Of a stretch of DNA of 64,000 bases, positions 1 to 64,000 are shown piece after piece. Position numbers and translations under genes: made by a program. Location of the stretch: the NCBI RefSeq assembly GCF_019890935.1, contig NZ_CP082333.1, positions 398,001 through 462,000 on the forward strand, written 5' to 3'. This DNA is from Exiguobacterium acetylicum. GTDB lineage: Bacteria; Bacillota; Bacilli; Exiguobacteriales; Exiguobacteriaceae. The number at the start of each line of letters is the position of its first letter. Positions within the stretch are counted from its first letter, which is position 1. Under the pieces are notes generated by a model. It searched no databases. It was not told the origin of the DNA and worked only from the letters and a program-made list of their open reading frames with translations.

Positions 1-1873
1 AATCGTCAATACGTATAAGACAGCAGGGCGTACATTACTCATCAGTGGTCTCGCTGTTCTTGTCGGTTTCTCAGCGATCGGTTTTGCGGACTTCCCGATC
101 TTTAAGTCATCGGTCGCCGTTGCGGTTGGGATTGCCGTACTCTTACTTGTCTTGTTCACACTTGTCCCATTCTTCATGGCCACATTAAAAGAAAAGCTAT
201 TTTGGCCATCGAAGAAGGCAGCGAGTCACCAGGATAGCAAGCTCTGGGCACATTATGGTGGCTTGTCGATTCGTCGTCCGCTGCTCGCGATGATCATCGT
301 TGCGATCGTCACGGTCCCGACACTCTTTACGTATGATGACGACCTCTCGTTCAATACCGTCGATGAGATTGGTGCGAAGTATGAGACGGTCAAAGGACTC
401 AATGCGATCTCGGATGGATTTGGGGCAGGTGAGTCGCTCCCGGTCAATGTCATCCTGAAGAGTGATGATGATTTGATTACTGAAAAAACAGTTCCTTATG
501 CGGAACAACTCAGTCGTGAACTGGTGAAGATTGATGGGGTCAAATCGGTTCGTTCGATTTCTCGTCCGACAGGCGAAGTCATCAACGATTTCTACGTCGA
601 TCGTCAATTAAAACAAGTTGCTGATGGCATGAAAGAAGCAACAGCAGGTCTTGGGGACGTTCAGTCTGGTCTGACGACAGTGGAAGATAATTTGAATGGG
701 ATTACAGGACAGCTACCGGCAGGAGATGCGGCTTCAGCAGGTGCGAGTCAGTTGCAACAAGCAGCAGACGGACTTGGGCAGATCAACCAACAATTGACGC
801 TCGTCGGTCAAGGTCTACAGTCGACACAAAACATTCCGCAAACTGTTGGAACATTAAATGCCTTGTCTGGTCAATTGAGTCAAGTTCAAGCTGGCATTAG
901 TCAAGCAGCAAGTGGGATTGCGTCTCAAGGTGCGCAAGCGGGTCAACTCGGAAGTGGGTTGACGCAACTCGCGGATGGTGTCGGTCAGGCAAACGCAGGA
1001 TTAACGAAAATCGAAAGTGGTCTTGAAGACATTTCCGACCTTCTGACCGAGATGGGACAAGCGACATCGATTCGGGGGACTGGTGTGTTCGTTCCAAAAG
1101 ATACGCTGTCGGATAAAGCCTTTAAACCAGCGATTGATCGTTACGCAATCGATCAACAGACGGGATTGAAGTTCGAAGTCATTCTCGAAGATGATCCGTA
1201 TTCACCGGAAGCGATTCAAACGGTCGCTGCCATCAAAGAGACGACAGCGAAGACAATCAAAGGGACACCGTTTGAAGACAGCACCGTTGCATATGGTGGG
1301 ATTTCAAGCGTCAACAGTGATTTAAACGATACGTCGAAAGCCGATTTCAAACGAACAGTGACGGTCATGCTGATCAGTCTCTTCGTGATTCTAGCAATCA
1401 TGTTCCGTTCGTTGATCATGCCGTTGTTCATGATCGGTTCGTTATTGCTGACGTATTATACGTCGATGTCGATCGCAGAGCTGATCTTCGTCAATGGACT
1501 TGGATATGACGGTATCAGTTGGGCCGTTCCGTTCTTCGGATTCGTCATGTTGATCGCCCTTGGTATCGACTACTCGATCTTCTTACTCGACCGATTCCGG
1601 GAAGAGACAATTAACGGACTTGATACGAAGGAAGCGATGTTCCTGTCGATGAAAAAGATGGGATCTGTCATCATCACGGCAGCAATCATTCTTGCAGGAA
1701 CGTTCGGGGCGATGATGCCGTCTGGTGTCTTGAGTCTCGTTCAAATCGCGACGATCGTCATCACAGGTCTACTCTTATATGGTTTGATCGTCTTACCGCT
1801 CTTGATTCCAGCGATCACGGTATCGTTTGGTAAAGGGGTCTGGTGGCCGTTTCGACCAAACGCTAAAAAATAA
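1..1873 (+). CDS. MMPL family (RND-type) exporter, C-terminal part, 5' truncated
   Basis: The reading frame is open from the window edge (codons from base 2), so this is the C-terminal part of a larger protein; internal TTG or ATG codons are not the true start. The visible part has an end of one membrane bundle, a long extracytoplasmic loop rich in Gly, Gln, Ser and Ala with heptad-like GL/AxGL repeats (roughly 675-1040 in DNA), then a second membrane bundle with the typical GIDYSIFLLDRFREE segment of MMPL proteins. Such proteins export lipids or drugs using proton motive force. Substrate is unknown. A rho-independent terminator follows directly. Confidence 0.85.
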   Translation, partial: IVNTYKTAGRTLLISGLAVLVGFSAIGFADFPIFKSSVAVAVGIAVLLLVLFTLVPFFMATLKEKLFWPSKKAASHQDSKLWAHYGGLSIRRPLLAMIIVAIVTVPTLFTYDDDLSFNTVDEIGAKYETVKGLNAISDGFGAGESLPVNVILKSDDDLITEKTVPYAEQLSRELVKIDGVKSVRSISRPTGEVINDFYVDRQLKQVADGMKEATAGLGDVQSGLTTVEDNLNGITGQLPAGDAASAGASQLQQAADGLGQINQQLTLVGQGLQSTQNIPQTVGTLNALSGQLSQVQAGISQAASGIASQGAQAGQLGSGLTQLADGVGQANAGLTKIESGLEDISDLLTEMGQATSIRGTGVFVPKDTLSDKAFKPAIDRYAIDQQTGLKFEVILEDDPYSPEAIQTVAAIKETTAKTIKGTPFEDSTVAYGGISSVNSDLNDTSKADFKRTVTVMLISLFVILAIMFRSLIMPLFMIGSLLLTYYTSMSIAELIFVNGLGYDGISWAVPFFGFVMLIALGIDYSIFLLDRFREETINGLDTKEAMFLSMKKMGSVIITAAIILAGTFGAMMPSGVLSLVQIATIVITGLLLYGLIVLPLLIPAITVSFGKGVWWPFRPNAKK

Positions 1874-1883
1874 GAACTAACCA

Positions 1884-1918
1884 AACCGGGTTCGTCTTCT
1901 AGATGAACCCGGTTTTGT
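1884..1918 (+). terminator. rho-independent terminator after the MMPL gene
   Basis: A 10-bp perfect stem AACCGGGTTC/GAACCCGGTT is followed by TTTTGTC, 10 bases after the MMPL stop codon. Confidence 0.85.
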
Positions 1919-1957
1919 CATGACGTATACTAAGGGCAGATGATAAGGAGGTAGAGC

Positions 1958-2806
1958 ATGCAACACTTCAAACAACTGACTTCACGGATTTGGTATCAGA
2001 CACCGGTCAGCGAGACGGACCGCCCGATTCTCGCCGTCGTGCGTGGAGAAAAGCATCAATTGATGATCGATGCGGGAAACTCGTCAGCTCATGCAGCACT
2101 ATTCTTAGAAGAAATGAAGACACACAATCTTGGATCACCTGACTTATTGGCATTGACCCACTGGCACTGGGATCATATTTTTGGCATGAAACATCTTAGT
2201 CTGCCGTCGATCGCGACTAAGCAAACGATTACGCATATGAAGGAGATGCAACCCTACGCTTGGACGGATGAAGCATTACAAGAACGAATGGATCAAGGCA
2301 TCGAGATTCCATTTTGTGCGGACGCGATCAAGCTTGAGTATGGTGCGACGCGCGATATCGAAGTCGTCTTACCGACAATCGGCTTTGAAGGACAACTGGA
2401 TCTTGATTTGGGCGGCGTGCAGTGCCAATTGATTGAAGTTGACAATGATCATTCTCCAGGAAGCCTACTCGTCTACATCCCGGAAGAACGTGTTGTGTTC
2501 TTGGGTGACGCGATGTATGCTGATATCTTTTCGCCGAAATGGAATTATACGGTCGAACGGACGACGCATTTATTAGCGGCGCTCGATCCTCTAGAGGTCG
2601 ACTATTATATCTGGTCGCATGGAGAAGCGATGCCGAAGTCAGAATTTGAAAAAGAGGTTCAGATATTGCGTCGAGCCATTCACGTAACGGAAGCGACCGG
2701 AGGACGACTGAAGGATATGCGGACCTTATATGCAGAAGAGACAGGACGGTCGTTGACAGAAGATGAGACCGAAACATTGATTTATTTCGCAAATGGAACG
2801 AAATGA
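1958..2806 (+). CDS. MBL-fold metallo-hydrolase
   Basis: This 282-residue protein has the metallo-beta-lactamase signature THWHWDH (HxHxDH zinc-binding motif) at about residues 67-73, plus later conserved His and Asp positions (NDHSPGSLLVY, FLGDAMYAD). The fold binds two metal ions and hydrolyses esters, thioesters or phosphoesters. No feature points to a particular substrate. The ATG follows a good site (AAGGAGG) at 8 bases. It is probably monocistronic, lying between a terminator and a low-coding gap. Confidence 0.8.
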   Translation: MQHFKQLTSRIWYQTPVSETDRPILAVVRGEKHQLMIDAGNSSAHAALFLEEMKTHNLGSPDLLALTHWHWDHIFGMKHLSLPSIATKQTITHMKEMQPYAWTDEALQERMDQGIEIPFCADAIKLEYGATRDIEVVLPTIGFEGQLDLDLGGVQCQLIEVDNDHSPGSLLVYIPEERVVFLGDAMYADIFSPKWNYTVERTTHLLAALDPLEVDYYIWSHGEAMPKSEFEKEVQILRRAIHVTEATGGRLKDMRTLYAEETGRSLTEDETETLIYFANGTK

Positions 2807-2884
2807 CAGATCATAACAAGGAATAGGATGGTGGATGTCGAAATAAATGTAGTACTACAAGCTTATTAAAGGGAGCGGTACTGT

Positions 2885-3013
2885 ATGACGAAGCCAAGAT
2901 TCGAACGGGATGAAACCGTCGATCGCGTCTTTTTTGGGAAGGCAGGTATCTTCTCATTTATAATCATCGTCGGAGGCATTCTCTATCTACTATATGATCT
3001 ATATCTACAATGA
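2885..3013 (+). CDS. Small single-pass membrane protein, 42 aa
   Basis: This ATG-initiated frame encodes 42 residues. It has a charged N terminus (KPRFERDETVDR), one hydrophobic segment of about 18 residues (roughly residues 22-39, IFSFIIIVGGILYLLYDL) and ends in YLQ. A GGGAG site lies 9 bases before the ATG, and a hairpin plus T-run begins at the stop codon. The organisation (RBS, short frame, terminator) supports a real gene. I do not recognise a family, and function is unknown. Confidence 0.6.
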   Translation: MTKPRFERDETVDRVFFGKAGIFSFIIIVGGILYLLYDLYLQ

Positions 3014-3039
3014 CCGGGACGGATGCGTTCCGGTTTTTT
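3013..3039 (+). terminator. terminator of the small membrane protein gene
   Basis: Stem CCGGGACG/CGTTCCGG (one G-U pair) with a short loop is followed by TTTTTT. It begins at the last base of the stop codon. Confidence 0.75.
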
Positions 3040-3121
3040 GAATTCAGGGGAGTGCACAAAAACCAGATATTGGGTAATAACTTGCGTGAGGCTGTTCGAT
3101 GAAGGTGAGAGGAGATGTCGG

Positions 3122-3826
3122 ATGAAACGAATTCAAATTGCGGATTTCGATCGACGCATGCCATCGATTGAGCTGGTCGAAAAGGACGATCACTATGAAG
3201 CGATGCTTGTTCCGAGTTATGACCATACGTATCCTTCGACACAAATCCGGACGATCCGCTTAGCGGATATCTCCGTCAATCTGATTGTGACTCCGCAAGA
3301 AACACTGCTTGTTTCTGCGCTTTTTCATAAACCGGTTCAAGTGACGGATATTGTGTCCTGGATGCAGCTGTATACGATTAGTTTTGCCCAGTCGGATGAG
3401 ACTGGTTATTTCGTCGAACAAGCAGATGAAATTTTAGAAGTCGTCTTGTATCAGAAACATCCGATCGTCATCGCGACACGTGGTCAGGATCGATTGTATT
3501 ACGATACGACGGGAGCGATCGAGGTCCGACGGGCGATGAATGAATCAGTCGGCGAGCGTCCGTTGCTTTATTTGAATGGGGAAGCCTGGTACGGTGTGCC
3601 ACGTCTGACGTTTAATCGCATGAAGGATGAGTTACATGTCAACGGCACATTTTTATATGCGGACTATATGGATGCACACCATGGAAAAATCGGTTTCTTT
3701 CGCGAGAATGATCCGTCTCAACCGATCGTCTTGTTGGTCGGGCAAGCCATCGTCGAAATCGAACTGACCGAGAATCCGGATGGTTCACGTGTCTTGATCT
3801 TGGAACAACCATACGATGAAGCATGA
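3122..3826 (+). CDS. Uncharacterised protein, 234 aa
   Basis: I do not recognise this family. The frame is open further upstream, but the ATG at 3122 (MKRIQIADFD) is preferred because GAGAGGAG lies just before it. The product is soluble, acidic and beta-strand rich by composition, without signal peptide, membrane segment or obvious catalytic motif. It has conserved-looking aromatic patches (YLNGEAWYGVPRLTF, FLYADYMDAHHGKIGFF). It stands alone between two terminators and upstream of a ROK regulator. A 14-base sequence AGTGCACAAAAACC occurs both before (3051) and after (3828) the gene. Confidence 0.7.
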   Translation: MKRIQIADFDRRMPSIELVEKDDHYEAMLVPSYDHTYPSTQIRTIRLADISVNLIVTPQETLLVSALFHKPVQVTDIVSWMQLYTISFAQSDETGYFVEQADEILEVVLYQKHPIVIATRGQDRLYYDTTGAIEVRRAMNESVGERPLLYLNGEAWYGVPRLTFNRMKDELHVNGTFLYADYMDAHHGKIGFFRENDPSQPIVLLVGQAIVEIELTENPDGSRVLILEQPYDEA

Positions 3827-3831
3827 AAGTG

Positions 3832-3866
3832 CACAAAAACCGTTCAGCAGATGAACGGTTTTTGTG
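3832..3866 (+). terminator. strong terminator between the orphan gene and the ROK regulator
   Basis: A perfect 15-bp stem (3832-3846 with 3852-3866) closes a 5-base loop (GCAGA). The descending arm itself carries TTTTTGTG, and the ascending arm carries CACAAAAA, so it can work in both directions. Confidence 0.85.
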
Positions 3867-3936
3867 TGAGACCGTGAAATCCCTTACAAAATATGCGAAG
3901 ATAGTAAAGAGACAGACCAAAGGGGTTGAGGGGGAC

Positions 3937-5097
3937 ATGGCGAAAGAAACACCGCGTAATTCTAAATGGATGCGTTCCTATAATCGAGCACTCGTCTTGC
4001 GACTGATCCGGATGCATCAACCGATTTCGCGGGTCGAGTTAGCACAACGGACGAACTTGACGAAGCCGACGGTATCAAACATCGTCAGTGAATTGATTGC
4101 AGAACAACTCGTGACGGAGCGAGAGCTTGGGGTATCGAACGGGGGACGAAAACCGATCATGCTCGAACTCGTTGCAACAGAGCAATACGTCATCGGTATC
4201 GATGCAACAAGCCATCAGTTCATCGGGGTCGTTGCGGATTTAAGTGGCAATACGATTCATGAGTCCGAAGCCGTGGGACGCTTTGAGACGAATGAAGAAC
4301 TGATTGAAGCCATCGGTCGCTTATGCGAGACCTTGATTGCACAGACACAAGGACGGGGAACGATTCACGGTATCGGCATCTCCGTCCACGGGATGGTGAA
4401 TCCGGAGACAGGTGTCATTCTTTTTGCTCCACGTTTCCATTTGCATGACGTTGAACTGAAGGTACAACTCGAAGCACGCTTTGACTATCCTGTTTTCATC
4501 GAAAATGATGTCCGGGCACTCGCTTCGTTTGAGTTGTTGTTCGGTGAAGGTGTCGGGGTTGAACAATTCTTCTATCTCTATGCTGGGGAAGGCATCGGGG
4601 GTGCTTATGTGCTCGACGGACAGCTTGTCGACGGACAACATCATATTACGGGAGAGGTCGGGCATATGCGCCTTGATCTCGATGGTCCGATTTGCTCGTG
4701 TGGGAACCGAGGATGTCTTGAAGCGTTGGCAGGCGAAAAAGCATTGTTACGGGATTATGCTGTCGTTGATCCACAAGTCTCGACGCTTACTGATTTGCGC
4801 AAGCGATTGAACGAGAGAGACGAGCAGGCGGTTCGTGCGTATGAACGGGCAGGGGAATATATCGGAATCGGTGTCTTGAATACGATTCATCTCTTGAATC
4901 CACGCCGGATCTTACTTGGGGGACCGATGTTCGAGCTCGCACCTACGATCGTTGATCAAATCAAGGAACGGGTCGAGCACACGGCGTTGACCGCTGCTTC
5001 ACGTGAAACCGATGTCAAGATGGTCCCGTGGGGTGAAAAACAGGGAGCGCTCAGTGCTGCTGCCCTTGCAACGAACAGTTTATTTCAAACGATTTAA
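3937..5097 (+). CDS. ROK-family transcriptional regulator (XylR/NagC type)
   Basis: This 386-residue protein has an N-terminal winged helix-turn-helix (about residues 33-55, SRVELAQRTNLTKPTVSNIV) and a C-terminal ROK sugar-kinase-like domain. The zinc motif GHMRL...CSCGNRGCLE lies at about residues 245-265. ROK repressors release DNA when a sugar binds. The start MAKETPRN at 3937 is chosen because an in-frame upstream ATG at 3823 lies inside the previous gene and terminator, while AGGGG/GAGGGGG sites lie just before 3937. It precedes the galactoside operon and is the likely local repressor. That link is inference from position. Confidence 0.88.
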   Translation: MAKETPRNSKWMRSYNRALVLRLIRMHQPISRVELAQRTNLTKPTVSNIVSELIAEQLVTERELGVSNGGRKPIMLELVATEQYVIGIDATSHQFIGVVADLSGNTIHESEAVGRFETNEELIEAIGRLCETLIAQTQGRGTIHGIGISVHGMVNPETGVILFAPRFHLHDVELKVQLEARFDYPVFIENDVRALASFELLFGEGVGVEQFFYLYAGEGIGGAYVLDGQLVDGQHHITGEVGHMRLDLDGPICSCGNRGCLEALAGEKALLRDYAVVDPQVSTLTDLRKRLNERDEQAVRAYERAGEYIGIGVLNTIHLLNPRRILLGGPMFELAPTIVDQIKERVEHTALTAASRETDVKMVPWGEKQGALSAAALATNSLFQTI

Positions 5098-5100
5098 TAA

Positions 5101-5147
5101 GCCGATTCTATGTCTTGCGAACCAGCAGGAGATGGAATCGGTTTTGT
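5101..5147 (+). terminator. probable terminator of the ROK gene
   Basis: Stem CCGATTC/GAATCGG encloses a long loop of about 26 bases and is followed by TTTTG, four bases after the stop codon. The long loop makes it weaker than others here. Confidence 0.55.
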
Positions 5148-5165
5148 TATTCAAAAATAATTTAA

Positions 5166-5179
5166 TGAAACCGTTTACA
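5166..5179 (+). promoter_or_regulatory. cre site (CcpA operator) on the galactoside promoter
   Basis: TGAAACCGTTTACA matches the cre consensus TGWAANCGNTNWCA at every position. Its last six bases are the putative -35 box, so bound CcpA would block RNA polymerase. This predicts glucose repression of the operon. Confidence 0.8.
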
Positions 5180-5203
5180 AACCAAAAAGTGATATGCTAT
5201 AGT
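5174..5203 (+). promoter_or_regulatory. promoter of the galactoside operon
   Basis: TTTACA (5174-5179) and TATAGT (5198-5203) are separated by 18 bases, a fair sigma-A promoter. It is the only good candidate between the ROK terminator and the first operon gene. Confidence 0.65.
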
Positions 5204-5213
5204 CGATGTAAAG

Positions 5214-5238
5214 TTAGATAATAAATTTAATTTACTAA
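5214..5238 (+). promoter_or_regulatory. candidate ROK operator
   Basis: An imperfect AT-rich dyad runs from TTAG to CTAA, centred near 5226, just downstream of the -10 box. ROK/XylR operators are AT-rich dyads of this size and position. Assignment to the neighbouring ROK protein is inference. Confidence 0.4.
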
Positions 5239-5318
5239 GTTCATGGTCAACTAAGTGGAGGTGGATGCAGGTTAGCAGGGGCTAATCAAGCTGAAGCAGG
5301 AAAGGGAGGCATCGCGCA

Positions 5319-5801
5319 ATGGAACCACACGATCCATGGGTTTCGTACCGTGAAGCTTTCGGGCGTTACGGAGCAATCCGCGGTTTTTATTTTCATCGGT
5401 CGACGCAACAGATGACAGAACAGGGTCCAGGCGATGTCCCGACAGACGAGCAGGATATCGTGCTCGTCCGACCACGACGTGACGGTGTGTTTCAATTCCG
5501 GATGTCATCGGTACAAGGGGTCCTGACGATCCGTTCATCCGAGCTACACATTCGAAAAAATGAGAGCGGATACATTGAATTACGCGCACTCATGCAACAC
5601 ATGCGCTCTGCCGGTTGTTTGACGCTCGGTGGGGAGTTATATCTCTTCGTCCGACCGGATGTTGATACGCTGGCGTATCGTCTTCGATTGATTGCCCGCG
5701 TATTGATTCAGCTACAGGGAATGCCGATTCAGACGAAGGTGATCGAAGAATGGTGCAAACAAGCACAAATTGAAGGGGAACACGCTAGACGATACGCTTG
5801 A
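5319..5801 (+). CDS. Uncharacterised first gene of the galactoside operon, 160 aa
   Basis: I do not recognise this 160-residue protein. It has no signal peptide or membrane segment. The N-terminal half is rich in aromatic and Arg residues (PWVSYREAFGRYGAIRGFYF), the middle is beta-like, and a C-terminal helix-rich part (DTLAYRLRLIARVLIQLQ) may dimerise. The site AAAGGGAGG lies 10 bases before the ATG. It is the first gene after the CcpA-controlled promoter and ends 29 bases before the binding-protein gene, so it is co-transcribed. A regulator or an accessory sugar-sensing role is possible but not shown. The leader also has a hairpin TTAGC-AGGG-GCTAA at 5272-5285. Confidence 0.7.
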   Translation: MEPHDPWVSYREAFGRYGAIRGFYFHRSTQQMTEQGPGDVPTDEQDIVLVRPRRDGVFQFRMSSVQGVLTIRSSELHIRKNESGYIELRALMQHMRSAGCLTLGGELYLFVRPDVDTLAYRLRLIARVLIQLQGMPIQTKVIEEWCKQAQIEGEHARRYA

Positions 5802-5830
5802 CTACTTACACATAAAAGGGGAGCTCTTAC

Positions 5831-7141
5831 ATGAAATTCAAAAAAACGAAACTCGTTGCTGCAGCATCTGTCCTGACATTATCCGCATTCCTTGCTGCTT
5901 GTGGTGGAGAAGACGAGCAACAAACGAAAACGAAAGACGGTAAGACGATCGTCACATGGTGGGGCTGGGCGCCACAACCTGAAGCGGGGAAAGCAGTCGT
6001 TGATGCGTTCAACGAATCGCAAGACAAATACGTCGTTCAATTCAAACGCTACAGTGAAGACTATGAAAAACAATTACAAGTCGCGATGTTGTCAGGTAAG
6101 GGTCCAGACATCATCGGTCTAAAAGAACCGATGATCCAACAGTACAAGGATCGTGTCGTACCGGTTGATTCGTACATGGATAAAGCAGCCGGCAAAGGCT
6201 GGAAAGATAAGTTCGTCGAGCTTGGAATCGAACAGACGACACTCGACGGTAAACAATACGCGGTCCCAATCGGTTTCACAGGTCAAGCGTACTTGATGTA
6301 CAACAAGACGATGCTCGACAAATACGGCGTGACACCACCGAAGAACTATAAAGAAACAGTCAGCGCAGTCAAGAAGATCAAAGACTCAGGCGATAAAGTC
6401 ATCCCACTCATGCTCGGAGCAAAAGATGCGTGGATCGATATCGACGTCTACAACGTCCTCAGTCACCAAGTGGCGCCAGGTTACATCCAAAAAGTTCTTT
6501 CGGGTGAAGCGAAGTGGACAGACGACGAGATGGTTAAAACAGCACAAATCTGGCAAGACCTCTTCAAGGATAAAGTCTTCCAAGAAGGTGCACTTGGTCT
6601 AGCGACATACAATGACGGGATGAACCAGTTCTTCGATAAAAAAGCAGCGATGTGGGTCATCGGTTCATGGGAAGCACACTCGATGACGACGAAAGAGAAA
6701 AAAGAAAAATGGAAAATCGATGATGAGCTCGGATTCGTTCCACTCCCGAACTTAGCAGGCGGAACAGAGCAACCCGTCATCGCATCGATCGACATGGCAC
6801 TTGGTGTCAACAAAGAGTCAAAACAACAAGAAGGTGCAGCGGAGTTCATCGCCTTCATGAGCCAAGGAAAAGGACAAGAAGTCTACATGGGTGAGTTCGA
6901 GATGGCACCTGGCATCAAGGACGTCAAAGTCGATTCAGATGCTGCCTTCACATCGGAAGGTGAAAAAGAGTCGTACAAGATGTTGAACGACACATTAGCA
7001 AAAGCGGTTGCTAGCCGTGGTATCCGGGATACGAAATTAAACGATATCCTCGGTAAGGAACTTCAAAACATCGCGACAGGACAAGATCCGAAAGAAGCAT
7101 TACAACGCGTTCAAGACGCAGCGGATCAATCAGCGAAATAA
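5831..7141 (+). CDS. Sugar ABC transporter substrate-binding lipoprotein
   Basis: This 436-residue family 1 solute-binding protein starts with a lipoprotein signal: basic MKFKKTK, a hydrophobic core, and the lipobox LAAC with the lipidated Cys at about residue 24. The mature part begins with a disordered Glu/Gln/Lys linker and has the typical TVTWWGWAPQPE-like start and the VPIGFTGQAYLMYNK region. It binds a sugar outside the membrane and delivers it to the two permeases encoded next. Operon context with alpha- and beta-galactosidases suggests a galactoside or galacto-oligosaccharide ligand. A stem-loop follows the stop codon. Confidence 0.9.
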   Translation: MKFKKTKLVAAASVLTLSAFLAACGGEDEQQTKTKDGKTIVTWWGWAPQPEAGKAVVDAFNESQDKYVVQFKRYSEDYEKQLQVAMLSGKGPDIIGLKEPMIQQYKDRVVPVDSYMDKAAGKGWKDKFVELGIEQTTLDGKQYAVPIGFTGQAYLMYNKTMLDKYGVTPPKNYKETVSAVKKIKDSGDKVIPLMLGAKDAWIDIDVYNVLSHQVAPGYIQKVLSGEAKWTDDEMVKTAQIWQDLFKDKVFQEGALGLATYNDGMNQFFDKKAAMWVIGSWEAHSMTTKEKKEKWKIDDELGFVPLPNLAGGTEQPVIASIDMALGVNKESKQQEGAAEFIAFMSQGKGQEVYMGEFEMAPGIKDVKVDSDAAFTSEGEKESYKMLNDTLAKAVASRGIRDTKLNDILGKELQNIATGQDPKEALQRVQDAADQSAK

Positions 7142-7152
7142 GACTCGACAGT

Positions 7153-7185
7153 GAAGTGGTACGCCTGCGTGCCACTTCCTGATTT
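7153..7185 (+). terminator. intercistronic stem-loop after the binding-protein gene
   Basis: A stem of 11-12 pairs, GAAGTGG.ACGC with GCGT.CCACTTC, is followed by CTGATTTTT. In ABC importer operons such a hairpin commonly ends part of the transcripts or protects the 3' end, giving more binding protein than permease. The downstream genes lack another visible promoter. Confidence 0.6.
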
Positions 7186-7213
7186 TTGGACTTGAGGAAA
7201 GTGGGGAATCCAT

Positions 7214-8176
7214 ATGCAGACAGAGCGACAGGAATTGCCGATTAAACCAAAAGCAGAACCGCTCCAGCCGGTAGCGACACGTACGCCTGCGCCAAAGAAG
7301 AAAAAGAACATGAAGCGGAACATGGTCGGATGGGCGTTCGTTGCCCCGATCGTCTTGTTCGTCGTCAGCTTCATCTATTATGGGATCTTCTATAACGCCT
7401 ATAACTCGTTCTTCTCGTGGGACGGAATCTCGTTTGACAAAGCGTTCGTCGGACTCGACAACTATGCTGAGATGTTCCAAGATCCAGACTTCTATCTCTC
7501 GCTGAAGAATACGTTCATCTTCACGATTTTAACAGTCACGATCCAAGCCGGTATCGGTCTTGTCTTGGCGTACTTCCTGCATACACCGGGACCATTGCGG
7601 ACGGCGATGAAGTCAGTCTTCTTCTTCCCGGTCGTCTTGAGCCCTGTCGTACTCGGTGCGGCATTCTCACAAATCTATGATTTCCAGTTTGGTTACATCA
7701 ATGAGTTCCTCCGTGCGATTGGTCTCGGTAGCCTCGAACAGAACTGGCTCGGTGACCCGGATATCGCGCTTTATTCCGTCATTGCGATCAACATCTTCCA
7801 GTGGACGGGTTCTTCAATGGTCATGTACTACATGGCGATGTTGACGATTGAGAAGGAAATCTTCGAAGCAGCAAAAATCGATGGAGCCGGATTCTTCCGG
7901 ACGCTATGGAGCATCGTCTTCCCGAACTTGAAAGGAACGACGTTCACACTTTCGATCCTCGGTGTCATCGGTGGTCTGAAGACATTCGATTTAGTCTGGA
8001 TCACGACAGCCGGCGGACCGGGATCGTCGACGGAGTTCATTTCGACTTATCTATTCCGGAAATCGATGTTGCAACAGGAAGTCGGTTACTCGAGTGCTGT
8101 TGCCATCATCCTGTTGACGATTGCCTTGCTCATCACGTACTTCCAATTGCGCGTACAAAAGAAAATGGATAACTAA
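7214..8176 (+). CDS. Sugar ABC transporter permease (MalF-like)
   Basis: This 320-residue membrane protein has a basic, Pro-rich cytoplasmic N terminus (KKKKNMKRNM) followed by about six membrane segments. The EAA-type coupling loop appears as EIFEAAKIDGAGFFRTLWSIVFPNLK at about residues 215-240. It forms the translocation pore together with the next permease. The ATG at 7214 follows GAGGAAAGTGGGGAA. It is 72 bases from the binding-protein gene. Confidence 0.9.
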   Translation: MQTERQELPIKPKAEPLQPVATRTPAPKKKKNMKRNMVGWAFVAPIVLFVVSFIYYGIFYNAYNSFFSWDGISFDKAFVGLDNYAEMFQDPDFYLSLKNTFIFTILTVTIQAGIGLVLAYFLHTPGPLRTAMKSVFFFPVVLSPVVLGAAFSQIYDFQFGYINEFLRAIGLGSLEQNWLGDPDIALYSVIAINIFQWTGSSMVMYYMAMLTIEKEIFEAAKIDGAGFFRTLWSIVFPNLKGTTFTLSILGVIGGLKTFDLVWITTAGGPGSSTEFISTYLFRKSMLQQEVGYSSAVAIILLTIALLITYFQLRVQKKMDN

Positions 8177-8189
8177 GGAGGAACGACCC

Positions 8190-8975
8190 ATGGATGTAGA
8201 ATCTAAAAAAAGCCGCTGGATGATCAACCTTGTATTGGTGCTGGCATCAATCGTCTGGTTATTCCCGATTTTCGTCATGTTCAAAGAGAGTCTCCGAATC
8301 AATGGATTCGACAACTATATCGCGACATTACAAAACCCGAACTTCCCAACTTTCGTCTTCAACAGTTTCTTCGTTGCCTTCTTCATGATCATCATCTCGA
8401 TCACGATTCTGGCATTCGCGGCGTTTGCCTTCTCGAAACTTGAGTTTGCTGGAAAACGTCTGTTGTTCAATATGGTCTTAGCGGGTCTGATGTTACCCGT
8501 CGCTTCGATGATCGTGCCATTGTTCTTCACGCTCCGTTCGTTTGACGGACTGAACAATCACTGGGGACTGATTGGAGCGGAAGTTGCGTTCTTCTTACCA
8601 TTCGGTCTGATGCTCATCAAAGGATACTTTGATGAACTACCGAACGAACTGATGGAAGCGGCGTATATCGATGGGGCGACGATTCTTGAAGTCTTCTTCA
8701 AAGTCATGCTACCACTCGCAAAACCAGCGCTCGCAACAGCTTTAATCTATGCGTTCCTTAACTCATGGAACGAATACTTGATGGTTCTTACGTTCATGAC
8801 GGATCCTGCCTATCAGACAGTGACGATGGCACCAAGTTTCTTCAAGGATGCGCTCGGTGGGGACCCAGGAAAAATCTATGCGTCACTTGTTTTAATCAGT
8901 TTACCAACGATGATCTTCTATATCTTCTTCCAACGTTTCTTCCAAAAAGGAATGACGGCGGGTGCAGTAAAATAA
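8190..8975 (+). CDS. Sugar ABC transporter permease (MalG-like)
   Basis: The product has 261 residues and about six membrane segments. Its EAA loop reads ELMEAAYIDGATILEVFFKVMLPLAKP. The ATG at 8190 (MDVESKKSRW) is chosen over an in-frame upstream ATG that lies inside the previous permease gene, because AAGGAGG stands just before it. The operon has no ATP-binding subunit, so the importer probably borrows a shared MsmX/MsmK-type ATPase encoded elsewhere. Confidence 0.9.
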   Translation: MDVESKKSRWMINLVLVLASIVWLFPIFVMFKESLRINGFDNYIATLQNPNFPTFVFNSFFVAFFMIIISITILAFAAFAFSKLEFAGKRLLFNMVLAGLMLPVASMIVPLFFTLRSFDGLNNHWGLIGAEVAFFLPFGLMLIKGYFDELPNELMEAAYIDGATILEVFFKVMLPLAKPALATALIYAFLNSWNEYLMVLTFMTDPAYQTVTMAPSFFKDALGGDPGKIYASLVLISLPTMIFYIFFQRFFQKGMTAGAVK

Positions 8976-9000
8976 TTGTTTTTGCGTAAGGGGGAGCACA

Positions 9001-10995
9001 ATGTATTTAGGAGTCGATTATTATCCAGAACAAACACCACGAGCACTATGGGAGGAAGACTTCCGACTGATGAAGGAACTTGGCGTCAACGTCGTTCGTC
9101 TCGCGGAATTCGCTTGGTCGATGATGGAGCCGGAAGAAGGCGTCTATGACTTCAGCTTTTGGGATGACGTCATTGAACGCTTGAGTGCGGAAGGATTCGA
9201 TATCGTACTCGGGACACCAACTGCGACACCACCGGCTTGGTTATGTACGAAGTATCCAGAAATCTTACCGGTCGATGAGAACGGTGTGACGATCAGCTTT
9301 GGTGCCCGTCGCCATTATACGGTCCACAGCGAAACGTACCAGCGTCTATCCGTCAAGATCACGGAAGAGATGGCGAAACGATACGGTCAACATCCTCGTG
9401 TCGTCGGGTGGCAAACGGATAATGAATACGGGCATGAGAAGTCGGATCGTTCTTACGGCGATGTCGACCGCGCTGCTTTTCAGCGTTGGCTAGCGAACCG
9501 TTACGGAACGCTCGATGCCTTGAACGAAGCGTGGGGAACCGTCTTCTGGAGTCAGACGTACACGGCGTGGGAGCAAATCCCGGTACCGCGTAAAGTCTAT
9601 CAGGAGCACAACCCATCCTTGCTCGTCGACTTCGATCGCTTCTGTGCCGACGGCTATACGTACTATAACAAATTACAAGTTGATGTCTTACGTCGCTACA
9701 TTCCAGAGGACGTCTTCATCACGCACAATCTGGTCTACAGTGACATGGCGGTCAATCAGCAACAAATGGCGCAAGACCTCGATTACGTGGCGTTCGATAA
9801 CTACCCGGTCTGGGGTGGACTACCGGAGCCGAACCGGTTCGAGAAGATGGCGAGTGATCACGATCTGTGCCGCTCTTCGAAGCAAGGAAAAGGGTTCTGG
9901 GTCATGGAACAGTTGAGTGGCGCACAAGGCTGGAGCAAAATCGGTTACTTGCCACGACCAGGACACATTCGCCTCTGGACGTACCAAGCGGTCGCGCGGG
10001 GAGCAGAAGCAATCGTCTACTTCCGCTTCCGGGCTGCTCATTTCGGAACAGAGGAGTTCTGTCACGGCATCATCGATCATGATGGCAAACCGAAACGGAA
10101 ATTCGAAGAAGTCAAACAGATCATGACGGAACTGAATACGTATGGTGATGAGATCAACGCGAGCCGTTACGACGCGAAAGTCGGTGTCTATTTTGATCAA
10201 GAAAACGTCTGGGCGTGGACACACCAGCCACACAGTGATGCGTTTGATTTCCGGACGGAGTTCGTTCGCTTCTATGGTGGAGCGGTTCGTCAACAAGTCG
10301 CAACCGACATCGTCTTCCCGGGTGATGATCTCTCTCGTTATAAACTGATCATCGTTCCGCTCTATTTCTTAACGAATCCAACGTTCGATGATGCCTTGAT
10401 CGCGTACATGGAACAAGGCGGTCACGTCATCTTCACGTACCGAACAGGCGTCAAGGATGCACGGAACCATGTCGTACCGACGACGTTACCAGGTAAGTTC
10501 GCGCCGTATGCGGGCATCGAGATCGACGAATACGAGTCACTCCAATCCGTTCAGCAACATCAGGTGGCAGGCATCGGCGAGATGGCAGGACAATCTTCAA
10601 CAGCCCGCCTCTGGTGTGATCTCATTACACCAACGACAGCAGAGACGCTCGCTGTCTATAAAGATACGTTCTACGAGGGTGTAGCGGCTGTGACGCGCAA
10701 TGCCTATAAAGGAATGATTACCTACATCGGCTCATCGATTGATGACGCGATGATTGATACGATTTACCGTCAAGCGTTCACTGAGGCCGGCATCGAGATG
10801 ATCGAGGCGCCGGATCAAGTCGAAATCGTGCGTCGTCACGGCGAAAAACGTGATTTCCTCTTCTTGATGAACCATGACACGAAAGAAACGCGGGACGTCA
10901 CGTTAGACGGAACATACCAAGCATTGACAAAAGATGAGACATATCGTGGAACGGTCCAGCTCGCACCACTTGAGACACTGATTCTGACGACGTAA
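9001..10995 (+). CDS. Beta-galactosidase, glycoside hydrolase family 42
   Basis: This 664-residue cytoplasmic enzyme has the GH42 start (MYLGVDYYPEQ), the acid/base Glu in QTDNEYG (about E142) and the nucleophile Glu in WVMEQLSG (about E303), followed by the trimerisation and C-terminal domains. It hydrolyses terminal beta-galactosides brought in by the ABC importer. Length is normal for the family (names bgaB or ganA are used in relatives). It sits between the permeases and an alpha-galactosidase gene, so the operon handles both anomers. Confidence 0.93.
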   Translation: MYLGVDYYPEQTPRALWEEDFRLMKELGVNVVRLAEFAWSMMEPEEGVYDFSFWDDVIERLSAEGFDIVLGTPTATPPAWLCTKYPEILPVDENGVTISFGARRHYTVHSETYQRLSVKITEEMAKRYGQHPRVVGWQTDNEYGHEKSDRSYGDVDRAAFQRWLANRYGTLDALNEAWGTVFWSQTYTAWEQIPVPRKVYQEHNPSLLVDFDRFCADGYTYYNKLQVDVLRRYIPEDVFITHNLVYSDMAVNQQQMAQDLDYVAFDNYPVWGGLPEPNRFEKMASDHDLCRSSKQGKGFWVMEQLSGAQGWSKIGYLPRPGHIRLWTYQAVARGAEAIVYFRFRAAHFGTEEFCHGIIDHDGKPKRKFEEVKQIMTELNTYGDEINASRYDAKVGVYFDQENVWAWTHQPHSDAFDFRTEFVRFYGGAVRQQVATDIVFPGDDLSRYKLIIVPLYFLTNPTFDDALIAYMEQGGHVIFTYRTGVKDARNHVVPTTLPGKFAPYAGIEIDEYESLQSVQQHQVAGIGEMAGQSSTARLWCDLITPTTAETLAVYKDTFYEGVAAVTRNAYKGMITYIGSSIDDAMIDTIYRQAFTEAGIEMIEAPDQVEIVRRHGEKRDFLFLMNHDTKETRDVTLDGTYQALTKDETYRGTVQLAPLETLILTT

Positions 10996-11009
10996 GGAGG
11001 AAGAGAACC

Positions 11010-13133
11010 ATGGCAATCTTTGAAGTAGCAGGACGTCGTTTCGTCATCGAAGGGAAACGGGTCGCTCACGTCGTCACGATCGGTGCGAACGGTAAGCTGA
11101 TTCACACCTATTTCGGTTCCAAGTTACCATACCGGGATGATTATGAAGCTTTACCGAGTCCGATCGTCGCACACAGTTCATTTGAATCACCAGATGGCGT
11201 CGCGACGTACGATTTCGTACCATTTGGCGAGATGTTGTACACGGAGCCAACTTTGAAATCGGAACGAGAGGACGGACAGCGGATTCACCAGTTCCAGTTT
11301 GAACGCTCCGAGCAGACAGAAACGAAATTGACGCTCTGGCTGTTTGATCCCTTGCAGGAGATGCGAGTCGGAGTTCAGTACGAAGTGTTCGCCGATTACG
11401 ACATCATCGGTCGTTCGATTGTCGTCGAAAACACAGGCCGATTACCTGTTCGTTTGACAGCAGCCCAGTCCTTTGCGATGGGACGATGGCATCAACCGAA
11501 TTTAAAACTGCATCACTTCGCTGGGATGTGGACAGGGGAGTTCAAGAAACAGATCACACCGGTGACACCAGGGCGCCAGACGATTGAAAGTCGACGTGGA
11601 GTGACAAGTCACCAAGCGAATCCTTGGTTCGCACTCGAACAGGATGCGACAGAAGACAGCGGTGAAGTCGTCTACGGACATTTTGCTTATTCCGGCAACT
11701 GGGCGATTCACGTCGAACAAGATGCGTTCGGTTTTGTCCAACTATCAGGTGGCATGAATCCGTTTGACTTCAGTTGGAAACTATCACATCAACAACAGTT
11801 GACGACACCAACGTTCTACATCGGCTATGCGGACGGTTTCGCGGATATGAGCGCCCATGCGCACGCGTTCCAGCGTGACGTCATCATGCCACGTGCGACC
11901 GATCGTCCTGTTCTTTATAACTCATGGGAAGCGACGTATTTCGATGTCACGGAATCTGGTCAACGTGAACTCGTTGATCTGGCAGCAGGAATCGGTTGTG
12001 AGCTGTTCGTCGTCGATGACGGTTGGTTCGGTGAACGCCATTCCGATCAAGCGGGACTCGGGGACTGGCACGTTAATCGGGAAAAATTCCCGAACGGTCT
12101 AGAGCCTTTGATCTCATATGTGAAACAACAAGGGTTACAATTCGGTCTTTGGGTCGAACCGGAGATGGTCAATCCGGATTCTGATCTATACCGGTCGCAT
12201 CCAGACTGGATTTACCATGCGCGCGATGCAGTCCGGACGACATCTCGGAATCAATACGTCTTAAACCTTGGATTACCAGAAGTCGAGCAATTCATTCTCG
12301 AGATGATGGATGATTTGCTGACGCGTCATGCGATCGATTACATCAAATGGGATATGAACCGTGCCTTCTCGGAACCAGGCGTTCCAAAAGACCAGACGGA
12401 TCGACAGCAAGAACTATGGAAACGTCACGTCGATGCATTGTACCGGATCTTTGACGAATTACGTCGCTTGCATCCGACGGTCGACTTCGAAGCCTGTGCC
12501 GGTGGTGGCGGACGGATCGACCTTGGAATCCTCTCACGGACGGAACAAGTCTGGACGAGTGATAACACCGATCCACTCGATCGCTTACAAATTCAGCATG
12601 ACTTCTCGTATGCCTATAATGCGAAAATGATGAGTTGCTGGGTGACGGACGGACCGAACTGGTTAAATGGACGCAACGTACCGCTTGCAACACGCTTCGT
12701 CTCCTCGATGCAAGGCACACTCGGCATTGGTGGTAACTTAAGCGAATGGTCAACGAATGAACTTGCGGAAGCAAAAGGTTGGATCGAGACATATCAAGCG
12801 ATTCGTCCGACGATTCAACGCGGTATCCAGTATCGCTTATCTGCTTTTACACAACAGACGCCAAGCGTCATGCAGTATACATCAGAAGAAGAAACGATCC
12901 TACTTGCGATCGCGCCACTTCGACAATACGGAACACATCAGTATCACTTCAAGCTAAAAGGACTCGACCCAGCAATGCGTTATCAAGTCGAGGACCGGAC
13001 GTTAAGCGGCGCTTATTTGATGCAACAAGGCTTGACATTCTCATACACGACGGACTATGAAGCCCGCTGCTTGCGGATTCAGCCAGTCCACCGTGCGCTC
13101 TCACTACTCGAATCAAAGGAGACGATCGTATGA
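11010..13133 (+). CDS. Alpha-galactosidase, glycoside hydrolase family 36
   Basis: This 707-residue enzyme carries the GH36 hallmarks: a beta-sandwich N domain, DDGWFG (about 336-341), WVEPEMV (about 381), KWDMNR with nucleophile Asp near 448, CAGGGGR (about 496-502) and SDNTD with acid/base Asp near 518. It releases galactose from melibiose- or raffinose-type sugars in the cytoplasm. AAGGAGG lies before the ATG. Its stop overlaps the galK start (ATGA), indicating translational coupling. Confidence 0.93.
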   Translation: MAIFEVAGRRFVIEGKRVAHVVTIGANGKLIHTYFGSKLPYRDDYEALPSPIVAHSSFESPDGVATYDFVPFGEMLYTEPTLKSEREDGQRIHQFQFERSEQTETKLTLWLFDPLQEMRVGVQYEVFADYDIIGRSIVVENTGRLPVRLTAAQSFAMGRWHQPNLKLHHFAGMWTGEFKKQITPVTPGRQTIESRRGVTSHQANPWFALEQDATEDSGEVVYGHFAYSGNWAIHVEQDAFGFVQLSGGMNPFDFSWKLSHQQQLTTPTFYIGYADGFADMSAHAHAFQRDVIMPRATDRPVLYNSWEATYFDVTESGQRELVDLAAGIGCELFVVDDGWFGERHSDQAGLGDWHVNREKFPNGLEPLISYVKQQGLQFGLWVEPEMVNPDSDLYRSHPDWIYHARDAVRTTSRNQYVLNLGLPEVEQFILEMMDDLLTRHAIDYIKWDMNRAFSEPGVPKDQTDRQQELWKRHVDALYRIFDELRRLHPTVDFEACAGGGGRIDLGILSRTEQVWTSDNTDPLDRLQIQHDFSYAYNAKMMSCWVTDGPNWLNGRNVPLATRFVSSMQGTLGIGGNLSEWSTNELAEAKGWIETYQAIRPTIQRGIQYRLSAFTQQTPSVMQYTSEEETILLAIAPLRQYGTHQYHFKLKGLDPAMRYQVEDRTLSGAYLMQQGLTFSYTTDYEARCLRIQPVHRALSLLESKETIV

Positions 13134-14302
13134 CAGACCAGACGTTAGAAGAACAATTTGAACAGCGGTTTGGCTCACCGTCGACGCATCGCTTCTTTGC
13201 ACCAGGACGGATCAACTTAATCGGTGAACATACGGATTACAATGGCGGTCACGTCTTTCCATGTGCGTTGACGTTCGGTACGCATGCGATCGCACGAAAA
13301 CGAGACGATCAACGCTTCCGCTTCTACTCACTGAATTTCGAGCAAGACGGCATCATCGAAGTCGCGCTCGACGAACTTGCGTATGATGCGAAGCATGGTT
13401 GGGCGAACTATGCGAAGGGTATGATTACAGTCTTACAGGAAGCAGGGTACCGCATCGACTCAGGATGTGACATCCTGATTCAAGGTGACATCCCGAATGG
13501 AGCTGGTCTTTCATCATCGGCTTCGCTTGAACTCGTCATCGGTGTCTTGCTCGATCGATTATACGGATTAGAGATTCCACGTCTTGATCTCGTCCGGTTC
13601 GGTCAACAAGTCGAAAACCGTTATATTGGCGTCAACAGTGGTATCATGGATCAGTTTGCGATCGGTATGGGAAAAGCGGGAGCGGGATTGTTGCTTGATT
13701 GTGAGACGCTCGATTATACGTATGCCCCACTCGATTTGACGGGGTATACGATCATCATCATGAATACGAACAAACGCCGTGAACTGGCGGATTCGAAATA
13801 CAATGAACGCCGGGCGGAATGTGAGACAGCACTCGCTTACCTCAATCAGTTCACGCCACGGGAAGCACTCGGACAATGGACGACGTCAGAATTCGCAAAA
13901 GTCGCATGGGAAGACGAACGTTTGATGCGTCGCGCACGCCATGCGATTTCAGAGAATGAACGAACGCTTCAGGCACTAGCAGCACTCGAAGCGGGAGAAC
14001 TGAAAACATTCGGTCAGTTGATGAATGCGTCACACGTCTCGTTACGGGAAGATTATGAAGTGACAGGGATTGAACTTGATACACTCGTCGAAGCGGCTTG
14101 GGAACAACCGGGCGTGCTCGGCGCAAGGATGACAGGTGCTGGTTTTGGTGGCTGTGCGATTGCGATCGTTGAAGACGAGGCAGTCGACGCCTTCAAACAA
14201 GCTGTCGGCGAACATTATGAAGCACGGATCGGATACCCGGCGACGTTCTATACGGCGACGGTCGGTGACGGAGCACGTGAAATCGAACGGGAGGTCATCT
14301 AA
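13130..14302 (+). CDS. galK: Galactokinase
   Basis: The 390-residue GHMP kinase phosphorylates galactose to galactose-1-phosphate, the first Leloir step. The galactokinase signature GRINLIGEHTDYNGG lies near residues 26-40, the ATP-binding motif PNGAGLSSSAS near 122-132, and the C-terminal motif GARMTGAGFGGCAI is present. It overlaps the alpha-galactosidase gene by four bases, and its stop codon directly abuts the galE start. Confidence 0.96.
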   Translation: MTDQTLEEQFEQRFGSPSTHRFFAPGRINLIGEHTDYNGGHVFPCALTFGTHAIARKRDDQRFRFYSLNFEQDGIIEVALDELAYDAKHGWANYAKGMITVLQEAGYRIDSGCDILIQGDIPNGAGLSSSASLELVIGVLLDRLYGLEIPRLDLVRFGQQVENRYIGVNSGIMDQFAIGMGKAGAGLLLDCETLDYTYAPLDLTGYTIIIMNTNKRRELADSKYNERRAECETALAYLNQFTPREALGQWTTSEFAKVAWEDERLMRRARHAISENERTLQALAALEAGELKTFGQLMNASHVSLREDYEVTGIELDTLVEAAWEQPGVLGARMTGAGFGGCAIAIVEDEAVDAFKQAVGEHYEARIGYPATFYTATVGDGAREIEREVI

Positions 14303-15301
14303 ATGGCAACGTTAGTCGTAGGTGGAGCTGGTTATATCGGCTCCCATGCCGTCTATCAATTGATTGATGCCGGAAAGGATGTCGTCGTCATCGACCATCT
14401 GCAATCCGGACACCGTGAAGCGGTTCATCCGCAAGCGCGTCTATATGAAGGAGACATACGCGATCGTGCTTTTCTCGATCGCGTCTTTACGGAAGAGACG
14501 ATTGAACAAGTCGTTCATTTCGCTGCTTTTTCACTCGTCGGCGAGTCGATGACGGAACCATTACTTTACTTTGATAACAACGTTTACGGGACACAAGTGT
14601 TGCTTGAAGCGATGATCGCGCACGACATCAAACAGATCGTCTTCTCTTCGACGGCAGCGACATACGGTGAACAGGAACAGATGCCGATTCTCGAGACAGC
14701 GGAAACGCGTCCGACGAATGCATATGGCGAGACGAAGTTGATGATGGAGAAGATGATGCGATGGTCTGAACAAGCGTATGGTTTACGTTACGTCGCGTTA
14801 CGTTACTTCAATGTCGCCGGTGCACGAGCAACAGGTGAGATCGGAGAAGACCATACACCAGAAACACATTTGATTCCGCTCGTCCTTGAAGTCGCCAACC
14901 GACAACGGGCAGAAATTTCGATCTATGGCGATGATTATCCAACGCCGGATGGCACGTGCATTCGTGATTACATCCATGTTGAAGACTTGATCGATGCTCA
15001 TGTACGAGCACTCAATTATTTAGCGGACGGCAACGACAGCACAGTCTTTAACCTCGGTTCAAGCCAAGGGTTTTCCGTGCGAGAAATCATCGAAGCAGCC
15101 CGCCGCGTAACGGGACATCCGATTCCGGAACGCATCATTGAACGTCGTGCAGGGGATCCGAGTATCTTGATCGCCGGATCCGCCAAAGCAAAGGAAGTTC
15201 TCGGCTGGACACCACAACGCACCGACATCGACACGATCATCCGTGATGCTTGGAATTGGCATGCGCACAATCCAGAAGGGTACCGGACGAGCGTTCGTTA
15301 A
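14303..15301 (+). CDS. galE: UDP-glucose 4-epimerase
   Basis: The 332-residue short-chain dehydrogenase-type epimerase interconverts UDP-galactose and UDP-glucose. The NAD-binding motif GGAGYIG is at residues 7-13. The catalytic Ser/Thr region SSTAATYG and the YxxxK pair (Y141, K145) are present. The start follows GGGAGG located in the end of galK, with no intergenic base. Confidence 0.95.
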   Translation: MATLVVGGAGYIGSHAVYQLIDAGKDVVVIDHLQSGHREAVHPQARLYEGDIRDRAFLDRVFTEETIEQVVHFAAFSLVGESMTEPLLYFDNNVYGTQVLLEAMIAHDIKQIVFSSTAATYGEQEQMPILETAETRPTNAYGETKLMMEKMMRWSEQAYGLRYVALRYFNVAGARATGEIGEDHTPETHLIPLVLEVANRQRAEISIYGDDYPTPDGTCIRDYIHVEDLIDAHVRALNYLADGNDSTVFNLGSSQGFSVREIIEAARRVTGHPIPERIIERRAGDPSILIAGSAKAKEVLGWTPQRTDIDTIIRDAWNWHAHNPEGYRTSVR

Positions 15302-15330
15302 AGAGAGACAGAATGAGGAGAGTGACGGCG

Positions 15331-16827
15331 ATGAATGAACTCATCCAACAGTTAGTAGCGCAAGCAATCCAGGAACGCTTGATTGAACCGGAAGATGCGA
15401 TCTACGCCCGGAACCGGATTCTAGCGCGGGTCGGTCAAGTCGATTTTGAAGAACAGGCAGACGTACCATCTCGCCCAATTCCCGATATTTTGGATGACAT
15501 GATTGAAGTGTTGATCGTAAGTGGACAGTTGCCGGCGCGTCTTGAAGACAAAGAGCAGTTCGCAGCAGATGTGATGGATATCTTCGTCGCCCGTCCGTCT
15601 GACATGACAGCGACGTTCCGTCGTCTGTACGCTGAATCACCGGTAGCGGCGACGGATTACTTTTATCAGCTCAGTCAAGCGAGTAATTACATCCAAACGA
15701 AACGGATCGCTAAGAATAAACGTTATCAAGCGGATACGGCTTACGGGACGATCGATGTCACGATCAACCTATCGAAGCCGGAAAAAGATCCACGTGAAAT
15801 CGCAGCAGCTCGGACGGAGGCACCGACGACATCGAACTATCCAACCTGTCTGTTGTGCGTCGAAAACGTCGGTTACGCGGGGCGTGCGAATCATCCAGCC
15901 CGTGCGAATCACCGAATCGTTCCACTGACACTGCTGGAAGAACCGTGGGCATTACAATACTCACCGTACGTTTATTACAACGAACATAGCATCATCTTGT
16001 CAGAGGAACATCGTGACATGGTCATCAATCGAGATGCCTTTGCACGTCTACTCGCTTTCGTCGAGCAGTTCCCACATTACTTTGCTGGTTCGAATGCGGA
16101 CCTGCCGATCGTCGGCGGATCGATTCTGACGCATGATCATTATCAGGGCGGTCGCTATACGTTTGCGATGGACCGGGCAAACGCTTTAACATCCTTTACG
16201 TTCCCGGATCAGCCGACAGTCACTGGCGAAACCTTACACTGGCCACTGAGTGTGTTGCGTCTGAAGAGTGAAGATGCGTCGGCACTACTCGATGCTGCGA
16301 CGACCGTCTATGAGACGTGGTTGACGTATACGGATGAGAGTCAAGAGATCCGTTCACATACTGGTGAGACGCGACACAATACAGTGACGCCGATCGCCCG
16401 TCAACGTGATGGACAATTCGAGCTCGATCTCGTCTTACGGAACAACCGGACGTCAGCAGAACATCCGGACGGTATTTTCCATACGCATGCCGATATTCAC
16501 CACATCAAGCGAGAAAATATCGGTTTGATCGAAGTGATGGGACTGGCAGTCTTACCGGCACGCCTGCTTCAAGAGTTGCAACAGGTCGAGCAGTTCATCA
16601 CAGGTGAAGTCGACGAAGTAGCTGTCGCGCATGCTGACTGGGCGCAAGAACTAAAACAAGCGTATGACGGTCAAGATGTCACGACATACGTCGAGCAAGC
16701 GGTTGCTGCGAAATTCGTACGTGGTCTTGAGGACTGTGGTGTCTTTAAACAGACGGAAGAAGGTCAGGCGGCGTTCGGGCGATTCGTTCAACTCGTGACG
16801 CGCCAACCGGTGGAGGAACAACGATGA
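15331..16827 (+). CDS. galT: UDP-glucose--hexose-1-phosphate uridylyltransferase, Firmicutes type
   Basis: This 498-residue protein is the long GalT form found in Firmicutes, which transfers UMP from UDP-glucose to galactose-1-phosphate. Visible hallmarks are the Cys pair motif TCLLCVENVGY, the FAGSNADLPIVGGSILTHDHYQGG region with active-site His residues, and FHTHADIHHIKREN near the C terminus. The start at 15331 (MNELIQQ) is preferred to two upstream in-frame ATGs because GAGGAG lies about 11 bases before it and the family N terminus fits. Confidence 0.93.
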   Translation: MNELIQQLVAQAIQERLIEPEDAIYARNRILARVGQVDFEEQADVPSRPIPDILDDMIEVLIVSGQLPARLEDKEQFAADVMDIFVARPSDMTATFRRLYAESPVAATDYFYQLSQASNYIQTKRIAKNKRYQADTAYGTIDVTINLSKPEKDPREIAAARTEAPTTSNYPTCLLCVENVGYAGRANHPARANHRIVPLTLLEEPWALQYSPYVYYNEHSIILSEEHRDMVINRDAFARLLAFVEQFPHYFAGSNADLPIVGGSILTHDHYQGGRYTFAMDRANALTSFTFPDQPTVTGETLHWPLSVLRLKSEDASALLDAATTVYETWLTYTDESQEIRSHTGETRHNTVTPIARQRDGQFELDLVLRNNRTSAEHPDGIFHTHADIHHIKRENIGLIEVMGLAVLPARLLQELQQVEQFITGEVDEVAVAHADWAQELKQAYDGQDVTTYVEQAVAAKFVRGLEDCGVFKQTEEGQAAFGRFVQLVTRQPVEEQR

Positions 16828-17828
16828 CGCAACTACTTGAGAAAGAGTTGATCCGACATACGTTACGCCAGGAAGGCATCGAAGTGACACTCTGGAACTA
16901 CGGCGGCATCATCCAAGATATCCGGACGACCGATCGGGATGGTCATTTAGAAAGTGTCGTTTTAGGTCTTGAGACGGTGAACGATTATCAACAGCACTCG
17001 CCTTACTTCGGGGCAATCGTCGGACGCGTCGCTGGTCGAATCGGACAGGCACTCTTCGAAGTAGCGGGACAGGTCTATCCGCTTGTCGCAAACGACGGTG
17101 CGAATCATCTGCATGGTGGAATTCACGGATTCGATCAAGCATGGTTCGATGTCATTGAAGCGACGGATACGTTGTTCCATTTGCGCTTGAACAGTCCGGA
17201 TGGAGAAGAAGGGTATCCGGGAACGGTCACACTCGACGTGTATTATCGATTAGAGGGAACAACACTGACGCTTGAGATGACGGCCGTGACGGATCAGACG
17301 ACACCACTCAATCTGACGAATCATACGTACTTCAACTTATCGGGGAATGCGAAGCGGGATGTGTTAGATCACGTTTTGACGTTACCAAGCGACTGCTACT
17401 TACCGGTCCAGCCAGACGGCTTACCGACAGGGGAACAACGGGATGTCTCCGGAACCCCGTTTGATTTCCGTAACGGTCAGTCGATTCGTGACGGGATTGC
17501 GCTGGAGCATCCCGAGACGATTGCTGTTGGAAACGGCTATGATCATCCCTTCGTATTGCGGGATGACACACTTCGACTTGAAGATCCGGTGTCCGGTCGT
17601 TTCGTCGACGTGACAACGAATCAGCCGGCGGTCGTGCTCTATACGGGAACGCAACTGCTGACCGATTATACGATTCATGGTGTTCCGGCTCGACCATCAC
17701 TTGGTTTATGCCTTGAAGCACAAGTCCATCCGAATGCAGTCCATGAATCTGATTTTCCATCAATCTTGTTGTCACCCGGTGAAACCTATCACTGGAAAAC
17801 AGCTTATCGCTTTGGTGTAGTTTCTTGA
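16824..17828 (+). CDS. galM: Aldose 1-epimerase (mutarotase)
   Basis: The 334-residue protein converts beta-D-galactose, released by the glycosidases, to the alpha form used by GalK. It has the NDGANHLHGG segment, NHTYFNLSG with the conserved His, and the C-terminal SLGLCLEAQ motif with the catalytic Glu. Its start overlaps the galT stop (ATGA). It is the last gene of the operon, followed by a strong terminator. Confidence 0.93.
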   Translation: MTQLLEKELIRHTLRQEGIEVTLWNYGGIIQDIRTTDRDGHLESVVLGLETVNDYQQHSPYFGAIVGRVAGRIGQALFEVAGQVYPLVANDGANHLHGGIHGFDQAWFDVIEATDTLFHLRLNSPDGEEGYPGTVTLDVYYRLEGTTLTLEMTAVTDQTTPLNLTNHTYFNLSGNAKRDVLDHVLTLPSDCYLPVQPDGLPTGEQRDVSGTPFDFRNGQSIRDGIALEHPETIAVGNGYDHPFVLRDDTLRLEDPVSGRFVDVTTNQPAVVLYTGTQLLTDYTIHGVPARPSLGLCLEAQVHPNAVHESDFPSILLSPGETYHWKTAYRFGVVS

Positions 17829-17830
17829 AA

Positions 17831-17878
17831 AAAGCCCCACTTTCCATGTCTGGTTGGACAGGAAAGTGGGGCTTTTTG
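17831..17878 (+). terminator. terminator of the galactoside operon
   Basis: A perfect 15-bp stem (17831-17845 with 17861-17875) with a 15-base loop is followed by a T-run, starting three bases after the galM stop. Confidence 0.92.
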
Positions 17879-17947
17879 TGTATAGAAGGAAATCGGGAAG
17901 AAAAGTGCGAAAGATGATACTAAAGCATAATGAAAGGAGGGCTTTTC

Positions 17948-18358
17948 ATGCAGTATGCCGCTACTCCTTGTCTCGTTTTTGCGGGACAAGCCAAGCCGGC
18001 GATCGTGTACTACGAAAACGTATTTGCGATGACACGTCGTCGTATCATAATGGATGAAGCAGGAGATACCGTCTACCACGCACATTTATCCAATGGTGCG
18101 TTTGAATTGATGCTCTGGGATGAGAGTGACGCACCGAATACCTCTTCTTCGCTCCATCTATTGTTGACTTTTACGTCGCTTGAAGAGCTCGAACAAGTGT
18201 ATCTGCGATTAACGACAGACGGTCAAATCGTTACACCCCTTGCGGTAGCAGACTTTGGAGGTTGGTATGCGCAAGTCCGCGATCCGTTCGGGATTCTGTT
18301 CGCTCTATCTTTCAGCGAAGAGGGACGAGAATCAGAGGCGTTGCTCGAGCGCGAGTAG
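17948..18358 (+). CDS. VOC-superfamily (PhnB/glyoxalase-like) protein
   Basis: The 136-residue product resembles PhnB-type vicinal oxygen chelate proteins: TPCLVFAGQAKPAIVYYENVF at the start, then YHAHLSNGAFELMLWDE and the end WYAQVRDPFGILFALSF. Substrate is unknown; many relatives have no known reaction. The ATG at 17948 is preferred to one six codons upstream because AAAGGAGG stands 9 bases before it. Its 3' end overlaps the convergent ogt gene by 27 bases. Confidence 0.8.
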   Translation: MQYAATPCLVFAGQAKPAIVYYENVFAMTRRRIIMDEAGDTVYHAHLSNGAFELMLWDESDAPNTSSSLHLLLTFTSLEELEQVYLRLTTDGQIVTPLAVADFGGWYAQVRDPFGILFALSFSEEGRESEALLERE

Positions 18359-18832
18359 TGTCCGCTTCATATTCAGACCGCCATGATACCCGAGCAGATC
18401 GCCTTTTTTGCCAATGATCCGGTGACATGGGATCGCAAGCAGTAATCGATTTTTCCCAATTGCCGTGCCAATCGCGCGAGTCGCGTTCGGCCGGAAGAGA
18501 CGTTCCGCGATATCGGAGTAGGTGGCGGTTTGACCGTACGGTACCGCGCGTAAAGCATTCCAGACTTCAAGTTGAAACGGGGTACCGACTGGTGCGATTG
18601 GAAAGGATAGTGTCGTCGACTGCTGATTTAGATAAGCCAGTAGCTGCTCCGTATACGGAGCAAGCGCGGTATCAGAAGCAATCCGATCGGCTCGCGGGAA
18701 GTGTTTCCGCGACCAGTCGTCGAATAACTCCTCCGGTTCATCCCAAGCGCCGACATAACAGAGACCATCTGCTGTAGCGGCGACCGGAAACGTATGCGTA
18801 TTCCAGTGCAAACGAGTGAAGTACAGTTCCAT
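18332..18832 (-). CDS. ogt: Methylated-DNA--protein-cysteine methyltransferase
   Basis: The 166-residue suicide repair protein removes alkyl groups from O6-alkylguanine. The acceptor motif IPCHRIIG has its Cys at about residue 136, preceded by the helix-turn-helix YSDIAERLFRPNATRAIGTAIGKN. The N-terminal ribonuclease-like domain is short, as in Ogt/MGMT forms without an Ada domain. Confidence 0.93.
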   Translation of the reverse strand: MELYFTRLHWNTHTFPVAATADGLCYVGAWDEPEELFDDWSRKHFPRADRIASDTALAPYTEQLLAYLNQQSTTLSFPIAPVGTPFQLEVWNALRAVPYGQTATYSDIAERLFRPNATRAIGTAIGKNRLLLAIPCHRIIGKKGDLLGYHGGLNMKRTLLALEQRL

Positions 18833-18872
18833 GACATGTTTTCCTTTCTACACGAAATGAAGTGATGAATCG

Positions 18873-18908
18873 AAAAGCGGTGCTTCTGACGCAGAGGCAC
18901 CGCTTTTG
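18873..18908 (-). terminator. terminator of the bkd operon
   Basis: Stem AAAAGCGGTGC.TCTG with CAGA.GCACCGCTTTT lies just beyond the stop of the E3 gene, with TTTTCG following on the minus strand. Confidence 0.75.
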
Positions 18909-18910
18909 GA

Positions 18911-20308
18911 TTACGCACGCGAACCGACCTGTTGACGTGGTGGAAGATGGATCGATTGACCAAATAAGGCTTCCATCGATTCCGTCAAAGCTTCGCTTCG
19001 ACTCGGATGTGCCATGACAGGGAAGAGGAGATCCTCCCGTTTTGCTGTCAGTTCCAGTGCTTGGGTGAATTGTCCGACGAGACGATGGGCATCGTCCCCA
19101 ATCATGTGAATACCAAGGATCAGTGATGTTTGCTCATCAGCGATGACCTTGACGAATCCACTACCACCCTCGATCGTCGTCGCTCCGTTTGCATTCAGCG
19201 GGAACTGTCCGCTCTGAACAGCATGTCCGGCTTCGACCGCTTCTTGTTCCGTCATCCCAACCGAAGCAATCGGTGGGAAGGTCCGTAGAACCGTCGGATA
19301 ATACGGTGTCGTCGGATCGACGTCTTGACCAGACAAGTGAGCTGCCGTTCGCTTCGCTTCATGAATCGCACGGATGGCGAGCTGTGGACCTGGTGTCACA
19401 TCACCGATTGCGTAAATATGCGGTTGATTCGTTCGTCCAGTTGCGTCAACTGGAATCGTCCCGTCTTCTGCAAGCGTCACACCAATCCGTTCGAGACCGA
19501 GTGTCAAACTGTTCGGGATCCGGGAAAGAGACTGGAACAGATAGGCACCCTGATAGGCGACTTCTTCTCCGTTTTTCATGACGGTGACGGTCGCGTCCGA
19601 TGAAGCCTCGATACGTGTCACGACATCCGACACGAGACGGATTTTTTGTTTTTTGAATGTCCGCTTCAGTTCCTTTTCAAGGCTTGGTTCGAGTGACAAT
19701 TGATCCGCAAACAACGTCACCTCTGTCCCAAGTGCATGGAAACAGGCGGCCGCTTCGAGTGCTAGCGTGTCAGATCCAATGATCAATAAGCTCTCTGGTA
19801 GTTGCTCGAGTTGATAAAGTTGTTCGGCATTCAAACGGCACGATTCCTCGTGCTGGATGCTGTGACTACCGGTCGCAATGATGACGTCCTGGAACCGGTA
19901 CGTATCGAACTGATGTCCCGACTCGACGCCGATTCGGTCCTCTGACAGGAAGGAGGCTGCACCAGAGATATGCTCAATCTGGTTCGCCTGACAGAGGGCG
20001 ACCACCCCTTGACGTAATTGCTGCACGACACGGTTTCGGTAAGCATTCAGTTTGCTGAAGTCATGGACAGCAGAAGTGGTGAATCCAAGGTCTTCAAGAT
20101 GTGGCAAGCGTAACATCTCTTCTGCCGCATGCGCATAGACCTTGGACGGGATACAGCCTCGGTTCAGACAAAGTCCACCGAGTTCAGCTTGTTCAATCAA
20201 TGTAACGTTTCGACCGCCTTGTGCGGCGCGAATCGCTGCCGTGTAACCTGCGGGACCTCCACCGATGATCAGGAGATCCCGTTCTTGTGTAAGTTCGCCA
20301 ACAACCAT
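18911..20308 (-). CDS. Dihydrolipoyl dehydrogenase (E3 of a 2-oxo acid dehydrogenase)
   Basis: The 465-residue flavoprotein has the FAD motif IIGGGPAGYTAA (about 14-25), the redox disulfide GGLCLNRGCIPSK (C47, C52) and the C-terminal MAHPSRSEALTES with the active-site His-Glu dyad. It reoxidises the dihydrolipoyl group on E2 with NAD. It is the last gene of the branched-chain keto acid operon (lpdV/bkdV equivalent). One base separates its start from the E2 stop. Confidence 0.92.
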   Translation of the reverse strand: MVVGELTQERDLLIIGGGPAGYTAAIRAAQGGRNVTLIEQAELGGLCLNRGCIPSKVYAHAAEEMLRLPHLEDLGFTTSAVHDFSKLNAYRNRVVQQLRQGVVALCQANQIEHISGAASFLSEDRIGVESGHQFDTYRFQDVIIATGSHSIQHEESCRLNAEQLYQLEQLPESLLIIGSDTLALEAAACFHALGTEVTLFADQLSLEPSLEKELKRTFKKQKIRLVSDVVTRIEASSDATVTVMKNGEEVAYQGAYLFQSLSRIPNSLTLGLERIGVTLAEDGTIPVDATGRTNQPHIYAIGDVTPGPQLAIRAIHEAKRTAAHLSGQDVDPTTPYYPTVLRTFPPIASVGMTEQEAVEAGHAVQSGQFPLNANGATTIEGGSGFVKVIADEQTSLILGIHMIGDDAHRLVGQFTQALELTAKREDLLFPVMAHPSRSEALTESMEALFGQSIHLPPRQQVGSRA

Positions 20309-20309
20309 G

Positions 20310-21527
20310 TTAGATCAACTCCAAAAGTAGGGTAGTCGGATGTTCAATCAGTGACACGAATCGGTTCGTAAAGGCAACAGCCGTTGCCCCGTCTGCGACA
20401 CGATGATCGAACGACATCGACAAATTCATCATCGAGCGAACGACGATTTGATCATTCTCATCGACACAGGCTCGTTTTTTCGTCTTATGGAAGGCAATCA
20501 GGGCTGTCTCCGGATAGTTGATGATCGGTGTTGCTCCCGTACTGCCGAGCGGACCGACATTACTCATCGTAAAAGTGCTTGGTTTTAAGTCCGCTGCGCG
20601 CAAGCCACCGTTTTGAGCACGTTGTTGCAGCGCAACCAATTGTTCATGTAGTTCCGTCAGTGAAAGCTGATCGGCATGACGGATGACCGGAACCATCAAC
20701 CCGTCCGGTGTTTCCGTTGCCATGCCAAAATGGAAATCCTGCTCTAATCGAATACATGCATTTGTTTCATCGAGCTTGGCATGAAAGACAGGATACTCTT
20801 TTAAAGCAACAATCAAGGCTTTGATGAAGAAGACGTTGACGTTGATGTTTCGTCCAGCTGTTTTCCATTCGGCACGTAGTGAAAGCAAACGCGTCATATC
20901 GACTTCCTCGAAGTGAGTGACATGAGGAATCGTGTAAAGTGACTGGGTCATCTTTTTCGCGATTTGCTTGCGAATGCCGCGAAACGGAATCGTTTCCGGT
21001 AAGGTGTCTTGGTACGTGACCTCTTCAATGATCGGCGTAGCTGTCTCTTGTGGGGTAGTAGCAACCTGGACGAAGCGAAGCACGTCGTCCTCCGAGACGC
21101 GACCCGATGGATCGGAAGCCGTGACAGCTTCGATATCAATCCCGTGATCACGAGCGATTTTTCGTGTATATGGTGTCGCAAGGACCCGTTTTGCTGGAGA
21201 AACTTGAACAGGTGGGGCAGTGACAGCAACCGATGCTGGTTCAGGAGCGGACGACGCTTCAGGTGTTACCGCGACCGGCATGTCGGAAGCGTTACTTGCT
21301 TCGATATGCAATAATGTCGTACCGACTTGCACCGTCTGACCGACCGGAATGATGATTTCCTTGACGATTCCGGAGACAGGAGCCGGTAGTTCGGCGACCA
21401 TCTTATCGGTCGCAACCTCGACGACCGGTTGATCCGTCGTGACATGGTCTCCGACTTGGACGAGGTAATGGGCGATTTCACCTTCTGTCATTCCTTCACC
21501 GACATCATGTAATTTAACTTCGATCAT
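20310..21527 (-). CDS. bkdB: Branched-chain 2-oxo acid dehydrogenase E2, dihydrolipoyl acyltransferase
   Basis: The product has 405 residues. Domains in order are one lipoyl domain with the lipoyl Lys in ATDKMVA (about K42), an Ala/Pro/Val-rich linker (about 85-115), a peripheral subunit-binding domain (about 120-155) and the catalytic acyltransferase domain ending with SFDHRVADGA. The start at 21527 (MIEVKLHDVGEG) is chosen because the family begins there and GGAG precedes it; in-frame codons upstream overlap the E1 beta gene. Confidence 0.92.
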   Translation of the reverse strand: MIEVKLHDVGEGMTEGEIAHYLVQVGDHVTTDQPVVEVATDKMVAELPAPVSGIVKEIIIPVGQTVQVGTTLLHIEASNASDMPVAVTPEASSAPEPASVAVTAPPVQVSPAKRVLATPYTRKIARDHGIDIEAVTASDPSGRVSEDDVLRFVQVATTPQETATPIIEEVTYQDTLPETIPFRGIRKQIAKKMTQSLYTIPHVTHFEEVDMTRLLSLRAEWKTAGRNINVNVFFIKALIVALKEYPVFHAKLDETNACIRLEQDFHFGMATETPDGLMVPVIRHADQLSLTELHEQLVALQQRAQNGGLRAADLKPSTFTMSNVGPLGSTGATPIINYPETALIAFHKTKKRACVDENDQIVVRSMMNLSMSFDHRVADGATAVAFTNRFVSLIEHPTTLLLELI

Positions 21528-21540
21528 GGCATTCAGCTCC

Positions 21541-22539
21541 TTAAAACTCGACCGTACGCTGAATCGTCGCAAGGACACGTTCTGGCGTCGGAATGTAATG
21601 GTCTTCGAGGGCGAACAGCGGAACCGGAACATCAAAACCGGTCACGCGGGCAATCGGTGCCCGTAAATAAAGAAATGCCGTATCGTTGATCAATGTCACG
21701 AGATCATTACCGAGACCACCCATTGCTGCGGCTTCATGAACGATGACGGCACGACCCGTCTTTTGAACGGAAGCAGCAATCGTTTCCCGGTCAAGCGGAT
21801 AAAGCGTCCGTAAATCGAGGACTTCGCAAGAAATCCCGCGTTCCTGAGCAGCCGTTGCTGCCTTTTGGGCTACTTGAACCATTGCTCCCCAGGCGATCAA
21901 CGTCACGTCCGTCCCTTCACTGACGCAGCGCGCTTTTCCGATTTCAACGGTATACGATTCGCTCGGTACGACTTCCTTAAATGAGCGGTAACTGCGCATC
22001 GACTCAAGGAACAACACGGGATCCGGATCTTCAATCGCAGCAATCAATAACCCTTTTGCATCGTATGGCGTCGCCGGACAGACGACCTTGAGACCAGGCA
22101 TCGATGTAAAGAGTGCTTCCGTGCTGTCGGAATGGATTTCCGGTGCCCGGATGCCGGCACCATAAGGCGCACGAATGACCATCGGCACACTGTACCGTCC
22201 CATCGTCCGCATCCGGATCCGGGAGACGTGCGTCATGATTTGTTCATAGGCAGGGTAGATGAAGCCAAGAAATTGAATTTCGACGATCGGTTTAAAGCCA
22301 TTGATGGCAAGACCGATCGACGTACCGACGATGCCGGCTTCACTGAGCGGTGTATCGACGATCCGGTCTTCCCCGAACTCTTCCTGTAAGCCGTCCGTCG
22401 CTCGGAAGACACCACCGTTTTTTCCGACGTCTTCTCCAAGGACGAGTGTCGTCTCATCCTCCGACAATTTTGTCCGCAGGGCATCCGTGACAGCTTGAAC
22501 GAGTGTCATCTCTGTTTGACGATTGATTGGTGTTGCCAT
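21541..22539 (-). CDS. bkdAB: Branched-chain 2-oxo acid dehydrogenase E1 beta
   Basis: This 332-residue transketolase-like subunit has typical segments LVLGEDVGKNGGVFRAT, RIVDTPLSEAGIVG and SMRSYRSFKEVVP, and a C-terminal domain with VIVHEAAAMGGLG. It forms the heterotetrameric thiamine diphosphate E1 with the alpha subunit, which is encoded one base upstream. It decarboxylates keto acids of Val, Leu and Ile. Confidence 0.92.
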   Translation of the reverse strand: MATPINRQTEMTLVQAVTDALRTKLSEDETTLVLGEDVGKNGGVFRATDGLQEEFGEDRIVDTPLSEAGIVGTSIGLAINGFKPIVEIQFLGFIYPAYEQIMTHVSRIRMRTMGRYSVPMVIRAPYGAGIRAPEIHSDSTEALFTSMPGLKVVCPATPYDAKGLLIAAIEDPDPVLFLESMRSYRSFKEVVPSESYTVEIGKARCVSEGTDVTLIAWGAMVQVAQKAATAAQERGISCEVLDLRTLYPLDRETIAASVQKTGRAVIVHEAAAMGGLGNDLVTLINDTAFLYLRAPIARVTGFDVPVPLFALEDHYIPTPERVLATIQRTVEF

Positions 22540-22540
22540 C

Positions 22541-23590
22541 TCATTTCCCCCTTGCTAGCAGATACGCTTCTTTTTGTTGCTGGACATCAACCGGTAAGGT
22601 CGCGTACGTATGGTCGAACAAGTCATTGACGTCTGGTGCCTTGAATTGCTCCATCGCAGTTACTGCCGCTTCGACTTCTGCTTGATGCCGTTCCTGTAGC
22701 TGTTGCATCCAGGTTTCGTCAAAGTAGCCTTGATGTTTTAAAAACTGTTCAAGTCGATCGAGCGGATCGACCCGGTCACGCGAGCGGGCTTGATCACGGT
22801 ATTTCGTTGGATCGTCTGCTGTCGTATGCGCACCAAATCGCCATGTGACGGCTTCAATCAATGTTGGTCCACCACCAGAACGGGCACGCGCAACGGCTGC
22901 TTGCATCGTGAAATAGACGGCAAATGCATCGTTCCCATCGATTCGGACGCTCGGCATCCCGTAGGCAATTGCTTTTTGTGCGATCGTTTCGGAATGCATC
23001 TGTTTTTCGATCGGGACAGAAATCGCGAATTGATTGTTTTGGTTGAACAGAATGACTGGTGCTTGGAAGACACTCGCGAAGTTCATCCCTTCGTGGAAGT
23101 CACCTTCAGACGTCGCCCCGTCACCAAAGTAGGCGACCGCGACGTTCGTCGTACCTTTTCGTTTTTCCGCCCACGCGGCGCCGACGGCATGCGGAATTTG
23201 CGTCGCAATCGGAACGGCAGGAGGGAAGATGTGTTTCTCAGATGGCACGCAACCTTCGACGCGCCCGTTCCAGTAGAGAAGGGTCCGCACCATGTCGGCA
23301 CCGAACGTCAACGTCGCACCGTGATCCCGGTACGTCGGGAATAGCCAGTCCTGATCGGACAACGTCAGTGCACTACCGACTTGCGCTGCCTCTTGTCCTT
23401 CGAACGGTGCATAAGTGCCGAGGCGCCCTTGACGTTGTAAGTTGATCGCCTTCCGGTCGAACGTCCGGATCCGGTGCATCTGTTCATACAGGGTGAGGGC
23501 AAGCTCTTTCGTCAGATCGTGTTCTGTTGAGGCGTCGATGATACGACCTTCTTCATCGATGATGCGTTGAATCGGAAAATGTTGCTCCAT
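22541..23590 (-). CDS. bkdAA: Branched-chain 2-oxo acid dehydrogenase E1 alpha
   Basis: The 349-residue subunit binds thiamine diphosphate through GDGATSEGDFHEGMNFA...NNQFAIS (the GDG-x-NN motif). It carries FGAHTTADDPTKYR, typical of branched-chain rather than pyruvate E1 alpha. The start at 23590 (MEQHFPIQR) follows AAGGAGGG; the longer in-frame reading overlaps the leucine dehydrogenase gene and is rejected. Confidence 0.92.
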   Translation of the reverse strand: MEQHFPIQRIIDEEGRIIDASTEHDLTKELALTLYEQMHRIRTFDRKAINLQRQGRLGTYAPFEGQEAAQVGSALTLSDQDWLFPTYRDHGATLTFGADMVRTLLYWNGRVEGCVPSEKHIFPPAVPIATQIPHAVGAAWAEKRKGTTNVAVAYFGDGATSEGDFHEGMNFASVFQAPVILFNQNNQFAISVPIEKQMHSETIAQKAIAYGMPSVRIDGNDAFAVYFTMQAAVARARSGGGPTLIEAVTWRFGAHTTADDPTKYRDQARSRDRVDPLDRLEQFLKHQGYFDETWMQQLQERHQAEVEAAVTAMEQFKAPDVNDLFDHTYATLPVDVQQQKEAYLLARGK

Positions 23591-23603
23591 GTCAGTCCCT
23601 CCT

Positions 23604-24746
23604 TCAGTGGTTACGGATATCCCATTTTGGTTTTGTCGTATTCGTAAAGATGTTGTTGTGTTTTGCCCGGATTTGCATCCGTTTTTCACACATCCGGTTC
23701 GCCGCTTCGACCGTCGTGATGTTTTCTGCTTGCGATTCCTTGAAGACTTCGAGCACGGCGTCATAGATGTGACGCGTCTTCAGGAGAACCCGTTCATGAT
23801 TTGCTCCGTACAGTTCGTCAGCGACTTGAATCAACCCACCACCGTTGACGATATAGTCTGGTGCATACAAGATGCCGCGGTCCATCAAGACGTGAGCGAG
23901 CTGTTCATCTGCAAGCTGATTGTTCGCCGAACCGCAGATGGCTTTGCACGGTAAGAGGGCGATATTTTGAGCGTGAATGACACCGCCGTATGCACATGGA
24001 ACGAAAATATCAGCGTCTGTTAGATGGATTTCGTGAGGTGAGACGACGCGAACCGTGCCAGGTGCCATTTCGGCTTGTGTCACGATTGCTGCGAGCGCGG
24101 CTTCATTGACGTCTGAAACATAAATCGTCGCACCGGCGAGTAACAGTTGTTCGGCGACTTTGAAGCCGACCTTTCCAAGTCCTTGAATCGCGTAAGTCGC
24201 GCGACTTAAGTCGTCCGAACCGAATAACGTCTCGATTGTCGCCCGAAGCCCGTAAACGACACCTTCAGCCGTCGGGATCGATGAATCACCACTCCCGCCA
24301 AAGGCTTCTGGAATGCCGACGATGCGTGATGTCTCCCGACTAGCGTGAACGAAATCATCCATCGTCGTGCCCATGTCGGTTCCCGTGTAGAAGCGACCAC
24401 CGAGTGAATCGACGAAGCGACCAAAGGCGCGGAAAAGCTCTGGTGATTTATCCGTTGCCGGATTGCCGATGATGACGGCTTTACCGCCACCAAAATCAAC
24501 ATCAGCGGCAGCACATTTATATGTCATGCCACGCGACAGGCGGAGGACATCGTCAAGTGCTTCATCGACAGAAGCGTAAGGCGCCATGCGGCAACCACCG
24601 AGAGCGGGACCGAGCGTCGTATCGTGGATGGCGATGATCGCTTGTAACCCTGATACAGGGTCGTTGCAAAAGACGACTTGTTCGTGACCCGCGATTTTTT
24701 CCATAATCGAGAGCGTTGGATTCGTAGATGGGTTTAACATGTTCAT
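23604..24746 (-). CDS. bcd: Leucine (branched-chain amino acid) dehydrogenase
   Basis: The 380-residue NAD-dependent enzyme deaminates Leu, Ile and Val to the keto acids used by the Bkd complex encoded next. Hallmarks are the catalytic Lys in GMTYKCAA (about K77), FGGGKAV, and the Rossmann glycine motif [13 protein letters not shown]. It is slightly longer than usual (about 365 residues) because of its C-terminal tail. The start at 24746 follows AGGAGG. A cre-like site lies 27 bases upstream. Confidence 0.92.
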
Positions 24747-24772
24747 AGTAGAGTCCTCCTCTATCAAATATA

Positions 24773-24786
24773 AGTAAGCGCTTTCA
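24773..24786 (-). promoter_or_regulatory. cre-like site inside the bkd operon
   Basis: On the minus strand TGAAAGCGCTTACT matches the cre consensus at 13 of 14 positions. It overlaps the stop codon of the thioesterase gene and precedes bcd. Bound CcpA could act as a roadblock to transcription into bcd-bkd, or repress a promoter there. Confidence 0.65.
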
Positions 24787-25185
24787 TTTTGTTTGAGCAT
24801 TCACTTGCAATTTTTCTTGAATCCGGCTTTTTTCTAAAATGAATTGTGTCACTTCTCCTGTTCCAATGATCGATTGTCCGTCTCGGACTTCGATGTCAGC
24901 GTCAACGCGACGTGCTGTGACGCGTGTTACTGTAGCGGTCACGATCAATCGTGCGCCTTCAGCTGCCATGCCAAGATGCTTCAACGAAACCGCACCCCCG
25001 ACACCTTCTTCGTCTGCCTCTAAGTAAGGCAGGATGAGTTGACGTGCTGCCCATTCCATATGGTAGACCATCGAAACGGTCGAGTATGCGGGATGAACCA
25101 ATTGACCTTCAAACCGTGCAAACATATCTTGCGAGACGACCGCTTGAATCTCTGCTGTATCCCCGACAGCTAAACCTGGCTTCAT
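24784..25185 (-). CDS. Hotdog-fold thioesterase (FlK-like)
   Basis: The 133-residue protein looks like the fluoroacetyl-CoA/4-hydroxybenzoyl-CoA thioesterase-like hotdog group: a start with [44 protein letters not shown] around the central helix, [16 protein letters not shown] and a C-terminal strand pattern. It is the first gene of the leftward bcd-bkd operon and diverges from paaK, so it may release stalled acyl-CoA or phenylacetyl-CoA-type esters. The substrate is inference. AAGGGGG lies before the ATG. Confidence 0.75.
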
Positions 25186-25241
25186 CGTGATCCCCCTTCA
25201 CTACAACGAATCCTCATTCCATCAAGTGGTCTTACCAAAAA

Positions 25242-25247
25242 TAGTAT
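25242..25247 (-). promoter_or_regulatory. possible -10 box for the leftward thioesterase-bcd-bkd operon
   Basis: On the minus strand TATACT lies about 57 bases before the thioesterase start. A TTGATA lies 20 bases upstream, an over-long spacer, so the promoter assignment is weak. Confidence 0.35.
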
Positions 25248-25425
25248 AACACTTGTCACACGATATTTTATCAACCCGTTACAAAATGAGCAAATCATTT
25301 CAGAAATATTTTCCAAAAAAGACTCTCGATCATGAAAAAATAGCTTTATAAGCCGATTGATTTACTGATAAGGTGCGTTGAAGTGATAAAGTGAGAATCG
25401 TTTGGGAGCATTTAACAAAACAAGA

Positions 25426-25454
25426 TTGACAACATTGTGAACGTATCGTACGTT
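25426..25454 (+). promoter_or_regulatory. paa promoter with overlapping dyad
   Basis: TTGACA (25426-25431) is a perfect -35 box; 17 bases later stands TACGTT (25449-25454), a weak -10. A perfect inverted repeat AACGTA-TCG-TACGTT (25440-25454) covers the -10, as expected of a repressor operator. Confidence 0.55.
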
Positions 25455-25471
25455 AAACATATAACTAAAAA

Positions 25472-25485
25472 TAAACGACCGTTTA
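25472..25485 (+). promoter_or_regulatory. second paa operator candidate
   Basis: TAAACG-AC-CGTTTA is a perfect dyad with a 2-base centre, in the paaK leader. It resembles the AACG-NN-CGTT core that I recall for TetR-type PaaR operators in Thermus. No TetR gene is in the window, and the local regulator is PaaX, so which protein binds is open. Confidence 0.5.
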
Positions 25486-25516
25486 ATTATTGTATACATG
25501 ATGAGGAGGTGCAGGT

Positions 25517-26794
25517 ATGTACGATCAACATCACGAAACGATGAATGCGCAAACGCGGGAGCAGCTGCAAATCGAACAATTACGTCAAACGATGGAACAC
25601 GTCACGCGCGTCCCGTTCTATCAAGAACGCCTGCAGACATTGCAGATGACGGCAGATGATTTTCAAACGATCGAGGATCTACGGAAGTTTCCATTCACAC
25701 GCAAGCAAGATTTACGCGATCATTATCCGTTCGGGCTATTTGCCGTCGAACGAGAACAGGTCACTCGAATTCACGCCTCGTCTGGTACGAGTGGTAAACC
25801 GACTGTCGTCGGGTATACGCAAGAAGATTTAGACGACTGGGCAGATGCCGTAGCACGGAGCTTAGTTTTAGCCGGTGGTTCACCAGCTGACTTGTTGCAT
25901 AATGCATACGGCTACGGACTGTTCACAGGTGGGCTCGGTCTTCATGCAGGAGCAGAAAAACTAGGTATGACGATCCTGCCGATTTCCGGTGGCAACACGG
26001 ATCGCCAAATCACGTTAATCGAGGATTTCCGACCAGATGGGATCTGTGGGACACCTTCTTATATCTTAAGACTGGCAGAACGCATGATCGAACGGGGGAT
26101 CGATCCACGCAAGACAAGCATGCGTTACGGCATCTTCGGAGCTGAACCCTGGTCGGAAGAGATGCGGCAGACACTCGAACAGACCTTTGATCTACAGGCA
26201 TTTGATATTTATGGACTCAGTGAAATCATGGGACCAGGTGTCGCGATGGAATGTCAGGAGCAGGCAGGTCTGCATATCATGGATGACTTATTCATTACAG
26301 AAGTCGTCGATCCCGTTACGGGGGAACCGGTACCAGATGGCATGGTCGGGGAACTCGTTTTTACAAGCTTGAAAAAGAAAGCGTTTCCAATCATTCGTTA
26401 CCGGACAGGCGACTTAGCATCGATCACGCACGAAGCGTGTGCTTGTGGTCGGACGACGACACGGATGTCACGTGTCAAAGGGCGGACAGACGACATGCTG
26501 ATTATCCGAGGGGTCAACGTCTTCCCGTCAGAAATCGAGCGGGTCTTACTCCAACAGCCGGACGTGACGCCGCATTATCAAATTCATCTCGTGCGTAAAG
26601 CAGGACTCGATGCCGTTGAGCTACATATCGAATTCGAAAACATCTCGGAGCGACAAATGCGTTCGATATGTGACGCCATCAAGTCGGAATGCCTCATTTC
26701 CATTGATCTCGTCTGTCACCCGCACCAAGGGTTACCACGATCGGAAGGAAAAGCCGTTCGGATCGTTGATCGACGCTCGACATCACTCGTCTGA
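25517..26794 (+). CDS. paaK: Phenylacetate--CoA ligase
   Basis: This 425-residue adenylating enzyme makes phenylacetyl-CoA from phenylacetate, CoA and ATP. Motifs seen are HASSGTSGKPTVVGYT (P-loop-like, about 92-107), YGLSEIMGPGVAMEC, and the C-terminal YRTGDL and GRTDDMLIIRGVNVFPSEIE hinge region. GAGGAGG precedes the ATG. It is the first gene of the rightward paa operon. Confidence 0.95.
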   Translation: MYDQHHETMNAQTREQLQIEQLRQTMEHVTRVPFYQERLQTLQMTADDFQTIEDLRKFPFTRKQDLRDHYPFGLFAVEREQVTRIHASSGTSGKPTVVGYTQEDLDDWADAVARSLVLAGGSPADLLHNAYGYGLFTGGLGLHAGAEKLGMTILPISGGNTDRQITLIEDFRPDGICGTPSYILRLAERMIERGIDPRKTSMRYGIFGAEPWSEEMRQTLEQTFDLQAFDIYGLSEIMGPGVAMECQEQAGLHIMDDLFITEVVDPVTGEPVPDGMVGELVFTSLKKKAFPIIRYRTGDLASITHEACACGRTTTRMSRVKGRTDDMLIIRGVNVFPSEIERVLLQQPDVTPHYQIHLVRKAGLDAVELHIEFENISERQMRSICDAIKSECLISIDLVCHPHQGLPRSEGKAVRIVDRRSTSLV

Positions 26795-26812
26795 TTCAAA
26801 GGAGGAACTAGC

Positions 26813-27784
26813 ATGTATGATGCAACACAACTGTTCGAACCCGTCCAACTGACGGAAGAAGAAAAATTAGCACGCTTCAAGGAACGAATCGAGCAAGGTG
26901 AAAAAATCGAAGCCGATGACTGGATGCCTGATTTTTACCGGGACACGCTAATTAAATTGATTTCGATGCACGGTATCAGTGAAATCATGGGTGCGCTTCC
27001 GGAAAAAGAATGGGTTCCAAAAGCACCATCGCTTCGCCGGAAGCTCGGCATCATGGCGAAGGTTCAGGATGAGATGGGGCATGGACAACTGTTACTTCGT
27101 GTCGTCGAGGATTTGATGAAGCCGTATGGCAAGACACGCGGGGATTTGATGGATGATTTATTCACGGGACGATTGAAGTTCCACAACGTCTTCCACATGC
27201 CGACGCGGTCATGGGCCGATGCCGGGATGATCGGTTGGCTCGTCGATGGCGCGGCGATCATCACGCAGACGAATATGCTCGGTGCTTCGTACGGTCCGTA
27301 CGCACGTGCCTTGCAACGCATCTGTGCAGAGGAAGTCTTCCACGCGCAGCACGGGGAATCAATCATTATGGCACTCGCAGAAGGAACACCGGAACAGCGG
27401 GCGATGATTCAGGAATCACTGGATGAGTGGTGGGAATCCTTGTTGATGTTCTTTGGACCAGCCTCGAAAGAGACGACCGGGACATCAAAACAGGACGTGA
27501 CGATCGCCTATAAGATTCGGACGAAAACGAATGAAGAGCTCCGGCAAAACTTCTTTACGAAATACGTGCCACGGATTCGTTCACTCGGACTCGTCATCCC
27601 GGATCCGACGTTACGTTTTGATGAAGAGACAGGGCAATGGGAATATGCACAGCCAGACTGGACAAAATTCAAGACGATCATCCAAGGGGGAGGACCACGT
27701 TCGAAAGAGCGACTGGACCTACGCCGGACATCTTATGAAAATAACGCCTGGGTACGGGATGCACTCGCTGAAACGAAGGCATGA
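26813..27784 (+). CDS. paaA: 1,2-phenylacetyl-CoA epoxidase, subunit A
   Basis: The 323-residue catalytic di-iron subunit epoxidises the aromatic ring of phenylacetyl-CoA with O2. The ferritin-like iron ligands appear as ExxH pairs DEMGH (E87, H90) and EEVFH (E174, H177). Length matches the family. AAAGGAGG lies before the ATG, 18 bases after paaK. Confidence 0.95.
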   Translation: MYDATQLFEPVQLTEEEKLARFKERIEQGEKIEADDWMPDFYRDTLIKLISMHGISEIMGALPEKEWVPKAPSLRRKLGIMAKVQDEMGHGQLLLRVVEDLMKPYGKTRGDLMDDLFTGRLKFHNVFHMPTRSWADAGMIGWLVDGAAIITQTNMLGASYGPYARALQRICAEEVFHAQHGESIIMALAEGTPEQRAMIQESLDEWWESLLMFFGPASKETTGTSKQDVTIAYKIRTKTNEELRQNFFTKYVPRIRSLGLVIPDPTLRFDEETGQWEYAQPDWTKFKTIIQGGGPRSKERLDLRRTSYENNAWVRDALAETKA

Positions 27785-27798
27785 GAGGGGAAAGCACG

Positions 27799-28143
27799 AT
27801 GAATGAGACGTTTTATCACGAATTCGAAGTCTTTAGCAAACGGACGCCGAACGCGGCGTTCACCCATCAATTCAGCTTGCTCGCTCCGAACAAGGAGATG
27901 GCACTGTTGATGGCGCAAGAAAACTTCATGCGCCGGGAACCGGTCGTCGACATCTGGGTCGTCAAACGGGAGGATATCCGTGGTTTATCACCCGATGAGA
28001 AGCAGATGTTACAACGTCTTGATAATAAGGACTACCGAACGACGAAAGGGTACGGCTACTTGAAGAAAAAATGGCGTCATTACGAGCAACAGATGCTCGA
28101 TGAAAAAGAGATCATGTCGTGGCAAGGAGGCGATTCCAAATGA
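27799..28143 (+). CDS. paaB: 1,2-phenylacetyl-CoA epoxidase, subunit B
   Basis: The 114-residue small subunit has the family pattern EFEVFSKRTPNAAFTHQFSLLAPNKEMALLMAQENFMRREPVVDIWVVKREDI. It helps assemble the PaaA-PaaC complex. The start at 27799 (MNETFYHEFE) is chosen over an ATG six codons upstream because GAGGGGA lies at proper distance. Confidence 0.93.
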   Translation: MNETFYHEFEVFSKRTPNAAFTHQFSLLAPNKEMALLMAQENFMRREPVVDIWVVKREDIRGLSPDEKQMLQRLDNKDYRTTKGYGYLKKKWRHYEQQMLDEKEIMSWQGGDSK

Positions 28144-28925
28144 TGGAACAAGAACGGACGGCACTCGCTTCCTTACTCTATCAACTCGCGGATGATGATT
28201 TCTTTTACGCGTATCGTGGTTCGGAATGGCTCGGACTCGCACCGCATATCGAAGAGGACGTCGCTTCGTCGTCGATTGCGCAAGATTCGATGGGACACGC
28301 GGCGATGTATTACCAACTTCTCGAAGAACTTGGCGAAGGAAATGCTGATGCATTAGCTCATGTCCGACTGGCGCATGAACGAAAGAATTCGATTCTCGTC
28401 GAACGTGTCAACGGACCTGGCTACTACATGGAGAAGCCTGAATATGACTGGGCATTCGCCGTCGTACGGAACTATTGCTACACGGTCGCGAAAAAGATCC
28501 GAATTGATGCTTTGAAGTCGAGCAGTTATGAGCCACTCGCTACGGCTGCCGTCAAGATCAACATGGAGTTGTACTATCATTTGCTGCACTGGCAAACATG
28601 GTTCACCCAGCTTTATCAATCGACGAAGACGGCGCGGCAGAAGATGGATGCAGCCCTAGAAAAAGTCCTCTATGACTTCGGTGACATGTTCGATTATGGC
28701 GAACACGGTCAATTGATCGAAGAGATGCGGTTGATCGAAGGACAAGGCATTTTACTCGATCGTTGGTATCAGACGATCACACCGTTACTCGTCGAATTGA
28801 ACGTGACGCTTCCGGAAATGCAGATGACGCGTAACGGGCGGGACGGCGATCACACGGAAGATTTGAATGACGCGCTTGCGACACTCGGAGAAGTCTACTT
28901 GATTGATCAGACCGCGACGTGGTGA
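28140..28925 (+). CDS. paaC: 1,2-phenylacetyl-CoA epoxidase, subunit C
   Basis: The 261-residue structural ferritin-like subunit pairs with PaaA. It starts in an ATGATG at the paaB stop, so either ATG (28140 or 28143) may be used; AAGGAGG precedes both. Segments such as FFYAYRGSEWLGLAPHIEEDVASSSIAQDSMGHAAMYY are typical. PaaC normally lacks functional iron and supports PaaA. Confidence 0.93.
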   Translation: MMEQERTALASLLYQLADDDFFYAYRGSEWLGLAPHIEEDVASSSIAQDSMGHAAMYYQLLEELGEGNADALAHVRLAHERKNSILVERVNGPGYYMEKPEYDWAFAVVRNYCYTVAKKIRIDALKSSSYEPLATAAVKINMELYYHLLHWQTWFTQLYQSTKTARQKMDAALEKVLYDFGDMFDYGEHGQLIEEMRLIEGQGILLDRWYQTITPLLVELNVTLPEMQMTRNGRDGDHTEDLNDALATLGEVYLIDQTATW

Positions 28926-28939
28926 AAGGAGAGGGAAGC

Positions 28940-29434
28940 ATGACGACGACACTCCAGGATGCGATCCGGGAAGCCCTGAACGGGGTGAAGGATCCGGAAA
29001 TTGATAGCGTCAGTATTTTAGATCTTGGCATGGTCGAGACGATGGACGCGGAAGCGACGGAGCATGGTTACCTGGTGCGCGTCACGCTTCTCCCGACGTT
29101 CCTCGGTTGCCCGGCGCTTGAAATCATTAAAAAAAACACCGAATCTGCCTTGCAGGTGATTCCAAATGTCGAACAGGTCGACGTCCAGTTCCGGTTTGAT
29201 CCACCGTGGACATCGGACCGAATCACGGAACAAGGCATGCAAGGATTGAAGGCATTCGGTATCGCTCCTCCTCGGTTTGAGCAAGGGAAGTGGGAGATTG
29301 ACTGTCCGTATTGTGGATCGACGTATGTGACGATGGAAAACTTATTCGGACCGACAGCATGTCGAAGTATTCTCTACTGTAAATCGTGTAAAAATCCATT
29401 CGAGGCGATGAAACCCGTCTCTACTCTCATGTGA
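28940..29434 (+). CDS. paaD: Phenylacetyl-CoA epoxidase accessory protein PaaD
   Basis: The 164-residue product has an N-terminal MIP18/DUF59 domain (KDPEIDSVSILDLGMVE; FLGCPAL with Cys57) and a C-terminal zinc-ribbon-like region with CPYC (C122, C125) and C141, C147, C150. It is thought to mature the iron or iron-sulfur cofactors of the epoxidase system. The start at 28940 follows AAAGGAGAGG. The gene that follows is not paaE. Confidence 0.9.
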   Translation: MTTTLQDAIREALNGVKDPEIDSVSILDLGMVETMDAEATEHGYLVRVTLLPTFLGCPALEIIKKNTESALQVIPNVEQVDVQFRFDPPWTSDRITEQGMQGLKAFGIAPPRFEQGKWEIDCPYCGSTYVTMENLFGPTACRSILYCKSCKNPFEAMKPVSTLM

Positions 29435-29449
29435 AGGAAGGTAATCAAG

Positions 29450-29773
29450 ATGGCAAAATTAATCGCACTGTACAAACACCCAGAAAACAAGGAAGCATTC
29501 GATCAGCACTACTTTGAGGTCCATGGTCCATTGACAGCAAAAATTCCAGGACTGCAAGAGATGAATGTCACGAAAATCGTCGGCTCACCGATGGGCGGAG
29601 ACGGAAAGTACTACTTGATGTGCGAGATGGTCTATGAAAGTCAGGAAGCGATGCAAGCAGGTATGCGTTCGCTCGAAGGAAAAGCATCCGGGAAAGACTT
29701 GATGAGCTTTGCGGGGGATCTCGTCACATTGATGATTGGTGAAGATGTCCATGCCGACACAACAGTACGTTAA
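29450..29773 (+). CDS. EthD-family dimeric alpha/beta-barrel protein
   Basis: The 107-residue protein shows the EthD pattern: IALYKHPENKEAFDQHYFEVHGPLTAKIPGL, then MGGDGKYYLMCEMVYESQEAMQAGM and a C-terminal strand. The ferredoxin-like fold usually dimerises; EthD proteins are accessory to oxygenase systems and some relatives isomerise or remove aromatic products. It lies exactly where paaE often lies, and overlaps the next gene by 23 bases. Its role in phenylacetate catabolism is unknown. Confidence 0.82.
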   Translation: MAKLIALYKHPENKEAFDQHYFEVHGPLTAKIPGLQEMNVTKIVGSPMGGDGKYYLMCEMVYESQEAMQAGMRSLEGKASGKDLMSFAGDLVTLMIGEDVHADTTVR

Positions 29774-30530
29774 GACGGAAATGCTTGATCGGATCGGTCG
29801 GATTCGACTCGACCGAACGGCACGATACAATGCGCTGAACCGAACGATGGTCCGGGAAATCGTCGAGGCGATGGAGACGTTCGACCGAGACGAACGGGTG
29901 ACGGTCATCGTCTTGACCGGAAACGGAAAATCGTTCTCAGCGGGCGCCGATATCGAGGAGATGCTCGAGGCGACACCGATCTCGATGGAACTCCTCGATC
30001 CGTTCGCGGACTGGGACCGGATCAGCCGAATCAAAAAGCCGATCATCGCAGGTGTCCACGGTTTTGTCCTTGGCGGCGGTTTTGAACTGGCACTCGCTTG
30101 TGATTTAATCTACGCCGATCCCGAGACACAGTTCGGATTCCCGGAAGTCGGACTCGGCGTCATGCCGGGAGCAGGGGGGACACAGCGCTTGACGAAATGC
30201 ATCGGTCGAACGCGAGCGCTCGAGTGGCTCTTCACCGGCGACCGGATGAAGGCAGAGGAAGCGGAACGACTCGGTATCATCAACCGGGTGACGGCTGACG
30301 TCGAAGCGACGGTGCTGGCAATGGCAGAGCGGTTATCGAACCAACCGAGCATGGCGTTGCGGTTGATCAAGGACGCGTCAAACAAAGCCGTCGATTTATC
30401 GTTACAGGATGGGATGGAGCACGAACGCCGTAACTTCTATCTCTTGTTCGCGACAGCCGATCAAACAGAAGGCATGCAAGCATTTCTCGAAAAACGATCA
30501 CCGATTTTCAATCAACAGGAACAGGAGTGA
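29751..30530 (+). CDS. Enoyl-CoA hydratase/isomerase family (PaaF-like)
   Basis: The 259-residue crotonase has the oxyanion segments SFSAGADIEEM and GFVLGGGFELALACD, and FPEVGLGVMPGAGGTQRL. Both catalytic Glu positions (GGGFE and FPEVG) are present, as in true hydratases. This fits 2,3-dehydroadipyl-CoA hydratase (PaaF). The start at 29751 is inferred; a near in-frame ATG at 29745 is also possible and the ribosome site is weak, so coupling to the EthD gene is likely. Confidence 0.88.
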   Translation: MPTQQYVKTEMLDRIGRIRLDRTARYNALNRTMVREIVEAMETFDRDERVTVIVLTGNGKSFSAGADIEEMLEATPISMELLDPFADWDRISRIKKPIIAGVHGFVLGGGFELALACDLIYADPETQFGFPEVGLGVMPGAGGTQRLTKCIGRTRALEWLFTGDRMKAEEAERLGIINRVTADVEATVLAMAERLSNQPSMALRLIKDASNKAVDLSLQDGMEHERRNFYLLFATADQTEGMQAFLEKRSPIFNQQEQE

Positions 30531-30535
30531 ATACA

Positions 30536-32044
30536 ATGTCGACAGTACATGAAAAAACACTTGAAATGAAACGGTCCGTCTATCACTTGCTCATCAACGG
30601 CGAACAGGTCGAGGGCGCAACAGGCGAGACGTTCAAAACATATAATCCGGCAACAGGCGAAGTGATCGCGGAAGTCGCAAAAGCGTCGAAGGAAGACGCG
30701 GATCGTGCTGTTCAAGCGGCACGTGATGCGTTTGATCACGGAAAGTGGAAGATGTGGCCGGTCGGTCGTCGGGCGCAAATCTTGAATAAGATTGCGAGCA
30801 TCATGCGTTCTCGCTTCAACGAAATCGTCGAACTGGAGATTCTCGATACAGGGAAATCACTAGCAGCGGCGCAAGGACAAGTCACGCAAGCGATTGAAGA
30901 CTTTGAGTTCTATGCGGGTGCGATCGTCGGTCATCGTGGTGTCGTCAATAACGTACCGGGACAATTCCACAATTACACGGAAAAAGAAGCAGTCGGTGTC
31001 TGTGCGCAAATCATTCCGTGGAACTATCCGTTGATGATGGCAGCTTGGAAGGTCGCACCAGCAATCGCAGTCGGTTGTTCGGTCGTCGTCAAACCAGCGA
31101 CATTGACACCGTTGACAGCGATCATTCTCGGTGAGATTTGTTTAGAGGCCGGCGTACCAGCAGGTGTCGTCAACGTCATCCCGGGATCCGGACGCGAGAT
31201 CGGCAACCATCTCGTTGAGCATCCTCACGTCGATAAAGTCGCCTTCACGGGCTCGACGCCAGTCGGTAAAGACATCATGGGACGTGCGTCCGAGACGTTA
31301 AAACGAGTCACCCTCGAACTCGGTGGAAAATCACCGAACATCGTCTTTGAAGACGCGGATGTGACAGCAGCTGTTGATGGTTCATTGTTCGGAATTTTCT
31401 ATAACAGTGGTCAATCGTGTGAAGCGCGCTCGCGCCTGTACGTCCACGAAGAGATCTACGAAGCGTTCATGGAACAGTTCGTCGCGAAGACAAAACAACT
31501 CGTCCTCGGTAATCCGTTTGATAAAGGGACACACGTTGGAGCGATCATCGATCAACAACAGGTCGACGTCATCGATGGATATGTCCAGTCGGCGAAAGCG
31601 GACGGCGCAACGATCGTCACAGGAGGTCACGCGACAGCACCAGAAGGATACGAAAAAGGCTTCTGGTACGCACCGACGATCATCACAGACGTCACGCACG
31701 AGATGAAAGCGGTCAATGAAGAAATCTTCGGACCGGTCGTCGTCGTCATGCCGTTCAAAGATGAAAAAGAAGCGATTCGTTTAGCGAACGATACATCATT
31801 TGGACTCGGCTCAGCCGTTTGGACGAAAGACGGCGCGAAAGCGACACGTGTCGCGAATCAAATCAAAGCCGGCATCGTCATGGTCAACTGTCCGTTCTCT
31901 GCCTTCCCGGGCACACCGTTTGGTGGCTACAAACAATCGGGCTTCGGTCGAGAACTCTGTATCGAGACGCTTGATCTGTACACGGAAACAAAAAGTATCT
32001 TGTCGTATTACGGCAGTCGTCCACTCAATCCGTTCGGACTATAA
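30536..32044 (+). CDS. NAD(P)-dependent aldehyde dehydrogenase
   Basis: The 502-residue ALDH has the general base Glu in LELGGKSPN (about E261) and the catalytic Cys in NSGQSCEARSR (about C295), and IPWNYPLMMAAWK. It is a stand-alone ALDH, without the MaoC-type hydratase domain of PaaZ. It may oxidise the ring-cleavage semialdehyde or phenylacetaldehyde upstream of phenylacetate. The start at 30536 has CAGGAG 10 bases before it. A terminator-like hairpin follows. Confidence 0.9.
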   Translation: MSTVHEKTLEMKRSVYHLLINGEQVEGATGETFKTYNPATGEVIAEVAKASKEDADRAVQAARDAFDHGKWKMWPVGRRAQILNKIASIMRSRFNEIVELEILDTGKSLAAAQGQVTQAIEDFEFYAGAIVGHRGVVNNVPGQFHNYTEKEAVGVCAQIIPWNYPLMMAAWKVAPAIAVGCSVVVKPATLTPLTAIILGEICLEAGVPAGVVNVIPGSGREIGNHLVEHPHVDKVAFTGSTPVGKDIMGRASETLKRVTLELGGKSPNIVFEDADVTAAVDGSLFGIFYNSGQSCEARSRLYVHEEIYEAFMEQFVAKTKQLVLGNPFDKGTHVGAIIDQQQVDVIDGYVQSAKADGATIVTGGHATAPEGYEKGFWYAPTIITDVTHEMKAVNEEIFGPVVVVMPFKDEKEAIRLANDTSFGLGSAVWTKDGAKATRVANQIKAGIVMVNCPFSAFPGTPFGGYKQSGFGRELCIETLDLYTETKSILSYYGSRPLNPFGL

Positions 32045-32053
32045 GCAAGAGGG

Positions 32054-32090
32054 AAGGCTGGAGTTCCGTCGGGAAGTCCAGCCTTTTTTA
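32054..32090 (+). terminator. terminator-like hairpin inside the paa operon
   Basis: Stem AAGGCTGGA/TCCAGCCTT with a 14-base loop is followed by TTTTT, 9 bases after the aldehyde dehydrogenase stop. Downstream paa genes have no evident strong promoter, so it probably works as a partial terminator. Confidence 0.75.
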
Positions 32091-32118
32091 ACAGCACAGG
32101 GGATAAGGGGGAATTCAG

Positions 32119-32985
32119 ATGGTAGAACAAATCGTCGTCGTCGGATCCGGCGTCATGGGACGTGGCATCGCTTATGTTGCCGCACACCGCGGATTTCAGG
32201 TGACACTCGTTGATATTAAAGAAGAATATGTCGAAAGTGCCTATCGAGAACTCGAACGCATCGCAGAGAAAGGAATCACGCGAGGGAAGATGTCCGCGAA
32301 TGAGGTCGAGGGACTGTTCGATCGGCTGCATCTGTCGACCGACCTAGCTGAGGCGGCACAACAAGCGGATCTCGTCATTGAAGCAGTACCGGAACAACTT
32401 AGCATCAAACAGCAAGTCTTTGAAACGCTAGAAGCACATGCACGTCCGGACTGTTATTTCGCGACGAACACGTCGACGATGAGTCCAACGGAAATTGCGT
32501 CCTTTACGAACCGGGCGGACCGGGTCATGGCGATGCATTTCTTCAATCCGGTCCATCTGATGCCACTGATCGAGCTCGTTCGTGGTCTTGAGACATCGGA
32601 TGAGACGGTTGCAACTCTTGAACAGGTAGCGCGTCAGATGCAGAAGGAAACGGTCGTCATCCGCGAGTTTCCAGGGTTCGTGACTTCGCGGATCAGTGCG
32701 CTCGTCGGAAACGAAGCGTTCTACATGTTACAAGAAGGACTCGGGACACCAGAAGAGATCGATAAAGCGATCAAACTCGGCTTAAACTATCCGATGGGAC
32801 CATTCGAACTCGGGGACTTGGTCGGACTCGATACCCGCCTCCACAACTTAAAGTATCTGCATGAGAAGCTCGGCGAAAAATACCGTCCAGCACCACTGCT
32901 CGAACAGTATGTCAAAGCCGGACGACTCGGACGTAAAACCGGTCGTGGCGTCTATGACTATACGAATCGCGAGGTGACATCATGA
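32119..32985 (+). CDS. paaH: 3-hydroxyacyl-CoA dehydrogenase
   Basis: The 288-residue protein has the NAD motif VVGSGVMGRG (G9, G11, G14), NTSTMSPTEIA with active-site Ser/Asn, and MHFFNPVHLMPLIELVRG with the catalytic His. It would oxidise 3-hydroxyadipyl-CoA to 3-oxoadipyl-CoA. AGGGGG lies before the ATG, and its stop overlaps the thiolase start. Confidence 0.92.
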   Translation: MVEQIVVVGSGVMGRGIAYVAAHRGFQVTLVDIKEEYVESAYRELERIAEKGITRGKMSANEVEGLFDRLHLSTDLAEAAQQADLVIEAVPEQLSIKQQVFETLEAHARPDCYFATNTSTMSPTEIASFTNRADRVMAMHFFNPVHLMPLIELVRGLETSDETVATLEQVARQMQKETVVIREFPGFVTSRISALVGNEAFYMLQEGLGTPEEIDKAIKLGLNYPMGPFELGDLVGLDTRLHNLKYLHEKLGEKYRPAPLLEQYVKAGRLGRKTGRGVYDYTNREVTS

Positions 32986-34190
32986 AACGGGTCGCCATCA
33001 TCGATGCCGTTCGGACACCGATCGGTCGCTATAACGGCGCCTTGCGTCAGGTTCGTCCAGATGACTTAGGAGCACGCGTCATCGAAGCGTTGCTTGAGCG
33101 TAATCCACAAGTCGATCCGAAGACGATCGAGGAAGTCATTTTTGGCAATGCGAATCAGGCGGGAGAAGACAATCGCAACGTCGCCCGGATGTCGGGATTA
33201 CTAGCTGGTCTACCGGTCGAAGTCGCTGGTACGACGATCAATCGTTTATGTGGATCTGGACTGGACGCCGTCATCGCGGCAGCGCGTGGGATTGCCTTAG
33301 GTGAAGGTGATATCTATATCGCTGGTGGAACGGAAAGCATGACGCGTGCACCGTTCGTTCTCGCGAAGCCGGATCAAGCCAACCCACGTGGCAACCAGAC
33401 GATGTACGATACGACGATTGGTTGGCGCTTCGTCAATGATCGTTTAGCAGATCAATACGGAACGGATTCGATGCCGGAAACAGCTGAGAACGTCGCCCGT
33501 CAGTACGGAATCTCGCGCGAAGCACAGGACGACTTTGCGTTCGAAAGCCAGCAACGCGCAAAACGAGCGATCGAGGCAGAGCACTTCACGGACGAACTGG
33601 TTGCGGTCACACAAACAGACCGGAAAGGTAACGTCAGCGTCTTCGACCGCGATGAACATCCTCGTCCTGAGACGACACGTGAGAAACTGGCGACACTTCG
33701 TCCGTTATTCCCAAATGGTACCGTGACGGCGGGGAATGCTTCAGGTGTCAACGACGGTGCGTCGGCGTTGTTATTGATGAGTGAAGAAAAAGCGAACGAA
33801 CTCGGTTTGACGCCGCTCGGGTATTACCGGGCGAGTGCGACAGCAGGGGTCGAACCTGCCATCATGGGGATCGGACCGATCGACGCAACGGAAAAAGTCC
33901 TCCGACGGGCAGGGTTGACGGTCGAACAGCTCGATCAAATCGAGTTGAACGAAGCGTTTGCGGCTCAAAGTCTTGCCTGTATCGAAGCACTTGGTTTACC
34001 AAGCGAAAAAGTCAACGTCAACGGCGGTGCGATCGCCTTCGGTCATCCACTCGGTGCGAGTGGGGCCCGGATTTTGACGACATTATTGCATGAGATGCGC
34101 CGGACGAACCGGACGTATGGTCTCGCGACGATGTGTGTCGGAGTCGGACAGGGTATCGCACTTGTCGTCGATCGGGAGGGACTTGCATGA
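32982..34190 (+). CDS. paaJ: 3-oxoadipyl-CoA thiolase (acetyl-CoA acyltransferase)
   Basis: The 402-residue thiolase has its nucleophile in NRLCGSGLDA (C90), the motif NVNGGAIAFGHPLGASGAR with active-site His, and the C-terminal MCVGVGQG. It would split 3-oxoadipyl-CoA into acetyl-CoA and succinyl-CoA. It overlaps both neighbours by four bases, so translation is coupled. Confidence 0.92.
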   Translation: MKRVAIIDAVRTPIGRYNGALRQVRPDDLGARVIEALLERNPQVDPKTIEEVIFGNANQAGEDNRNVARMSGLLAGLPVEVAGTTINRLCGSGLDAVIAAARGIALGEGDIYIAGGTESMTRAPFVLAKPDQANPRGNQTMYDTTIGWRFVNDRLADQYGTDSMPETAENVARQYGISREAQDDFAFESQQRAKRAIEAEHFTDELVAVTQTDRKGNVSVFDRDEHPRPETTREKLATLRPLFPNGTVTAGNASGVNDGASALLLMSEEKANELGLTPLGYYRASATAGVEPAIMGIGPIDATEKVLRRAGLTVEQLDQIELNEAFAAQSLACIEALGLPSEKVNVNGGAIAFGHPLGASGARILTTLLHEMRRTNRTYGLATMCVGVGQGIALVVDREGLA

Positions 34191-34954
34191 TTCACTTAGA
34201 ACGAGAAGGATATATCGTAATCGTCCGGATTGATCGTCCAGAACGTTTGAACTGTCTCGATTATCCGACGCTTGTCGCTTTGCAAGAACAGGTCGATGCG
34301 TTATCGGTCGACCCGGAAGCGCGGGTGGTCCTGTTTACGGGAACGGGGAAAGCATTTAGTGCGGGTGCCGATTTAAAAGAACGCGTGCAGTTAAACGAAG
34401 AAGAAGTCCGGCGCAATGTCCTTGCGATCCGGAATGTCTTCACTTCGATCGCACAATTGCCGCAACCAACAATCGCAGCCGTCAACGGTCACGCGCTCGG
34501 CGGTGGGTTCGAGTGGATCCTTGCCTGTGATTTCCGTTTTCTCGTCGAGGATGCACTCGTCGGCTTGACGGAGACCAGCTTCGGAATCATTCCGGGAGCT
34601 GGTGGAACACAGCGCTTGCCACGACTGATTGGAGAGACGCGGGCAAAGGAATTGATCTTCACGGCGAAAAAAATCGATGCGATGACAGCAGAACGGTACG
34701 GACTCGCGACAGCCGTTGTTGCCCGGGAAGCGTTGATGACGACATGCCTTGAGTTTGCTAATCAGATGTTACAGAACGGACCAATCGCCTTGCGCCAAGC
34801 GAAGCGAGCGATTGATCAAGGGCGGGATGTTTCACTCGAAGGAGGACTACAGCTCGAAACAGAAGCTTATGAAGTCGTCATTCCGACGGCTGATCGTCAG
34901 GAAGCGCTACAAGCCTTCGCTGAAAAACGACCACCGCGCTTTGAAGGAAGATGA
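34187..34954 (+). CDS. Second enoyl-CoA hydratase/isomerase family protein
   Basis: The 255-residue crotonase starts MIHLEREGYIV at 34187, overlapping the thiolase stop by four bases. It keeps both hydratase Glu positions (GHALGGGFEW and LTETSFGIIPGAGGTQRL). By sequence it is another hydratase; by operon logic it could fill the PaaG (ring isomerase) or methylglutaconyl-type role. Which one is not resolved. Confidence 0.87.
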   Translation: MIHLEREGYIVIVRIDRPERLNCLDYPTLVALQEQVDALSVDPEARVVLFTGTGKAFSAGADLKERVQLNEEEVRRNVLAIRNVFTSIAQLPQPTIAAVNGHALGGGFEWILACDFRFLVEDALVGLTETSFGIIPGAGGTQRLPRLIGETRAKELIFTAKKIDAMTAERYGLATAVVAREALMTTCLEFANQMLQNGPIALRQAKRAIDQGRDVSLEGGLQLETEAYEVVIPTADRQEALQAFAEKRPPRFEGR

Positions 34955-35027
34955 GGATGGTCGACGTTTGAAATAACCCGTATACTAACGATACACACTA
35001 TGAACGACTGAAGAGAGAGTGAATACC

Positions 35028-35912
35028 ATGAGTGCGAACACCCAATCGATGATCTTTACGATTTACGGCGATTACATTCGCCATTACGGCAATCAAATCT
35101 GGGTCGGGAGTTTAATTCGACTCGTCAAAGAGTTCGGACATAACGAACAAGCCGTTCGGGTTGCTGTGTCCCGAATGGTTAAACAAGGCTGGCTCGTCTC
35201 CGAGAAACAAGGAAATAAAAGCTTCTATTCATTGACACCACGTGGGGTGGAACGGATGGAGGAGGCCGCACGCCGGATCTACAGATCAACACCGCACGAC
35301 TGGGACGGGAAGTGGCGGACGCTGATGTACACGATTCCGGAGGATAAACGCCAGATTCGCGATGAGCTCCGCAAAGAACTGACGTGGAGTGGGTTTGGCA
35401 ACTTATCGAACGGGGTTTGGATTTCACCGAACCCGCTTGAAAAAGAGGCGGAACGATTGATCGCGTCGTATGAGATCGAAGAGTATGTCGATTTCTTCGT
35501 CGGTGAATACCACGGTCCGAAGCAGGATCAATCCCTCGTCGAGCGTGCGTTTCCGCTGGAGGAATTGCAGGAGCGTTACGAGACGTTCATCACGGATTAC
35601 AGCCGGCAATACATCGTCCATCAAAGTCAGCTCCAACTCGGAGAAATGACGGATGAACAGTGTTTCGTCGAACGGACGATGCTCGTACATGAATACCGGA
35701 AGTTTCTATTCACGGATCCCGGATTACCGCAAGAACTGCTACCAGATGCTTGGAGCGGACATCACGCGGCGCTCTTGTTCGAACAATATTACCGATTGCT
35801 CGCACAACCAGCGAGTCGGTTCTTCGAATCGATCTTTGAAGAGACGCACGATGTGTCGCAACGCAGTGCCTCGTACGACGCGGCGGAACATCCGCTGTTT
35901 GCGGAACGGTGA
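35028..35912 (+). CDS. paaX: Phenylacetate regulator PaaX
   Basis: The 294-residue GntR-like repressor has the PaaX start (MIFTIYGDYIRHYG), a winged helix (about 20-65, FGHNEQAVRVAVSRMVKQGWLVSEKQGNKSFYSLTPRG) and the central PaaX domain (HDWDGKWRTLMYTIPEDKRQIRDELRKELTWSGFG). In enteric bacteria PaaX responds to phenylacetyl-CoA. The start at 35028 is preferred over a codon three positions upstream. It has a 73-base gap before it, so a separate promoter (TATACT near 34981) is possible. Confidence 0.9.
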   Translation: MSANTQSMIFTIYGDYIRHYGNQIWVGSLIRLVKEFGHNEQAVRVAVSRMVKQGWLVSEKQGNKSFYSLTPRGVERMEEAARRIYRSTPHDWDGKWRTLMYTIPEDKRQIRDELRKELTWSGFGNLSNGVWISPNPLEKEAERLIASYEIEEYVDFFVGEYHGPKQDQSLVERAFPLEELQERYETFITDYSRQYIVHQSQLQLGEMTDEQCFVERTMLVHEYRKFLFTDPGLPQELLPDAWSGHHAALLFEQYYRLLAQPASRFFESIFEETHDVSQRSASYDAAEHPLFAER

Positions 35913-35929
35913 GCATTTATTCGAATGAA

Positions 35930-35966
35930 AAGAGCGGGACGGATCAGTTGATCCGCCCCGCATTCG
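35930..35966 (-). terminator. terminator between convergent paaX and paaY-like genes
   Basis: Stem GCGGG.CGGATC with GATCCG.CCCGC and loop AGTT. The minus-strand copy is followed by TCTTTTC, so it mainly serves the leftward gene. Confidence 0.65.
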
Positions 35967-35968
35967 TG

Positions 35969-36508
35969 TCATTCAGATGTGTTCTGTTCAGCAGATTCTG
36001 CGAGAATGTTTCGGAAGGCATATCCTTTATCGACATAAGAATCAATCGACTCCTGAATCATCGCAAGATCCGCTTCTGTGAGTTCACGCACGACTTTACC
36101 GGGTGAGCCGATGATCAGCGAACGGGGTGGGAAAACTTTTCCCGATGGAATTAGCGTATTCGCCCCGATGATGCATTCTTCACCGATGTCTGCATGATCA
36201 AGAACGGTCGCACCCATTCCGACGATCGAACGACGTCCGATTTTGCAACCGTGTAAAATCGCGTTATGTCCGACCGTTACTTCATCTTCAATGACGACGG
36301 GTGCCCCTTCATAGAGATGAATCGTCGCGTTGTCTTGGATACTGCATCGTTTCCCAATCGTAATCGGTCCTTCGTCACCGCGTAAGACAGCGTTGAACCA
36401 GACGGTAGACTCGGAACCGATCGTGACGTCTCCAATCAGATAAGCGCCAGGAGCGATGAATACATCGGAGGCGACGTTCGGATGAATCGATTGATACGGA
36501 ATCTTCAT
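35969..36508 (-). CDS. paaY: Hexapeptide-repeat protein, PaaY/gamma-carbonic anhydrase family
   Basis: The 179-residue left-handed beta-helix protein has hexapeptide repeats (IGSEST, IGKRCS, VGHNAI, IGRRSI, IGEECI) and the metal His triad of gamma-carbonic anhydrases (H64, H81, H86). In E. coli, PaaY next to paaX hydrolyses dead-end CoA thioesters of the pathway. Here it is convergent with paaX, so a PaaY role is likely but a general YrdA/YtoA-type role is possible. Confidence 0.75.
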   Translation of the reverse strand: MKIPYQSIHPNVASDVFIAPGAYLIGDVTIGSESTVWFNAVLRGDEGPITIGKRCSIQDNATIHLYEGAPVVIEDEVTVGHNAILHGCKIGRRSIVGMGATVLDHADIGEECIIGANTLIPSGKVFPPRSLIIGSPGKVVRELTEADLAMIQESIDSYVDKGYAFRNILAESAEQNTSE

Positions 36509-36599
36509 AACAGAATGACCTCGTTTCTATAATAAGATGAACTACTATTCATTCCATGTCAGTATAGCATGTGAGTGAAGTCGAGAACGGAGGAAAGAC

Positions 36600-37538
36600 A
36601 TGTTTCCGATTTGTGAGCTCTTTAAAATTCGATATCCTTTGATCCAAGGAGGAATGGGTAACATTAGTCATGCGGCGCTGACGGCAGCGGTTTCGAATGC
36701 CGGGGGACTCGGAACGCTCGGGTGCGGGACATTGTCGGTCGATGAAGTGGCGTCGCGGATTCACGAGACACGAATGCTGACGGATCAACCATTTGCTTTG
36801 AACATCGCGATTCGGGTGTCTCCTTATACGGAAGAACTGATTGATCTCGCGATCGCAGAAAAGATTCCGTTCGTCTCCTTATCGGCAGGAAATCCAGCAC
36901 CGTACATAGCGCGACTTCAAGCTGCCGGCATCAAAACGATCGCGGTTGTCGCCTCGGTCAAACAGGCGTTAAAGGCAGAACAGGCAGGGGCAGATGTACT
37001 CGTAGCGGAGGGAGTTGAAGCAGCTGGCATCAATTCACCGCTCGAGTTGACGACGCTAACCTTGATTCCGCAACTCGTCGATCGGGTCAATATTCCGGTC
37101 CTGGCAGCGGGTGGGATCGGTGACGGTCGTGGACTAGCAGCTGTTCTGTTACTTGGTGCGGCTGGTGCACAGCTCGGAACACGATTGATCGCGACGGAAG
37201 AGGCGAAGGTTCATTCGGCATACAAGGCGCACTTAATGGATGCGACCGATACCGATACACGCATCATCGGACGTTCCGTCGGATTCGTCCGACGTGTCCT
37301 TGATGGCCCTTACGTCGAACGACTCACAGCAGAGACACCTGCTGCTTTTCTCGATCAGACGAATGAGTCGTATCATATTACGGGCGCTCTTGAGGGCGAT
37401 GAGGAGAAAGGGTATGTCAACGCTGGACTGGTTGCGGGATTGATTCATGACGTGCCGACGGTTGCAGAGTTGTTTACGCGTATGATGGCGGAAGCAGAGG
37501 AACAGCTGAAACAAACGACGACTCGTTTTACGACATGA
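36600..37538 (+). CDS. NPD-like FMN protein (nitronate monooxygenase/enoyl-ACP reductase II family)
   Basis: This 312-residue TIM-barrel flavoprotein has the start KIRYPLIQGGMGNIS, the middle VLVAEGVEAAG, and the FMN phosphate site PVLAAGGIGDGRGLAAVLLLGAAGAQLGTRL. Family members include nitronate monooxygenases and FabK reductases; these cannot be told apart here. It starts 91 bases from the divergent paaY-like gene, with GGAGG-type site GGAGGAAAG before the ATG. Confidence 0.83.
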   Translation: MFPICELFKIRYPLIQGGMGNISHAALTAAVSNAGGLGTLGCGTLSVDEVASRIHETRMLTDQPFALNIAIRVSPYTEELIDLAIAEKIPFVSLSAGNPAPYIARLQAAGIKTIAVVASVKQALKAEQAGADVLVAEGVEAAGINSPLELTTLTLIPQLVDRVNIPVLAAGGIGDGRGLAAVLLLGAAGAQLGTRLIATEEAKVHSAYKAHLMDATDTDTRIIGRSVGFVRRVLDGPYVERLTAETPAAFLDQTNESYHITGALEGDEEKGYVNAGLVAGLIHDVPTVAELFTRMMAEAEEQLKQTTTRFTT

Positions 37539-37549
37539 GCATATAGTGA

Positions 37550-37590
37550 GGGACCCGTGATGCGACTTGTGGACAGCGGGTTTTTTCATG
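37550..37590 (+). terminator. probable terminator of the NPD-like gene
   Basis: Arms ACCCG.TG and CAGCGGGT enclose about 18 bases and are followed by TTTTTTC. The stem is short, but the T-run is good. Confidence 0.5.
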
Positions 37591-37595
37591 TTTTT

Positions 37596-37623
37596 TTGAA
37601 AATGGGACATTTGTCCTTTTCAA
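37596..37623 (+). promoter_or_regulatory. dyad operator upstream of the YdcZ-Crp-YdcZ operon
   Basis: An inner perfect dyad GGACA-TT-TGTCC (37605-37616) is flanked by outer arms TTGAAAA and TTTTCAA (centre shifted by one base). A second dyad TCTAC...GTAGA lies at 37641-37656, near the expected transcription start. The Crp/Fnr-type regulator encoded in the operon is the natural candidate to bind one of them. Confidence 0.45.
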
Positions 37624-37675
37624 GTAGGGCACGAGTAAGGTCTACTCTAGTGTAGAGATTAAAGGAGGAGATGAC

Positions 37676-38104
37676 GTGCAAGGAGTCGTGTTTGCTTTGA
37701 TGAGCGGTCTGTTCATCGCCCTGCAAGGCATATTCAATGCGCGCCTTGCGACAGGCGTCGGACCGTGGTTGTCCGTATTGATCGTCCACTTTGTGGGTTT
37801 GATTGGTTGTTTAGTCATTTACAGTTTCGTACGAGACCGGAAAATCGGTGGCTTCCGTCAGTTACCGTGGATTTATGCGAGCGGCGGTTTGATTGGCGTG
37901 CTAGTCGTCGTAACGGAACTGACAGCAATCCAAAAACTCGGGATGACATGGGCGATGTGTTTATTACTCGTCGCACAGATTTTATGTGCGTTTGTGATTG
38001 ATTTAAAGGGATGGTTCGGTGTCTTAAAAAAACAAGGAAATCGTGGTCAGTGGGTTGGTGTGGGTCTCATGCTTGCAGGAGTTGCGATTTTCTCACTTGC
38101 CTAA
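37676..38104 (+). CDS. YdcZ-type (DUF606) half-size DMT membrane protein, first copy
   Basis: The 142-residue protein has about five hydrophobic segments, starting QGVVFALMSGLFIALQGIFNARL, typical of the YdcZ branch of the drug/metabolite transporter superfamily. Half-size members often act as homo- or heterodimers. The start is GTG at 37676, with AAAGGAGGAG 6 bases before it. A Crp-type regulator gene follows after 15 bases, and a second YdcZ copy follows that. Confidence 0.82.
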   Translation: MQGVVFALMSGLFIALQGIFNARLATGVGPWLSVLIVHFVGLIGCLVIYSFVRDRKIGGFRQLPWIYASGGLIGVLVVVTELTAIQKLGMTWAMCLLLVAQILCAFVIDLKGWFGVLKKQGNRGQWVGVGLMLAGVAIFSLA

Positions 38105-38119
38105 AGGGGGGGAATGAAC

Positions 38120-38788
38120 ATGGAAACCGTCATTCAACAGTATGGACTGGATACGATTTTGACGGAAGAGACGCGCGCTTGGTTGCGTCAAGAAAACTTC
38201 CAAAAAGGGGAACTCCTCTGTACGACAGGGGCAGCGATCGACCGGATGTACTTCATCGTCGCAGGCAAGGTCAAGATATCTGCTGCCTCGTCAGAAGGGA
38301 AACAACGGATTCTGCGATTCAAGACACCACTGACAGTGATCGGTGACGCTGAGTTCATCAACGAACGGGAAGTGCTGAATACAGTCGAAGCAGTGACCGA
38401 TGTCGAGGTGTTGAGCGTACCATATGCGGTTTTACGCGAGCATAATACGACGAACGTCTTTCTGCAATTTTTATTACGCACGATCACAGCCAAGTGGTAT
38501 GCCGACTCGAAATCAGCGTCGCATCACGTGTTGTATACCGTCGAAGAGCGATTTGCAGGGTATTTGTTATCGATCGCTTCTGAAGCCAGTGACAGTTTGT
38601 TTTATCAGGAGATGCGGACGTCGAACCTGCATGACGTCGCTGACTGGCTTGGAACGAGTTATCGCCATCTCAACCGGATCATCACGAAATTATGTGAAGA
38701 GGAGATTCTCGTTCGACGACGCGGGAAAATCATCATCGTTGATCTGGAGCGGATTCGCGAGAAGGCGAACGGCAACAGCTATGAGTAA
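38120..38788 (+). CDS. Crp/Fnr-family transcriptional regulator
   Basis: The 222-residue protein has an N-terminal cyclic-nucleotide-binding-like beta roll (FQKGELLCTTGAAIDRMYFIVAGKVKIS) and a C-terminal winged helix (about 170-210, SNLHDVADWLGTSYRHLNRIITKL). No Cys cluster for an Fe-S centre is seen, so the effector is unknown. The ATG at 38120 fits the ribosome site (AAAGGGGGG) better than one two codons earlier. It lies between two YdcZ genes, suggesting it regulates them. Confidence 0.87.
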   Translation: METVIQQYGLDTILTEETRAWLRQENFQKGELLCTTGAAIDRMYFIVAGKVKISAASSEGKQRILRFKTPLTVIGDAEFINEREVLNTVEAVTDVEVLSVPYAVLREHNTTNVFLQFLLRTITAKWYADSKSASHHVLYTVEERFAGYLLSIASEASDSLFYQEMRTSNLHDVADWLGTSYRHLNRIITKLCEEEILVRRRGKIIIVDLERIREKANGNSYE

Positions 38789-38800
38789 GGAGGAACGAAC

Positions 38801-39283
38801 ATGGTAATAGGCATCGTGTGTGCCGTATTGGCAGGGATGTTGATCAGTTTACAGACAGTATTGAATGCTCGGATGAGTGACGCGTTCGGTGCTTGGGCGA
38901 CGACGACGCTGGTCTTCTTCGTCGGCTTCATCGGAGCAAGTGTCACGTATGTTCTGTTTCGTGGTGGAACAATCGGGCAGATCCAAAACGTATCGCCACT
39001 CTATTGGTTTGGTGGACTTGTCGGTGTCGGCGTCGTTTTTTGTGTCATGCGTGGGATTCAGTTGCTTGGTCCGTCCGTCGCCATCTCTGTCGTTCTGATT
39101 TCGCAGTTAAGCTTTGCTCTTGCTGTTGATACGTTCGGCTGGTTCGGTTTACCACAAATTGATTTATCGTTCGGTCAGCTCGTCGGTCTCGCCGTCATGG
39201 TATGTGGGATCTTCGTTTTGAAACGGTATCAAGTCGTCGCGCCGGAAGAGAGAGCGAAAGATATACCGAAGCAAGTCTCTTAA
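38801..39283 (+). CDS. YdcZ-type (DUF606) half-size DMT membrane protein, second copy
   Basis: The 160-residue protein also begins with VCAVLAGMLISLQTVLNARMSDAFG and has about five membrane segments, ending in a charged tail. It resembles the first copy in layout (LQxxxNARL/M near the N terminus, FGWFG or GWFG near the end), so the two may form a heterodimer. AAGGAGG lies before the ATG. Confidence 0.82.
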   Translation: MVIGIVCAVLAGMLISLQTVLNARMSDAFGAWATTTLVFFVGFIGASVTYVLFRGGTIGQIQNVSPLYWFGGLVGVGVVFCVMRGIQLLGPSVAISVVLISQLSFALAVDTFGWFGLPQIDLSFGQLVGLAVMVCGIFVLKRYQVVAPEERAKDIPKQVS

Positions 39284-39312
39284 AAAATCTGATACTAGTT
39301 CGATCGACTGAC

Positions 39313-39462
39313 GAACGTTTCTGTCATCCTCGCTTTCCGCAGGCGGGAGGTAAGCCGCGTCATCCCGCATTCCATGCGATTTGCCGGGTCTTACCTGACC
39401 CTGACGAAAGCGCGACTCGCGCTTTCTTTCCCTGCAGGAGTCGAGGATGAACACTCACGTTC
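39313..39462. repeat. Structured intergenic element (palindromic, about 150 bp)
   Basis: Nested inverted repeats: outer GAACGT/ACGTTC, next TCATCCTCG (39324-39332)/CGAGGATGA (39442-39450), next CCGCAGG/CCTGCAGG, inner GGTAAG/CTTACC, and a side hairpin GAAAGCGCG-ACT-CGCGCTTTC. The layout (CTTTCCGC...GTCTTACCTG...GCAGGAGTC) resembles intergenic repeats I recall from Bacillales genomes. No coding potential was found. It may be a mobile repeat or a structured RNA. Confidence 0.65.
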
Positions 39463-39476
39463 TAGATTGACTAAAT

Positions 39477-39524
39477 AAAACATGCGCGTTTCCCGCTAAT
39501 TCGATCGGGAGATTCGCATGTTTT
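39477..39524 (-). terminator. terminator of the MFS gene, possibly bidirectional
   Basis: Arms AAAACATGCG and CGCATGTTTT are separated by about 28 bases containing CCCGCTAATTCGATCGGG-type pairing, with T-runs on both sides. Confidence 0.65.
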
Positions 39525-39543
39525 TATGTGTTGTGACTTGATC

Positions 39544-40764
39544 TCAATCGAATAGATGAACCATTCGTCTTCCGAAGTAAAGCGAGAGGACAATGATGAG
39601 AAGACCACAGTACAACATGATTGTCGTGATCGAAACGTGAAACGACAGTAGAAACGAGAGGAGCGCGTAAGATAATGGAATGAGACCGTTTGACGCGGCA
39701 TTGACGACACTCATGACACGTCCCATCGTCTGTTCCGCACACTGAGACTGGATGAACGTAATGAAGCGAATATTGATGATCGAAGAAAGGACACCAAGTG
39801 ATAACAGGATGATCAGGTACAACGAAATCTGTTGGACTTGACTAAGCAAGAAGAGAAGCAGACCTAAGGCGCCAATTAATCGGACCGATGAGGTAAGCCC
39901 ATTTGCTTTCGTCTGTGTAAAACCACTCCAGAGCGCCCCTCCGAGCATTCCCATTTGATAAGCACCTTGCATATAACTTAAATCCATCGCATCTCCTTGA
40001 AGCACATCATGAACGAGTAAGGGAATTCCGAGTAAGAGTGGCCCAAAGAAAAAGAAATTGACACAGATGACAAGAAAAAGTGTCTGCTTGAGTTGCTGAA
40101 AGTGAAAGACGTAATGTAGCCCTTCTTTTAGTTCAAAGAGAGCTGAATGCTGACGTGCTCGCTTGACCTTAGATTCACGAATACCATACGTGAAGAGAAG
40201 CGTCAGACAGAGTGTTCCGAAAATCATGAGAAAGACGTACGAGTAAGAAGAATGGCTGAGGATGACTCCACCAAGAATCGGACCTGAAAAGAGAGCGATT
40301 TGATTAGATGTCTGAATCAATGAATTGGCTTTAGTGAGCTGTTCTTTCGAAACGAGTGTAGGCAGTAAGGAAGCATTCGCTGGCGAAAAGAATGCATCCA
40401 CACTACCGAATAAAAAGGCGAATACTAAAATCGTCAGCAATGTAAGCTGATCGGCATGAAGTAACACGAGGAGGCAAATTATAAAACTGATCCGTAGACC
40501 GCTTGAGATACGCATGATCGTTGAACGTTTATAGCGATCGGATAAGACGCCACCGAACAACATGAGAAAAATACGGGGTAACAAGGTGGCCATGAGGACG
40601 AATCCGAGATATGACGCCTGGTTTAGCGTATGGATGACATACCATTGTTCAACAAACAGATAGGTTGATAGGGAGAGGGCGGAGCACATACCGGACCCCC
40701 ATAAAAATAAAAAAGATCGATTTTTAAACAGTGATTGTTGCGTATCCATTTCAACAGGTAGCAT
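39544..40764 (-). CDS. Major facilitator superfamily transporter
   Basis: The 406-residue protein has about twelve hydrophobic segments, the loop 2-3 motif GGVLSDRYKRSTIMR (about 75-90) and VDAFFSPANASLLPTLV, typical of MFS_3/macrolide-efflux-like drug exporters. It is encoded 14 bases after the ArsR-type regulator. The ATG at 40764 follows GGAGGTG; the ATG five codons later is possible. Confidence 0.85.
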   Translation of the reverse strand: MLPVEMDTQQSLFKNRSFLFLWGSGMCSALSLSTYLFVEQWYVIHTLNQASYLGFVLMATLLPRIFLMLFGGVLSDRYKRSTIMRISSGLRISFIICLLVLLHADQLTLLTILVFAFLFGSVDAFFSPANASLLPTLVSKEQLTKANSLIQTSNQIALFSGPILGGVILSHSSYSYVFLMIFGTLCLTLLFTYGIRESKVKRARQHSALFELKEGLHYVFHFQQLKQTLFLVICVNFFFFGPLLLGIPLLVHDVLQGDAMDLSYMQGAYQMGMLGGALWSGFTQTKANGLTSSVRLIGALGLLLFLLSQVQQISLYLIILLSLGVLSSIINIRFITFIQSQCAEQTMGRVMSVVNAASNGLIPLSYALLSFLLSFHVSITTIMLYCGLLIIVLSLYFGRRMVHLFD

Positions 40765-40778
40765 AAGACACCTCCGAT

Positions 40779-41378
40779 TTAGACCTCGTCGTTCTCAAAC
40801 AGTGGTTCATCAATTGCGAAGGCAGTCGTCATGATATAGAAGTGTTTTTTATCTTTTTTGTCTAGTGAAGGAGACCGTGTGAACTCGTCCAATAGAGCAC
40901 GATATTTTGTAGCAAAGCGTTGAAAGTCGGCTTCAGACATCGTCAGTTCCTTTTGAAGTGATAAACTCATCCAGTCCTCGACGTTCGGAGATGAAGGAGA
41001 AAAAGTAGCTGTCGGAGCCGTAAGAACGCGTGTCTTTGCCCGGTCCAATACTTCGAGATACGACTGCCGGGTCGCTTCATTCGTCTCGACGAAGTTCAGT
41101 AGATGATCGGCAGGAATGTATCCTCGAGCAATCGCTTGATAGTATTTCAATAGATTGCCGCCCTGTTCTTCCGTCCGGACGAGACGAATCAAGTCATGCT
41201 TTTCAAGTTCCCGTACGTGATAGAGGACCTTCGCGCGAGATAACGTCAGCAAGTGGGCTAACTGATGTACCGTGTGTGGTTTTTCGACGAGAAACATAAG
41301 GATTTTTGTTCGTAACGGATCACTGATCACTTTTAACTGTTCATAGCTCTCTAATATGTGAATCGCTTTTTGTTCCAT
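40779..41378 (-). CDS. ArsR-type winged-helix regulator
   Basis: The 199-residue protein has an N-terminal winged helix (DPLRTKILMFLVEKPHTVHQLAHLLTLSRAKVLYHVRELEKHDLIRLV) followed by a helical C-terminal domain, as in ArsR-like repressors of drug exporters. No metal-binding Cys motif is seen. It probably represses its own operon with the MFS gene through the TTAACCGG operator upstream. Confidence 0.85.
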   Translation of the reverse strand: MEQKAIHILESYEQLKVISDPLRTKILMFLVEKPHTVHQLAHLLTLSRAKVLYHVRELEKHDLIRLVRTEEQGGNLLKYYQAIARGYIPADHLLNFVETNEATRQSYLEVLDRAKTRVLTAPTATFSPSSPNVEDWMSLSLQKELTMSEADFQRFATKYRALLDEFTRSPSLDKKDKKHFYIMTTAFAIDEPLFENDEV

Positions 41379-41393
41379 ATAATCATCTCCTTT

Positions 41394-41419
41394 TTAACCG
41401 GTTAATTTTTATTAACCGT
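41394..41419 (-). promoter_or_regulatory. operator for the ArsR-type regulator
   Basis: A perfect dyad TTAACCGGTTAA (41394-41405) is followed by a third half-site TTAACCG (41413-41419), making GGTTAA-N6-TTAACC as well. It lies between the likely -10 region and the start codon, 16 bases before the ATG. Confidence 0.6.
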
Positions 41420-41437
41420 AAAACAAAAGACTTCGTT

Positions 41438-41451
41438 TGTAAACGATTACA
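41438..41451 (-). promoter_or_regulatory. cre site upstream of the ArsR-MFS operon
   Basis: TGTAAACGATTACA matches the cre consensus at all positions (the opposite strand contains the possible -35 TTTACA, with TACGGT 17 bases further). It predicts CcpA control of this exporter operon. Confidence 0.65.
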
Positions 41452-41500
41452 AATTTATGTAAGGGTGTTGGCAAAGAAGACATCATTTGTTTACATAAAA

Positions 41501-41579
41501 AAACTGATTCCATGACATCTCGATCATCCTCCACTTTTTACTGAAAGTAGGGGAAGAACGAGATGTTTGAAATCAGTTT
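41501..41579. repeat. nested inverted repeat between arsR-type gene and msrA
   Basis: Arms AAACTGATT/AATCAGTTT, inner ACATCTCG/CGAGATGT and a top hairpin CC.ACTTT/AAAGT.GG form one long bulged cruciform of about 80 bases. It lies after the msrA stop and may terminate msrA transcripts, but it is larger than usual terminators here. Confidence 0.5.
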
Positions 41580-41605
41580 CAGCTACTGTATGTGGTTCGA
41601 GGTGA

Positions 41606-42136
41606 TTAGACCGTCGTCGTATCTTTCCATTCCTGCTCGATGAAAGCATCGCGACCAGAAGCAGCACGATCTTTTTTATAGTGCTCTGGATTTTTCTTAT
41701 GGAAGTCTTGATGGTACTCTTCCGCCGGATAAAATTCAGAAGCGGCATCGATCCGCGTCACGATCGGTTGTTTGAAACGATTGCTTGCAGCAAGGGCGTC
41801 ACGGGAAGCGATCGCTGCTTCGTGCTGTGCATCCGTATGATAGAAGATCGCTGGTGCGTACTGCGTGCCGCGATCTTGGAATTGACCTTCTGCATCCGTC
41901 GGATCCGTTTGTGGCCAGTAGAGTTCGAGCAGACGCTCGTACGGGAACAGGCTCGGATCAAACGTGATTTGGACGACTTCGAGATGTCCCGTCGTTCCTG
42001 TTTTGACTTGCTCGTACGTTGGGTTATCGACGTGACCGCCCATGTAACCCGACACGATTCCCTCGATTCCTGGTAATTCTTCAAACGGTGTCACCATGCA
42101 CCAAAAACATCCACCTGCAAATGTTGCTTTTTCCAT
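41606..42136 (-). CDS. msrA: Peptide-methionine (S)-S-oxide reductase
   Basis: The 176-residue enzyme reduces methionine S-sulfoxide in proteins. The active-site motif GGCFWC (C10 catalytic) is at the N terminus, then [15 protein letters not shown] and [20 protein letters not shown]. The start at 42136 fits the family and GGAGAGG; the longer in-frame reading would run into the riboswitch. Transcription is likely controlled by the SAM riboswitch upstream. Confidence 0.94.
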
Positions 42137-42195
42137 CTGTCTCTTCCTCTCCGTGGGAAATCCCCATTGTATGTCTGACAGCGAGAAAACGAAAA

Positions 42196-42334
42196 CGACT
42201 CCTTCGCTTGGTTGCAAAAGGAGTCGCCGCTTTTTATCAACCAAAGCTTTCGCTTTGCTGGTCGTAGCACCTTGCTATGCGCAGGTTGCTGGGACGTCAT
42301 CGATCCAGATCTCTCGGTCCACTCTTGATAAGGG
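42196..42334 (-). ncRNA. SAM (S-box type) riboswitch with terminator upstream of msrA
   Basis: On the minus strand the P1 arms TTATCAA/TTGATAA bracket the conserved blocks ATCAAGAG, CAGCAACC, AAGGTGCTA and GACCAGCA, in S-box order (42334 to 42233). The GGAGGGA block is changed (ACCGAGAGATC), so this is a variant of the SAM-I clan. A terminator CGACTCCTT/AAGGAGTCG with TTTTCGTTTTC follows (42226-42196). High SAM should turn msrA off. Confidence 0.8.
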
Positions 42335-42370
42335 TATATGAAGTTGATGTCATTCGTTATCATTGTTGTG

Positions 42371-42400
42371 ATGATACCATTCACACAGAAATAAAGTCAA
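42371..42400 (-). promoter_or_regulatory. promoter of the msrA riboswitch transcript
   Basis: On the minus strand TTGACT (42400-42395) and TATCAT (42376-42371) are separated by 18 bases. The distance to the riboswitch start fits. Confidence 0.65.
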
Positions 42401-43575
42401 TCCTTAGGTTTCAAGGCACGTAAAACCGTCGCTCCGAGTGTCTTCGCACCAATCAACAACGCCTGTTCGTTGATTTCGTACTGCGGATGATGCTGTGGAT
42501 AGTTGACGCGACCGTCCGTATATCCGGAACCGGTAAAGAAGTAACTTCCAGGGACGTGTGTTAGATAATGCGCGAAGTCATCCGCAGCCATCATTGGTGT
42601 AAGTGCCCGGACGGATGCTTCCGGTAAGAAAGAAGCGGCTTCCTGAACGAGTTTTGTCTCGTCCGGATGATTCCAAAGCGCCGGGTAACCTGTCGTGAAG
42701 TCAATCGAATAAGTAGCACCGATGCCGGCACATGTCGTTTTGGCGACAAGATCGACTTCTTGCCGGAGCTGATGCCGAAGGGTCTCATTGAACGTCCGGA
42801 TCTCCCCGACGATGCGTGCTTCACCCGTGACGATGTTCGGCGCCGTTCCTGCGTGGAAGGATCCGATTGCAAGAACAGCGGGCTCGAACGGATCGACCCG
42901 TCGACTGACAAGGTGTTGTAGGTTGCAGACGAGCTGCGCCCCAGCGACGAGCGCATCTTTTGTTTTGTGCGGTGCTTGCGCATGCCCACCTTGACCATGG
43001 ACGATGATTTCAAATTCGTCGATCGCACATAATGTATGTCCTTCCCGAAACCCAATCGTACCGACCGGTAAATCATTTTCGAGATGTGTCGCGAAAATCG
43101 CATCGACACCTTCGAGAACGCCGGCTTCGATCATTTGGATCGCGCCACCGGGAAAGACCTCTTCACCATGCTGATGGATGATTCGAATCGTTCCATGTAA
43201 TTGATCGCGTAGCGGATAGAGTGTAGCAGCAAGGGCCATCACCATCGCCGTATGTCCATCGTGTCCACAGGCATGCATGACACCGGGATGAATCGACCGG
43301 AAGGCAAGCGTCGTCTCTTCTTGAAGTGGTAAAGCATCGAAATCTGCACGGACCGCAATCGTCGGACCAGGCTGTTTGCCTTCGATCGTCGCGACGACAC
43401 CACGACCTCCGACGGCTGTTTGATAAGGGATGCCCTGCTCCGCATAAAAGTTTGCAATCCGTTCTGGTGTACGGACTTCCTGAAAAGAAAGTTCCGGGTG
43501 TCGATGAAAATCACGCCGTAACGCAATCATCTTTGGTTCGAATTGTTCGAGTGCTTCAAAAAGTTGTGTTTGCAT
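42397..43575 (-). CDS. M20-family amidohydrolase
   Basis: The 392-residue metallopeptidase-type hydrolase has RRDFHRHPELSFQE at the start, VRADFDALPLQEE, the metal site HACGHDGHTAM and HQHGEEVFPGGA, typical of N-acyl-amino acid, hippurate or N-acetyl-diaminopimelate deacylases. The substrate is not resolved. The ATG at 43575 (MQTQLFEAL) is preferred because AAAGGAG lies 7 bases before it; an in-frame TTG two codons earlier is too close. Confidence 0.87.
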   Translation of the reverse strand: MQTQLFEALEQFEPKMIALRRDFHRHPELSFQEVRTPERIANFYAEQGIPYQTAVGGRGVVATIEGKQPGPTIAVRADFDALPLQEETTLAFRSIHPGVMHACGHDGHTAMVMALAATLYPLRDQLHGTIRIIHQHGEEVFPGGAIQMIEAGVLEGVDAIFATHLENDLPVGTIGFREGHTLCAIDEFEIIVHGQGGHAQAPHKTKDALVAGAQLVCNLQHLVSRRVDPFEPAVLAIGSFHAGTAPNIVTGEARIVGEIRTFNETLRHQLRQEVDLVAKTTCAGIGATYSIDFTTGYPALWNHPDETKLVQEAASFLPEASVRALTPMMAADDFAHYLTHVPGSYFFTGSGYTDGRVNYPQHHPQYEINEQALLIGAKTLGATVLRALKPKD

Positions 43576-43652
43576 CTTCAAGCTCCTTTGACGTGTGTTT
43601 TTTCGTGAAAATGGGTACAGATACAGGTAATCACGAAAGGGGATAATGAAAC

Positions 43653-43946
43653 ATGGGAGAAATCGTCGTCAACGCTGTACTTACCATCAAAGCAGGACTC
43701 GCGGATCAAGTCTTTCCGATTTTAGAAACGGTCTATCATGCCGCACAAAAAGAGGAAGGATGCTTGCGCTATTCCTTGCATCAATCGATCGAGGATGAGC
43801 ATCAGTTCATGCTGTATGAAGTGTATCGTGACGAAGAGGCGCTTGAAGCGCATATCGCATCCGACCACTATAAAGCATACCGTGAACAGATCGAGTTATA
43901 CTTGATGGATCGACAAGTAACGAAATACGTCGAGATGACATTCTGA
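43653..43946 (+). CDS. Antibiotic biosynthesis monooxygenase (ABM) domain protein
   Basis: The 97-residue ferredoxin-like protein has the ABM pattern: VNAVLTIKAGLADQVFPIL, EEGCLRYSLHQSIEDEHQFMLYEVYRDEEALEAHIASDHYKAY. Relatives are quinol or haem-acting monooxygenases or have unknown roles. AAAGGGGA precedes the ATG. It is a single-gene unit convergent with the SH3/NlpC gene. Confidence 0.85.
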   Translation: MGEIVVNAVLTIKAGLADQVFPILETVYHAAQKEEGCLRYSLHQSIEDEHQFMLYEVYRDEEALEAHIASDHYKAYREQIELYLMDRQVTKYVEMTF

Positions 43947-44003
43947 CGTGTTGCGATAAGAAGAGACGAACCCGTCGAATTCGACGGATTCGTCTTTTTT
44001 GTC

Positions 44004-46361
44004 TTACATCGATTTGAAACCGAGGAAATGCTCTTGCCAACGCGGTTCATAAATCGAGTTGATTTGAAGCTGTGAACCGCCCGCATGGATGAAGTGTTCG
44101 CTATCGAGCATGATCCCGATATGCGATGGACCATCCGTGTAGGTATTCTGGAAGAAGACGATATCCGAGCGTTTGCCGCTTGAGATACTCGTCCGACGAT
44201 TCGTAAAGAACGCACCGTACCAGTAGCCACGAACATTCGTCCGACCACCGTATTTTCCAGCCTTGTTCGTCGCGTAATGAATCAAACCGGAACAGTCAAA
44301 ACCACCGTTCACGGCATCTTGCGAACCCCATGTGTAAGGTGTGCCGATATGTTGAACGGCTGCTTGGATCAGCTTTTCACCGCGCGTATTATTCTTTTTA
44401 ACGACCCGTTTATCGGACGTGATCGTCACAGCGGATACAGGAAGATAAACAGGTGTCCAGCCTGACTGGATGACATAGAAGTTTCCGACTCGATGACGCG
44501 GATAAACGCGTTTGCCTTGTTCAACGAGTCCGCTACCTTTTGGACTCGTCGGACTCGCAAAGAACGACGTCGTCTGTTTGACCGTATAGATTTTCGCCCG
44601 GTCGATCGCTTTTTGTGTCAGTTTCATATCGGGTTTGCTCGTGCTGATATAAGGGTTGAGGACGTAACCGGTCTGACCATTTGCCAGGCGAACTTGCCAA
44701 AAATCATCATCAATTGATTTTAGACCAATTAATTTCGTCCCTTTCTTCAAATAGGCAGCTGGGCGACTGTAAGCCACGTCAGCAGAGAAGAGTGGCGTCT
44801 GGTCCAGATGGACATAAAATGTCGTGCCTTTTTTTGCTTTTGCCGTCGGCTTGTTCAGTCCGATACGACTCGAATCGACGAAACCAAAGGTGTTTTTATA
44901 TTTGACGCGTGTATAATAACCGCTTTTTCCGTAGATCGAAATCGAGGTCCCTTTTTTTAGTGTGCCGATTTTTTTACCCGACAGTTTTGCCTGCGAACGA
45001 ATGACGACATCGTCTTCCGTCACGTAGCGTTGACCAGTGACGTCATACAGATCCGGCTTTTTCGTGACGAGATCCGTCGTCTTGACGTAAGCGTGAACTC
45101 CACGGAAGATGATTCGGCTATAGGCACCGCTTGTGCCATACACCGTCAGCAGCGTATTCGTTTGGTGTTGCTTTAAGACAGGACTTGAAGATTTGGCGTC
45201 CGAATAGATTGGCGTAGCGCGCTGAACATAGAGGCGTGCAGTCTTCGGATAGTATTTCAACGTACCGAGATGTGCCGTCAACACATAGGCATACTCGTCG
45301 TTTCGTTTGATTCGTGTAAATGAACCCTCGACGCCGTACGTCTGAAGCGAAGTATTCACAGGAAGCGATTGTACGACTTTTCCTTTTGTAGTCGCAGTAG
45401 CATAGACTGTCGTCTGCTGTTGGGCGTAACGTAGCCCTGTTTCCGGATGGTTCACGACCGGCGCATCTGCTAAATCAGTCGTCAATACGAAGGCGTAACC
45501 CGTCTTAGTCGCAACACGTGTAAAAGTGCCAATCGTACCGAATGTTTCGAATGCTTGATTTTGAACGACGGCTGTCTTCGCGCTCGTCGTCTTCGGCTCA
45601 ACGAAGAGAGCAGTCGCTCGTTTGGCATAACGCAGACCCGTTTCCGGATAGTTTTCGACCTGCGCATCTACTAATTCGGTTGTTAGAATGAACGCATAAC
45701 CGGTTTTAGTCGCTACGCGCGTAAAGCTATCCGTCGTTCCGAACGTTTCAAATGCTTGATTTTGAGTGACAGCTGTCTTCGCGCTCGTCGTCTTCGGTTC
45801 AACGAAAAGAGAAGTCGCTCGTTTGGCATAACGCGTTCCAACTAATTTTGGAAGTTGCTCGAGTTGTGTCGTAGATACATAGACGTATTGCTCGTTCCAT
45901 TTCAGACGTGTGAACGTGTCGAAAGTGCCGTATGTATCGATTCGCTGATAGGCGGGAAGTGTCGTCACGACGGTAGGATCAAATGGTGAAGCAACTAATG
46001 AGAGTGGACTTTTCGACATCAGCGTAGCTTGTTTTTGAAAGACAGGTGCTGTTTGCGTTAACGCGTTGGTTGCGACATACGCAGCGCCTTCTTGCCAACT
46101 GACACGGGTAAAGTCACCGTCCGTGCCGAGTGTCTTCAATGTCGTTCCTGCTGGTAGTTGTTGAATGACCGTTGCGGAATCAGCCGTTTGTAGCAACGCA
46201 GCATCCTCTTTCAAATAAGTCGTCCCGGTCGTCTCGGTGACTGTTTGTGTTTCTGCTGTCGGTTGAACAGGTGGCGATTCAGCAAAGGCGGGTGCGGGTA
46301 AAACCGAGCTCAACATTAACGTTGCGGCAAGTCCAGCAACATGAGCAGTCCATTTTTTCAT
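44004..46361 (-). CDS. Secreted SH3-repeat NlpC/P60 peptidoglycan hydrolase
   Basis: The 785-residue exported protein has a signal peptide (KKWTAHVAGLAATLMLSS...APAFA, cleavage near residue 28), then about nine SH3-like repeats of about 65 residues for wall binding, and a C-terminal NlpC/P60 domain with the catalytic Cys in GGFDCSGL and His in SHIGIMLDSEHFIHAGG. Two adjacent repeats (residues 177-243 and 244-310) are nearly identical. It would cleave D-gamma-Glu-diamino acid bonds in stem peptides. The ATG at 46361 is chosen over an upstream in-frame GTG that touches the ribosome site. Confidence 0.9.
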   Translation of the reverse strand: MKKWTAHVAGLAATLMLSSVLPAPAFAESPPVQPTAETQTVTETTGTTYLKEDAALLQTADSATVIQQLPAGTTLKTLGTDGDFTRVSWQEGAAYVATNALTQTAPVFQKQATLMSKSPLSLVASPFDPTVVTTLPAYQRIDTYGTFDTFTRLKWNEQYVYVSTTQLEQLPKLVGTRYAKRATSLFVEPKTTSAKTAVTQNQAFETFGTTDSFTRVATKTGYAFILTTELVDAQVENYPETGLRYAKRATALFVEPKTTSAKTAVVQNQAFETFGTIGTFTRVATKTGYAFVLTTDLADAPVVNHPETGLRYAQQQTTVYATATTKGKVVQSLPVNTSLQTYGVEGSFTRIKRNDEYAYVLTAHLGTLKYYPKTARLYVQRATPIYSDAKSSSPVLKQHQTNTLLTVYGTSGAYSRIIFRGVHAYVKTTDLVTKKPDLYDVTGQRYVTEDDVVIRSQAKLSGKKIGTLKKGTSISIYGKSGYYTRVKYKNTFGFVDSSRIGLNKPTAKAKKGTTFYVHLDQTPLFSADVAYSRPAAYLKKGTKLIGLKSIDDDFWQVRLANGQTGYVLNPYISTSKPDMKLTQKAIDRAKIYTVKQTTSFFASPTSPKGSGLVEQGKRVYPRHRVGNFYVIQSGWTPVYLPVSAVTITSDKRVVKKNNTRGEKLIQAAVQHIGTPYTWGSQDAVNGGFDCSGLIHYATNKAGKYGGRTNVRGYWYGAFFTNRRTSISSGKRSDIVFFQNTYTDGPSHIGIMLDSEHFIHAGGSQLQINSIYEPRWQEHFLGFKSM
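45432..45833 (-). repeat. tandem 201-bp duplication inside the NlpC/P60 gene
   Basis: Two back-to-back units of 67 codons (45833-45633 and 45632-45432) encode nearly identical SH3-like repeats starting RYAKRAT and ending PETGL, differing at about ten positions. This indicates fairly recent internal duplication. Confidence 0.8.
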
Positions 46362-46462
46362 CAAGAGGTTCACTCCAATTCTTAAAATTTGTCATTATGA
46401 ATAGTGTAGCATGTGCTTGTTTAAAAATTGATAAAAATCAAAAAAATAGGAGGTTGTCCATG

Positions 46463-46494
46463 AAAAAACGGTATGCATCGGCACACCGTTTGAA
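46463..46494 (-). terminator. terminator of the RimJ-type acetyltransferase gene
   Basis: Arms AAACGGT and ACCGTTT, with an A/T run on the minus-strand exit side, lie just beyond the stop codon. Confidence 0.55.
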
Positions 46495-46502
46495 GTCATA
46501 TG

Positions 46503-47057
46503 TTAGTTATCTTCTTCGTGATCCACTTGCCATTCCCAGTCGAGCATTCCGTAAATCAAGGAATCGCGCCAGTGGTCTTCGAGATAGACCGTCTCGCGGA
46601 GCTGTCCTTCCTTCGTCATGCCGACCTTTTGCAAGACACGTTCGGAAGCGACGTTCCGCGGGTCACACGTTGCCGTGATTCGGTGTAGTTCTAGTTTTTC
46701 GAAACCGAATTGGAGCAGGAAAGAAGCGATCGACGTCGCGTATCCGTTCCCCCATTCATCAGGCGAGAGGACGTATCCGATTTCGGCGATTTTATTCTCA
46801 ACGTCTGTGATGACGAGTTCACCAGCACCGATGACGACGTCACTTGGAAACGTCACGGCAAAGACATAACGACGTCTTGGTGTCTCGAGTTCACTTTCAA
46901 GCGCATCGTGTAGGAATTGTTTCGTATCCGTTTCGGTATTCGGTCCCCATGACTGGAATTGACTGACGATGGGTTGTGAGGCATAGGCGTGAACCGCTTC
47001 TACATCTTCTGGTGTAAAACGACGAATCCGAAGTTGATCATTGATTTTATAACGCAT
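46503..47057 (-). CDS. GNAT acetyltransferase, RimJ/RimL type
   Basis: The 184-residue protein has LRIRRFTPEDVEAVHAYAS at the start, IGYVLSPDEWGNGYATSIASFLLQFGF (acetyl-CoA loop) and HRITATCDPRNVASERVLQKVGMTKEGQLRE, all typical of ribosomal-protein-alanine or related N-acetyltransferases. The target is unknown. It diverges from the guanidine riboswitch unit. Confidence 0.87.
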   Translation of the reverse strand: MRYKINDQLRIRRFTPEDVEAVHAYASQPIVSQFQSWGPNTETDTKQFLHDALESELETPRRRYVFAVTFPSDVVIGAGELVITDVENKIAEIGYVLSPDEWGNGYATSIASFLLQFGFEKLELHRITATCDPRNVASERVLQKVGMTKEGQLRETVYLEDHWRDSLIYGMLDWEWQVDHEEDN

Positions 47058-47124
47058 GCAGCATCCTCCTCATTCAGATGAAGTCACTTTGATTCTATTT
47101 GACAGATGGGGAACAGATTCCTGT

Positions 47125-47153
47125 TTGACATGGGAAAAAGGGCGTGCTAGGGT
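47125..47153 (+). promoter_or_regulatory. promoter of the guanidine riboswitch transcript
   Basis: TTGACA (47125-47130) and TAGGGT (47148-47153) are 17 bases apart, placing the start just before the riboswitch. The -10 box is poor. Confidence 0.55.
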
Positions 47154-47160
47154 GGTTGTA

Positions 47161-47294
47161 TCGAATGGAATAGGGAGTATCCTCTAGGGTTCCGTACGGC
47201 TGGACCGAGGGAGGAACATGGACGTTTGTCCATGCAACGGAGGGATAAAAGCCCGGGAGTAAAGCGAATTGTCTCGCTTACTCCCGGGCTTTTT
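47161..47294 (+). ncRNA. Guanidine-I (ykkC-type) riboswitch with terminator
   Basis: Conserved blocks of the ykkC motif are visible in order: CTAGGGTTCCG, GGCTGGACCGAGGG, then ACGGAGGGATAAAAGCCCGGGAG. The 3' block AGCCCGGGAGTAA pairs with TTACTCCCGGGCT (terminator 47250-47294, followed by TTTTTC). Guanidine binding should prevent termination and switch on the two exporter genes downstream. Confidence 0.92.
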
Positions 47295-47326
47295 CATTTG
47301 AATTTACCTATCAGGAGGCAATTACT

Positions 47327-47656
47327 ATGGCAAAGTATTGGATTGGCATCATCGTCGCAGCGTGTTTTGAAGTTGGCTGGGTCATCGGATTAAAACATGC
47401 GGCAACACCACTTGAGTGGGCTGCAACGATCGTCTGTATCATCGTTAGCTTTACCGTGCTCATTAAAGCGAGTAACCATTTACCAGTCGGAACGGTCTAT
47501 GCTGTTTTCGTCGGTCTCGGAACAGCAGGAACGGTCGTGACGGATATCGTCTTGTTCGATCAAACCGCTTCCGTGATGAAATTAGCATTGATTGCTGTCT
47601 TACTCGTCGGCGTCATCGGTCTGAAATTAGTCAGTGGAGAGGAGAAATCAGCATGA
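47327..47656 (+). CDS. SMR-family guanidinium exporter subunit (YkkC/Gdx type)
   Basis: The 109-residue four-helix protein has the essential Glu (E15) in [14 protein letters not shown]; the W..GLK pattern is typical of the Gdx branch, which exports guanidinium in exchange for protons. The riboswitch upstream supports this. Its stop overlaps the next SMR start, so the two likely form a heterodimer. Confidence 0.92.
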
Positions 47657-47970
47657 GTTGGATTTATTTAATCATTGCCGGAATCTTTGAGATGTTTGGT
47701 GTCGTCTTGATCAATACGTTCAATCAAAATAAGAATGCGAAGAATTTACTGTTGATGGGAACAGGATTCGGACTCAGTTTCCTATTCTTAACGCTTGCGA
47801 TGAATGGTTTACCGATGGGAACAGCGTATGCGGTATGGACGGGAATCGGAGCAGCGGGCGGTGCGATTCTCAGCATGGTGCTCTATAACGAATCAAAAGA
47901 CTGGAAGCGACTGGTTTGTATCGGTCTCGTCTTAAGTGCGACGATTGGTCTGAAACTCGTCGGCGAATGA
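47653..47970 (+). CDS. SMR-family guanidinium exporter partner (YkkD type)
   Basis: The 105-residue four-helix SMR protein has Glu13 in [16 protein letters not shown] and [19 protein letters not shown]. It overlaps the first SMR gene by four bases. Paired SMR genes commonly encode antiparallel heterodimers. Confidence 0.9.
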
Positions 47971-48098
47971 TCGTTTACATGTCAAACAGATGACGTTTTA
48001 ACGGAACGTATGTTTTTTGGCATATTTTAACGCAAAAGAGGAAATACTCCTTATAGAAGTCACGCATGACAAATCGTGTTAATAAGGGGAGAACATCC

Positions 48099-48842
48099 AT
48101 GAAAACAAAACAATATATCGGAACGTTTTATTCAGAGGAAGAATTGATTTCAAAAATGGACGAACTGCACATTCAAGGACACCGGGAGGAAGACTTCTAC
48201 GTCATCGTCAAGGAGAAGTCGAACATCGCACTCGTCCGTAGCCAAATGGACGCAGAAATCGCGACGACGAAACCGTCTTGGATTGATCGGATTCGTGGGA
48301 ACAAAGGACGCGATCAAGAAGTCGATGATCTGTTCGGGTCACTTGATCTATCAGACAATGAAATCGAACAACGCAAAACGGAAGTCGAAGGTGGGGGCTT
48401 CGTTCTGTTACTTGAAGTCCAAGACATCCAGTTCGATCCACATTTAAATACAGACAATACGCATCCTGATGTAAAAGTCCGTTATGGTAGTGGCGAAGAG
48501 ACACATACGTCATCAGATGCGAACTCCAATGCACAGCTCGGCTCCGGTAATCCGCTTGATGTTGATAAAGATTCGAAGGAAGAGCATGCAGAGATTGATT
48601 TGCACCGTGCCGGTACGGATAAGATGCCGCAAGACGAGCGGGCAATCGATCATTCAAAAAAACTCGACGGGAACCGGGAACCGGACATCGCGATGCGTCG
48701 GGATGACGATTTCCGCCGGCCGGAAACAGAACGCGAGGAAAAAGAACATGATGCAACGCAAGACGGCGAAGAACATCGTCAATCGAAACATCAATCGGAT
48801 GACATCGCCAAGCAAGACCATGGAAATAATTTAGACCGCTAA
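48099..48842 (+). CDS. YflT-type general stress protein with long charged tail
   Basis: The 247-residue protein has an N-terminal YflT/general stress protein 17M domain (YIGTFYSEEELISKMDELHIQGHREEDFYVIVKEKSN, about 4-110). A very hydrophilic tail of about 120 residues, rich in Asp, Glu, His, Lys and Arg, follows and is probably disordered. B. subtilis relatives are sigma-B controlled; no clear sigma-B promoter was seen here. The start at 48099 follows AAGGGGAG. Confidence 0.8.
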   Translation: MKTKQYIGTFYSEEELISKMDELHIQGHREEDFYVIVKEKSNIALVRSQMDAEIATTKPSWIDRIRGNKGRDQEVDDLFGSLDLSDNEIEQRKTEVEGGGFVLLLEVQDIQFDPHLNTDNTHPDVKVRYGSGEETHTSSDANSNAQLGSGNPLDVDKDSKEEHAEIDLHRAGTDKMPQDERAIDHSKKLDGNREPDIAMRRDDDFRRPETEREEKEHDATQDGEEHRQSKHQSDDIAKQDHGNNLDR

Positions 48843-48879
48843 AATAATAGATTAGAATCACGCATCAAGGTCATCATCA

Positions 48880-48922
48880 AAGAAGGTACCTTCCGGATCA
48901 ATTCCGAAAGGTACCTTCTTTT
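48880..48922. terminator. bidirectional terminator between yflT-type and AKR genes
   Basis: Perfect arms AAGAAGGTACC (48880-48890) and GGTACCTTCTT (48910-48920) are followed by TTTTGT; the opposite strand also has a T-rich exit. Confidence 0.85.
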
Positions 48923-48953
48923 TGTATGGAGATTAAACGAGAATCGTCTCGTC

Positions 48954-49769
48954 TTATTTATGATCCGGATTTGATCCTGTACGCACGTTGGCGTTCAATT
49001 GATCGATGGCTTGCATATCAGCGTCTGACAAGCTGAAGTCGAAGACATCAAGATTTTCGCGAATGCGGCTTGGCGTGACAGATTTGGGAATCGCGACGAT
49101 ATCGTGTTGCAAGTGCCAACGGAGGACGACTTGAGCTGGCGTTTTCTGATGACGATCGGCGATATCGACGATGACCGGATGCGTTAACGCGTCGCGTCCT
49201 TTCATCAACGGACTCCAAGCTTCAACGACAATACCGTGCTTGCGGCAAAAGTCTCGGATCGCTTCTTGGCTAAGGAACGGATGGAGTTCAATCTGATTGA
49301 CGGCAGGAACGATTGATCCTTCGGCTAAAATTCGTTCCAAGTGCGGAATATGGAAGTTCGAAACACCGATGGCACGCGTCTTTCCTTCTGCATAGAGATG
49401 TTCGAGTGCCCGCCATGTCTCGACATAACGATCCTCTTTTGGCATCGGCCAATGAATCAGGTACAAATCGACGTAATCGACACCAAGCTTTTGCAGACTC
49501 GTCTCGAAAGCAGCAAGTGTCTCTTCGTAGCCGTGATCGGAATTCCAGACTTTCGTCGTCAGAAAGATCTCTTCTCGGGGAATGCCTGAATCACGCAGCG
49601 CACGACCGACACCTTCTTCGTTCTCGTAAATCATCGCCGTATCGATTGAACGATACCCGGCGCGGAGTGCTTCGCTGACCGCTTCATATACTTCTTCTTC
49701 CGGTACTTTAAAGACACCATATCCGAGTTGGGGCATGCTGATGCCGTTATTTAACGTAATCTGTTGCAT
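48954..49769 (-). CDS. Aldo/keto reductase
   Basis: The 271-residue NADPH-dependent TIM barrel has GVFKVPEEEVYEAV, SIDTAMIYENEEGVGRAL (catalytic Asp and Tyr), TTKVWNSDHGYE (Lys), DLYLIHWPMP (His) and the C-terminal IPKSVTPSRIRENLDVFDF. It resembles YtbE/YvgN-type methylglyoxal or aldehyde reductases. The start at 49769 follows AAAGGAG; a longer in-frame reading lacks a ribosome site. Confidence 0.9.
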   Translation of the reverse strand: MQQITLNNGISMPQLGYGVFKVPEEEVYEAVSEALRAGYRSIDTAMIYENEEGVGRALRDSGIPREEIFLTTKVWNSDHGYEETLAAFETSLQKLGVDYVDLYLIHWPMPKEDRYVETWRALEHLYAEGKTRAIGVSNFHIPHLERILAEGSIVPAVNQIELHPFLSQEAIRDFCRKHGIVVEAWSPLMKGRDALTHPVIVDIADRHQKTPAQVVLRWHLQHDIVAIPKSVTPSRIRENLDVFDFSLSDADMQAIDQLNANVRTGSNPDHK

Positions 49770-49901
49770 CGATTCATCGACTCCTTTGTAGTGAACTGTT
49801 GTCTTTTCTAGTGTACGCTCTCCTTCTATGAAAATCGAATGATTGCCGAAGCGAGTTCTTTTGCGTATACTGAGCGATAACAAATATTAGGAGGCGATTC
49901 T

Positions 49902-50927
49902 GTGATTCGACAAGCTGTTTTGCAATACATACATGAGGAAAACGCGCTCGATCAACTTAAAGAAGTGATAGGTAATCGTTCAGCAGTCCTGATTCATGGA
50001 CGTCAAGCCTATGAAGCAGCTGCTTTTGCTTTACCGGCATTACCACGTCTTTTATTTGAAGGGCATTGTACGGATCAACAGGTGGAAGCTTTCAAACAAG
50101 TATGTGCTCCGTACGATGTGATTCTCGCGCTCGGAGGCGGGAGTGTCATCGATACGGCAAAACAGGTCGCGTTTCAATTGAGACGCCCGATCATCATCAT
50201 TCCGACGATCGTCTCGAACTGTGCTCCGTGGACTCCGCTCAGTGTCATGTATAACGAAGAGGGACAGTATATCCGATTTGATACGTTCCCCGTCGTGATT
50301 GAAGCCCTTTTACTCGATCATCGGATCATCGCAGCAAGTCCGTATGATTATTTTGTAGCCGGACTCGTCGATACGCTAGCGAAGTGGTATGAAGCACGTG
50401 CCTTAAGCGGATCGTCGGCTGAGGATCCCGTCATCGAGATGGCACTTCGGACGGCTGAACGTTGTAAGGATCTCATCTTGTCGACGAATATAACGGAAAC
50501 GCGTTTTCGTGAGTATCCTGTTGAAATGCAACATCTCGTCGAAACCGTCATTCCGTTAGCCGGAAGTATCGGCGGTTTTGGTGACGCGGCGACGCGCGGT
50601 GCAATCGGACACGCGGTGCATAACGCGTTATCGCCTCATCCAGAAACGCATACGTTCTTGCACGGGAGTAAGGTCGGTTACGGACTACTCGTTCAGGAGA
50701 AGTTACTTGGACATGATGATGATTACATAGAGTTGCGTGACTATCTTCTTATACAAGAACAGCCAACGACACTCGCAGACTTCGGATTATCGCTCGATGT
50801 CGTCGAAACACTTGCTTTACGGACATCGAAAGAGGAACTGTGTCGTCTGTTGCGTCCAATCGTGTCAGCGGAACAACTCGTCGATGCTATTACACGGAAC
50901 GAGACGGTTTCTGTTTCGACGACTTAA
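49902..50927 (+). CDS. Iron-containing alcohol dehydrogenase (GldA/YbdH-like)
   Basis: The 341-residue protein has the NAD motif ILALGGGSVIDTAKQVA, IIIIPTIVSNCAPWTPLSVMYN, and the metal site region DYFVAGLVDTLAKWYE with GAIGHAVHNAL and HTFLHGSKVGYG. It is in the glycerol dehydrogenase/hydroxycarboxylate dehydrogenase group; substrate unknown. It starts with GTG, preceded by TAGGAGGCG, and diverges from the aldo/keto reductase gene. Confidence 0.87.
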   Translation: MIRQAVLQYIHEENALDQLKEVIGNRSAVLIHGRQAYEAAAFALPALPRLLFEGHCTDQQVEAFKQVCAPYDVILALGGGSVIDTAKQVAFQLRRPIIIIPTIVSNCAPWTPLSVMYNEEGQYIRFDTFPVVIEALLLDHRIIAASPYDYFVAGLVDTLAKWYEARALSGSSAEDPVIEMALRTAERCKDLILSTNITETRFREYPVEMQHLVETVIPLAGSIGGFGDAATRGAIGHAVHNALSPHPETHTFLHGSKVGYGLLVQEKLLGHDDDYIELRDYLLIQEQPTTLADFGLSLDVVETLALRTSKEELCRLLRPIVSAEQLVDAITRNETVSVSTT

Positions 50928-50935
50928 CATAAAAA

Positions 50936-50981
50936 GACGCACATGTGCCGAATAATCATCAAACGGTCCATGTGCGTATTT
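50936..50981. terminator. bidirectional terminator
   Basis: Arms GACGCACATG and CATGTGCGT, followed by ATTTTTATTG, lie between the convergent alcohol dehydrogenase and EAL genes. Confidence 0.8.
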
Positions 50982-51944
50982 TTATTGTGCTTTCGCAAAG
51001 CGAGCATAAGGAGCAGGGCGACCGAGTAGGTATCCTTGACCAAGATCGAAGCCGAGTTCGCGGCAAAGATCGAGTTCTTCTTGCCGTTCGATGCCTTCCG
51101 CTAAGATTTGAATCCCCATTTCTCGTGTCAGATGACGGGCTTTTCGTAAAAAGGCTTCGTTTTCTGAGTTCGTATCGCAGTGATCGATGAAGGAACGATC
51201 AATTTTAATATAATCCGGTTGAAGCAAGGACAACATATCGAGTGTCGAGAAACCAGCGCCGACATCGTCCAGTGCTACTTGAATGCCTTGCTTTTTATAC
51301 TGTTCGAAGACGTGTTTCAAATGGTTGACGTCTTCAATTTTTTCCGTTTCGACGACTTCGAAGACGAGCCGGCTCGGATCGACTTGATAACGTTCGACGA
51401 TCTCAAACGTATGGCGCAGGCAATACTCCGGATTATAGATCGTCGAAGGGAGAAAGTTGATGAACGTTTTTGTTGTGCCACCGATATGATGCGTCGCACG
51501 AATGGCTTCTTCACGCGCCCGCTGATCAAGACGGGAATGAAGTCCCATCTTCGAGGCCGTCGAAAACAAGACACCAGGCGAGATAGGCGTGTTATCATCT
51601 GCTGCTCGCAATAAGGCTTCGTTCGCGACGAGCACGTTGCGCTGGATATCATAAATCGGCTGTAAATGGCTCGTCATGATCCCATGCTGGATGAAATCAA
51701 TCGCAGACCGATGCTTCAGTTGTTCTAGAAGTGCTGAAGCTAGGATGGGTGCTGTCACGTAACGCGATTGTGTGGCGCGACACGACACCGGATAATCCGC
51801 TACACGTAAGAGCGATGTCAGTAGCTGTTCGAGCTGTTCAAACGATTGATAGGAATAGATTTCTGGCGTTGGTGATTGAATATGGAGTGCTCCCGCTTCA
51901 ACGAAACGGATTGATGTCGTACATTCGGCGCAAGGATGCCACAT
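50982..51944 (-). CDS. EAL-domain cyclic-di-GMP phosphodiesterase
   Basis: The 320-residue protein carries a complete EAL domain (about 85-318): EALLR (109-113), NFLPSTIYNP, VFEVVETE, DDVGAGFS, KIDRSFI, ILAEGIE and QGYLLGRP, so the catalytic residues appear intact. The N-terminal about 80 residues begin WHPCAECTTSIRF with a CxxC and a His, perhaps a small metal-binding or sensory part. No membrane segment is present. It would degrade c-di-GMP. Confidence 0.9.
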   Translation of the reverse strand: MWHPCAECTTSIRFVEAGALHIQSPTPEIYSYQSFEQLEQLLTSLLRVADYPVSCRATQSRYVTAPILASALLEQLKHRSAIDFIQHGIMTSHLQPIYDIQRNVLVANEALLRAADDNTPISPGVLFSTASKMGLHSRLDQRAREEAIRATHHIGGTTKTFINFLPSTIYNPEYCLRHTFEIVERYQVDPSRLVFEVVETEKIEDVNHLKHVFEQYKKQGIQVALDDVGAGFSTLDMLSLLQPDYIKIDRSFIDHCDTNSENEAFLRKARHLTREMGIQILAEGIERQEELDLCRELGFDLGQGYLLGRPAPYARFAKAQ

Positions 51945-52061
51945 AAAGGGATGTCCACCTCTCAGTACATCAAAAAAAGATGTATTTATTAAATTGGTTA
52001 AATTCTTTACCCTAAGAGAAAAAGAAATTAAACCTGTTCTTCATAATCATTGACCTCATAC

Positions 52062-52108
52062 AAAAAAGAGAAGGGAACGACGGACACAATTCCGTACGTT
52101 CTCTCCTC
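52062..52108 (-). terminator. terminator of the lemA-ygcG-type operon
   Basis: Arms GAG.AGGGAACGACGGA and TCCGTACGTTCTCTC pair with small mismatches and are followed on the minus strand by CTTTTTTG. Confidence 0.7.
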
Positions 52109-52127
52109 TATCGGTCACATTCTTTCA

Positions 52128-52388
52128 TTATGAAGTGTAAACAAACCAGAAAGTGAGATGCAAGACAGCGGCCATTGGAACGAGCCATTGGAACTTCGCT
52201 TTCCGTGTCTTGTGTCGAACTGTGTACATACCGATCCAAGAACCGAGCGCACCACCGAGGAAAGCAATCGTCAATAGTGTCGCTTCGGGTGTTCGGTAAG
52301 CATGTTGCCGCGCCCGACGTTTATCCTGCCACATCGAGACAAATCCGATGAGTGTCAGGAGGAGGTAATACCCTAAGATGATCCTCAT
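52128..52388 (-). CDS. DUF1294 membrane protein
   Basis: The 86-residue protein has the DUF1294 pattern: LLLTLIGFVSMWQDKRRAR, TLLTIAFLGGALGSWIGMYTVRHKTRKAKF and a final hydrophobic stretch, giving about three membrane segments. Function is unknown. It is the third gene of a leftward operon, 18 bases after the TPM-domain gene. Confidence 0.8.
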   Translation of the reverse strand: MRIILGYYLLLTLIGFVSMWQDKRRARQHAYRTPEATLLTIAFLGGALGSWIGMYTVRHKTRKAKFQWLVPMAAVLHLTFWFVYTS

Positions 52389-52406
52389 GAAAAAACGACT
52401 CCTTTT

Positions 52407-53144
52407 CTACCGTTCGGCACCACCACCGCCGGAACTTCCGCCACCACCGCGACTGCCACCATTTCCACCGCCACCACGCATGATCGCGGAGAAGATGTTC
52501 AAAATCGCAAAGAAGAACATACCACCGGTGAACTTCATATCGAGGAACAATAAGATCAGTAATCCAGCACCAATCAGAATCTTCGTCCAAAGCGGAAGTC
52601 CGTCGTCATGTTGTGTTTTCGGAGGATCCTGTGACTCAAGCGACTGGTCCTTTGAAATGACACTGACGACCGCTTTATATGTTTCAGACGCTGCTTTTCC
52701 ATACTCACCGTTTTCCTTGTAAGGAACCGCATACTGATCGAGAATACGTCCGGCTGTGATGTCTGTCAAAATCCCTTCGAGTTTATAACCGACCTCGATC
52801 CGGAATTGGCGATCCTTTTCGTTCGGAGCGACGACGACAAGAACACCATTGTCTTTTCCTTCTTGACCGATGCCTTGGCGCCGGAACGTTTCATTGGCGT
52901 AAGAGCTTAAATCCTGTTCCTTTAAATCGGGAACCGTCTTGAGGACGACTTGTGCCGTCGTATATTGTTCGAGTTCCTGACCGAGTTGCGCGAGTTCGGC
53001 TTCTTCCGAAGGGGTGAGCAGCTGAGCATCATCCTGAATGAAGAAGGCTGCTCCCGTTCGTTCTGAAACGGCACTAGCTGTTGGAACGAAGAGGAAGAAG
53101 ACGAGGAACGCGCTCAATAGAAGTCGCGTCCACTGCCGAATCAT
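52407..53144 (-). CDS. TPM-domain membrane protein (YgcG-like)
   Basis: The 245-residue protein has a signal peptide (RQWTRLLLSAFLVFFLFVPTASA), an extracytoplasmic TPM domain (about 30-165, AELAQLGQELEQYTTAQVVLKTV, GKDNGVLVVVAPNEKDRQFRIEVGYKLEG), one or two membrane segments (about 185-220) and a Gly/Ser-rich tail ending GGGGAER. Such proteins are encoded next to LemA and may act in membrane protein assembly or quality control. Confidence 0.88.
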   Translation of the reverse strand: MIRQWTRLLLSAFLVFFLFVPTASAVSERTGAAFFIQDDAQLLTPSEEAELAQLGQELEQYTTAQVVLKTVPDLKEQDLSSYANETFRRQGIGQEGKDNGVLVVVAPNEKDRQFRIEVGYKLEGILTDITAGRILDQYAVPYKENGEYGKAASETYKAVVSVISKDQSLESQDPPKTQHDDGLPLWTKILIGAGLLILLFLDMKFTGGMFFFAILNIFSAIMRGGGGNGGSRGGGGSSGGGGAER

Positions 53145-53734
53145 TTCGAATCACTGTTAAAGTCGACGGTCGGATTTTCCCGGTCGCTGTCTGAAATCTC
53201 GTAATACGGTTTTTTCTCGAATCCGAAGGCGGATGCGTAGAGTGTCGTTGGGAAGCTCCGACGTTTTTTGTTATAGAGGGTTACAGCATCATTGTAATCC
53301 TTGCGGGCGATCCCGAGACGATTTTCTGTTCCTTCCAGTGTGTCCATCAAGGATTGGAACCGTTCGCTTGATTTTAGTTCTGGATAAGTCGTCTGCAAGG
53401 CAATCAATCCGCGAAGCGAAGACGTAACTTGTTGGTCGGCTTCGATCCGTTGTTCGGTTGACGCAGCACGCGCAAGACCAGCTTGAGCTTCTGCGACTTT
53501 ACCGTAGACTTTTTCTTCTTGACCCGCGACCCCTTTAACAGTTTCAACGAGGTTCGGAATCAAATCCGCACGACGTTTGATTTGGTTGTCGACTTGCGAC
53601 CATTTATTCGATACATCTTCTTCTACATTGACGAGGCTATTGTATTGTCCGATTGCTAAAAAGGCAATCACGGCAACAATAACGACTCCGATGATTAATG
53701 GGAGTTTTGATGTACTCCGACTTCTGCGTGCCAT
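53141..53734 (-). CDS. LemA family protein
   Basis: The 197-residue protein has one N-terminal membrane anchor (LPLIIGVVIVAVIAFLAIG) and the LemA helical domain with YNSLVNVEEDVSNKWSQVDNQIKRRADLIPNLVETVKG, and the end FPTTLYASAFGFEKKPYYEI. It overlaps the TPM gene start by four bases. Role in bacteria is poorly known. Confidence 0.92.
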   Translation of the reverse strand: MARRSRSTSKLPLIIGVVIVAVIAFLAIGQYNSLVNVEEDVSNKWSQVDNQIKRRADLIPNLVETVKGVAGQEEKVYGKVAEAQAGLARAASTEQRIEADQQVTSSLRGLIALQTTYPELKSSERFQSLMDTLEGTENRLGIARKDYNDAVTLYNKKRRSFPTTLYASAFGFEKKPYYEISDSDRENPTVDFNSDSK

Positions 53735-53799
53735 GTGGCATTCACTCCTTTAATTATGTCTCATCCCTATATACCCTTAAGCGACTGAATTAGTTTCAA

Positions 53800-53838
53800 A
53801 AAAATGAAAAACCGTCAGCTAAAATAGCTAACGGTTTG
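53800..53838 (-). terminator. terminator of uppP
   Basis: Stem AAACCGT.AGCT with AGCT.ACGGTTT lies after the uppP stop, with TTTTCATTTTTTT on the minus strand exit side. Confidence 0.8.
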
Positions 53839-53841
53839 AAC

Positions 53842-54678
53842 TTACATGTAGACGATGACAGCTAAGACAGCTGCTAAGACAAGACGGTAGATGGCGAACG
53901 GAACGAGTTTGATCTTGTTGATCAGCTTCAAGAAGAAGCGAATCGATAAGAGAGCAAACACGAACGATGCAACGAAACCGACAGCATAGAATGCGAAGTG
54001 GTTCGGTTGAATGTTCTCCCAGTTCTTAACGAGCGAAAGGAAACTAGCACCGAACATGATCGGTACAGCCATGATGAACGTAAAGTCAGCTGCCGTCCGG
54101 TGATTCATCCCGAGGAAGACCCCTCCGGAAATCGTTGAACCAGAACGAGAGAAGCCAGGCCAAAGGGAAATACATTGGAACAGACCGACGAGTGCTGCTT
54201 GGCGATATGTAATCTGATCAAGCGATGTCGTTTTGGGTTCCTTTGGTCCGAATTTATCGGCTGCAATCATCAAGAGGGCACCGACAGCAAGACCGATGAT
54301 GACCGTTTCAATCGAGAAGAGGTTCTCATCGATGAAATCTTCGAATAACAATCCGAGAACAGCTGCTGGTAGAAGACCGATCAAGACGTGACGTAGCTTT
54401 AACTTGTGTGTGCCTGATGCGTCATGTTCGCCTTCAATCTTATACAAACCGATCAAGCTGAAGAGGCGTTTCCAAAAGACGACGACGACCGCAAGAATCG
54501 ATCCGAGCTGAATGACGATTTTAAAGGTGTTCGCCGAATATTTACCGAGAAAATCCGTCGTTTGCAACCACATGTCATCGACGATGATCATGTGACCTGT
54601 GGAAGAGACCGGTGCAAATTCCGTCATCCCTTCGACGAAACCGAGTAAGAGCGCTTTTAAAAGTTCAATGATTGTCAT
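53842..54678 (-). CDS. uppP: Undecaprenyl-diphosphatase
   Basis: The 278-residue integral membrane enzyme removes a phosphate from undecaprenyl diphosphate, recycling the cell-wall lipid carrier and giving bacitracin tolerance. Both family motifs are present: GFVEGMTEFAPVSSTGHMI (about 13-31) and SLWPGFSRSGSTISGG, with about eight membrane segments. Confidence 0.95.
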   Translation of the reverse strand: MTIIELLKALLLGFVEGMTEFAPVSSTGHMIIVDDMWLQTTDFLGKYSANTFKIVIQLGSILAVVVVFWKRLFSLIGLYKIEGEHDASGTHKLKLRHVLIGLLPAAVLGLLFEDFIDENLFSIETVIIGLAVGALLMIAADKFGPKEPKTTSLDQITYRQAALVGLFQCISLWPGFSRSGSTISGGVFLGMNHRTAADFTFIMAVPIMFGASFLSLVKNWENIQPNHFAFYAVGFVASFVFALLSIRFFLKLINKIKLVPFAIYRLVLAAVLAVIVYM

Positions 54679-54721
54679 GATAATCTCCTTCTATATGATG
54701 TGCTAGTTAAAAACATATCAT

Positions 54722-54988
54722 GTTTTATTCTTGTGAGATAGAACTAATTGGAATATCGGGCGCAGGTCTGAGAGACGATCGTATGTGTAAGAAGCGTTGT
54801 ACGATTTAAATTCGTTTGGATAAGATAATAGATGGATTTAGGTATCATCGGATAGATCAGGAAATTCGATCATTTCCATTCATACTAAAACGGCATGAAG
54901 GAAAGGGAAATCTTTCTGTTAGGACACAAGGTCAGAAAAACTTCAAATCGATTGGTTTCACTGGAATATGTCTGGATCTACAAACAGA
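54722..54988. other. intergenic stretch without recognised gene
   Basis: Between the uppP upstream region and the zip terminator I see no supported gene, no RNA motif and no clear dyad. One short rightward frame (TTG start at 54816) lacks a ribosome binding site and any familiar pattern. Confidence 0.5.
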
Positions 54989-55027
54989 AAAACGAGCAGG
55001 AGACAGTATCGTCCACTACTCGTTTTG
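54989..55027 (-). terminator. terminator of the ZIP transporter gene
   Basis: Arms AAAACGAG and CTCGTTTT, about 22 bases apart, lie just beyond the ZIP stop codon. Confidence 0.6.
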
Positions 55028-55035
55028 AAACGGGA

Positions 55036-55848
55036 TCATCCTAAAGCGACGTCAAGAATCATCATGACCGTAAACCCGACCATCAGACCAAGCGTTGCTA
55101 AATCGGATCCGTTTTCTGCTTGTGATTCCGGAATCAATTCTTCGACGACGACGAAAATCATCGCTCCGGCAGCAAACGATAACGCATACGGTAGAAGCGG
55201 TTGAACGAAGAAGACCGCGGCTGCTCCGACCATCGCGGCAATCGGTTCGACGATTGCTGACAATTGACCGTAATGGAAGGCGCGCCGACGCGACATTCCT
55301 TCACCGCGTAGTGGAATCGATAGGGCAGCTCCCTCCGGCATGTTTTGTATCCCAATACCGAGTGCGAGCGTCAAGGCACCGGCGACGGTCGCCCCGTCCA
55401 TGTTTAAGGCAGCGGCGCCAAAAGCGACACCAATCGCAAGACCTTCGGGAATATTGTGCAACGTGATCGCAAGAAATAGTAACGTCGTTTTCTTGAGTCC
55501 TGTCGAAGGACCTTCCGCTGTCTCGAGTGGTGCAGATAAGTGCAAATGCGGCGTAACGAAGTCGAGGAGACGGACGAAAAATCCACCAGCGAGAAAACCG
55601 ATGGCGGCAGGAATCCAGGCGATTCCTCCATCCTGCTCCGTGAACTCGATCGCAGGAGCAAGCAGCGACCAAAACGACGCGGCAATCATGACGCCGGCAG
55701 CAAAACCGAGCATCATGTTCATGACGCGTTTTTCAATCGTCGTAAAGACGAAGACGAGTGCCGCACCAAGTGCGGTTAACCCCCACGTCATCATTCCGGC
55801 AAGTAATGCTTGCACGACGACGGGGAGGGAAGTAAACCAATCCAACAT
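55036..55848 (-). CDS. ZIP-family divalent metal transporter
   Basis: The 270-residue protein has about eight membrane segments and the signature helix LFLAITLHNIPEGLAIGVAFG, plus ALGIGIQNMPEGAALSIPL, with the His/Asn/Pro/Glu metal site of ZIP transporters (GufA/ZupT group). It likely imports Zn or another divalent metal. The ATG at 55848 (MLDWFTSLP) follows AAGGAA and fits the family; an ATG 13 codons earlier has no site. Confidence 0.9.
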   Translation of the reverse strand: MLDWFTSLPVVVQALLAGMMTWGLTALGAALVFVFTTIEKRVMNMMLGFAAGVMIAASFWSLLAPAIEFTEQDGGIAWIPAAIGFLAGGFFVRLLDFVTPHLHLSAPLETAEGPSTGLKKTTLLFLAITLHNIPEGLAIGVAFGAAALNMDGATVAGALTLALGIGIQNMPEGAALSIPLRGEGMSRRRAFHYGQLSAIVEPIAAMVGAAAVFFVQPLLPYALSFAAGAMIFVVVEELIPESQAENGSDLATLGLMVGFTVMMILDVALG

Positions 55849-55899
55849 GACTATTCCTTCTTTCCGGGCACGATTTAAAGCATCCATCTGTATGAGAGC

Positions 55900-56229
55900 T
55901 TACCCGTTTTCGATCCGGACGATTCGTGTGAAGGGAATTTCAATGACTTCACGTCCGCGCAGAAAGAGAACGGAACGTTCGGGTTCTAGTCGTTCGACGA
56001 AACCGACGACCGTCACGTAGCTACTTTCCTTATAATACGTGATTTCAAGTTCGTTTCCTTCTATTAAAGCTTCTTGAAGCAGAAAGTGCCATGATTCTTG
56101 CAGCTGTTCATCAATTTCAGGCAAGTCGAGCTGATGCATCTGAACATAGTATTCCCGCAGCAATTGCAAATGTTCCGGCATGAGAAAAGGAATCCATTTT
56201 AAATTTCCCCGATCACGATACGCTGTCAT
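55900..56229 (-). CDS. YolD-like protein
   Basis: The 109-residue protein matches the YolD pattern: YRDRGNLKWIPFLMPEHLQLLREYY at the start, then DEQLQESWHFLLQEALIEGNELEITYY and a beta-rich end with a PFTRIVRI-type strand. YolD proteins are encoded beside UvrX-type polymerases and are thought to modulate them. The start at 56229 follows GGGAGGTG. It overlaps the polymerase gene by 17 bases. Confidence 0.87.
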   Translation of the reverse strand: MTAYRDRGNLKWIPFLMPEHLQLLREYYVQMHQLDLPEIDEQLQESWHFLLQEALIEGNELEITYYKESSYVTVVGFVERLEPERSVLFLRGREVIEIPFTRIVRIENG

Positions 56230-57535
56230 GACGATCACCTCCCGGATGACCGCCGACAAAACGAAGGCGACGTTTGGCGACACTCGTATCAAGAAACGAG
56301 ACAGCGAGGCGAATCGTTCCTTTTCCGTAGCGAAGGTTGACGACATCCATTGCTTTTAATAACCGTCGCCGTTTCCAGAGCCGCGCATTATCCTCGAACA
56401 AAGACAACTGTAAGGTGCCTTGATCAGCAGTCAAATGCCCCACTGCGACGGATAAAAAACGAACAGGTTCCCCGTCGAGCCAATTCGGTTCGAATAATTG
56501 TAAGACGTGACGCAAAATGATGCGTTCATCGGATGTCGGATAAGGCAACCGTACTTGACGGGAGAAACCACTTCGGACGACGTTTCGAGAATAACGGACA
56601 CCGATGTGAACGGTCCAGCCGACTTGATTCGAAAAGCGACAACGTGCGGCAACATCCTGTACCAGTTCATTGAGCACATTCCGGATGCGTTCGAACTGAT
56701 AATAGTCCTGCATTAAGGTCACACCGTGTCCAATCGTCCGTTGAGGGGCTTTCTCGAACAGATGACGTGGGGGAAGCAGTGTCGGTGACGCGTCGAGTCC
56801 CCAAGCGTGATGCCACAGTTCGGCACCGATGACACCGAAGCGTTCGTGTAACTCTTCAACGGGGCGCATGGCAAGATCACCGATCGTTTCAATCCCCATC
56901 ATCTGCAGATGTTGTTCCATGCGATGTCCAACTCCCCACATCTTTCGAATCGGAAAATCATGAAGACGTCGTGCGACATCAGCATATCCACATCGCGCGA
57001 TGCCTTCTTTTTTCCCGATTAAATCAAGCGTCAGTTTCGCGATGACGTTATTTGGACCAATCCCGATGCGGACGTGGATGCCGGTCTGTTTCAGGATTGC
57101 TTCTTTAATTTTGAGGGCAGCTTGCAGGTCGGAACCAAATAGGCGATCGGTTCCGGTCATGTCAATGAAACTTTCGTCAATCGAATAGACGCGGATGGCT
57201 TCAGGTGGGGCGAATTGGTGCAGGACATCCAGGACACGAATCGACGTCTTCATATAAGCGAGCATACGTGGTTCGACAAGTCGAATCGTACGACGAACAG
57301 CGTATGGCAATTGCTCGATTTCATATAATCGACCGGCTGTCTTGATTCCAAGTGCTTTTAAGGCAGGGGTGGCAGCGAGAATGACGGACCCGCTTCGTTT
57401 TAAATCGGAGACGACCGCCAGGCGTGTCGTCAAGGGGGGGAGATTGCGATACTGGCATTCACAGCTGGCGTAGAAGGACACACTGTCGACGCAAAAAATA
57501 CGTTTATCTTGTGGTAAAACGACGGAAGGAAACAT
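56213..57535 (-). CDS. Y-family DNA polymerase (UvrX/DinB group)
   Basis: The 440-residue polymerase has the catalytic acidic residues in FCVDSVSFYASCE (D17) and YSIDESFID (D120, E121), a thumb with helix-hairpin-helix FPIRKMWGVGHRMEQHLQMMGIETIGDLA, and a little-finger domain. It copies damaged DNA. The ATG at 57535 is chosen as AAAGGAG lies 8 bases before; a GTG three codons upstream touches the site. A LexA box lies upstream, so it belongs to the SOS response. Confidence 0.92.
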   Translation of the reverse strand: MFPSVVLPQDKRIFCVDSVSFYASCECQYRNLPPLTTRLAVVSDLKRSGSVILAATPALKALGIKTAGRLYEIEQLPYAVRRTIRLVEPRMLAYMKTSIRVLDVLHQFAPPEAIRVYSIDESFIDMTGTDRLFGSDLQAALKIKEAILKQTGIHVRIGIGPNNVIAKLTLDLIGKKEGIARCGYADVARRLHDFPIRKMWGVGHRMEQHLQMMGIETIGDLAMRPVEELHERFGVIGAELWHHAWGLDASPTLLPPRHLFEKAPQRTIGHGVTLMQDYYQFERIRNVLNELVQDVAARCRFSNQVGWTVHIGVRYSRNVVRSGFSRQVRLPYPTSDERIILRHVLQLFEPNWLDGEPVRFLSVAVGHLTADQGTLQLSLFEDNARLWKRRRLLKAMDVVNLRYGKGTIRLAVSFLDTSVAKRRLRFVGGHPGGDRHDSVS

Positions 57536-57558
57536 CTGAATCACTCCTTTACATAAAA

Positions 57559-57570
57559 GAACGTATGTTC
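57559..57570 (-). promoter_or_regulatory. LexA (DinR) box
   Basis: GAACGTATGTTC is a perfect GAAC-N4-GTTC dyad, extended by AA/TT on both sides, 24 bases before the polymerase start. It matches the Gram-positive SOS operator core. Confidence 0.85.
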
Positions 57571-57710
57571 TTATTTTGATTTTCCTTGACTATAGCATGG
57601 TCTCAAAGTGTCTCAAAATAAAAACTGTTGAAAAAGGGGAATTCGAACGATTTCTCCTCATATAAAAGGAGTTTGGTACACTAAGGGAGAGAAAAAAGGG
57701 GGAACCTTCA

Positions 57711-58349
57711 TTGAAAGAGACCGTTATCCGTTTACCAGAATTACCGAAGACACTTCAGTCAGAGACGTTCGATCAAGTCGAAATCGATGACCCGTATCTG
57801 AAAGGAGCGCGTTATGAGAAAGAGTCGATGCCGAGTGAACTGACAGAACGCATCGATGCCTATCAAGTGTGTTTTCAAAATGTCTCGTTCGCGAATCTTA
57901 CCTTTGACCGTGGTTCGTTCGAAGATATTCGTTTTGAGCAATGCGACTTAACCGGATGTCACTTCCAAGAAACTCGTTTTCACCGTGTGTCCTTCGCCGG
58001 ATGCCGGATGACGGGTGTTCAGTTCGAAGATTGTACGCTGGACCATTTAACGATTCAGGAAGGGCTCGCGGATTACGTACAGTTCATTCGCAGTACGGTC
58101 CGTCATCAACATTGGAGCGAAACGACGATGAAAGAAGCACAGTTCTTCGAAGTGAAACCGACCCATTGGAAACTCGAAGCGGTCCGGCTTACAGATAGCC
58201 AATGGATTGAAACACCGTTAAAAGGTCTCGACCTCCGGCAGACGGAACTCTCTGGTATTACGATCGATCCGCGATTTTTACCAGGCGCTGTCATTACGGA
58301 AGAGCAAGCAGTCGCCTTTGCTCGCTTGTTAGGTCTTGTCATTCCATAA
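57711..58349 (+). CDS. Pentapeptide-repeat protein
   Basis: The 212-residue protein has a run of pentapeptide-like units between about residues 55 and 115 (VSFAN, LTFDR, GSFED, IRFEQ, CDLTG, CHFQE, TRFHR, VSFAG, CRMTG, VQFED, CTLDH), and a second short run near 160-190. Such folds form right-handed beta-helices; some members (Qnr, McbG) protect gyrase, most are uncharacterised. The start is TTG, with AAAGGGGG 8-9 bases before it and no nearby ATG. Confidence 0.8.
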   Translation: MKETVIRLPELPKTLQSETFDQVEIDDPYLKGARYEKESMPSELTERIDAYQVCFQNVSFANLTFDRGSFEDIRFEQCDLTGCHFQETRFHRVSFAGCRMTGVQFEDCTLDHLTIQEGLADYVQFIRSTVRHQHWSETTMKEAQFFEVKPTHWKLEAVRLTDSQWIETPLKGLDLRQTELSGITIDPRFLPGAVITEEQAVAFARLLGLVIP

Positions 58350-58353
58350 CCAA

Positions 58354-58402
58354 AAGAAGTCCTACTTTCGATTGTTACTCGAAAAGCAGGACTTCTTTTT
58401 AA
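58354..58402. terminator. bidirectional terminator
   Basis: Arms AAGAAGTCCTACTTTCG and CGAAAAGCAGGACTTCTT, followed by TTTT, separate convergent genes. Confidence 0.82.
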
Positions 58403-58417
58403 TGAAGGTTACTGTTC

Positions 58418-59173
58418 TTAAAATGACATCGTTTCGCCGTCCTCCGGAATCAGGAAATGGGCAGAAAGGTGGAAGGCGGCTAAAAAGTCAGCAATCATAT
58501 CACGTCGCAAGAGACAGTGGTTGACGGACTCGAGGTGCGAGACGATGATCGTCGCTTCCGCCGCCGCTTCGTGTACGGCAAGGAGATCACGCTGTGACAT
58601 CGTGATCGGCTCTCCGGTCAAGAACTGGGCGGCGCCACTGTTGATGACGATGATATCGGGTGTATGTTGTTCGATTGCATGCGCGACCTCGTCGCACCAG
58701 ATCGTATCACCTGCGATATAAAGTGTCGGTTCGTCCGGATGGGTGAGGACGAGCCCAGACACACGTCCCATCCGTTCGCCGATTTCACCGACACCATGCT
58801 GTCCACCTGTTCGATGGATTTGGATATCCCCGATCGTCACACCGGAATCGAAGGAAGAGACGTTCGTGAAGCCGGCTTCTCGGATGTGCTGCGCGTCTTC
58901 TTCTTGCTGCGCATAGAGTGGCAAATGCTTGGGTAGAAGTTGTTTAGCAGCATCATCGAAATGATCGGCATGCAGATGCGTGACAAAGACAGCGTCAGGA
59001 TCGAGCAGTGTATTGACATCGACCGGTAAGTCGACGAGTGGATTGGCGACGGCATTCGGTGTTTGACCGAAGGGAGGCAAGCTGCCTTTTTCGCCGAGGA
59101 ACGGATCAATCAGTAAGACTTGATTGGCATACGTGACTACGAGTGTTGCATTGCGAATTTGTTGAATATCCAT
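58418..59173 (-). CDS. MBL-fold metal-dependent hydrolase
   Basis: The 251-residue protein has the zinc motif VTHLHADHFD, the downstream YIAGDTIWCDEV (bridging Asp) and a final His region (SHLESVNHC). It resembles the UlaG/UPF0173-like group of metallo-hydrolases. Substrate is unknown. The ATG at 59173 (MDIQQIRNA) has GAGAGG at about 9 bases; the ATG three codons upstream sits on that site. Confidence 0.82.
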   Translation of the reverse strand: MDIQQIRNATLVVTYANQVLLIDPFLGEKGSLPPFGQTPNAVANPLVDLPVDVNTLLDPDAVFVTHLHADHFDDAAKQLLPKHLPLYAQQEEDAQHIREAGFTNVSSFDSGVTIGDIQIHRTGGQHGVGEIGERMGRVSGLVLTHPDEPTLYIAGDTIWCDEVAHAIEQHTPDIIVINSGAAQFLTGEPITMSQRDLLAVHEAAAEATIIVSHLESVNHCLLRRDMIADFLAAFHLSAHFLIPEDGETMSF

Positions 59174-59233
59174 TAGGTTCATCCTCTCTCAATGACTCGG
59201 ATTAACTATTCCCCGTCTGGCATTCAATGAATC

Positions 59234-59722
59234 CTATCGCAAGCGTTTCTCCATCGCCATGACGTCGACATATTCACCGTTCAACTGTCCTTGCTCCTTA
59301 AACGTTCCGACGATCCTGAATCCAGAGCGGATATAGAGTTTTTGTCCGATTTTATTGAATGGGAAGGTGAAGAGGATGAGTTTATGCATCTGATGATCAC
59401 GGGCGTGTTGTTCAGCCGTTTCAAGCAAACGTGTGCCAATCCCTTGTCCACGATGAGTCCGGGTGATATAAACCGAAATCTCACCGACGGATGCGTAGAC
59501 AGGACGCGGATTATACGGATCGAGGGAAATGAAGCCGAGGACACCTGTGTCATCTTCAGCGACATATCCGGCATATCGATCGGTGCGTTCTGCATACCAC
59601 TGGGTCATGAAGGATAAGTCCTTTTGGTCGGTCTCAAGCGTTGCGATTCGATCTTCGATGCCTTCGTTATAGATGGCGAGAATCGCTGGTAAGTCGTGTT
59701 CCGTTACGGGACGAATATGCAT
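59234..59722 (-). CDS. GNAT acetyltransferase (phosphinothricin acetyltransferase-like)
   Basis: The 162-residue protein has the PAT/YncA-type pattern: RPVTEHDLPAILAIYNEGIEDRIATLET, SVYITRTHRGQGIGTRLLETA (acetyl-CoA loop) and LYIRSGFRIVGTFKEQGQLNGEYVDVMAMEK. Substrates of relatives include phosphinothricin, methionine sulfoximine or amino acids. The ATG at 59722 is preferred to a GTG three codons upstream because GAGGAAG fits it. Confidence 0.87.
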   Translation of the reverse strand: MHIRPVTEHDLPAILAIYNEGIEDRIATLETDQKDLSFMTQWYAERTDRYAGYVAEDDTGVLGFISLDPYNPRPVYASVGEISVYITRTHRGQGIGTRLLETAEQHARDHQMHKLILFTFPFNKIGQKLYIRSGFRIVGTFKEQGQLNGEYVDVMAMEKRLR

Positions 59723-59799
59723 GACGCTCACTTCCTCATCGCTTTTCCTTCATTATATCGGTTATGTGTCAATGTAGTGATATGTTTGTGCGATAAGAA

Positions 59800-59837
59800 A
59801 AGCGCTGATTTCCTTCTTATAAAGGAAATCAGCGCTT
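59800..59837. terminator. terminator after mtnD
   Basis: A perfect 16-base arm AAGCGCTGATTTCCTT pairs with AAGGAAATCAGCGCTT across a 6-base loop, and A/T runs flank it on both sides. It ends the mtn operon and may also insulate the GNAT gene. Confidence 0.88.
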
Positions 59838-59846
59838 ATATCGTTC

Positions 59847-60383
59847 TTAAGAGACCGTTGACGTCTCGTTTTCATAAATCGGAACCCAGCCGTCTGTCGT
59901 GACGAAGATTCGAACAGCAACGACTTTACGATCGTCTTGAAGCGTAAAGTAGTGGCGTGTGTTAACAGGAACGGAAATCAAATCACCAGGATTGAGTTCG
60001 ATGTTATAGTAGCCGACTTCTTCGTCTTTGATCGCGAAGACGCCGTGACCGCTGACGATGAAACGTACTTCATCATCCGTATGGTGATGTTCTTTCTGGA
60101 AGTTGACGAGCAACTCATCCAGGTTCGGTGTCGTATCTGAAAGTGAGATGATATCAGCTGTCTGATACCCACGACGTTCTGATACGTCTTTGATTTCGGG
60201 AGCGAACGTATCGAGAATCGTTTGTTTGTCTGCATCCGTCAGTGTGAAGTTCTCAACGAGAGGCGCTGGAAGTTTCGAAACGTCCCATTGTTCGTAAAGA
60301 ACGCCGCGTGACGCAAGGAAGTCAGCGACTTCCGTTTGATCCGTATACCGTGTGTTTGTTTCTTGGAATAAGACTGTTGCCAT
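59847..60383 (-). CDS. mtnD: Acireductone dioxygenase
   Basis: The 178-residue cupin converts acireductone to the 2-oxo acid of methionine (with iron). Metal ligands appear as EHHHTDDEVRF (H99, H101, E105) and TRHYF (H144). AAGGAGG precedes the ATG. It is the last gene of the mtnW-X-B-D operon. Confidence 0.95.
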   Translation of the reverse strand: MATVLFQETNTRYTDQTEVADFLASRGVLYEQWDVSKLPAPLVENFTLTDADKQTILDTFAPEIKDVSERRGYQTADIISLSDTTPNLDELLVNFQKEHHHTDDEVRFIVSGHGVFAIKDEEVGYYNIELNPGDLISVPVNTRHYFTLQDDRKVVAVRIFVTTDGWVPIYENETSTVS

Positions 60384-60399
60384 GAGATGATTCCTCCTT

Positions 60400-61020
60400 T
60401 TAATGAATGGATTGACGGCATGATTGCAACGTCAACGTGTAATTGAATAAAAACTCGAAGGCTTCGAGGTGTTTCTTTGCTTCAAAGGCGGTCGGTGCCC
60501 AGACCGTGATTCCGTGATTGCGAATCAGGACGGCACCACTGTCCGCTGTGACATGAGGTGCAAAAGCAGCGGCAAGCGTCGGGATGTCCGCATGATTCGG
60601 AATGATTGGCACCGTGACCGTCGCATCCTCTTCCCAGTGTCCGAGTGCCTTGATGATTTCTTGACCGGAAAAGGTGATACTGCCTTGATCGCCATAGAGT
60701 TCCGAAATCACATTGTTCGCAATCGTATGGACATGCAGGGAACAACCGGCGTCCGTTCGATTGAACACTTCGACATGGAGTAATGTCTCAGCGGAAGGAC
60801 GCCCGGATTGCTCACCGATCAATTGACCGGTCGCATCGACATGAACGAAGTCGTCAGGAGTCGTCTGCCGTTTATCTTTTCCGCTTGCCGTCACAAGGAA
60901 TTCAACCGGGACACCGGATGTCCGGATGGCGAGATTGCCACTCGTACCAGGGAACCAATCGCGCGCCGCAAGCTCTTGTTTGATGGCTCGTAATTCTTCA
61001 TAGCGTCGCATGAATGTCAT
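60400..61020 (-). CDS. mtnB: Methylthioribulose-1-phosphate dehydratase
   Basis: The 206-residue class II aldolase-like protein has GTSGNLAIR, the zinc site [10 protein letters not shown] and [26 protein letters not shown]. It dehydrates methylthioribulose-1-phosphate to the diketone. Its start overlaps the mtnX stop region by four bases. Confidence 0.95.
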
Positions 61021-61676
61021 GTTGTCACCTCCGCTCGTGTTAAATCATGAACGATATCGTGGAACGTCTCAAACGGTGTATAGGCGATATCGTTCTCTTC
61101 ACACAACGTGATCAGATAATCACGGGCATAGACACGATCCGCTTGTTTTGCGAGTTCGAAGTCCGTCACCGAGTCGCCGATGACGATGATGACGTCACCA
61201 CCTTTACGTAGTGTCCGGGCAACGGACGTTTTACAACAGCCGCACCCGTTCGTACAATGGGCATCGCAGGCGTTTGGCCAATCGATATGGACGAATGGAC
61301 CACTGAAATCAGCGACGTTACAGTAAATCTGTTCTTGGTCGAGGAAGGGCGCTAAGATCGGTTCGACGAAAAAGTCCATTCCACCGCTGACGATCGAAAA
61401 ATCGATGCCTTGACGACGACTGTACTGCAGTAACTCCGAAAATCCGTCGCGAATGACCGCACGCTCCAACAAAAAGTCAAGATAGGCTGTTTTTCCGTCA
61501 GACGGCAGAAGTGAGAACATTTGCCCGACGCCACTCTGGATCGATAACGTCCGGTCGAGTACGCCGTGTTTCAACGGTTCGAAGTCACTCGCTGGCGCAA
61601 ATGCCTGCATGAGTGCGATGATGTTATCCTGTGTCGTCACCGTCCCGTCGAAGTCACAAAGAATCCGTACGGTCAT
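61017..61676 (-). CDS. mtnX: 2-hydroxy-3-keto-5-methylthiopentenyl-1-phosphate phosphatase
   Basis: The 219-residue HAD phosphatase has motif [13 protein letters not shown] (D8, D10), [12 protein letters not shown], and [18 protein letters not shown]. It acts after MtnW. The ATG at 61676 overlaps the mtnW stop by four bases; an in-frame codon five positions upstream lies inside mtnW. Confidence 0.94.
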
Positions 61677-62863
61677 GACTTGATCCCCCAAGCGTCGAGG
61701 GCAATTCGTAATTCTTCATGACGCGATGCTGCCGTCGATAGGGATTCATTTGCGAGTGCCGCATCGAGTGCCTGACGGAAAGCAATGACGCCAGCCGCAG
61801 CACCTTGCGGATGACCATGTACGCCGCCACCGGCGTTGATGACGGAATCGATCCCGAAGTCCCGTACGAGTTGAGCGACGAGTCCAGGATGAATACCGGC
61901 TGAAGGAACCGGGAAGATCGATTTCGTCTGCCCGAGACGGGTCGCTTCGACCGCGATGCCACGAGCGACATCCTTTGGCAAAGCGACATTGCCGTAAGGA
62001 GACGGGAATAGCGTCAAGTCTGCTCCAGCAGCGCGCGGTAATGTGCCGAGTAAGACAGGAGCTGCGACTCCGTGATTCGGGCTAGCGATCAACGCACCGC
62101 TATATGCCGGATGATTGAAGATCGGAACGTTGATTTCCGGATCACTTGCCAGTTCGCGTAAGACGTCGAGTCCGTATGTGAAGGTATTCAGCAAGAAAGC
62201 AGTCGCTCCAGCATCAATCAATCGCTTGGCTTGATCCTTGAGCGTAAAGACGGGACCGCTGAGTGTGATCGCATATAACGCACGTTTACCGGTCCGTTGG
62301 AAGTGAGCATCGATGACCTCACGTCCGATCCGTGCCCGGTCAATCGTCGGTGTCAATGGATTGTCGTATAGGATCTCATCGTCTTTGACGAGATCGATCC
62401 CACCAGCGAGTTGTCCTTCGAGTTGATCACGAAGGAACGATAAATCGCGTCCGATGACTCCTTTGAAGATGCTCATTAATAATGGGCGATCTTCGACACC
62501 GATCAAGGAACGGACCCCTTCGATCCCGAACTTTGCACCTGGAAAGTCCGACGTAAATGTATCGGGTAGTAGCAATTCCGTTAATTTGATTTCACCGTCG
62601 AGTGAAAGTTTCCCGAAGACGGTCGTCAGAATCGCAGAAAAGTCGCGCGATACGTTATGTTCCGGGTAACGAATCGTGATATATCCTTTGCCATCGCGCT
62701 CTTCGGTATGTACGACTTCCCCTTTGAACGAGGCGAGTTGTTGTTGTTCGAGATGATTCAGTTCCGTCCAAGAACCGACTGTCAGACCAAGCGCGAGTTG
62801 TTCAGCGCGTTGCTCGAGTCGATCACGGGCAGTCAATTGATAAGTAGCAGTGATATAAGCCAT
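61673..62863 (-). CDS. mtnW: 2,3-diketo-5-methylthiopentyl-1-phosphate enolase (RuBisCO-like)
   Basis: The 396-residue RuBisCO-like protein has GGIDLVKDDEIL (Lys for carbamylation and metal-binding Asp/Glu), FNHPAYSGALIASPNHG and VNAGGGVHGHPQGAAAG. It enolises the diketone but is not a CO2-fixing RuBisCO. It is the first gene of the leftward operon; GAAGGAGG precedes its ATG and a SAM riboswitch controls it. Confidence 0.95.
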   Translation of the reverse strand: MAYITATYQLTARDRLEQRAEQLALGLTVGSWTELNHLEQQQLASFKGEVVHTEERDGKGYITIRYPEHNVSRDFSAILTTVFGKLSLDGEIKLTELLLPDTFTSDFPGAKFGIEGVRSLIGVEDRPLLMSIFKGVIGRDLSFLRDQLEGQLAGGIDLVKDDEILYDNPLTPTIDRARIGREVIDAHFQRTGKRALYAITLSGPVFTLKDQAKRLIDAGATAFLLNTFTYGLDVLRELASDPEINVPIFNHPAYSGALIASPNHGVAAPVLLGTLPRAAGADLTLFPSPYGNVALPKDVARGIAVEATRLGQTKSIFPVPSAGIHPGLVAQLVRDFGIDSVINAGGGVHGHPQGAAAGVIAFRQALDAALANESLSTAASRHEELRIALDAWGIKS

Positions 62864-62886
62864 GTCTTTCCTCCTTCAACAAAAAA

Positions 62887-63036
62887 ATGGTCTCTCGTCA
62901 GCGACAAGAGACCATGAATGATTCGAACGTGGACTCTTATCTGTCAGCTTAGTAGCTGCAAGAATTAGCACCGTGCCAAAAGGTCGGTTGCTGCGACATC
63001 GTAGGGCTTGTCCCTCCGTCTGCTCTTGATAAGAAT
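62887..63036 (-). ncRNA. SAM-I riboswitch with terminator upstream of mtnWXBD
   Basis: On the minus strand the blocks CTTATCAAGAG, ACGGAGGGAC, CAGCAACCGACC, GGCACGGTGCTAATTCTTGCAG and GATAAGAG appear in canonical S-box order (63036 to 62933). A terminator follows: ATGGTCTCT...AGAGACCAT (62915-62887) with TTTTTTT. High SAM should stop transcription. Confidence 0.95.
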
Positions 63037-63064
63037 TGGATGAAATTGTGAAATCTAATTGCAA

Positions 63065-63092
63065 TTTTTACATGAGAATCGTGACTTGTCAA
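63065..63092 (-). promoter_or_regulatory. promoter of the mtnWXBD transcript
   Basis: On the minus strand TTGACA (63092-63087) and TAAAAA (63070-63065) are 16 bases apart, upstream of the riboswitch. Confidence 0.55.
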
Positions 63093-63176
63093 ACTATTTT
63101 TAGAAAATTTATTTTTTTGAAAATACTCTTTCTATAGATGACTTAAAAATGATGTCCGTTTCTGCTTGATTTCGAT

Positions 63177-63206
63177 TTGACAGCGAGGAAGTTGATTGCG
63201 TAAGAT
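63177..63206 (+). promoter_or_regulatory. promoter of the mtnK transcript
   Basis: TTGACA (63177-63182) and TAAGAT (63201-63206) are 18 bases apart, 35 bases before the riboswitch begins. Confidence 0.7.
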
Positions 63207-63240
63207 TCAAATCAATATCACACACGACAACTACATACGA

Positions 63241-63396
63241 CTCTTATCGCGAGTTGGCAGAGGGAATTGGCCCGATGACGCCGCAGCAACCGACCACTAG
63301 GCACGGTGCTACATCCAACAGACGTTTCGTCTGAGAGATAAGAGGACGCAGTGACTTTTCTGCGCCTCTTTTCGATGACGAAAAGAGGCGCTTTTT
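63241..63396 (+). ncRNA. SAM-I riboswitch with terminator upstream of mtnK
   Basis: Blocks CTCTTATCGCGAG, GCAGAGGGA, TTGGCCCGATGA, GCAGCAACCGACC, GGCACGGTGCTACATCCAACAG and GAGATAAGAG follow S-box order (63241-63344). The terminator pairs GCGCCTCTTTT with AAAAGAGGCGC (63362-63391), followed by TTTTT. Confidence 0.95.
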
Positions 63397-63422
63397 CGTG
63401 TATCACATAGGGGGAAACTGAG

Positions 63423-64000
63423 ATGACATATAAAGCATTCACGGAACAGGACGCGATTGATCGTGTTCGGACATTAGGACTGATCGGCGATGGAGCCGTC
63501 GAAGCAGAAGAGATTGGCGACGGGAACCTCAACCTCGTCTTTCGGATTCGAGAAGGCGAACATCGCTTGATTTTAAAACAAGCATTACCATATGCGAAGG
63601 TCGTCGGGGAGAGCTGGCCGTTATCGCTCGAACGAGCGTGGATCGAGCAATCCGCACTCCGTGAATTCGCACGGCATGCCGTACCGTTCGTGCCACGTGT
63701 TTTTCATGCTAGTCATGAAGAGGCGTATACGGTCATGGAAGATCTTTCACATCTGACGATCGTTCGAAGCGGTTTACTCGCAGGTGAACAGTATCCGTTG
63801 CTTGCGGAACATATCGGTTCTTATCTCGCTCGGACGTTATTCCATACATCGGACTTTGCGCTTGGTCCGGTTGAAAAGAAACGTGTCGCCCGAACGTACT
63901 ACAATCCAGACTTGTGCGACATCACGGAAAAATTAATCTTCACGGATCCGTTTCATGACGCGGAGACGAACGAGATTGAAACCGGACTCGAAGAAGAGGT
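63423..64000 (+). CDS. mtnK: 5-Methylthioribose kinase, 3' truncated by window end
   Basis: The frame starts ATG at 63423 after AGGGGG and stays open to the window edge (about 192 codons seen). The product begins TYKAFTEQDAIDRVR, with the ATP-binding region GDGNLNLVFRI (glycine/Asn-Leu motif of MtnK), LILKQALPYAKVVGESWPLS (Lys) and VMEDLSHLTIVR. It phosphorylates methylthioribose, upstream of MtnA and MtnB. mtnA is probably next, outside the window. Confidence 0.93.
   Translation, partial: MTYKAFTEQDAIDRVRTLGLIGDGAVEAEEIGDGNLNLVFRIREGEHRLILKQALPYAKVVGESWPLSLERAWIEQSALREFARHAVPFVPRVFHASHEEAYTVMEDLSHLTIVRSGLLAGEQYPLLAEHIGSYLARTLFHTSDFALGPVEKKRVARTYYNPDLCDITEKLIFTDPFHDAETNEIETGLEEE

Follow-up and report, generated by a model that had tools for sequence, protein, structure and literature searches.

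ISfinder lists variable direct repeats for the IS1182 family. According to a passage of PMC9208149, IS1182 is one of the families over-represented where genes converge. The bacterial MITEs named in a passage of PMC3733652 include bcr1, NEMIS, RUP and ERIC, and the abstract of that paper gives REPs a length of 20–40 bp. The lineage described here shares with the IS1182 family (NCBIfam NF033551) a transposase above the family cut-off, TIRs, and internally deleted derivatives, yet the structured module is found in one IS1182 lineage only, and simple insertions occupy the position of a terminator hairpin of the host, no target duplication having been observed. Like the bacterial MITEs, the module-bearing elements are short, non-coding, multi-copy, intergenic, and TIR-bearing when complete, but they have a conserved multi-branched core, their own terminator, and a terminator-linked placement, and the copy studied here lacks TIRs. 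Extragenic palindromes in many copies are also a feature of REP/BIME repeats with their RAYTs, from which the module differs by its much greater length and by having no linked Y1 transposase. Nested helices with two-sided changes recall the structured RNAs of Rfam; however, no family matched at the gathering level, and none was credible at E up to 10. We conclude that the element is a real and unusual transposon-derived module, and not a demonstrated RNA gene.

The folded element behind ydcZ and its site in relatives

The window is the whole 64,000-nucleotide stretch of Exiguobacterium acetylicum DNA that was analysed. Its copy of the module, a structured palindromic element at 39313–39462 (+), is recognised by its fold, by a covariance-model match (39309–39465), and by two-sided changes. 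The minimum free energy is −71.0 kcal/mol against a mean of −45.2 (sd 4.2) for dinucleotide shuffles, none of 200 being as good (z −6.15). An outer helix pairs GAACGT (39313–39318) with ACGTTC (39457–39462), and all six of its pairs show two-sided changes among 28 copies. The main helix, supported by both fold and two-sided changes, joins the 5′ side TCATCCTCG ... CCGCAGG (39324–39343) to the 3′ side CCTGCAGGAGTCGAGGATGA (39431–39450): TCATCCTCG (39324–39332) pairs with CGAGGATGA (39442–39450), and CCGCAGG (39337–39343) pairs, with a bulge, with the CCTGCAGG stretch at about 39431–39438. An inner helix of GGTAAG (39349–39354) and CTTACC (39390–39395), supported in the same two ways, encloses one more small hairpin. 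The side hairpin GAAAGCGCG-ACT-CGCGCTTTC (39406–39426), with arms at 39406–39414 and 39418–39426, has two-sided changes at seven of nine pairs. All of these parts are given on the plus strand.

These helices lie where the first-pass annotation had placed them, and two of its other statements hold as well. The element was said to have no coding potential, and the only frames across it, two overlapping ones of 82 and 96 aa, give no sign of being genes. A separate terminator was said to follow, and it can be seen by eye directly 3′ of the element at 39477–39524 (+), as AACATGCG/CGCATGTT with an inner CCCG/CGGG stem and then a T-run; the terminator scan and the strict hairpin finder (loops up to 12) missed it because its stem is interrupted. 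The element lies between two convergent open reading frames. The host gene, for the second YdcZ-like protein (38801–39283, +), has its stop codon 29 bases before the element, and the convergent gene (39544–40764, −) encodes a putative MFS-type transporter, judging by its sequence.

The element-bearing tract (39263–39557, no strand assigned) is present in the own genome (G000) and in G017, and occupies the place of about 90–100 other bases in five co-linear relatives, namely the last ydcZ codons and the terminator. At all seven other aligned orthologous ydcZ loci the element is missing, and all seven have a hairpin after ydcZ (six by the strict finder, G006 by eye). Five of these element-free loci keep the same downstream gene, G016 and G010 have another one, and for nine more distant ydcZ loci (L103–L111) the comparison stopped at the gene. 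The window site thus occurs in occupied and empty states, but the flank was replaced, so it is not a clean insertion. The tract replaced is longer than at the MITE sites described below. At the end of the second YdcZ-like gene (39250–39283) the protein reads DIPKQVS, whereas element-free relatives have a DQVERVS-type end, and the arrival of the element therefore changed the end of the protein.

Copies in Exiguobacterium and carriage by IS1182 elements and MITEs

The first-pass annotation had proposed a blastn and covariance-model search, which yielded seven blastn matches to the element in the own genome and 49 model matches there (E ≤ 0.01). By blastn, 17 of 19 Exiguobacterium genomes, the own included, have matches; by the model, all 19 do, with 13 to 78 each. 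The model (R1) was built from 28 copies (alignment A1) out of 35 loci, with the near-duplicates L008, L016, and L025 and the partial or divergent L006, L007, L023, and L034 omitted and L022 retained. Six of 19 genomes of the sister genus had model matches, with E-values of only 2e-5 to 6e-4. Plasmid and phage collections gave no match to a 171-base query, and a search of the open-access literature, with subscription papers mostly outside its scope, returned no paper on the repeat, including for six literal strings of it. The window copy is thus multi-copy, non-coding, and short, as MITEs are.

The module is carried by IS1182-family transposons in G005. There the element precedes a transposase whose score is above the NCBIfam IS1182 cut-off of 270 (313.8 bits for a partial frame; 390.2 bits), and all six IS1182 loci of this genome (three whole, three cut by contig ends) have the module inside their left end. 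The G005 element is 2,052 bp long, is bounded on either side by the TIR GAGGGTGACTCA, contains an open frame of 521 aa, and is ordered TIR, element, terminator hairpin, transposase start, second terminator, TIR. Its family transposase and TIRs place it in the IS1182 family. A 366-bp MITE of G012 aligns to both ends of this IS (73.5% in the 1–252 region and 63.5% in the 271–364 region), and none of 1000 shuffles of the sequence internal to the TIR scored as high as its right end. The TIR-bearing relatives, which match an autonomous IS1182 at both ends, are accordingly classed as IS1182-derived MITEs; these TIR-flanked MITEs (366 bp and about 242 bp) carry the module and a terminator.

Both TIRs (at most 3 mismatches in 12) are found in 21 of the 49 copies of the own genome, with a median length of 242 bp, and the own genome has no match to the G005 transposase at E ≤ 1e-20. 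The window copy has no recognisable TIR, the best candidate having 5 mismatches in 12 on either side. It is therefore filed as a relative of the MITEs and not as a MITE, and only the homology of its module ties it to the IS1182 lineage. The order of element and terminator hairpin at the window is the same as in the IS1182 left end and in the MITEs. The first-pass annotation had considered a mobile non-coding repeat, and this part of its interpretation is borne out by the 49 model matches, by the polymorphism of sites among relatives, and by carriage in IS1182-family elements and MITEs.

Loss and duplication of host terminator hairpins

Gaps between genes were classed with a simple codon-based gene caller. 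The 49 own copies lie in 31 convergent, 18 co-directional, and no divergent gaps, against 10, 38, and 9, respectively, among 57 background gaps. IS1182 copies of G016 also lie between A- and T-runs at gene ends.

Twenty stretches of G011 were taken at interpolated places, and 17 of the 49 own sites were resolved. The hairpin comparison covered 13 MITE sites, 12 of the 17 resolved ones and L132, with L071, L072, L074, L083, and L129 omitted as composite or without a clear right TIR. At two of the 13 sites the relative carries a MITE too. At 10 of the other 11 the element-free relative has a strict hairpin, compared with 38 of 1000 random 70-nt windows, and at the eleventh (L138) an imperfect hairpin was seen by eye. 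Between the aligned flanks the relatives have 26 to 49 bases, mostly the hairpin itself. At the L132 site six relatives have a hairpin (GAGAAG..CTTCTC type), and the MITE sits exactly between the bases that flank the palindrome in G006 and G017; in G016 an IS1182 occupies the position of the stem-loop at this same site, again between A- and T-runs. One further site is shared by the MITE L093 and the G016 IS1182 copy L159, and L015/L147 is a weaker case of this kind. The evidence for hairpin replacement comprises 11 sites in one genome, with IS1182 at two of them. The flanks of 21 TIR-bearing copies have no direct repeat longer than 9 bases (one mismatch allowed); they are A/T-rich, but pairing them with shuffled partners gave as high a complementarity in 328 of 2000 cases, so that it is not above the control.

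Another trace is left by a composite unit some 360 bp long, which contains the module and has ends like AGATTGTAGACAAA. Among five own candidates, three (L072, L074, and L082) are flanked by two copies of the terminator hairpin in direct repeats of 23–30 bases, L071 has a repeat of 13 bases, and L092 has none. G002 carries such a unit at the L132 site (in L322), between hairpin-bearing direct repeats of 29 bases. L072 and L074 keep the terminator stem, which argues against plain replacement. With simple MITE and IS1182 sites lacking the hairpin and some composite units having two, both loss and duplication therefore occur. The repeats at the composite unit look as if a whole host hairpin had served as the target duplication. 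Elsewhere in the own genome (2900309–2900683), a MITE-type core (L087) and a copy of the divergent Bacilli type (L142) face each other around one terminator.

The account that we favour and regard as probable is that a mobile module of the IS1182 lineage in Exiguobacterium goes to host terminators and substitutes for them, the TIR-less window copy probably being an older member. The full context would be an IS1182 element consisting of left TIR, module, terminator, promoter region, transposase, second terminator, and right TIR, and the MITEs would be internally deleted forms of it, reduced to TIR, module, terminator, and TIR. Their targets would be the intrinsic terminators of the host, chiefly where two genes converge. 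A simple MITE or an IS1182 copy would end up in the position of the terminator hairpin, and the composite unit of about 360 bp would come to lie between two hairpin copies. Because the element would bring its own terminator, the host gene would stay terminated and the insertion would be tolerated. The window copy would have taken the position of the YdcZ-Crp-YdcZ operon terminator. It most likely belongs here through homology and position, not through TIRs, and may have arisen in the same way as the MITE and IS1182 insertions.

The MITEs were presumably moved by the IS1182 transposase. Insertion itself may remove the hairpin, for example through staggered cuts at both feet of an extruded hairpin, with repair that duplicates or loses it. 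As a tentative proposal, the reaction could be an IS1182-type exchange of hairpin for hairpin, in which the transposase cuts the extruded terminator hairpin at both feet and the folded element takes its place. Depending on repair, simple MITEs and IS1182 copies would be left without the host hairpin and the composite unit with two copies of it. The conserved module would be foldable DNA of the element itself that is recognised during this exchange, and a like module would be used with other transposon ends across Bacilli. If simple MITEs and IS1182 copies truly replace terminator hairpins, this would be a mode of insertion that leaves the neighbouring genes terminated. It would explain how hundreds of copies at gene ends are tolerated, and would connect DNA hairpins, in a way open to testing, with how a DDE transposase chooses its targets.

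Alternative origins and possible selection of the fold

The chief rival to the IS1182-lineage account is that the module is an old palindrome of Bacilli, self-standing and mobile or hitch-hiking, which was captured by the IS1182 elements and MITEs of Exiguobacterium; the window copy would then have moved or been copied by other means and never have been part of an IS1182 unit. This origin is suggested by the distribution of a divergent form of the module, to which three own copies (L124, L137, and L142) belong. Blastn with one of these three as query, applied to 398 sampled Bacilli genomes from 145 genera, found it in at least 68 genomes and 29 genera, a lower bound, since two candidates were scored per genome. 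The likeness to intergenic repeats of Bacillales that the first-pass annotation had noted is thereby substantiated, and the comparison names a widespread, unannotated palindromic repeat of Bacilli. A second model (R2) was applied to 15 genomes, 14 of which had been selected because they carry the divergent form. Each genome gave between 4 and at least 150 matches, three of them reaching the limit of 150 scored candidates. Single copies fold well (z −2.7 to −5.4 for five copies), 4 of 18 consensus pairs in their alignment (A3) vary on both sides, and Rfam at E up to 0.1 gave nothing credible for eight divergent-form loci. In G390, twenty copies (L271–L290) are framed by inverted ends of about 30 bp (AAAGGCTGTTTT..GCAAC and its complement) that, by eye, are unlike the Exiguobacterium ends.

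Capture would also fit the window-type copies without TIRs and the survey of other IS1182 elements. None of 24 other IS1182 loci in five genomes has the module inside the IS, although one (L163) has a decayed copy just outside, and the module is therefore not a general part of IS1182. Against capture, the module of the G005 element and that of the 366-bp MITE are enclosed by TIRs that are perfect or nearly so, and both ends of the IS have their match in the MITE; furthermore, no other mobiliser was found, and Y1 transposases are not near the module. We consider capture rather unlikely.

The first-pass annotation had left open whether the element is a repeat or an abundant structured RNA. The second half of this interpretation has fared less well than the first, as two-sided changes are abundant, yet the wobble test does not favour an RNA. 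When the minimum free energy structure of the window copy is laid on A1, 34 of its 56 pairs have changed on both sides and 90.6% of cells are paired. There are 119 two-sided cells, compared with 36.5 (sd 6.5) in shuffles and 13–23 with partners slid; these cells are not independent events because the sequences are related and several are orthologues. RNAalifold, used without the window structure, gave 37 pairs, 21 of them with two-sided changes. Together with the strong fold, these changes would suit a structured RNA (a 3′-UTR element or small RNA) with a host function, selected as a transcript, and so would the position immediately behind a stop codon and ahead of a terminator. By a lax test, a terminator-like site follows within 110 bases in 9 of the 11 non-MITE copies of the own genome, compared with 129 of 600 random windows. 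The copy L068 lies at the same place in several genomes. At L061 divergence is lower in paired than in unpaired columns, which is not so at L068.

Selection as RNA predicts an excess of G-U on one strand. Pairs were derived without G-U, and departures to G-U and to A-C were then counted. The plus-derived ratios of G-U to A-C events are 15:8 in A1, 6:14 in the own MITE-type copies, and 2:7 in G390, and the ratio in A3 is 3:4, so that the sign differs with the set, G-U and A-C departures are about equal, and none of the ratios is clear; the minus-derived ratio in G390 is 0:6 (p 0.03). An earlier count, biased by allowing G-U pairs on the plus strand, had given 35:14 for A1 and 13:25 for the MITE set (39 of the 49 own copies, picked by motif and length). 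With no consistent strand preference, nothing singles out an RNA. The reverse strand of the element also folds equally well or better, presence at the window site varies among close relatives, and the scan found no promoter-like site just upstream of the element. Rfam has no family at the gathering level for the element, and at E up to 10 only rsmX touches it, on the minus strand, with 14.3 bits against a cut-off of 56, which is not credible.

Orthologous copies compared in situ have also lost pairs, and at most sites the broken pairs exceed the two-sided changes. At L061, 52 pairs are broken on one side, 18 are wobble, and 12 are two-sided; at L068 the numbers are 31, 10, and 2. The exception is L019/L020/L024, with 11 broken and 16 two-sided. 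Overall, a structured RNA selected as such is improbable. The two-sided changes could also stem from selection on DNA hairpins or from template switching between arms, and the fold may be kept for mobility as DNA and not as RNA. A repeat of this kind can mislead RNA discovery, because its strong two-sided changes come with no clear evidence of selection as RNA.

Y1_Tnp genes, which occur in 9 of the 19 Exiguobacterium genomes and in 11 of 15 genomes from a second set that carry the module or the divergent form, would be consistent with a REP/BIME-type repeat mobilised by a Y1 (RAYT) transposase. Y1 loci with an element within about 1.5 kb, however, number 0 of 19 in the genus and 1 of 20 in the second set, the one case being a fragment that the element seems to have entered, and the element has 150 bp instead of the 20–40 bp of REPs. 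With no Y1 transposase linked to the element, this candidate was rejected as very improbable. A chance cluster of palindromes, which the first-pass annotation had tied to a single copy without covariation, is refuted by the copies and is next to impossible in view of the fold, the spread over all 19 genomes of the genus, and the two-sided changes.

Among the Y1 loci, a divergent-form copy in G303 (L266) appears to sit within a disrupted Y1 transposase frame. Single-copy long Y1 transposases of several Bacilli (L254–L265), some of them flanked by GGGGTCAGGCACC/GGGGTCTGACCCC-like palindromes, resemble by eye RAYTs with repeats of their own. Elsewhere in the window, a sub-threshold SCARNA18 match inside the convergent gene (39587–39688; 27.6 bits, cut-off 40) is surely due to chance. 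Three SAM riboswitches score above the gathering level, at 63241–63344 (+), 62934–63035 (−), and 42231–42334 (−), and two of them are divergent and about 200 bases apart.
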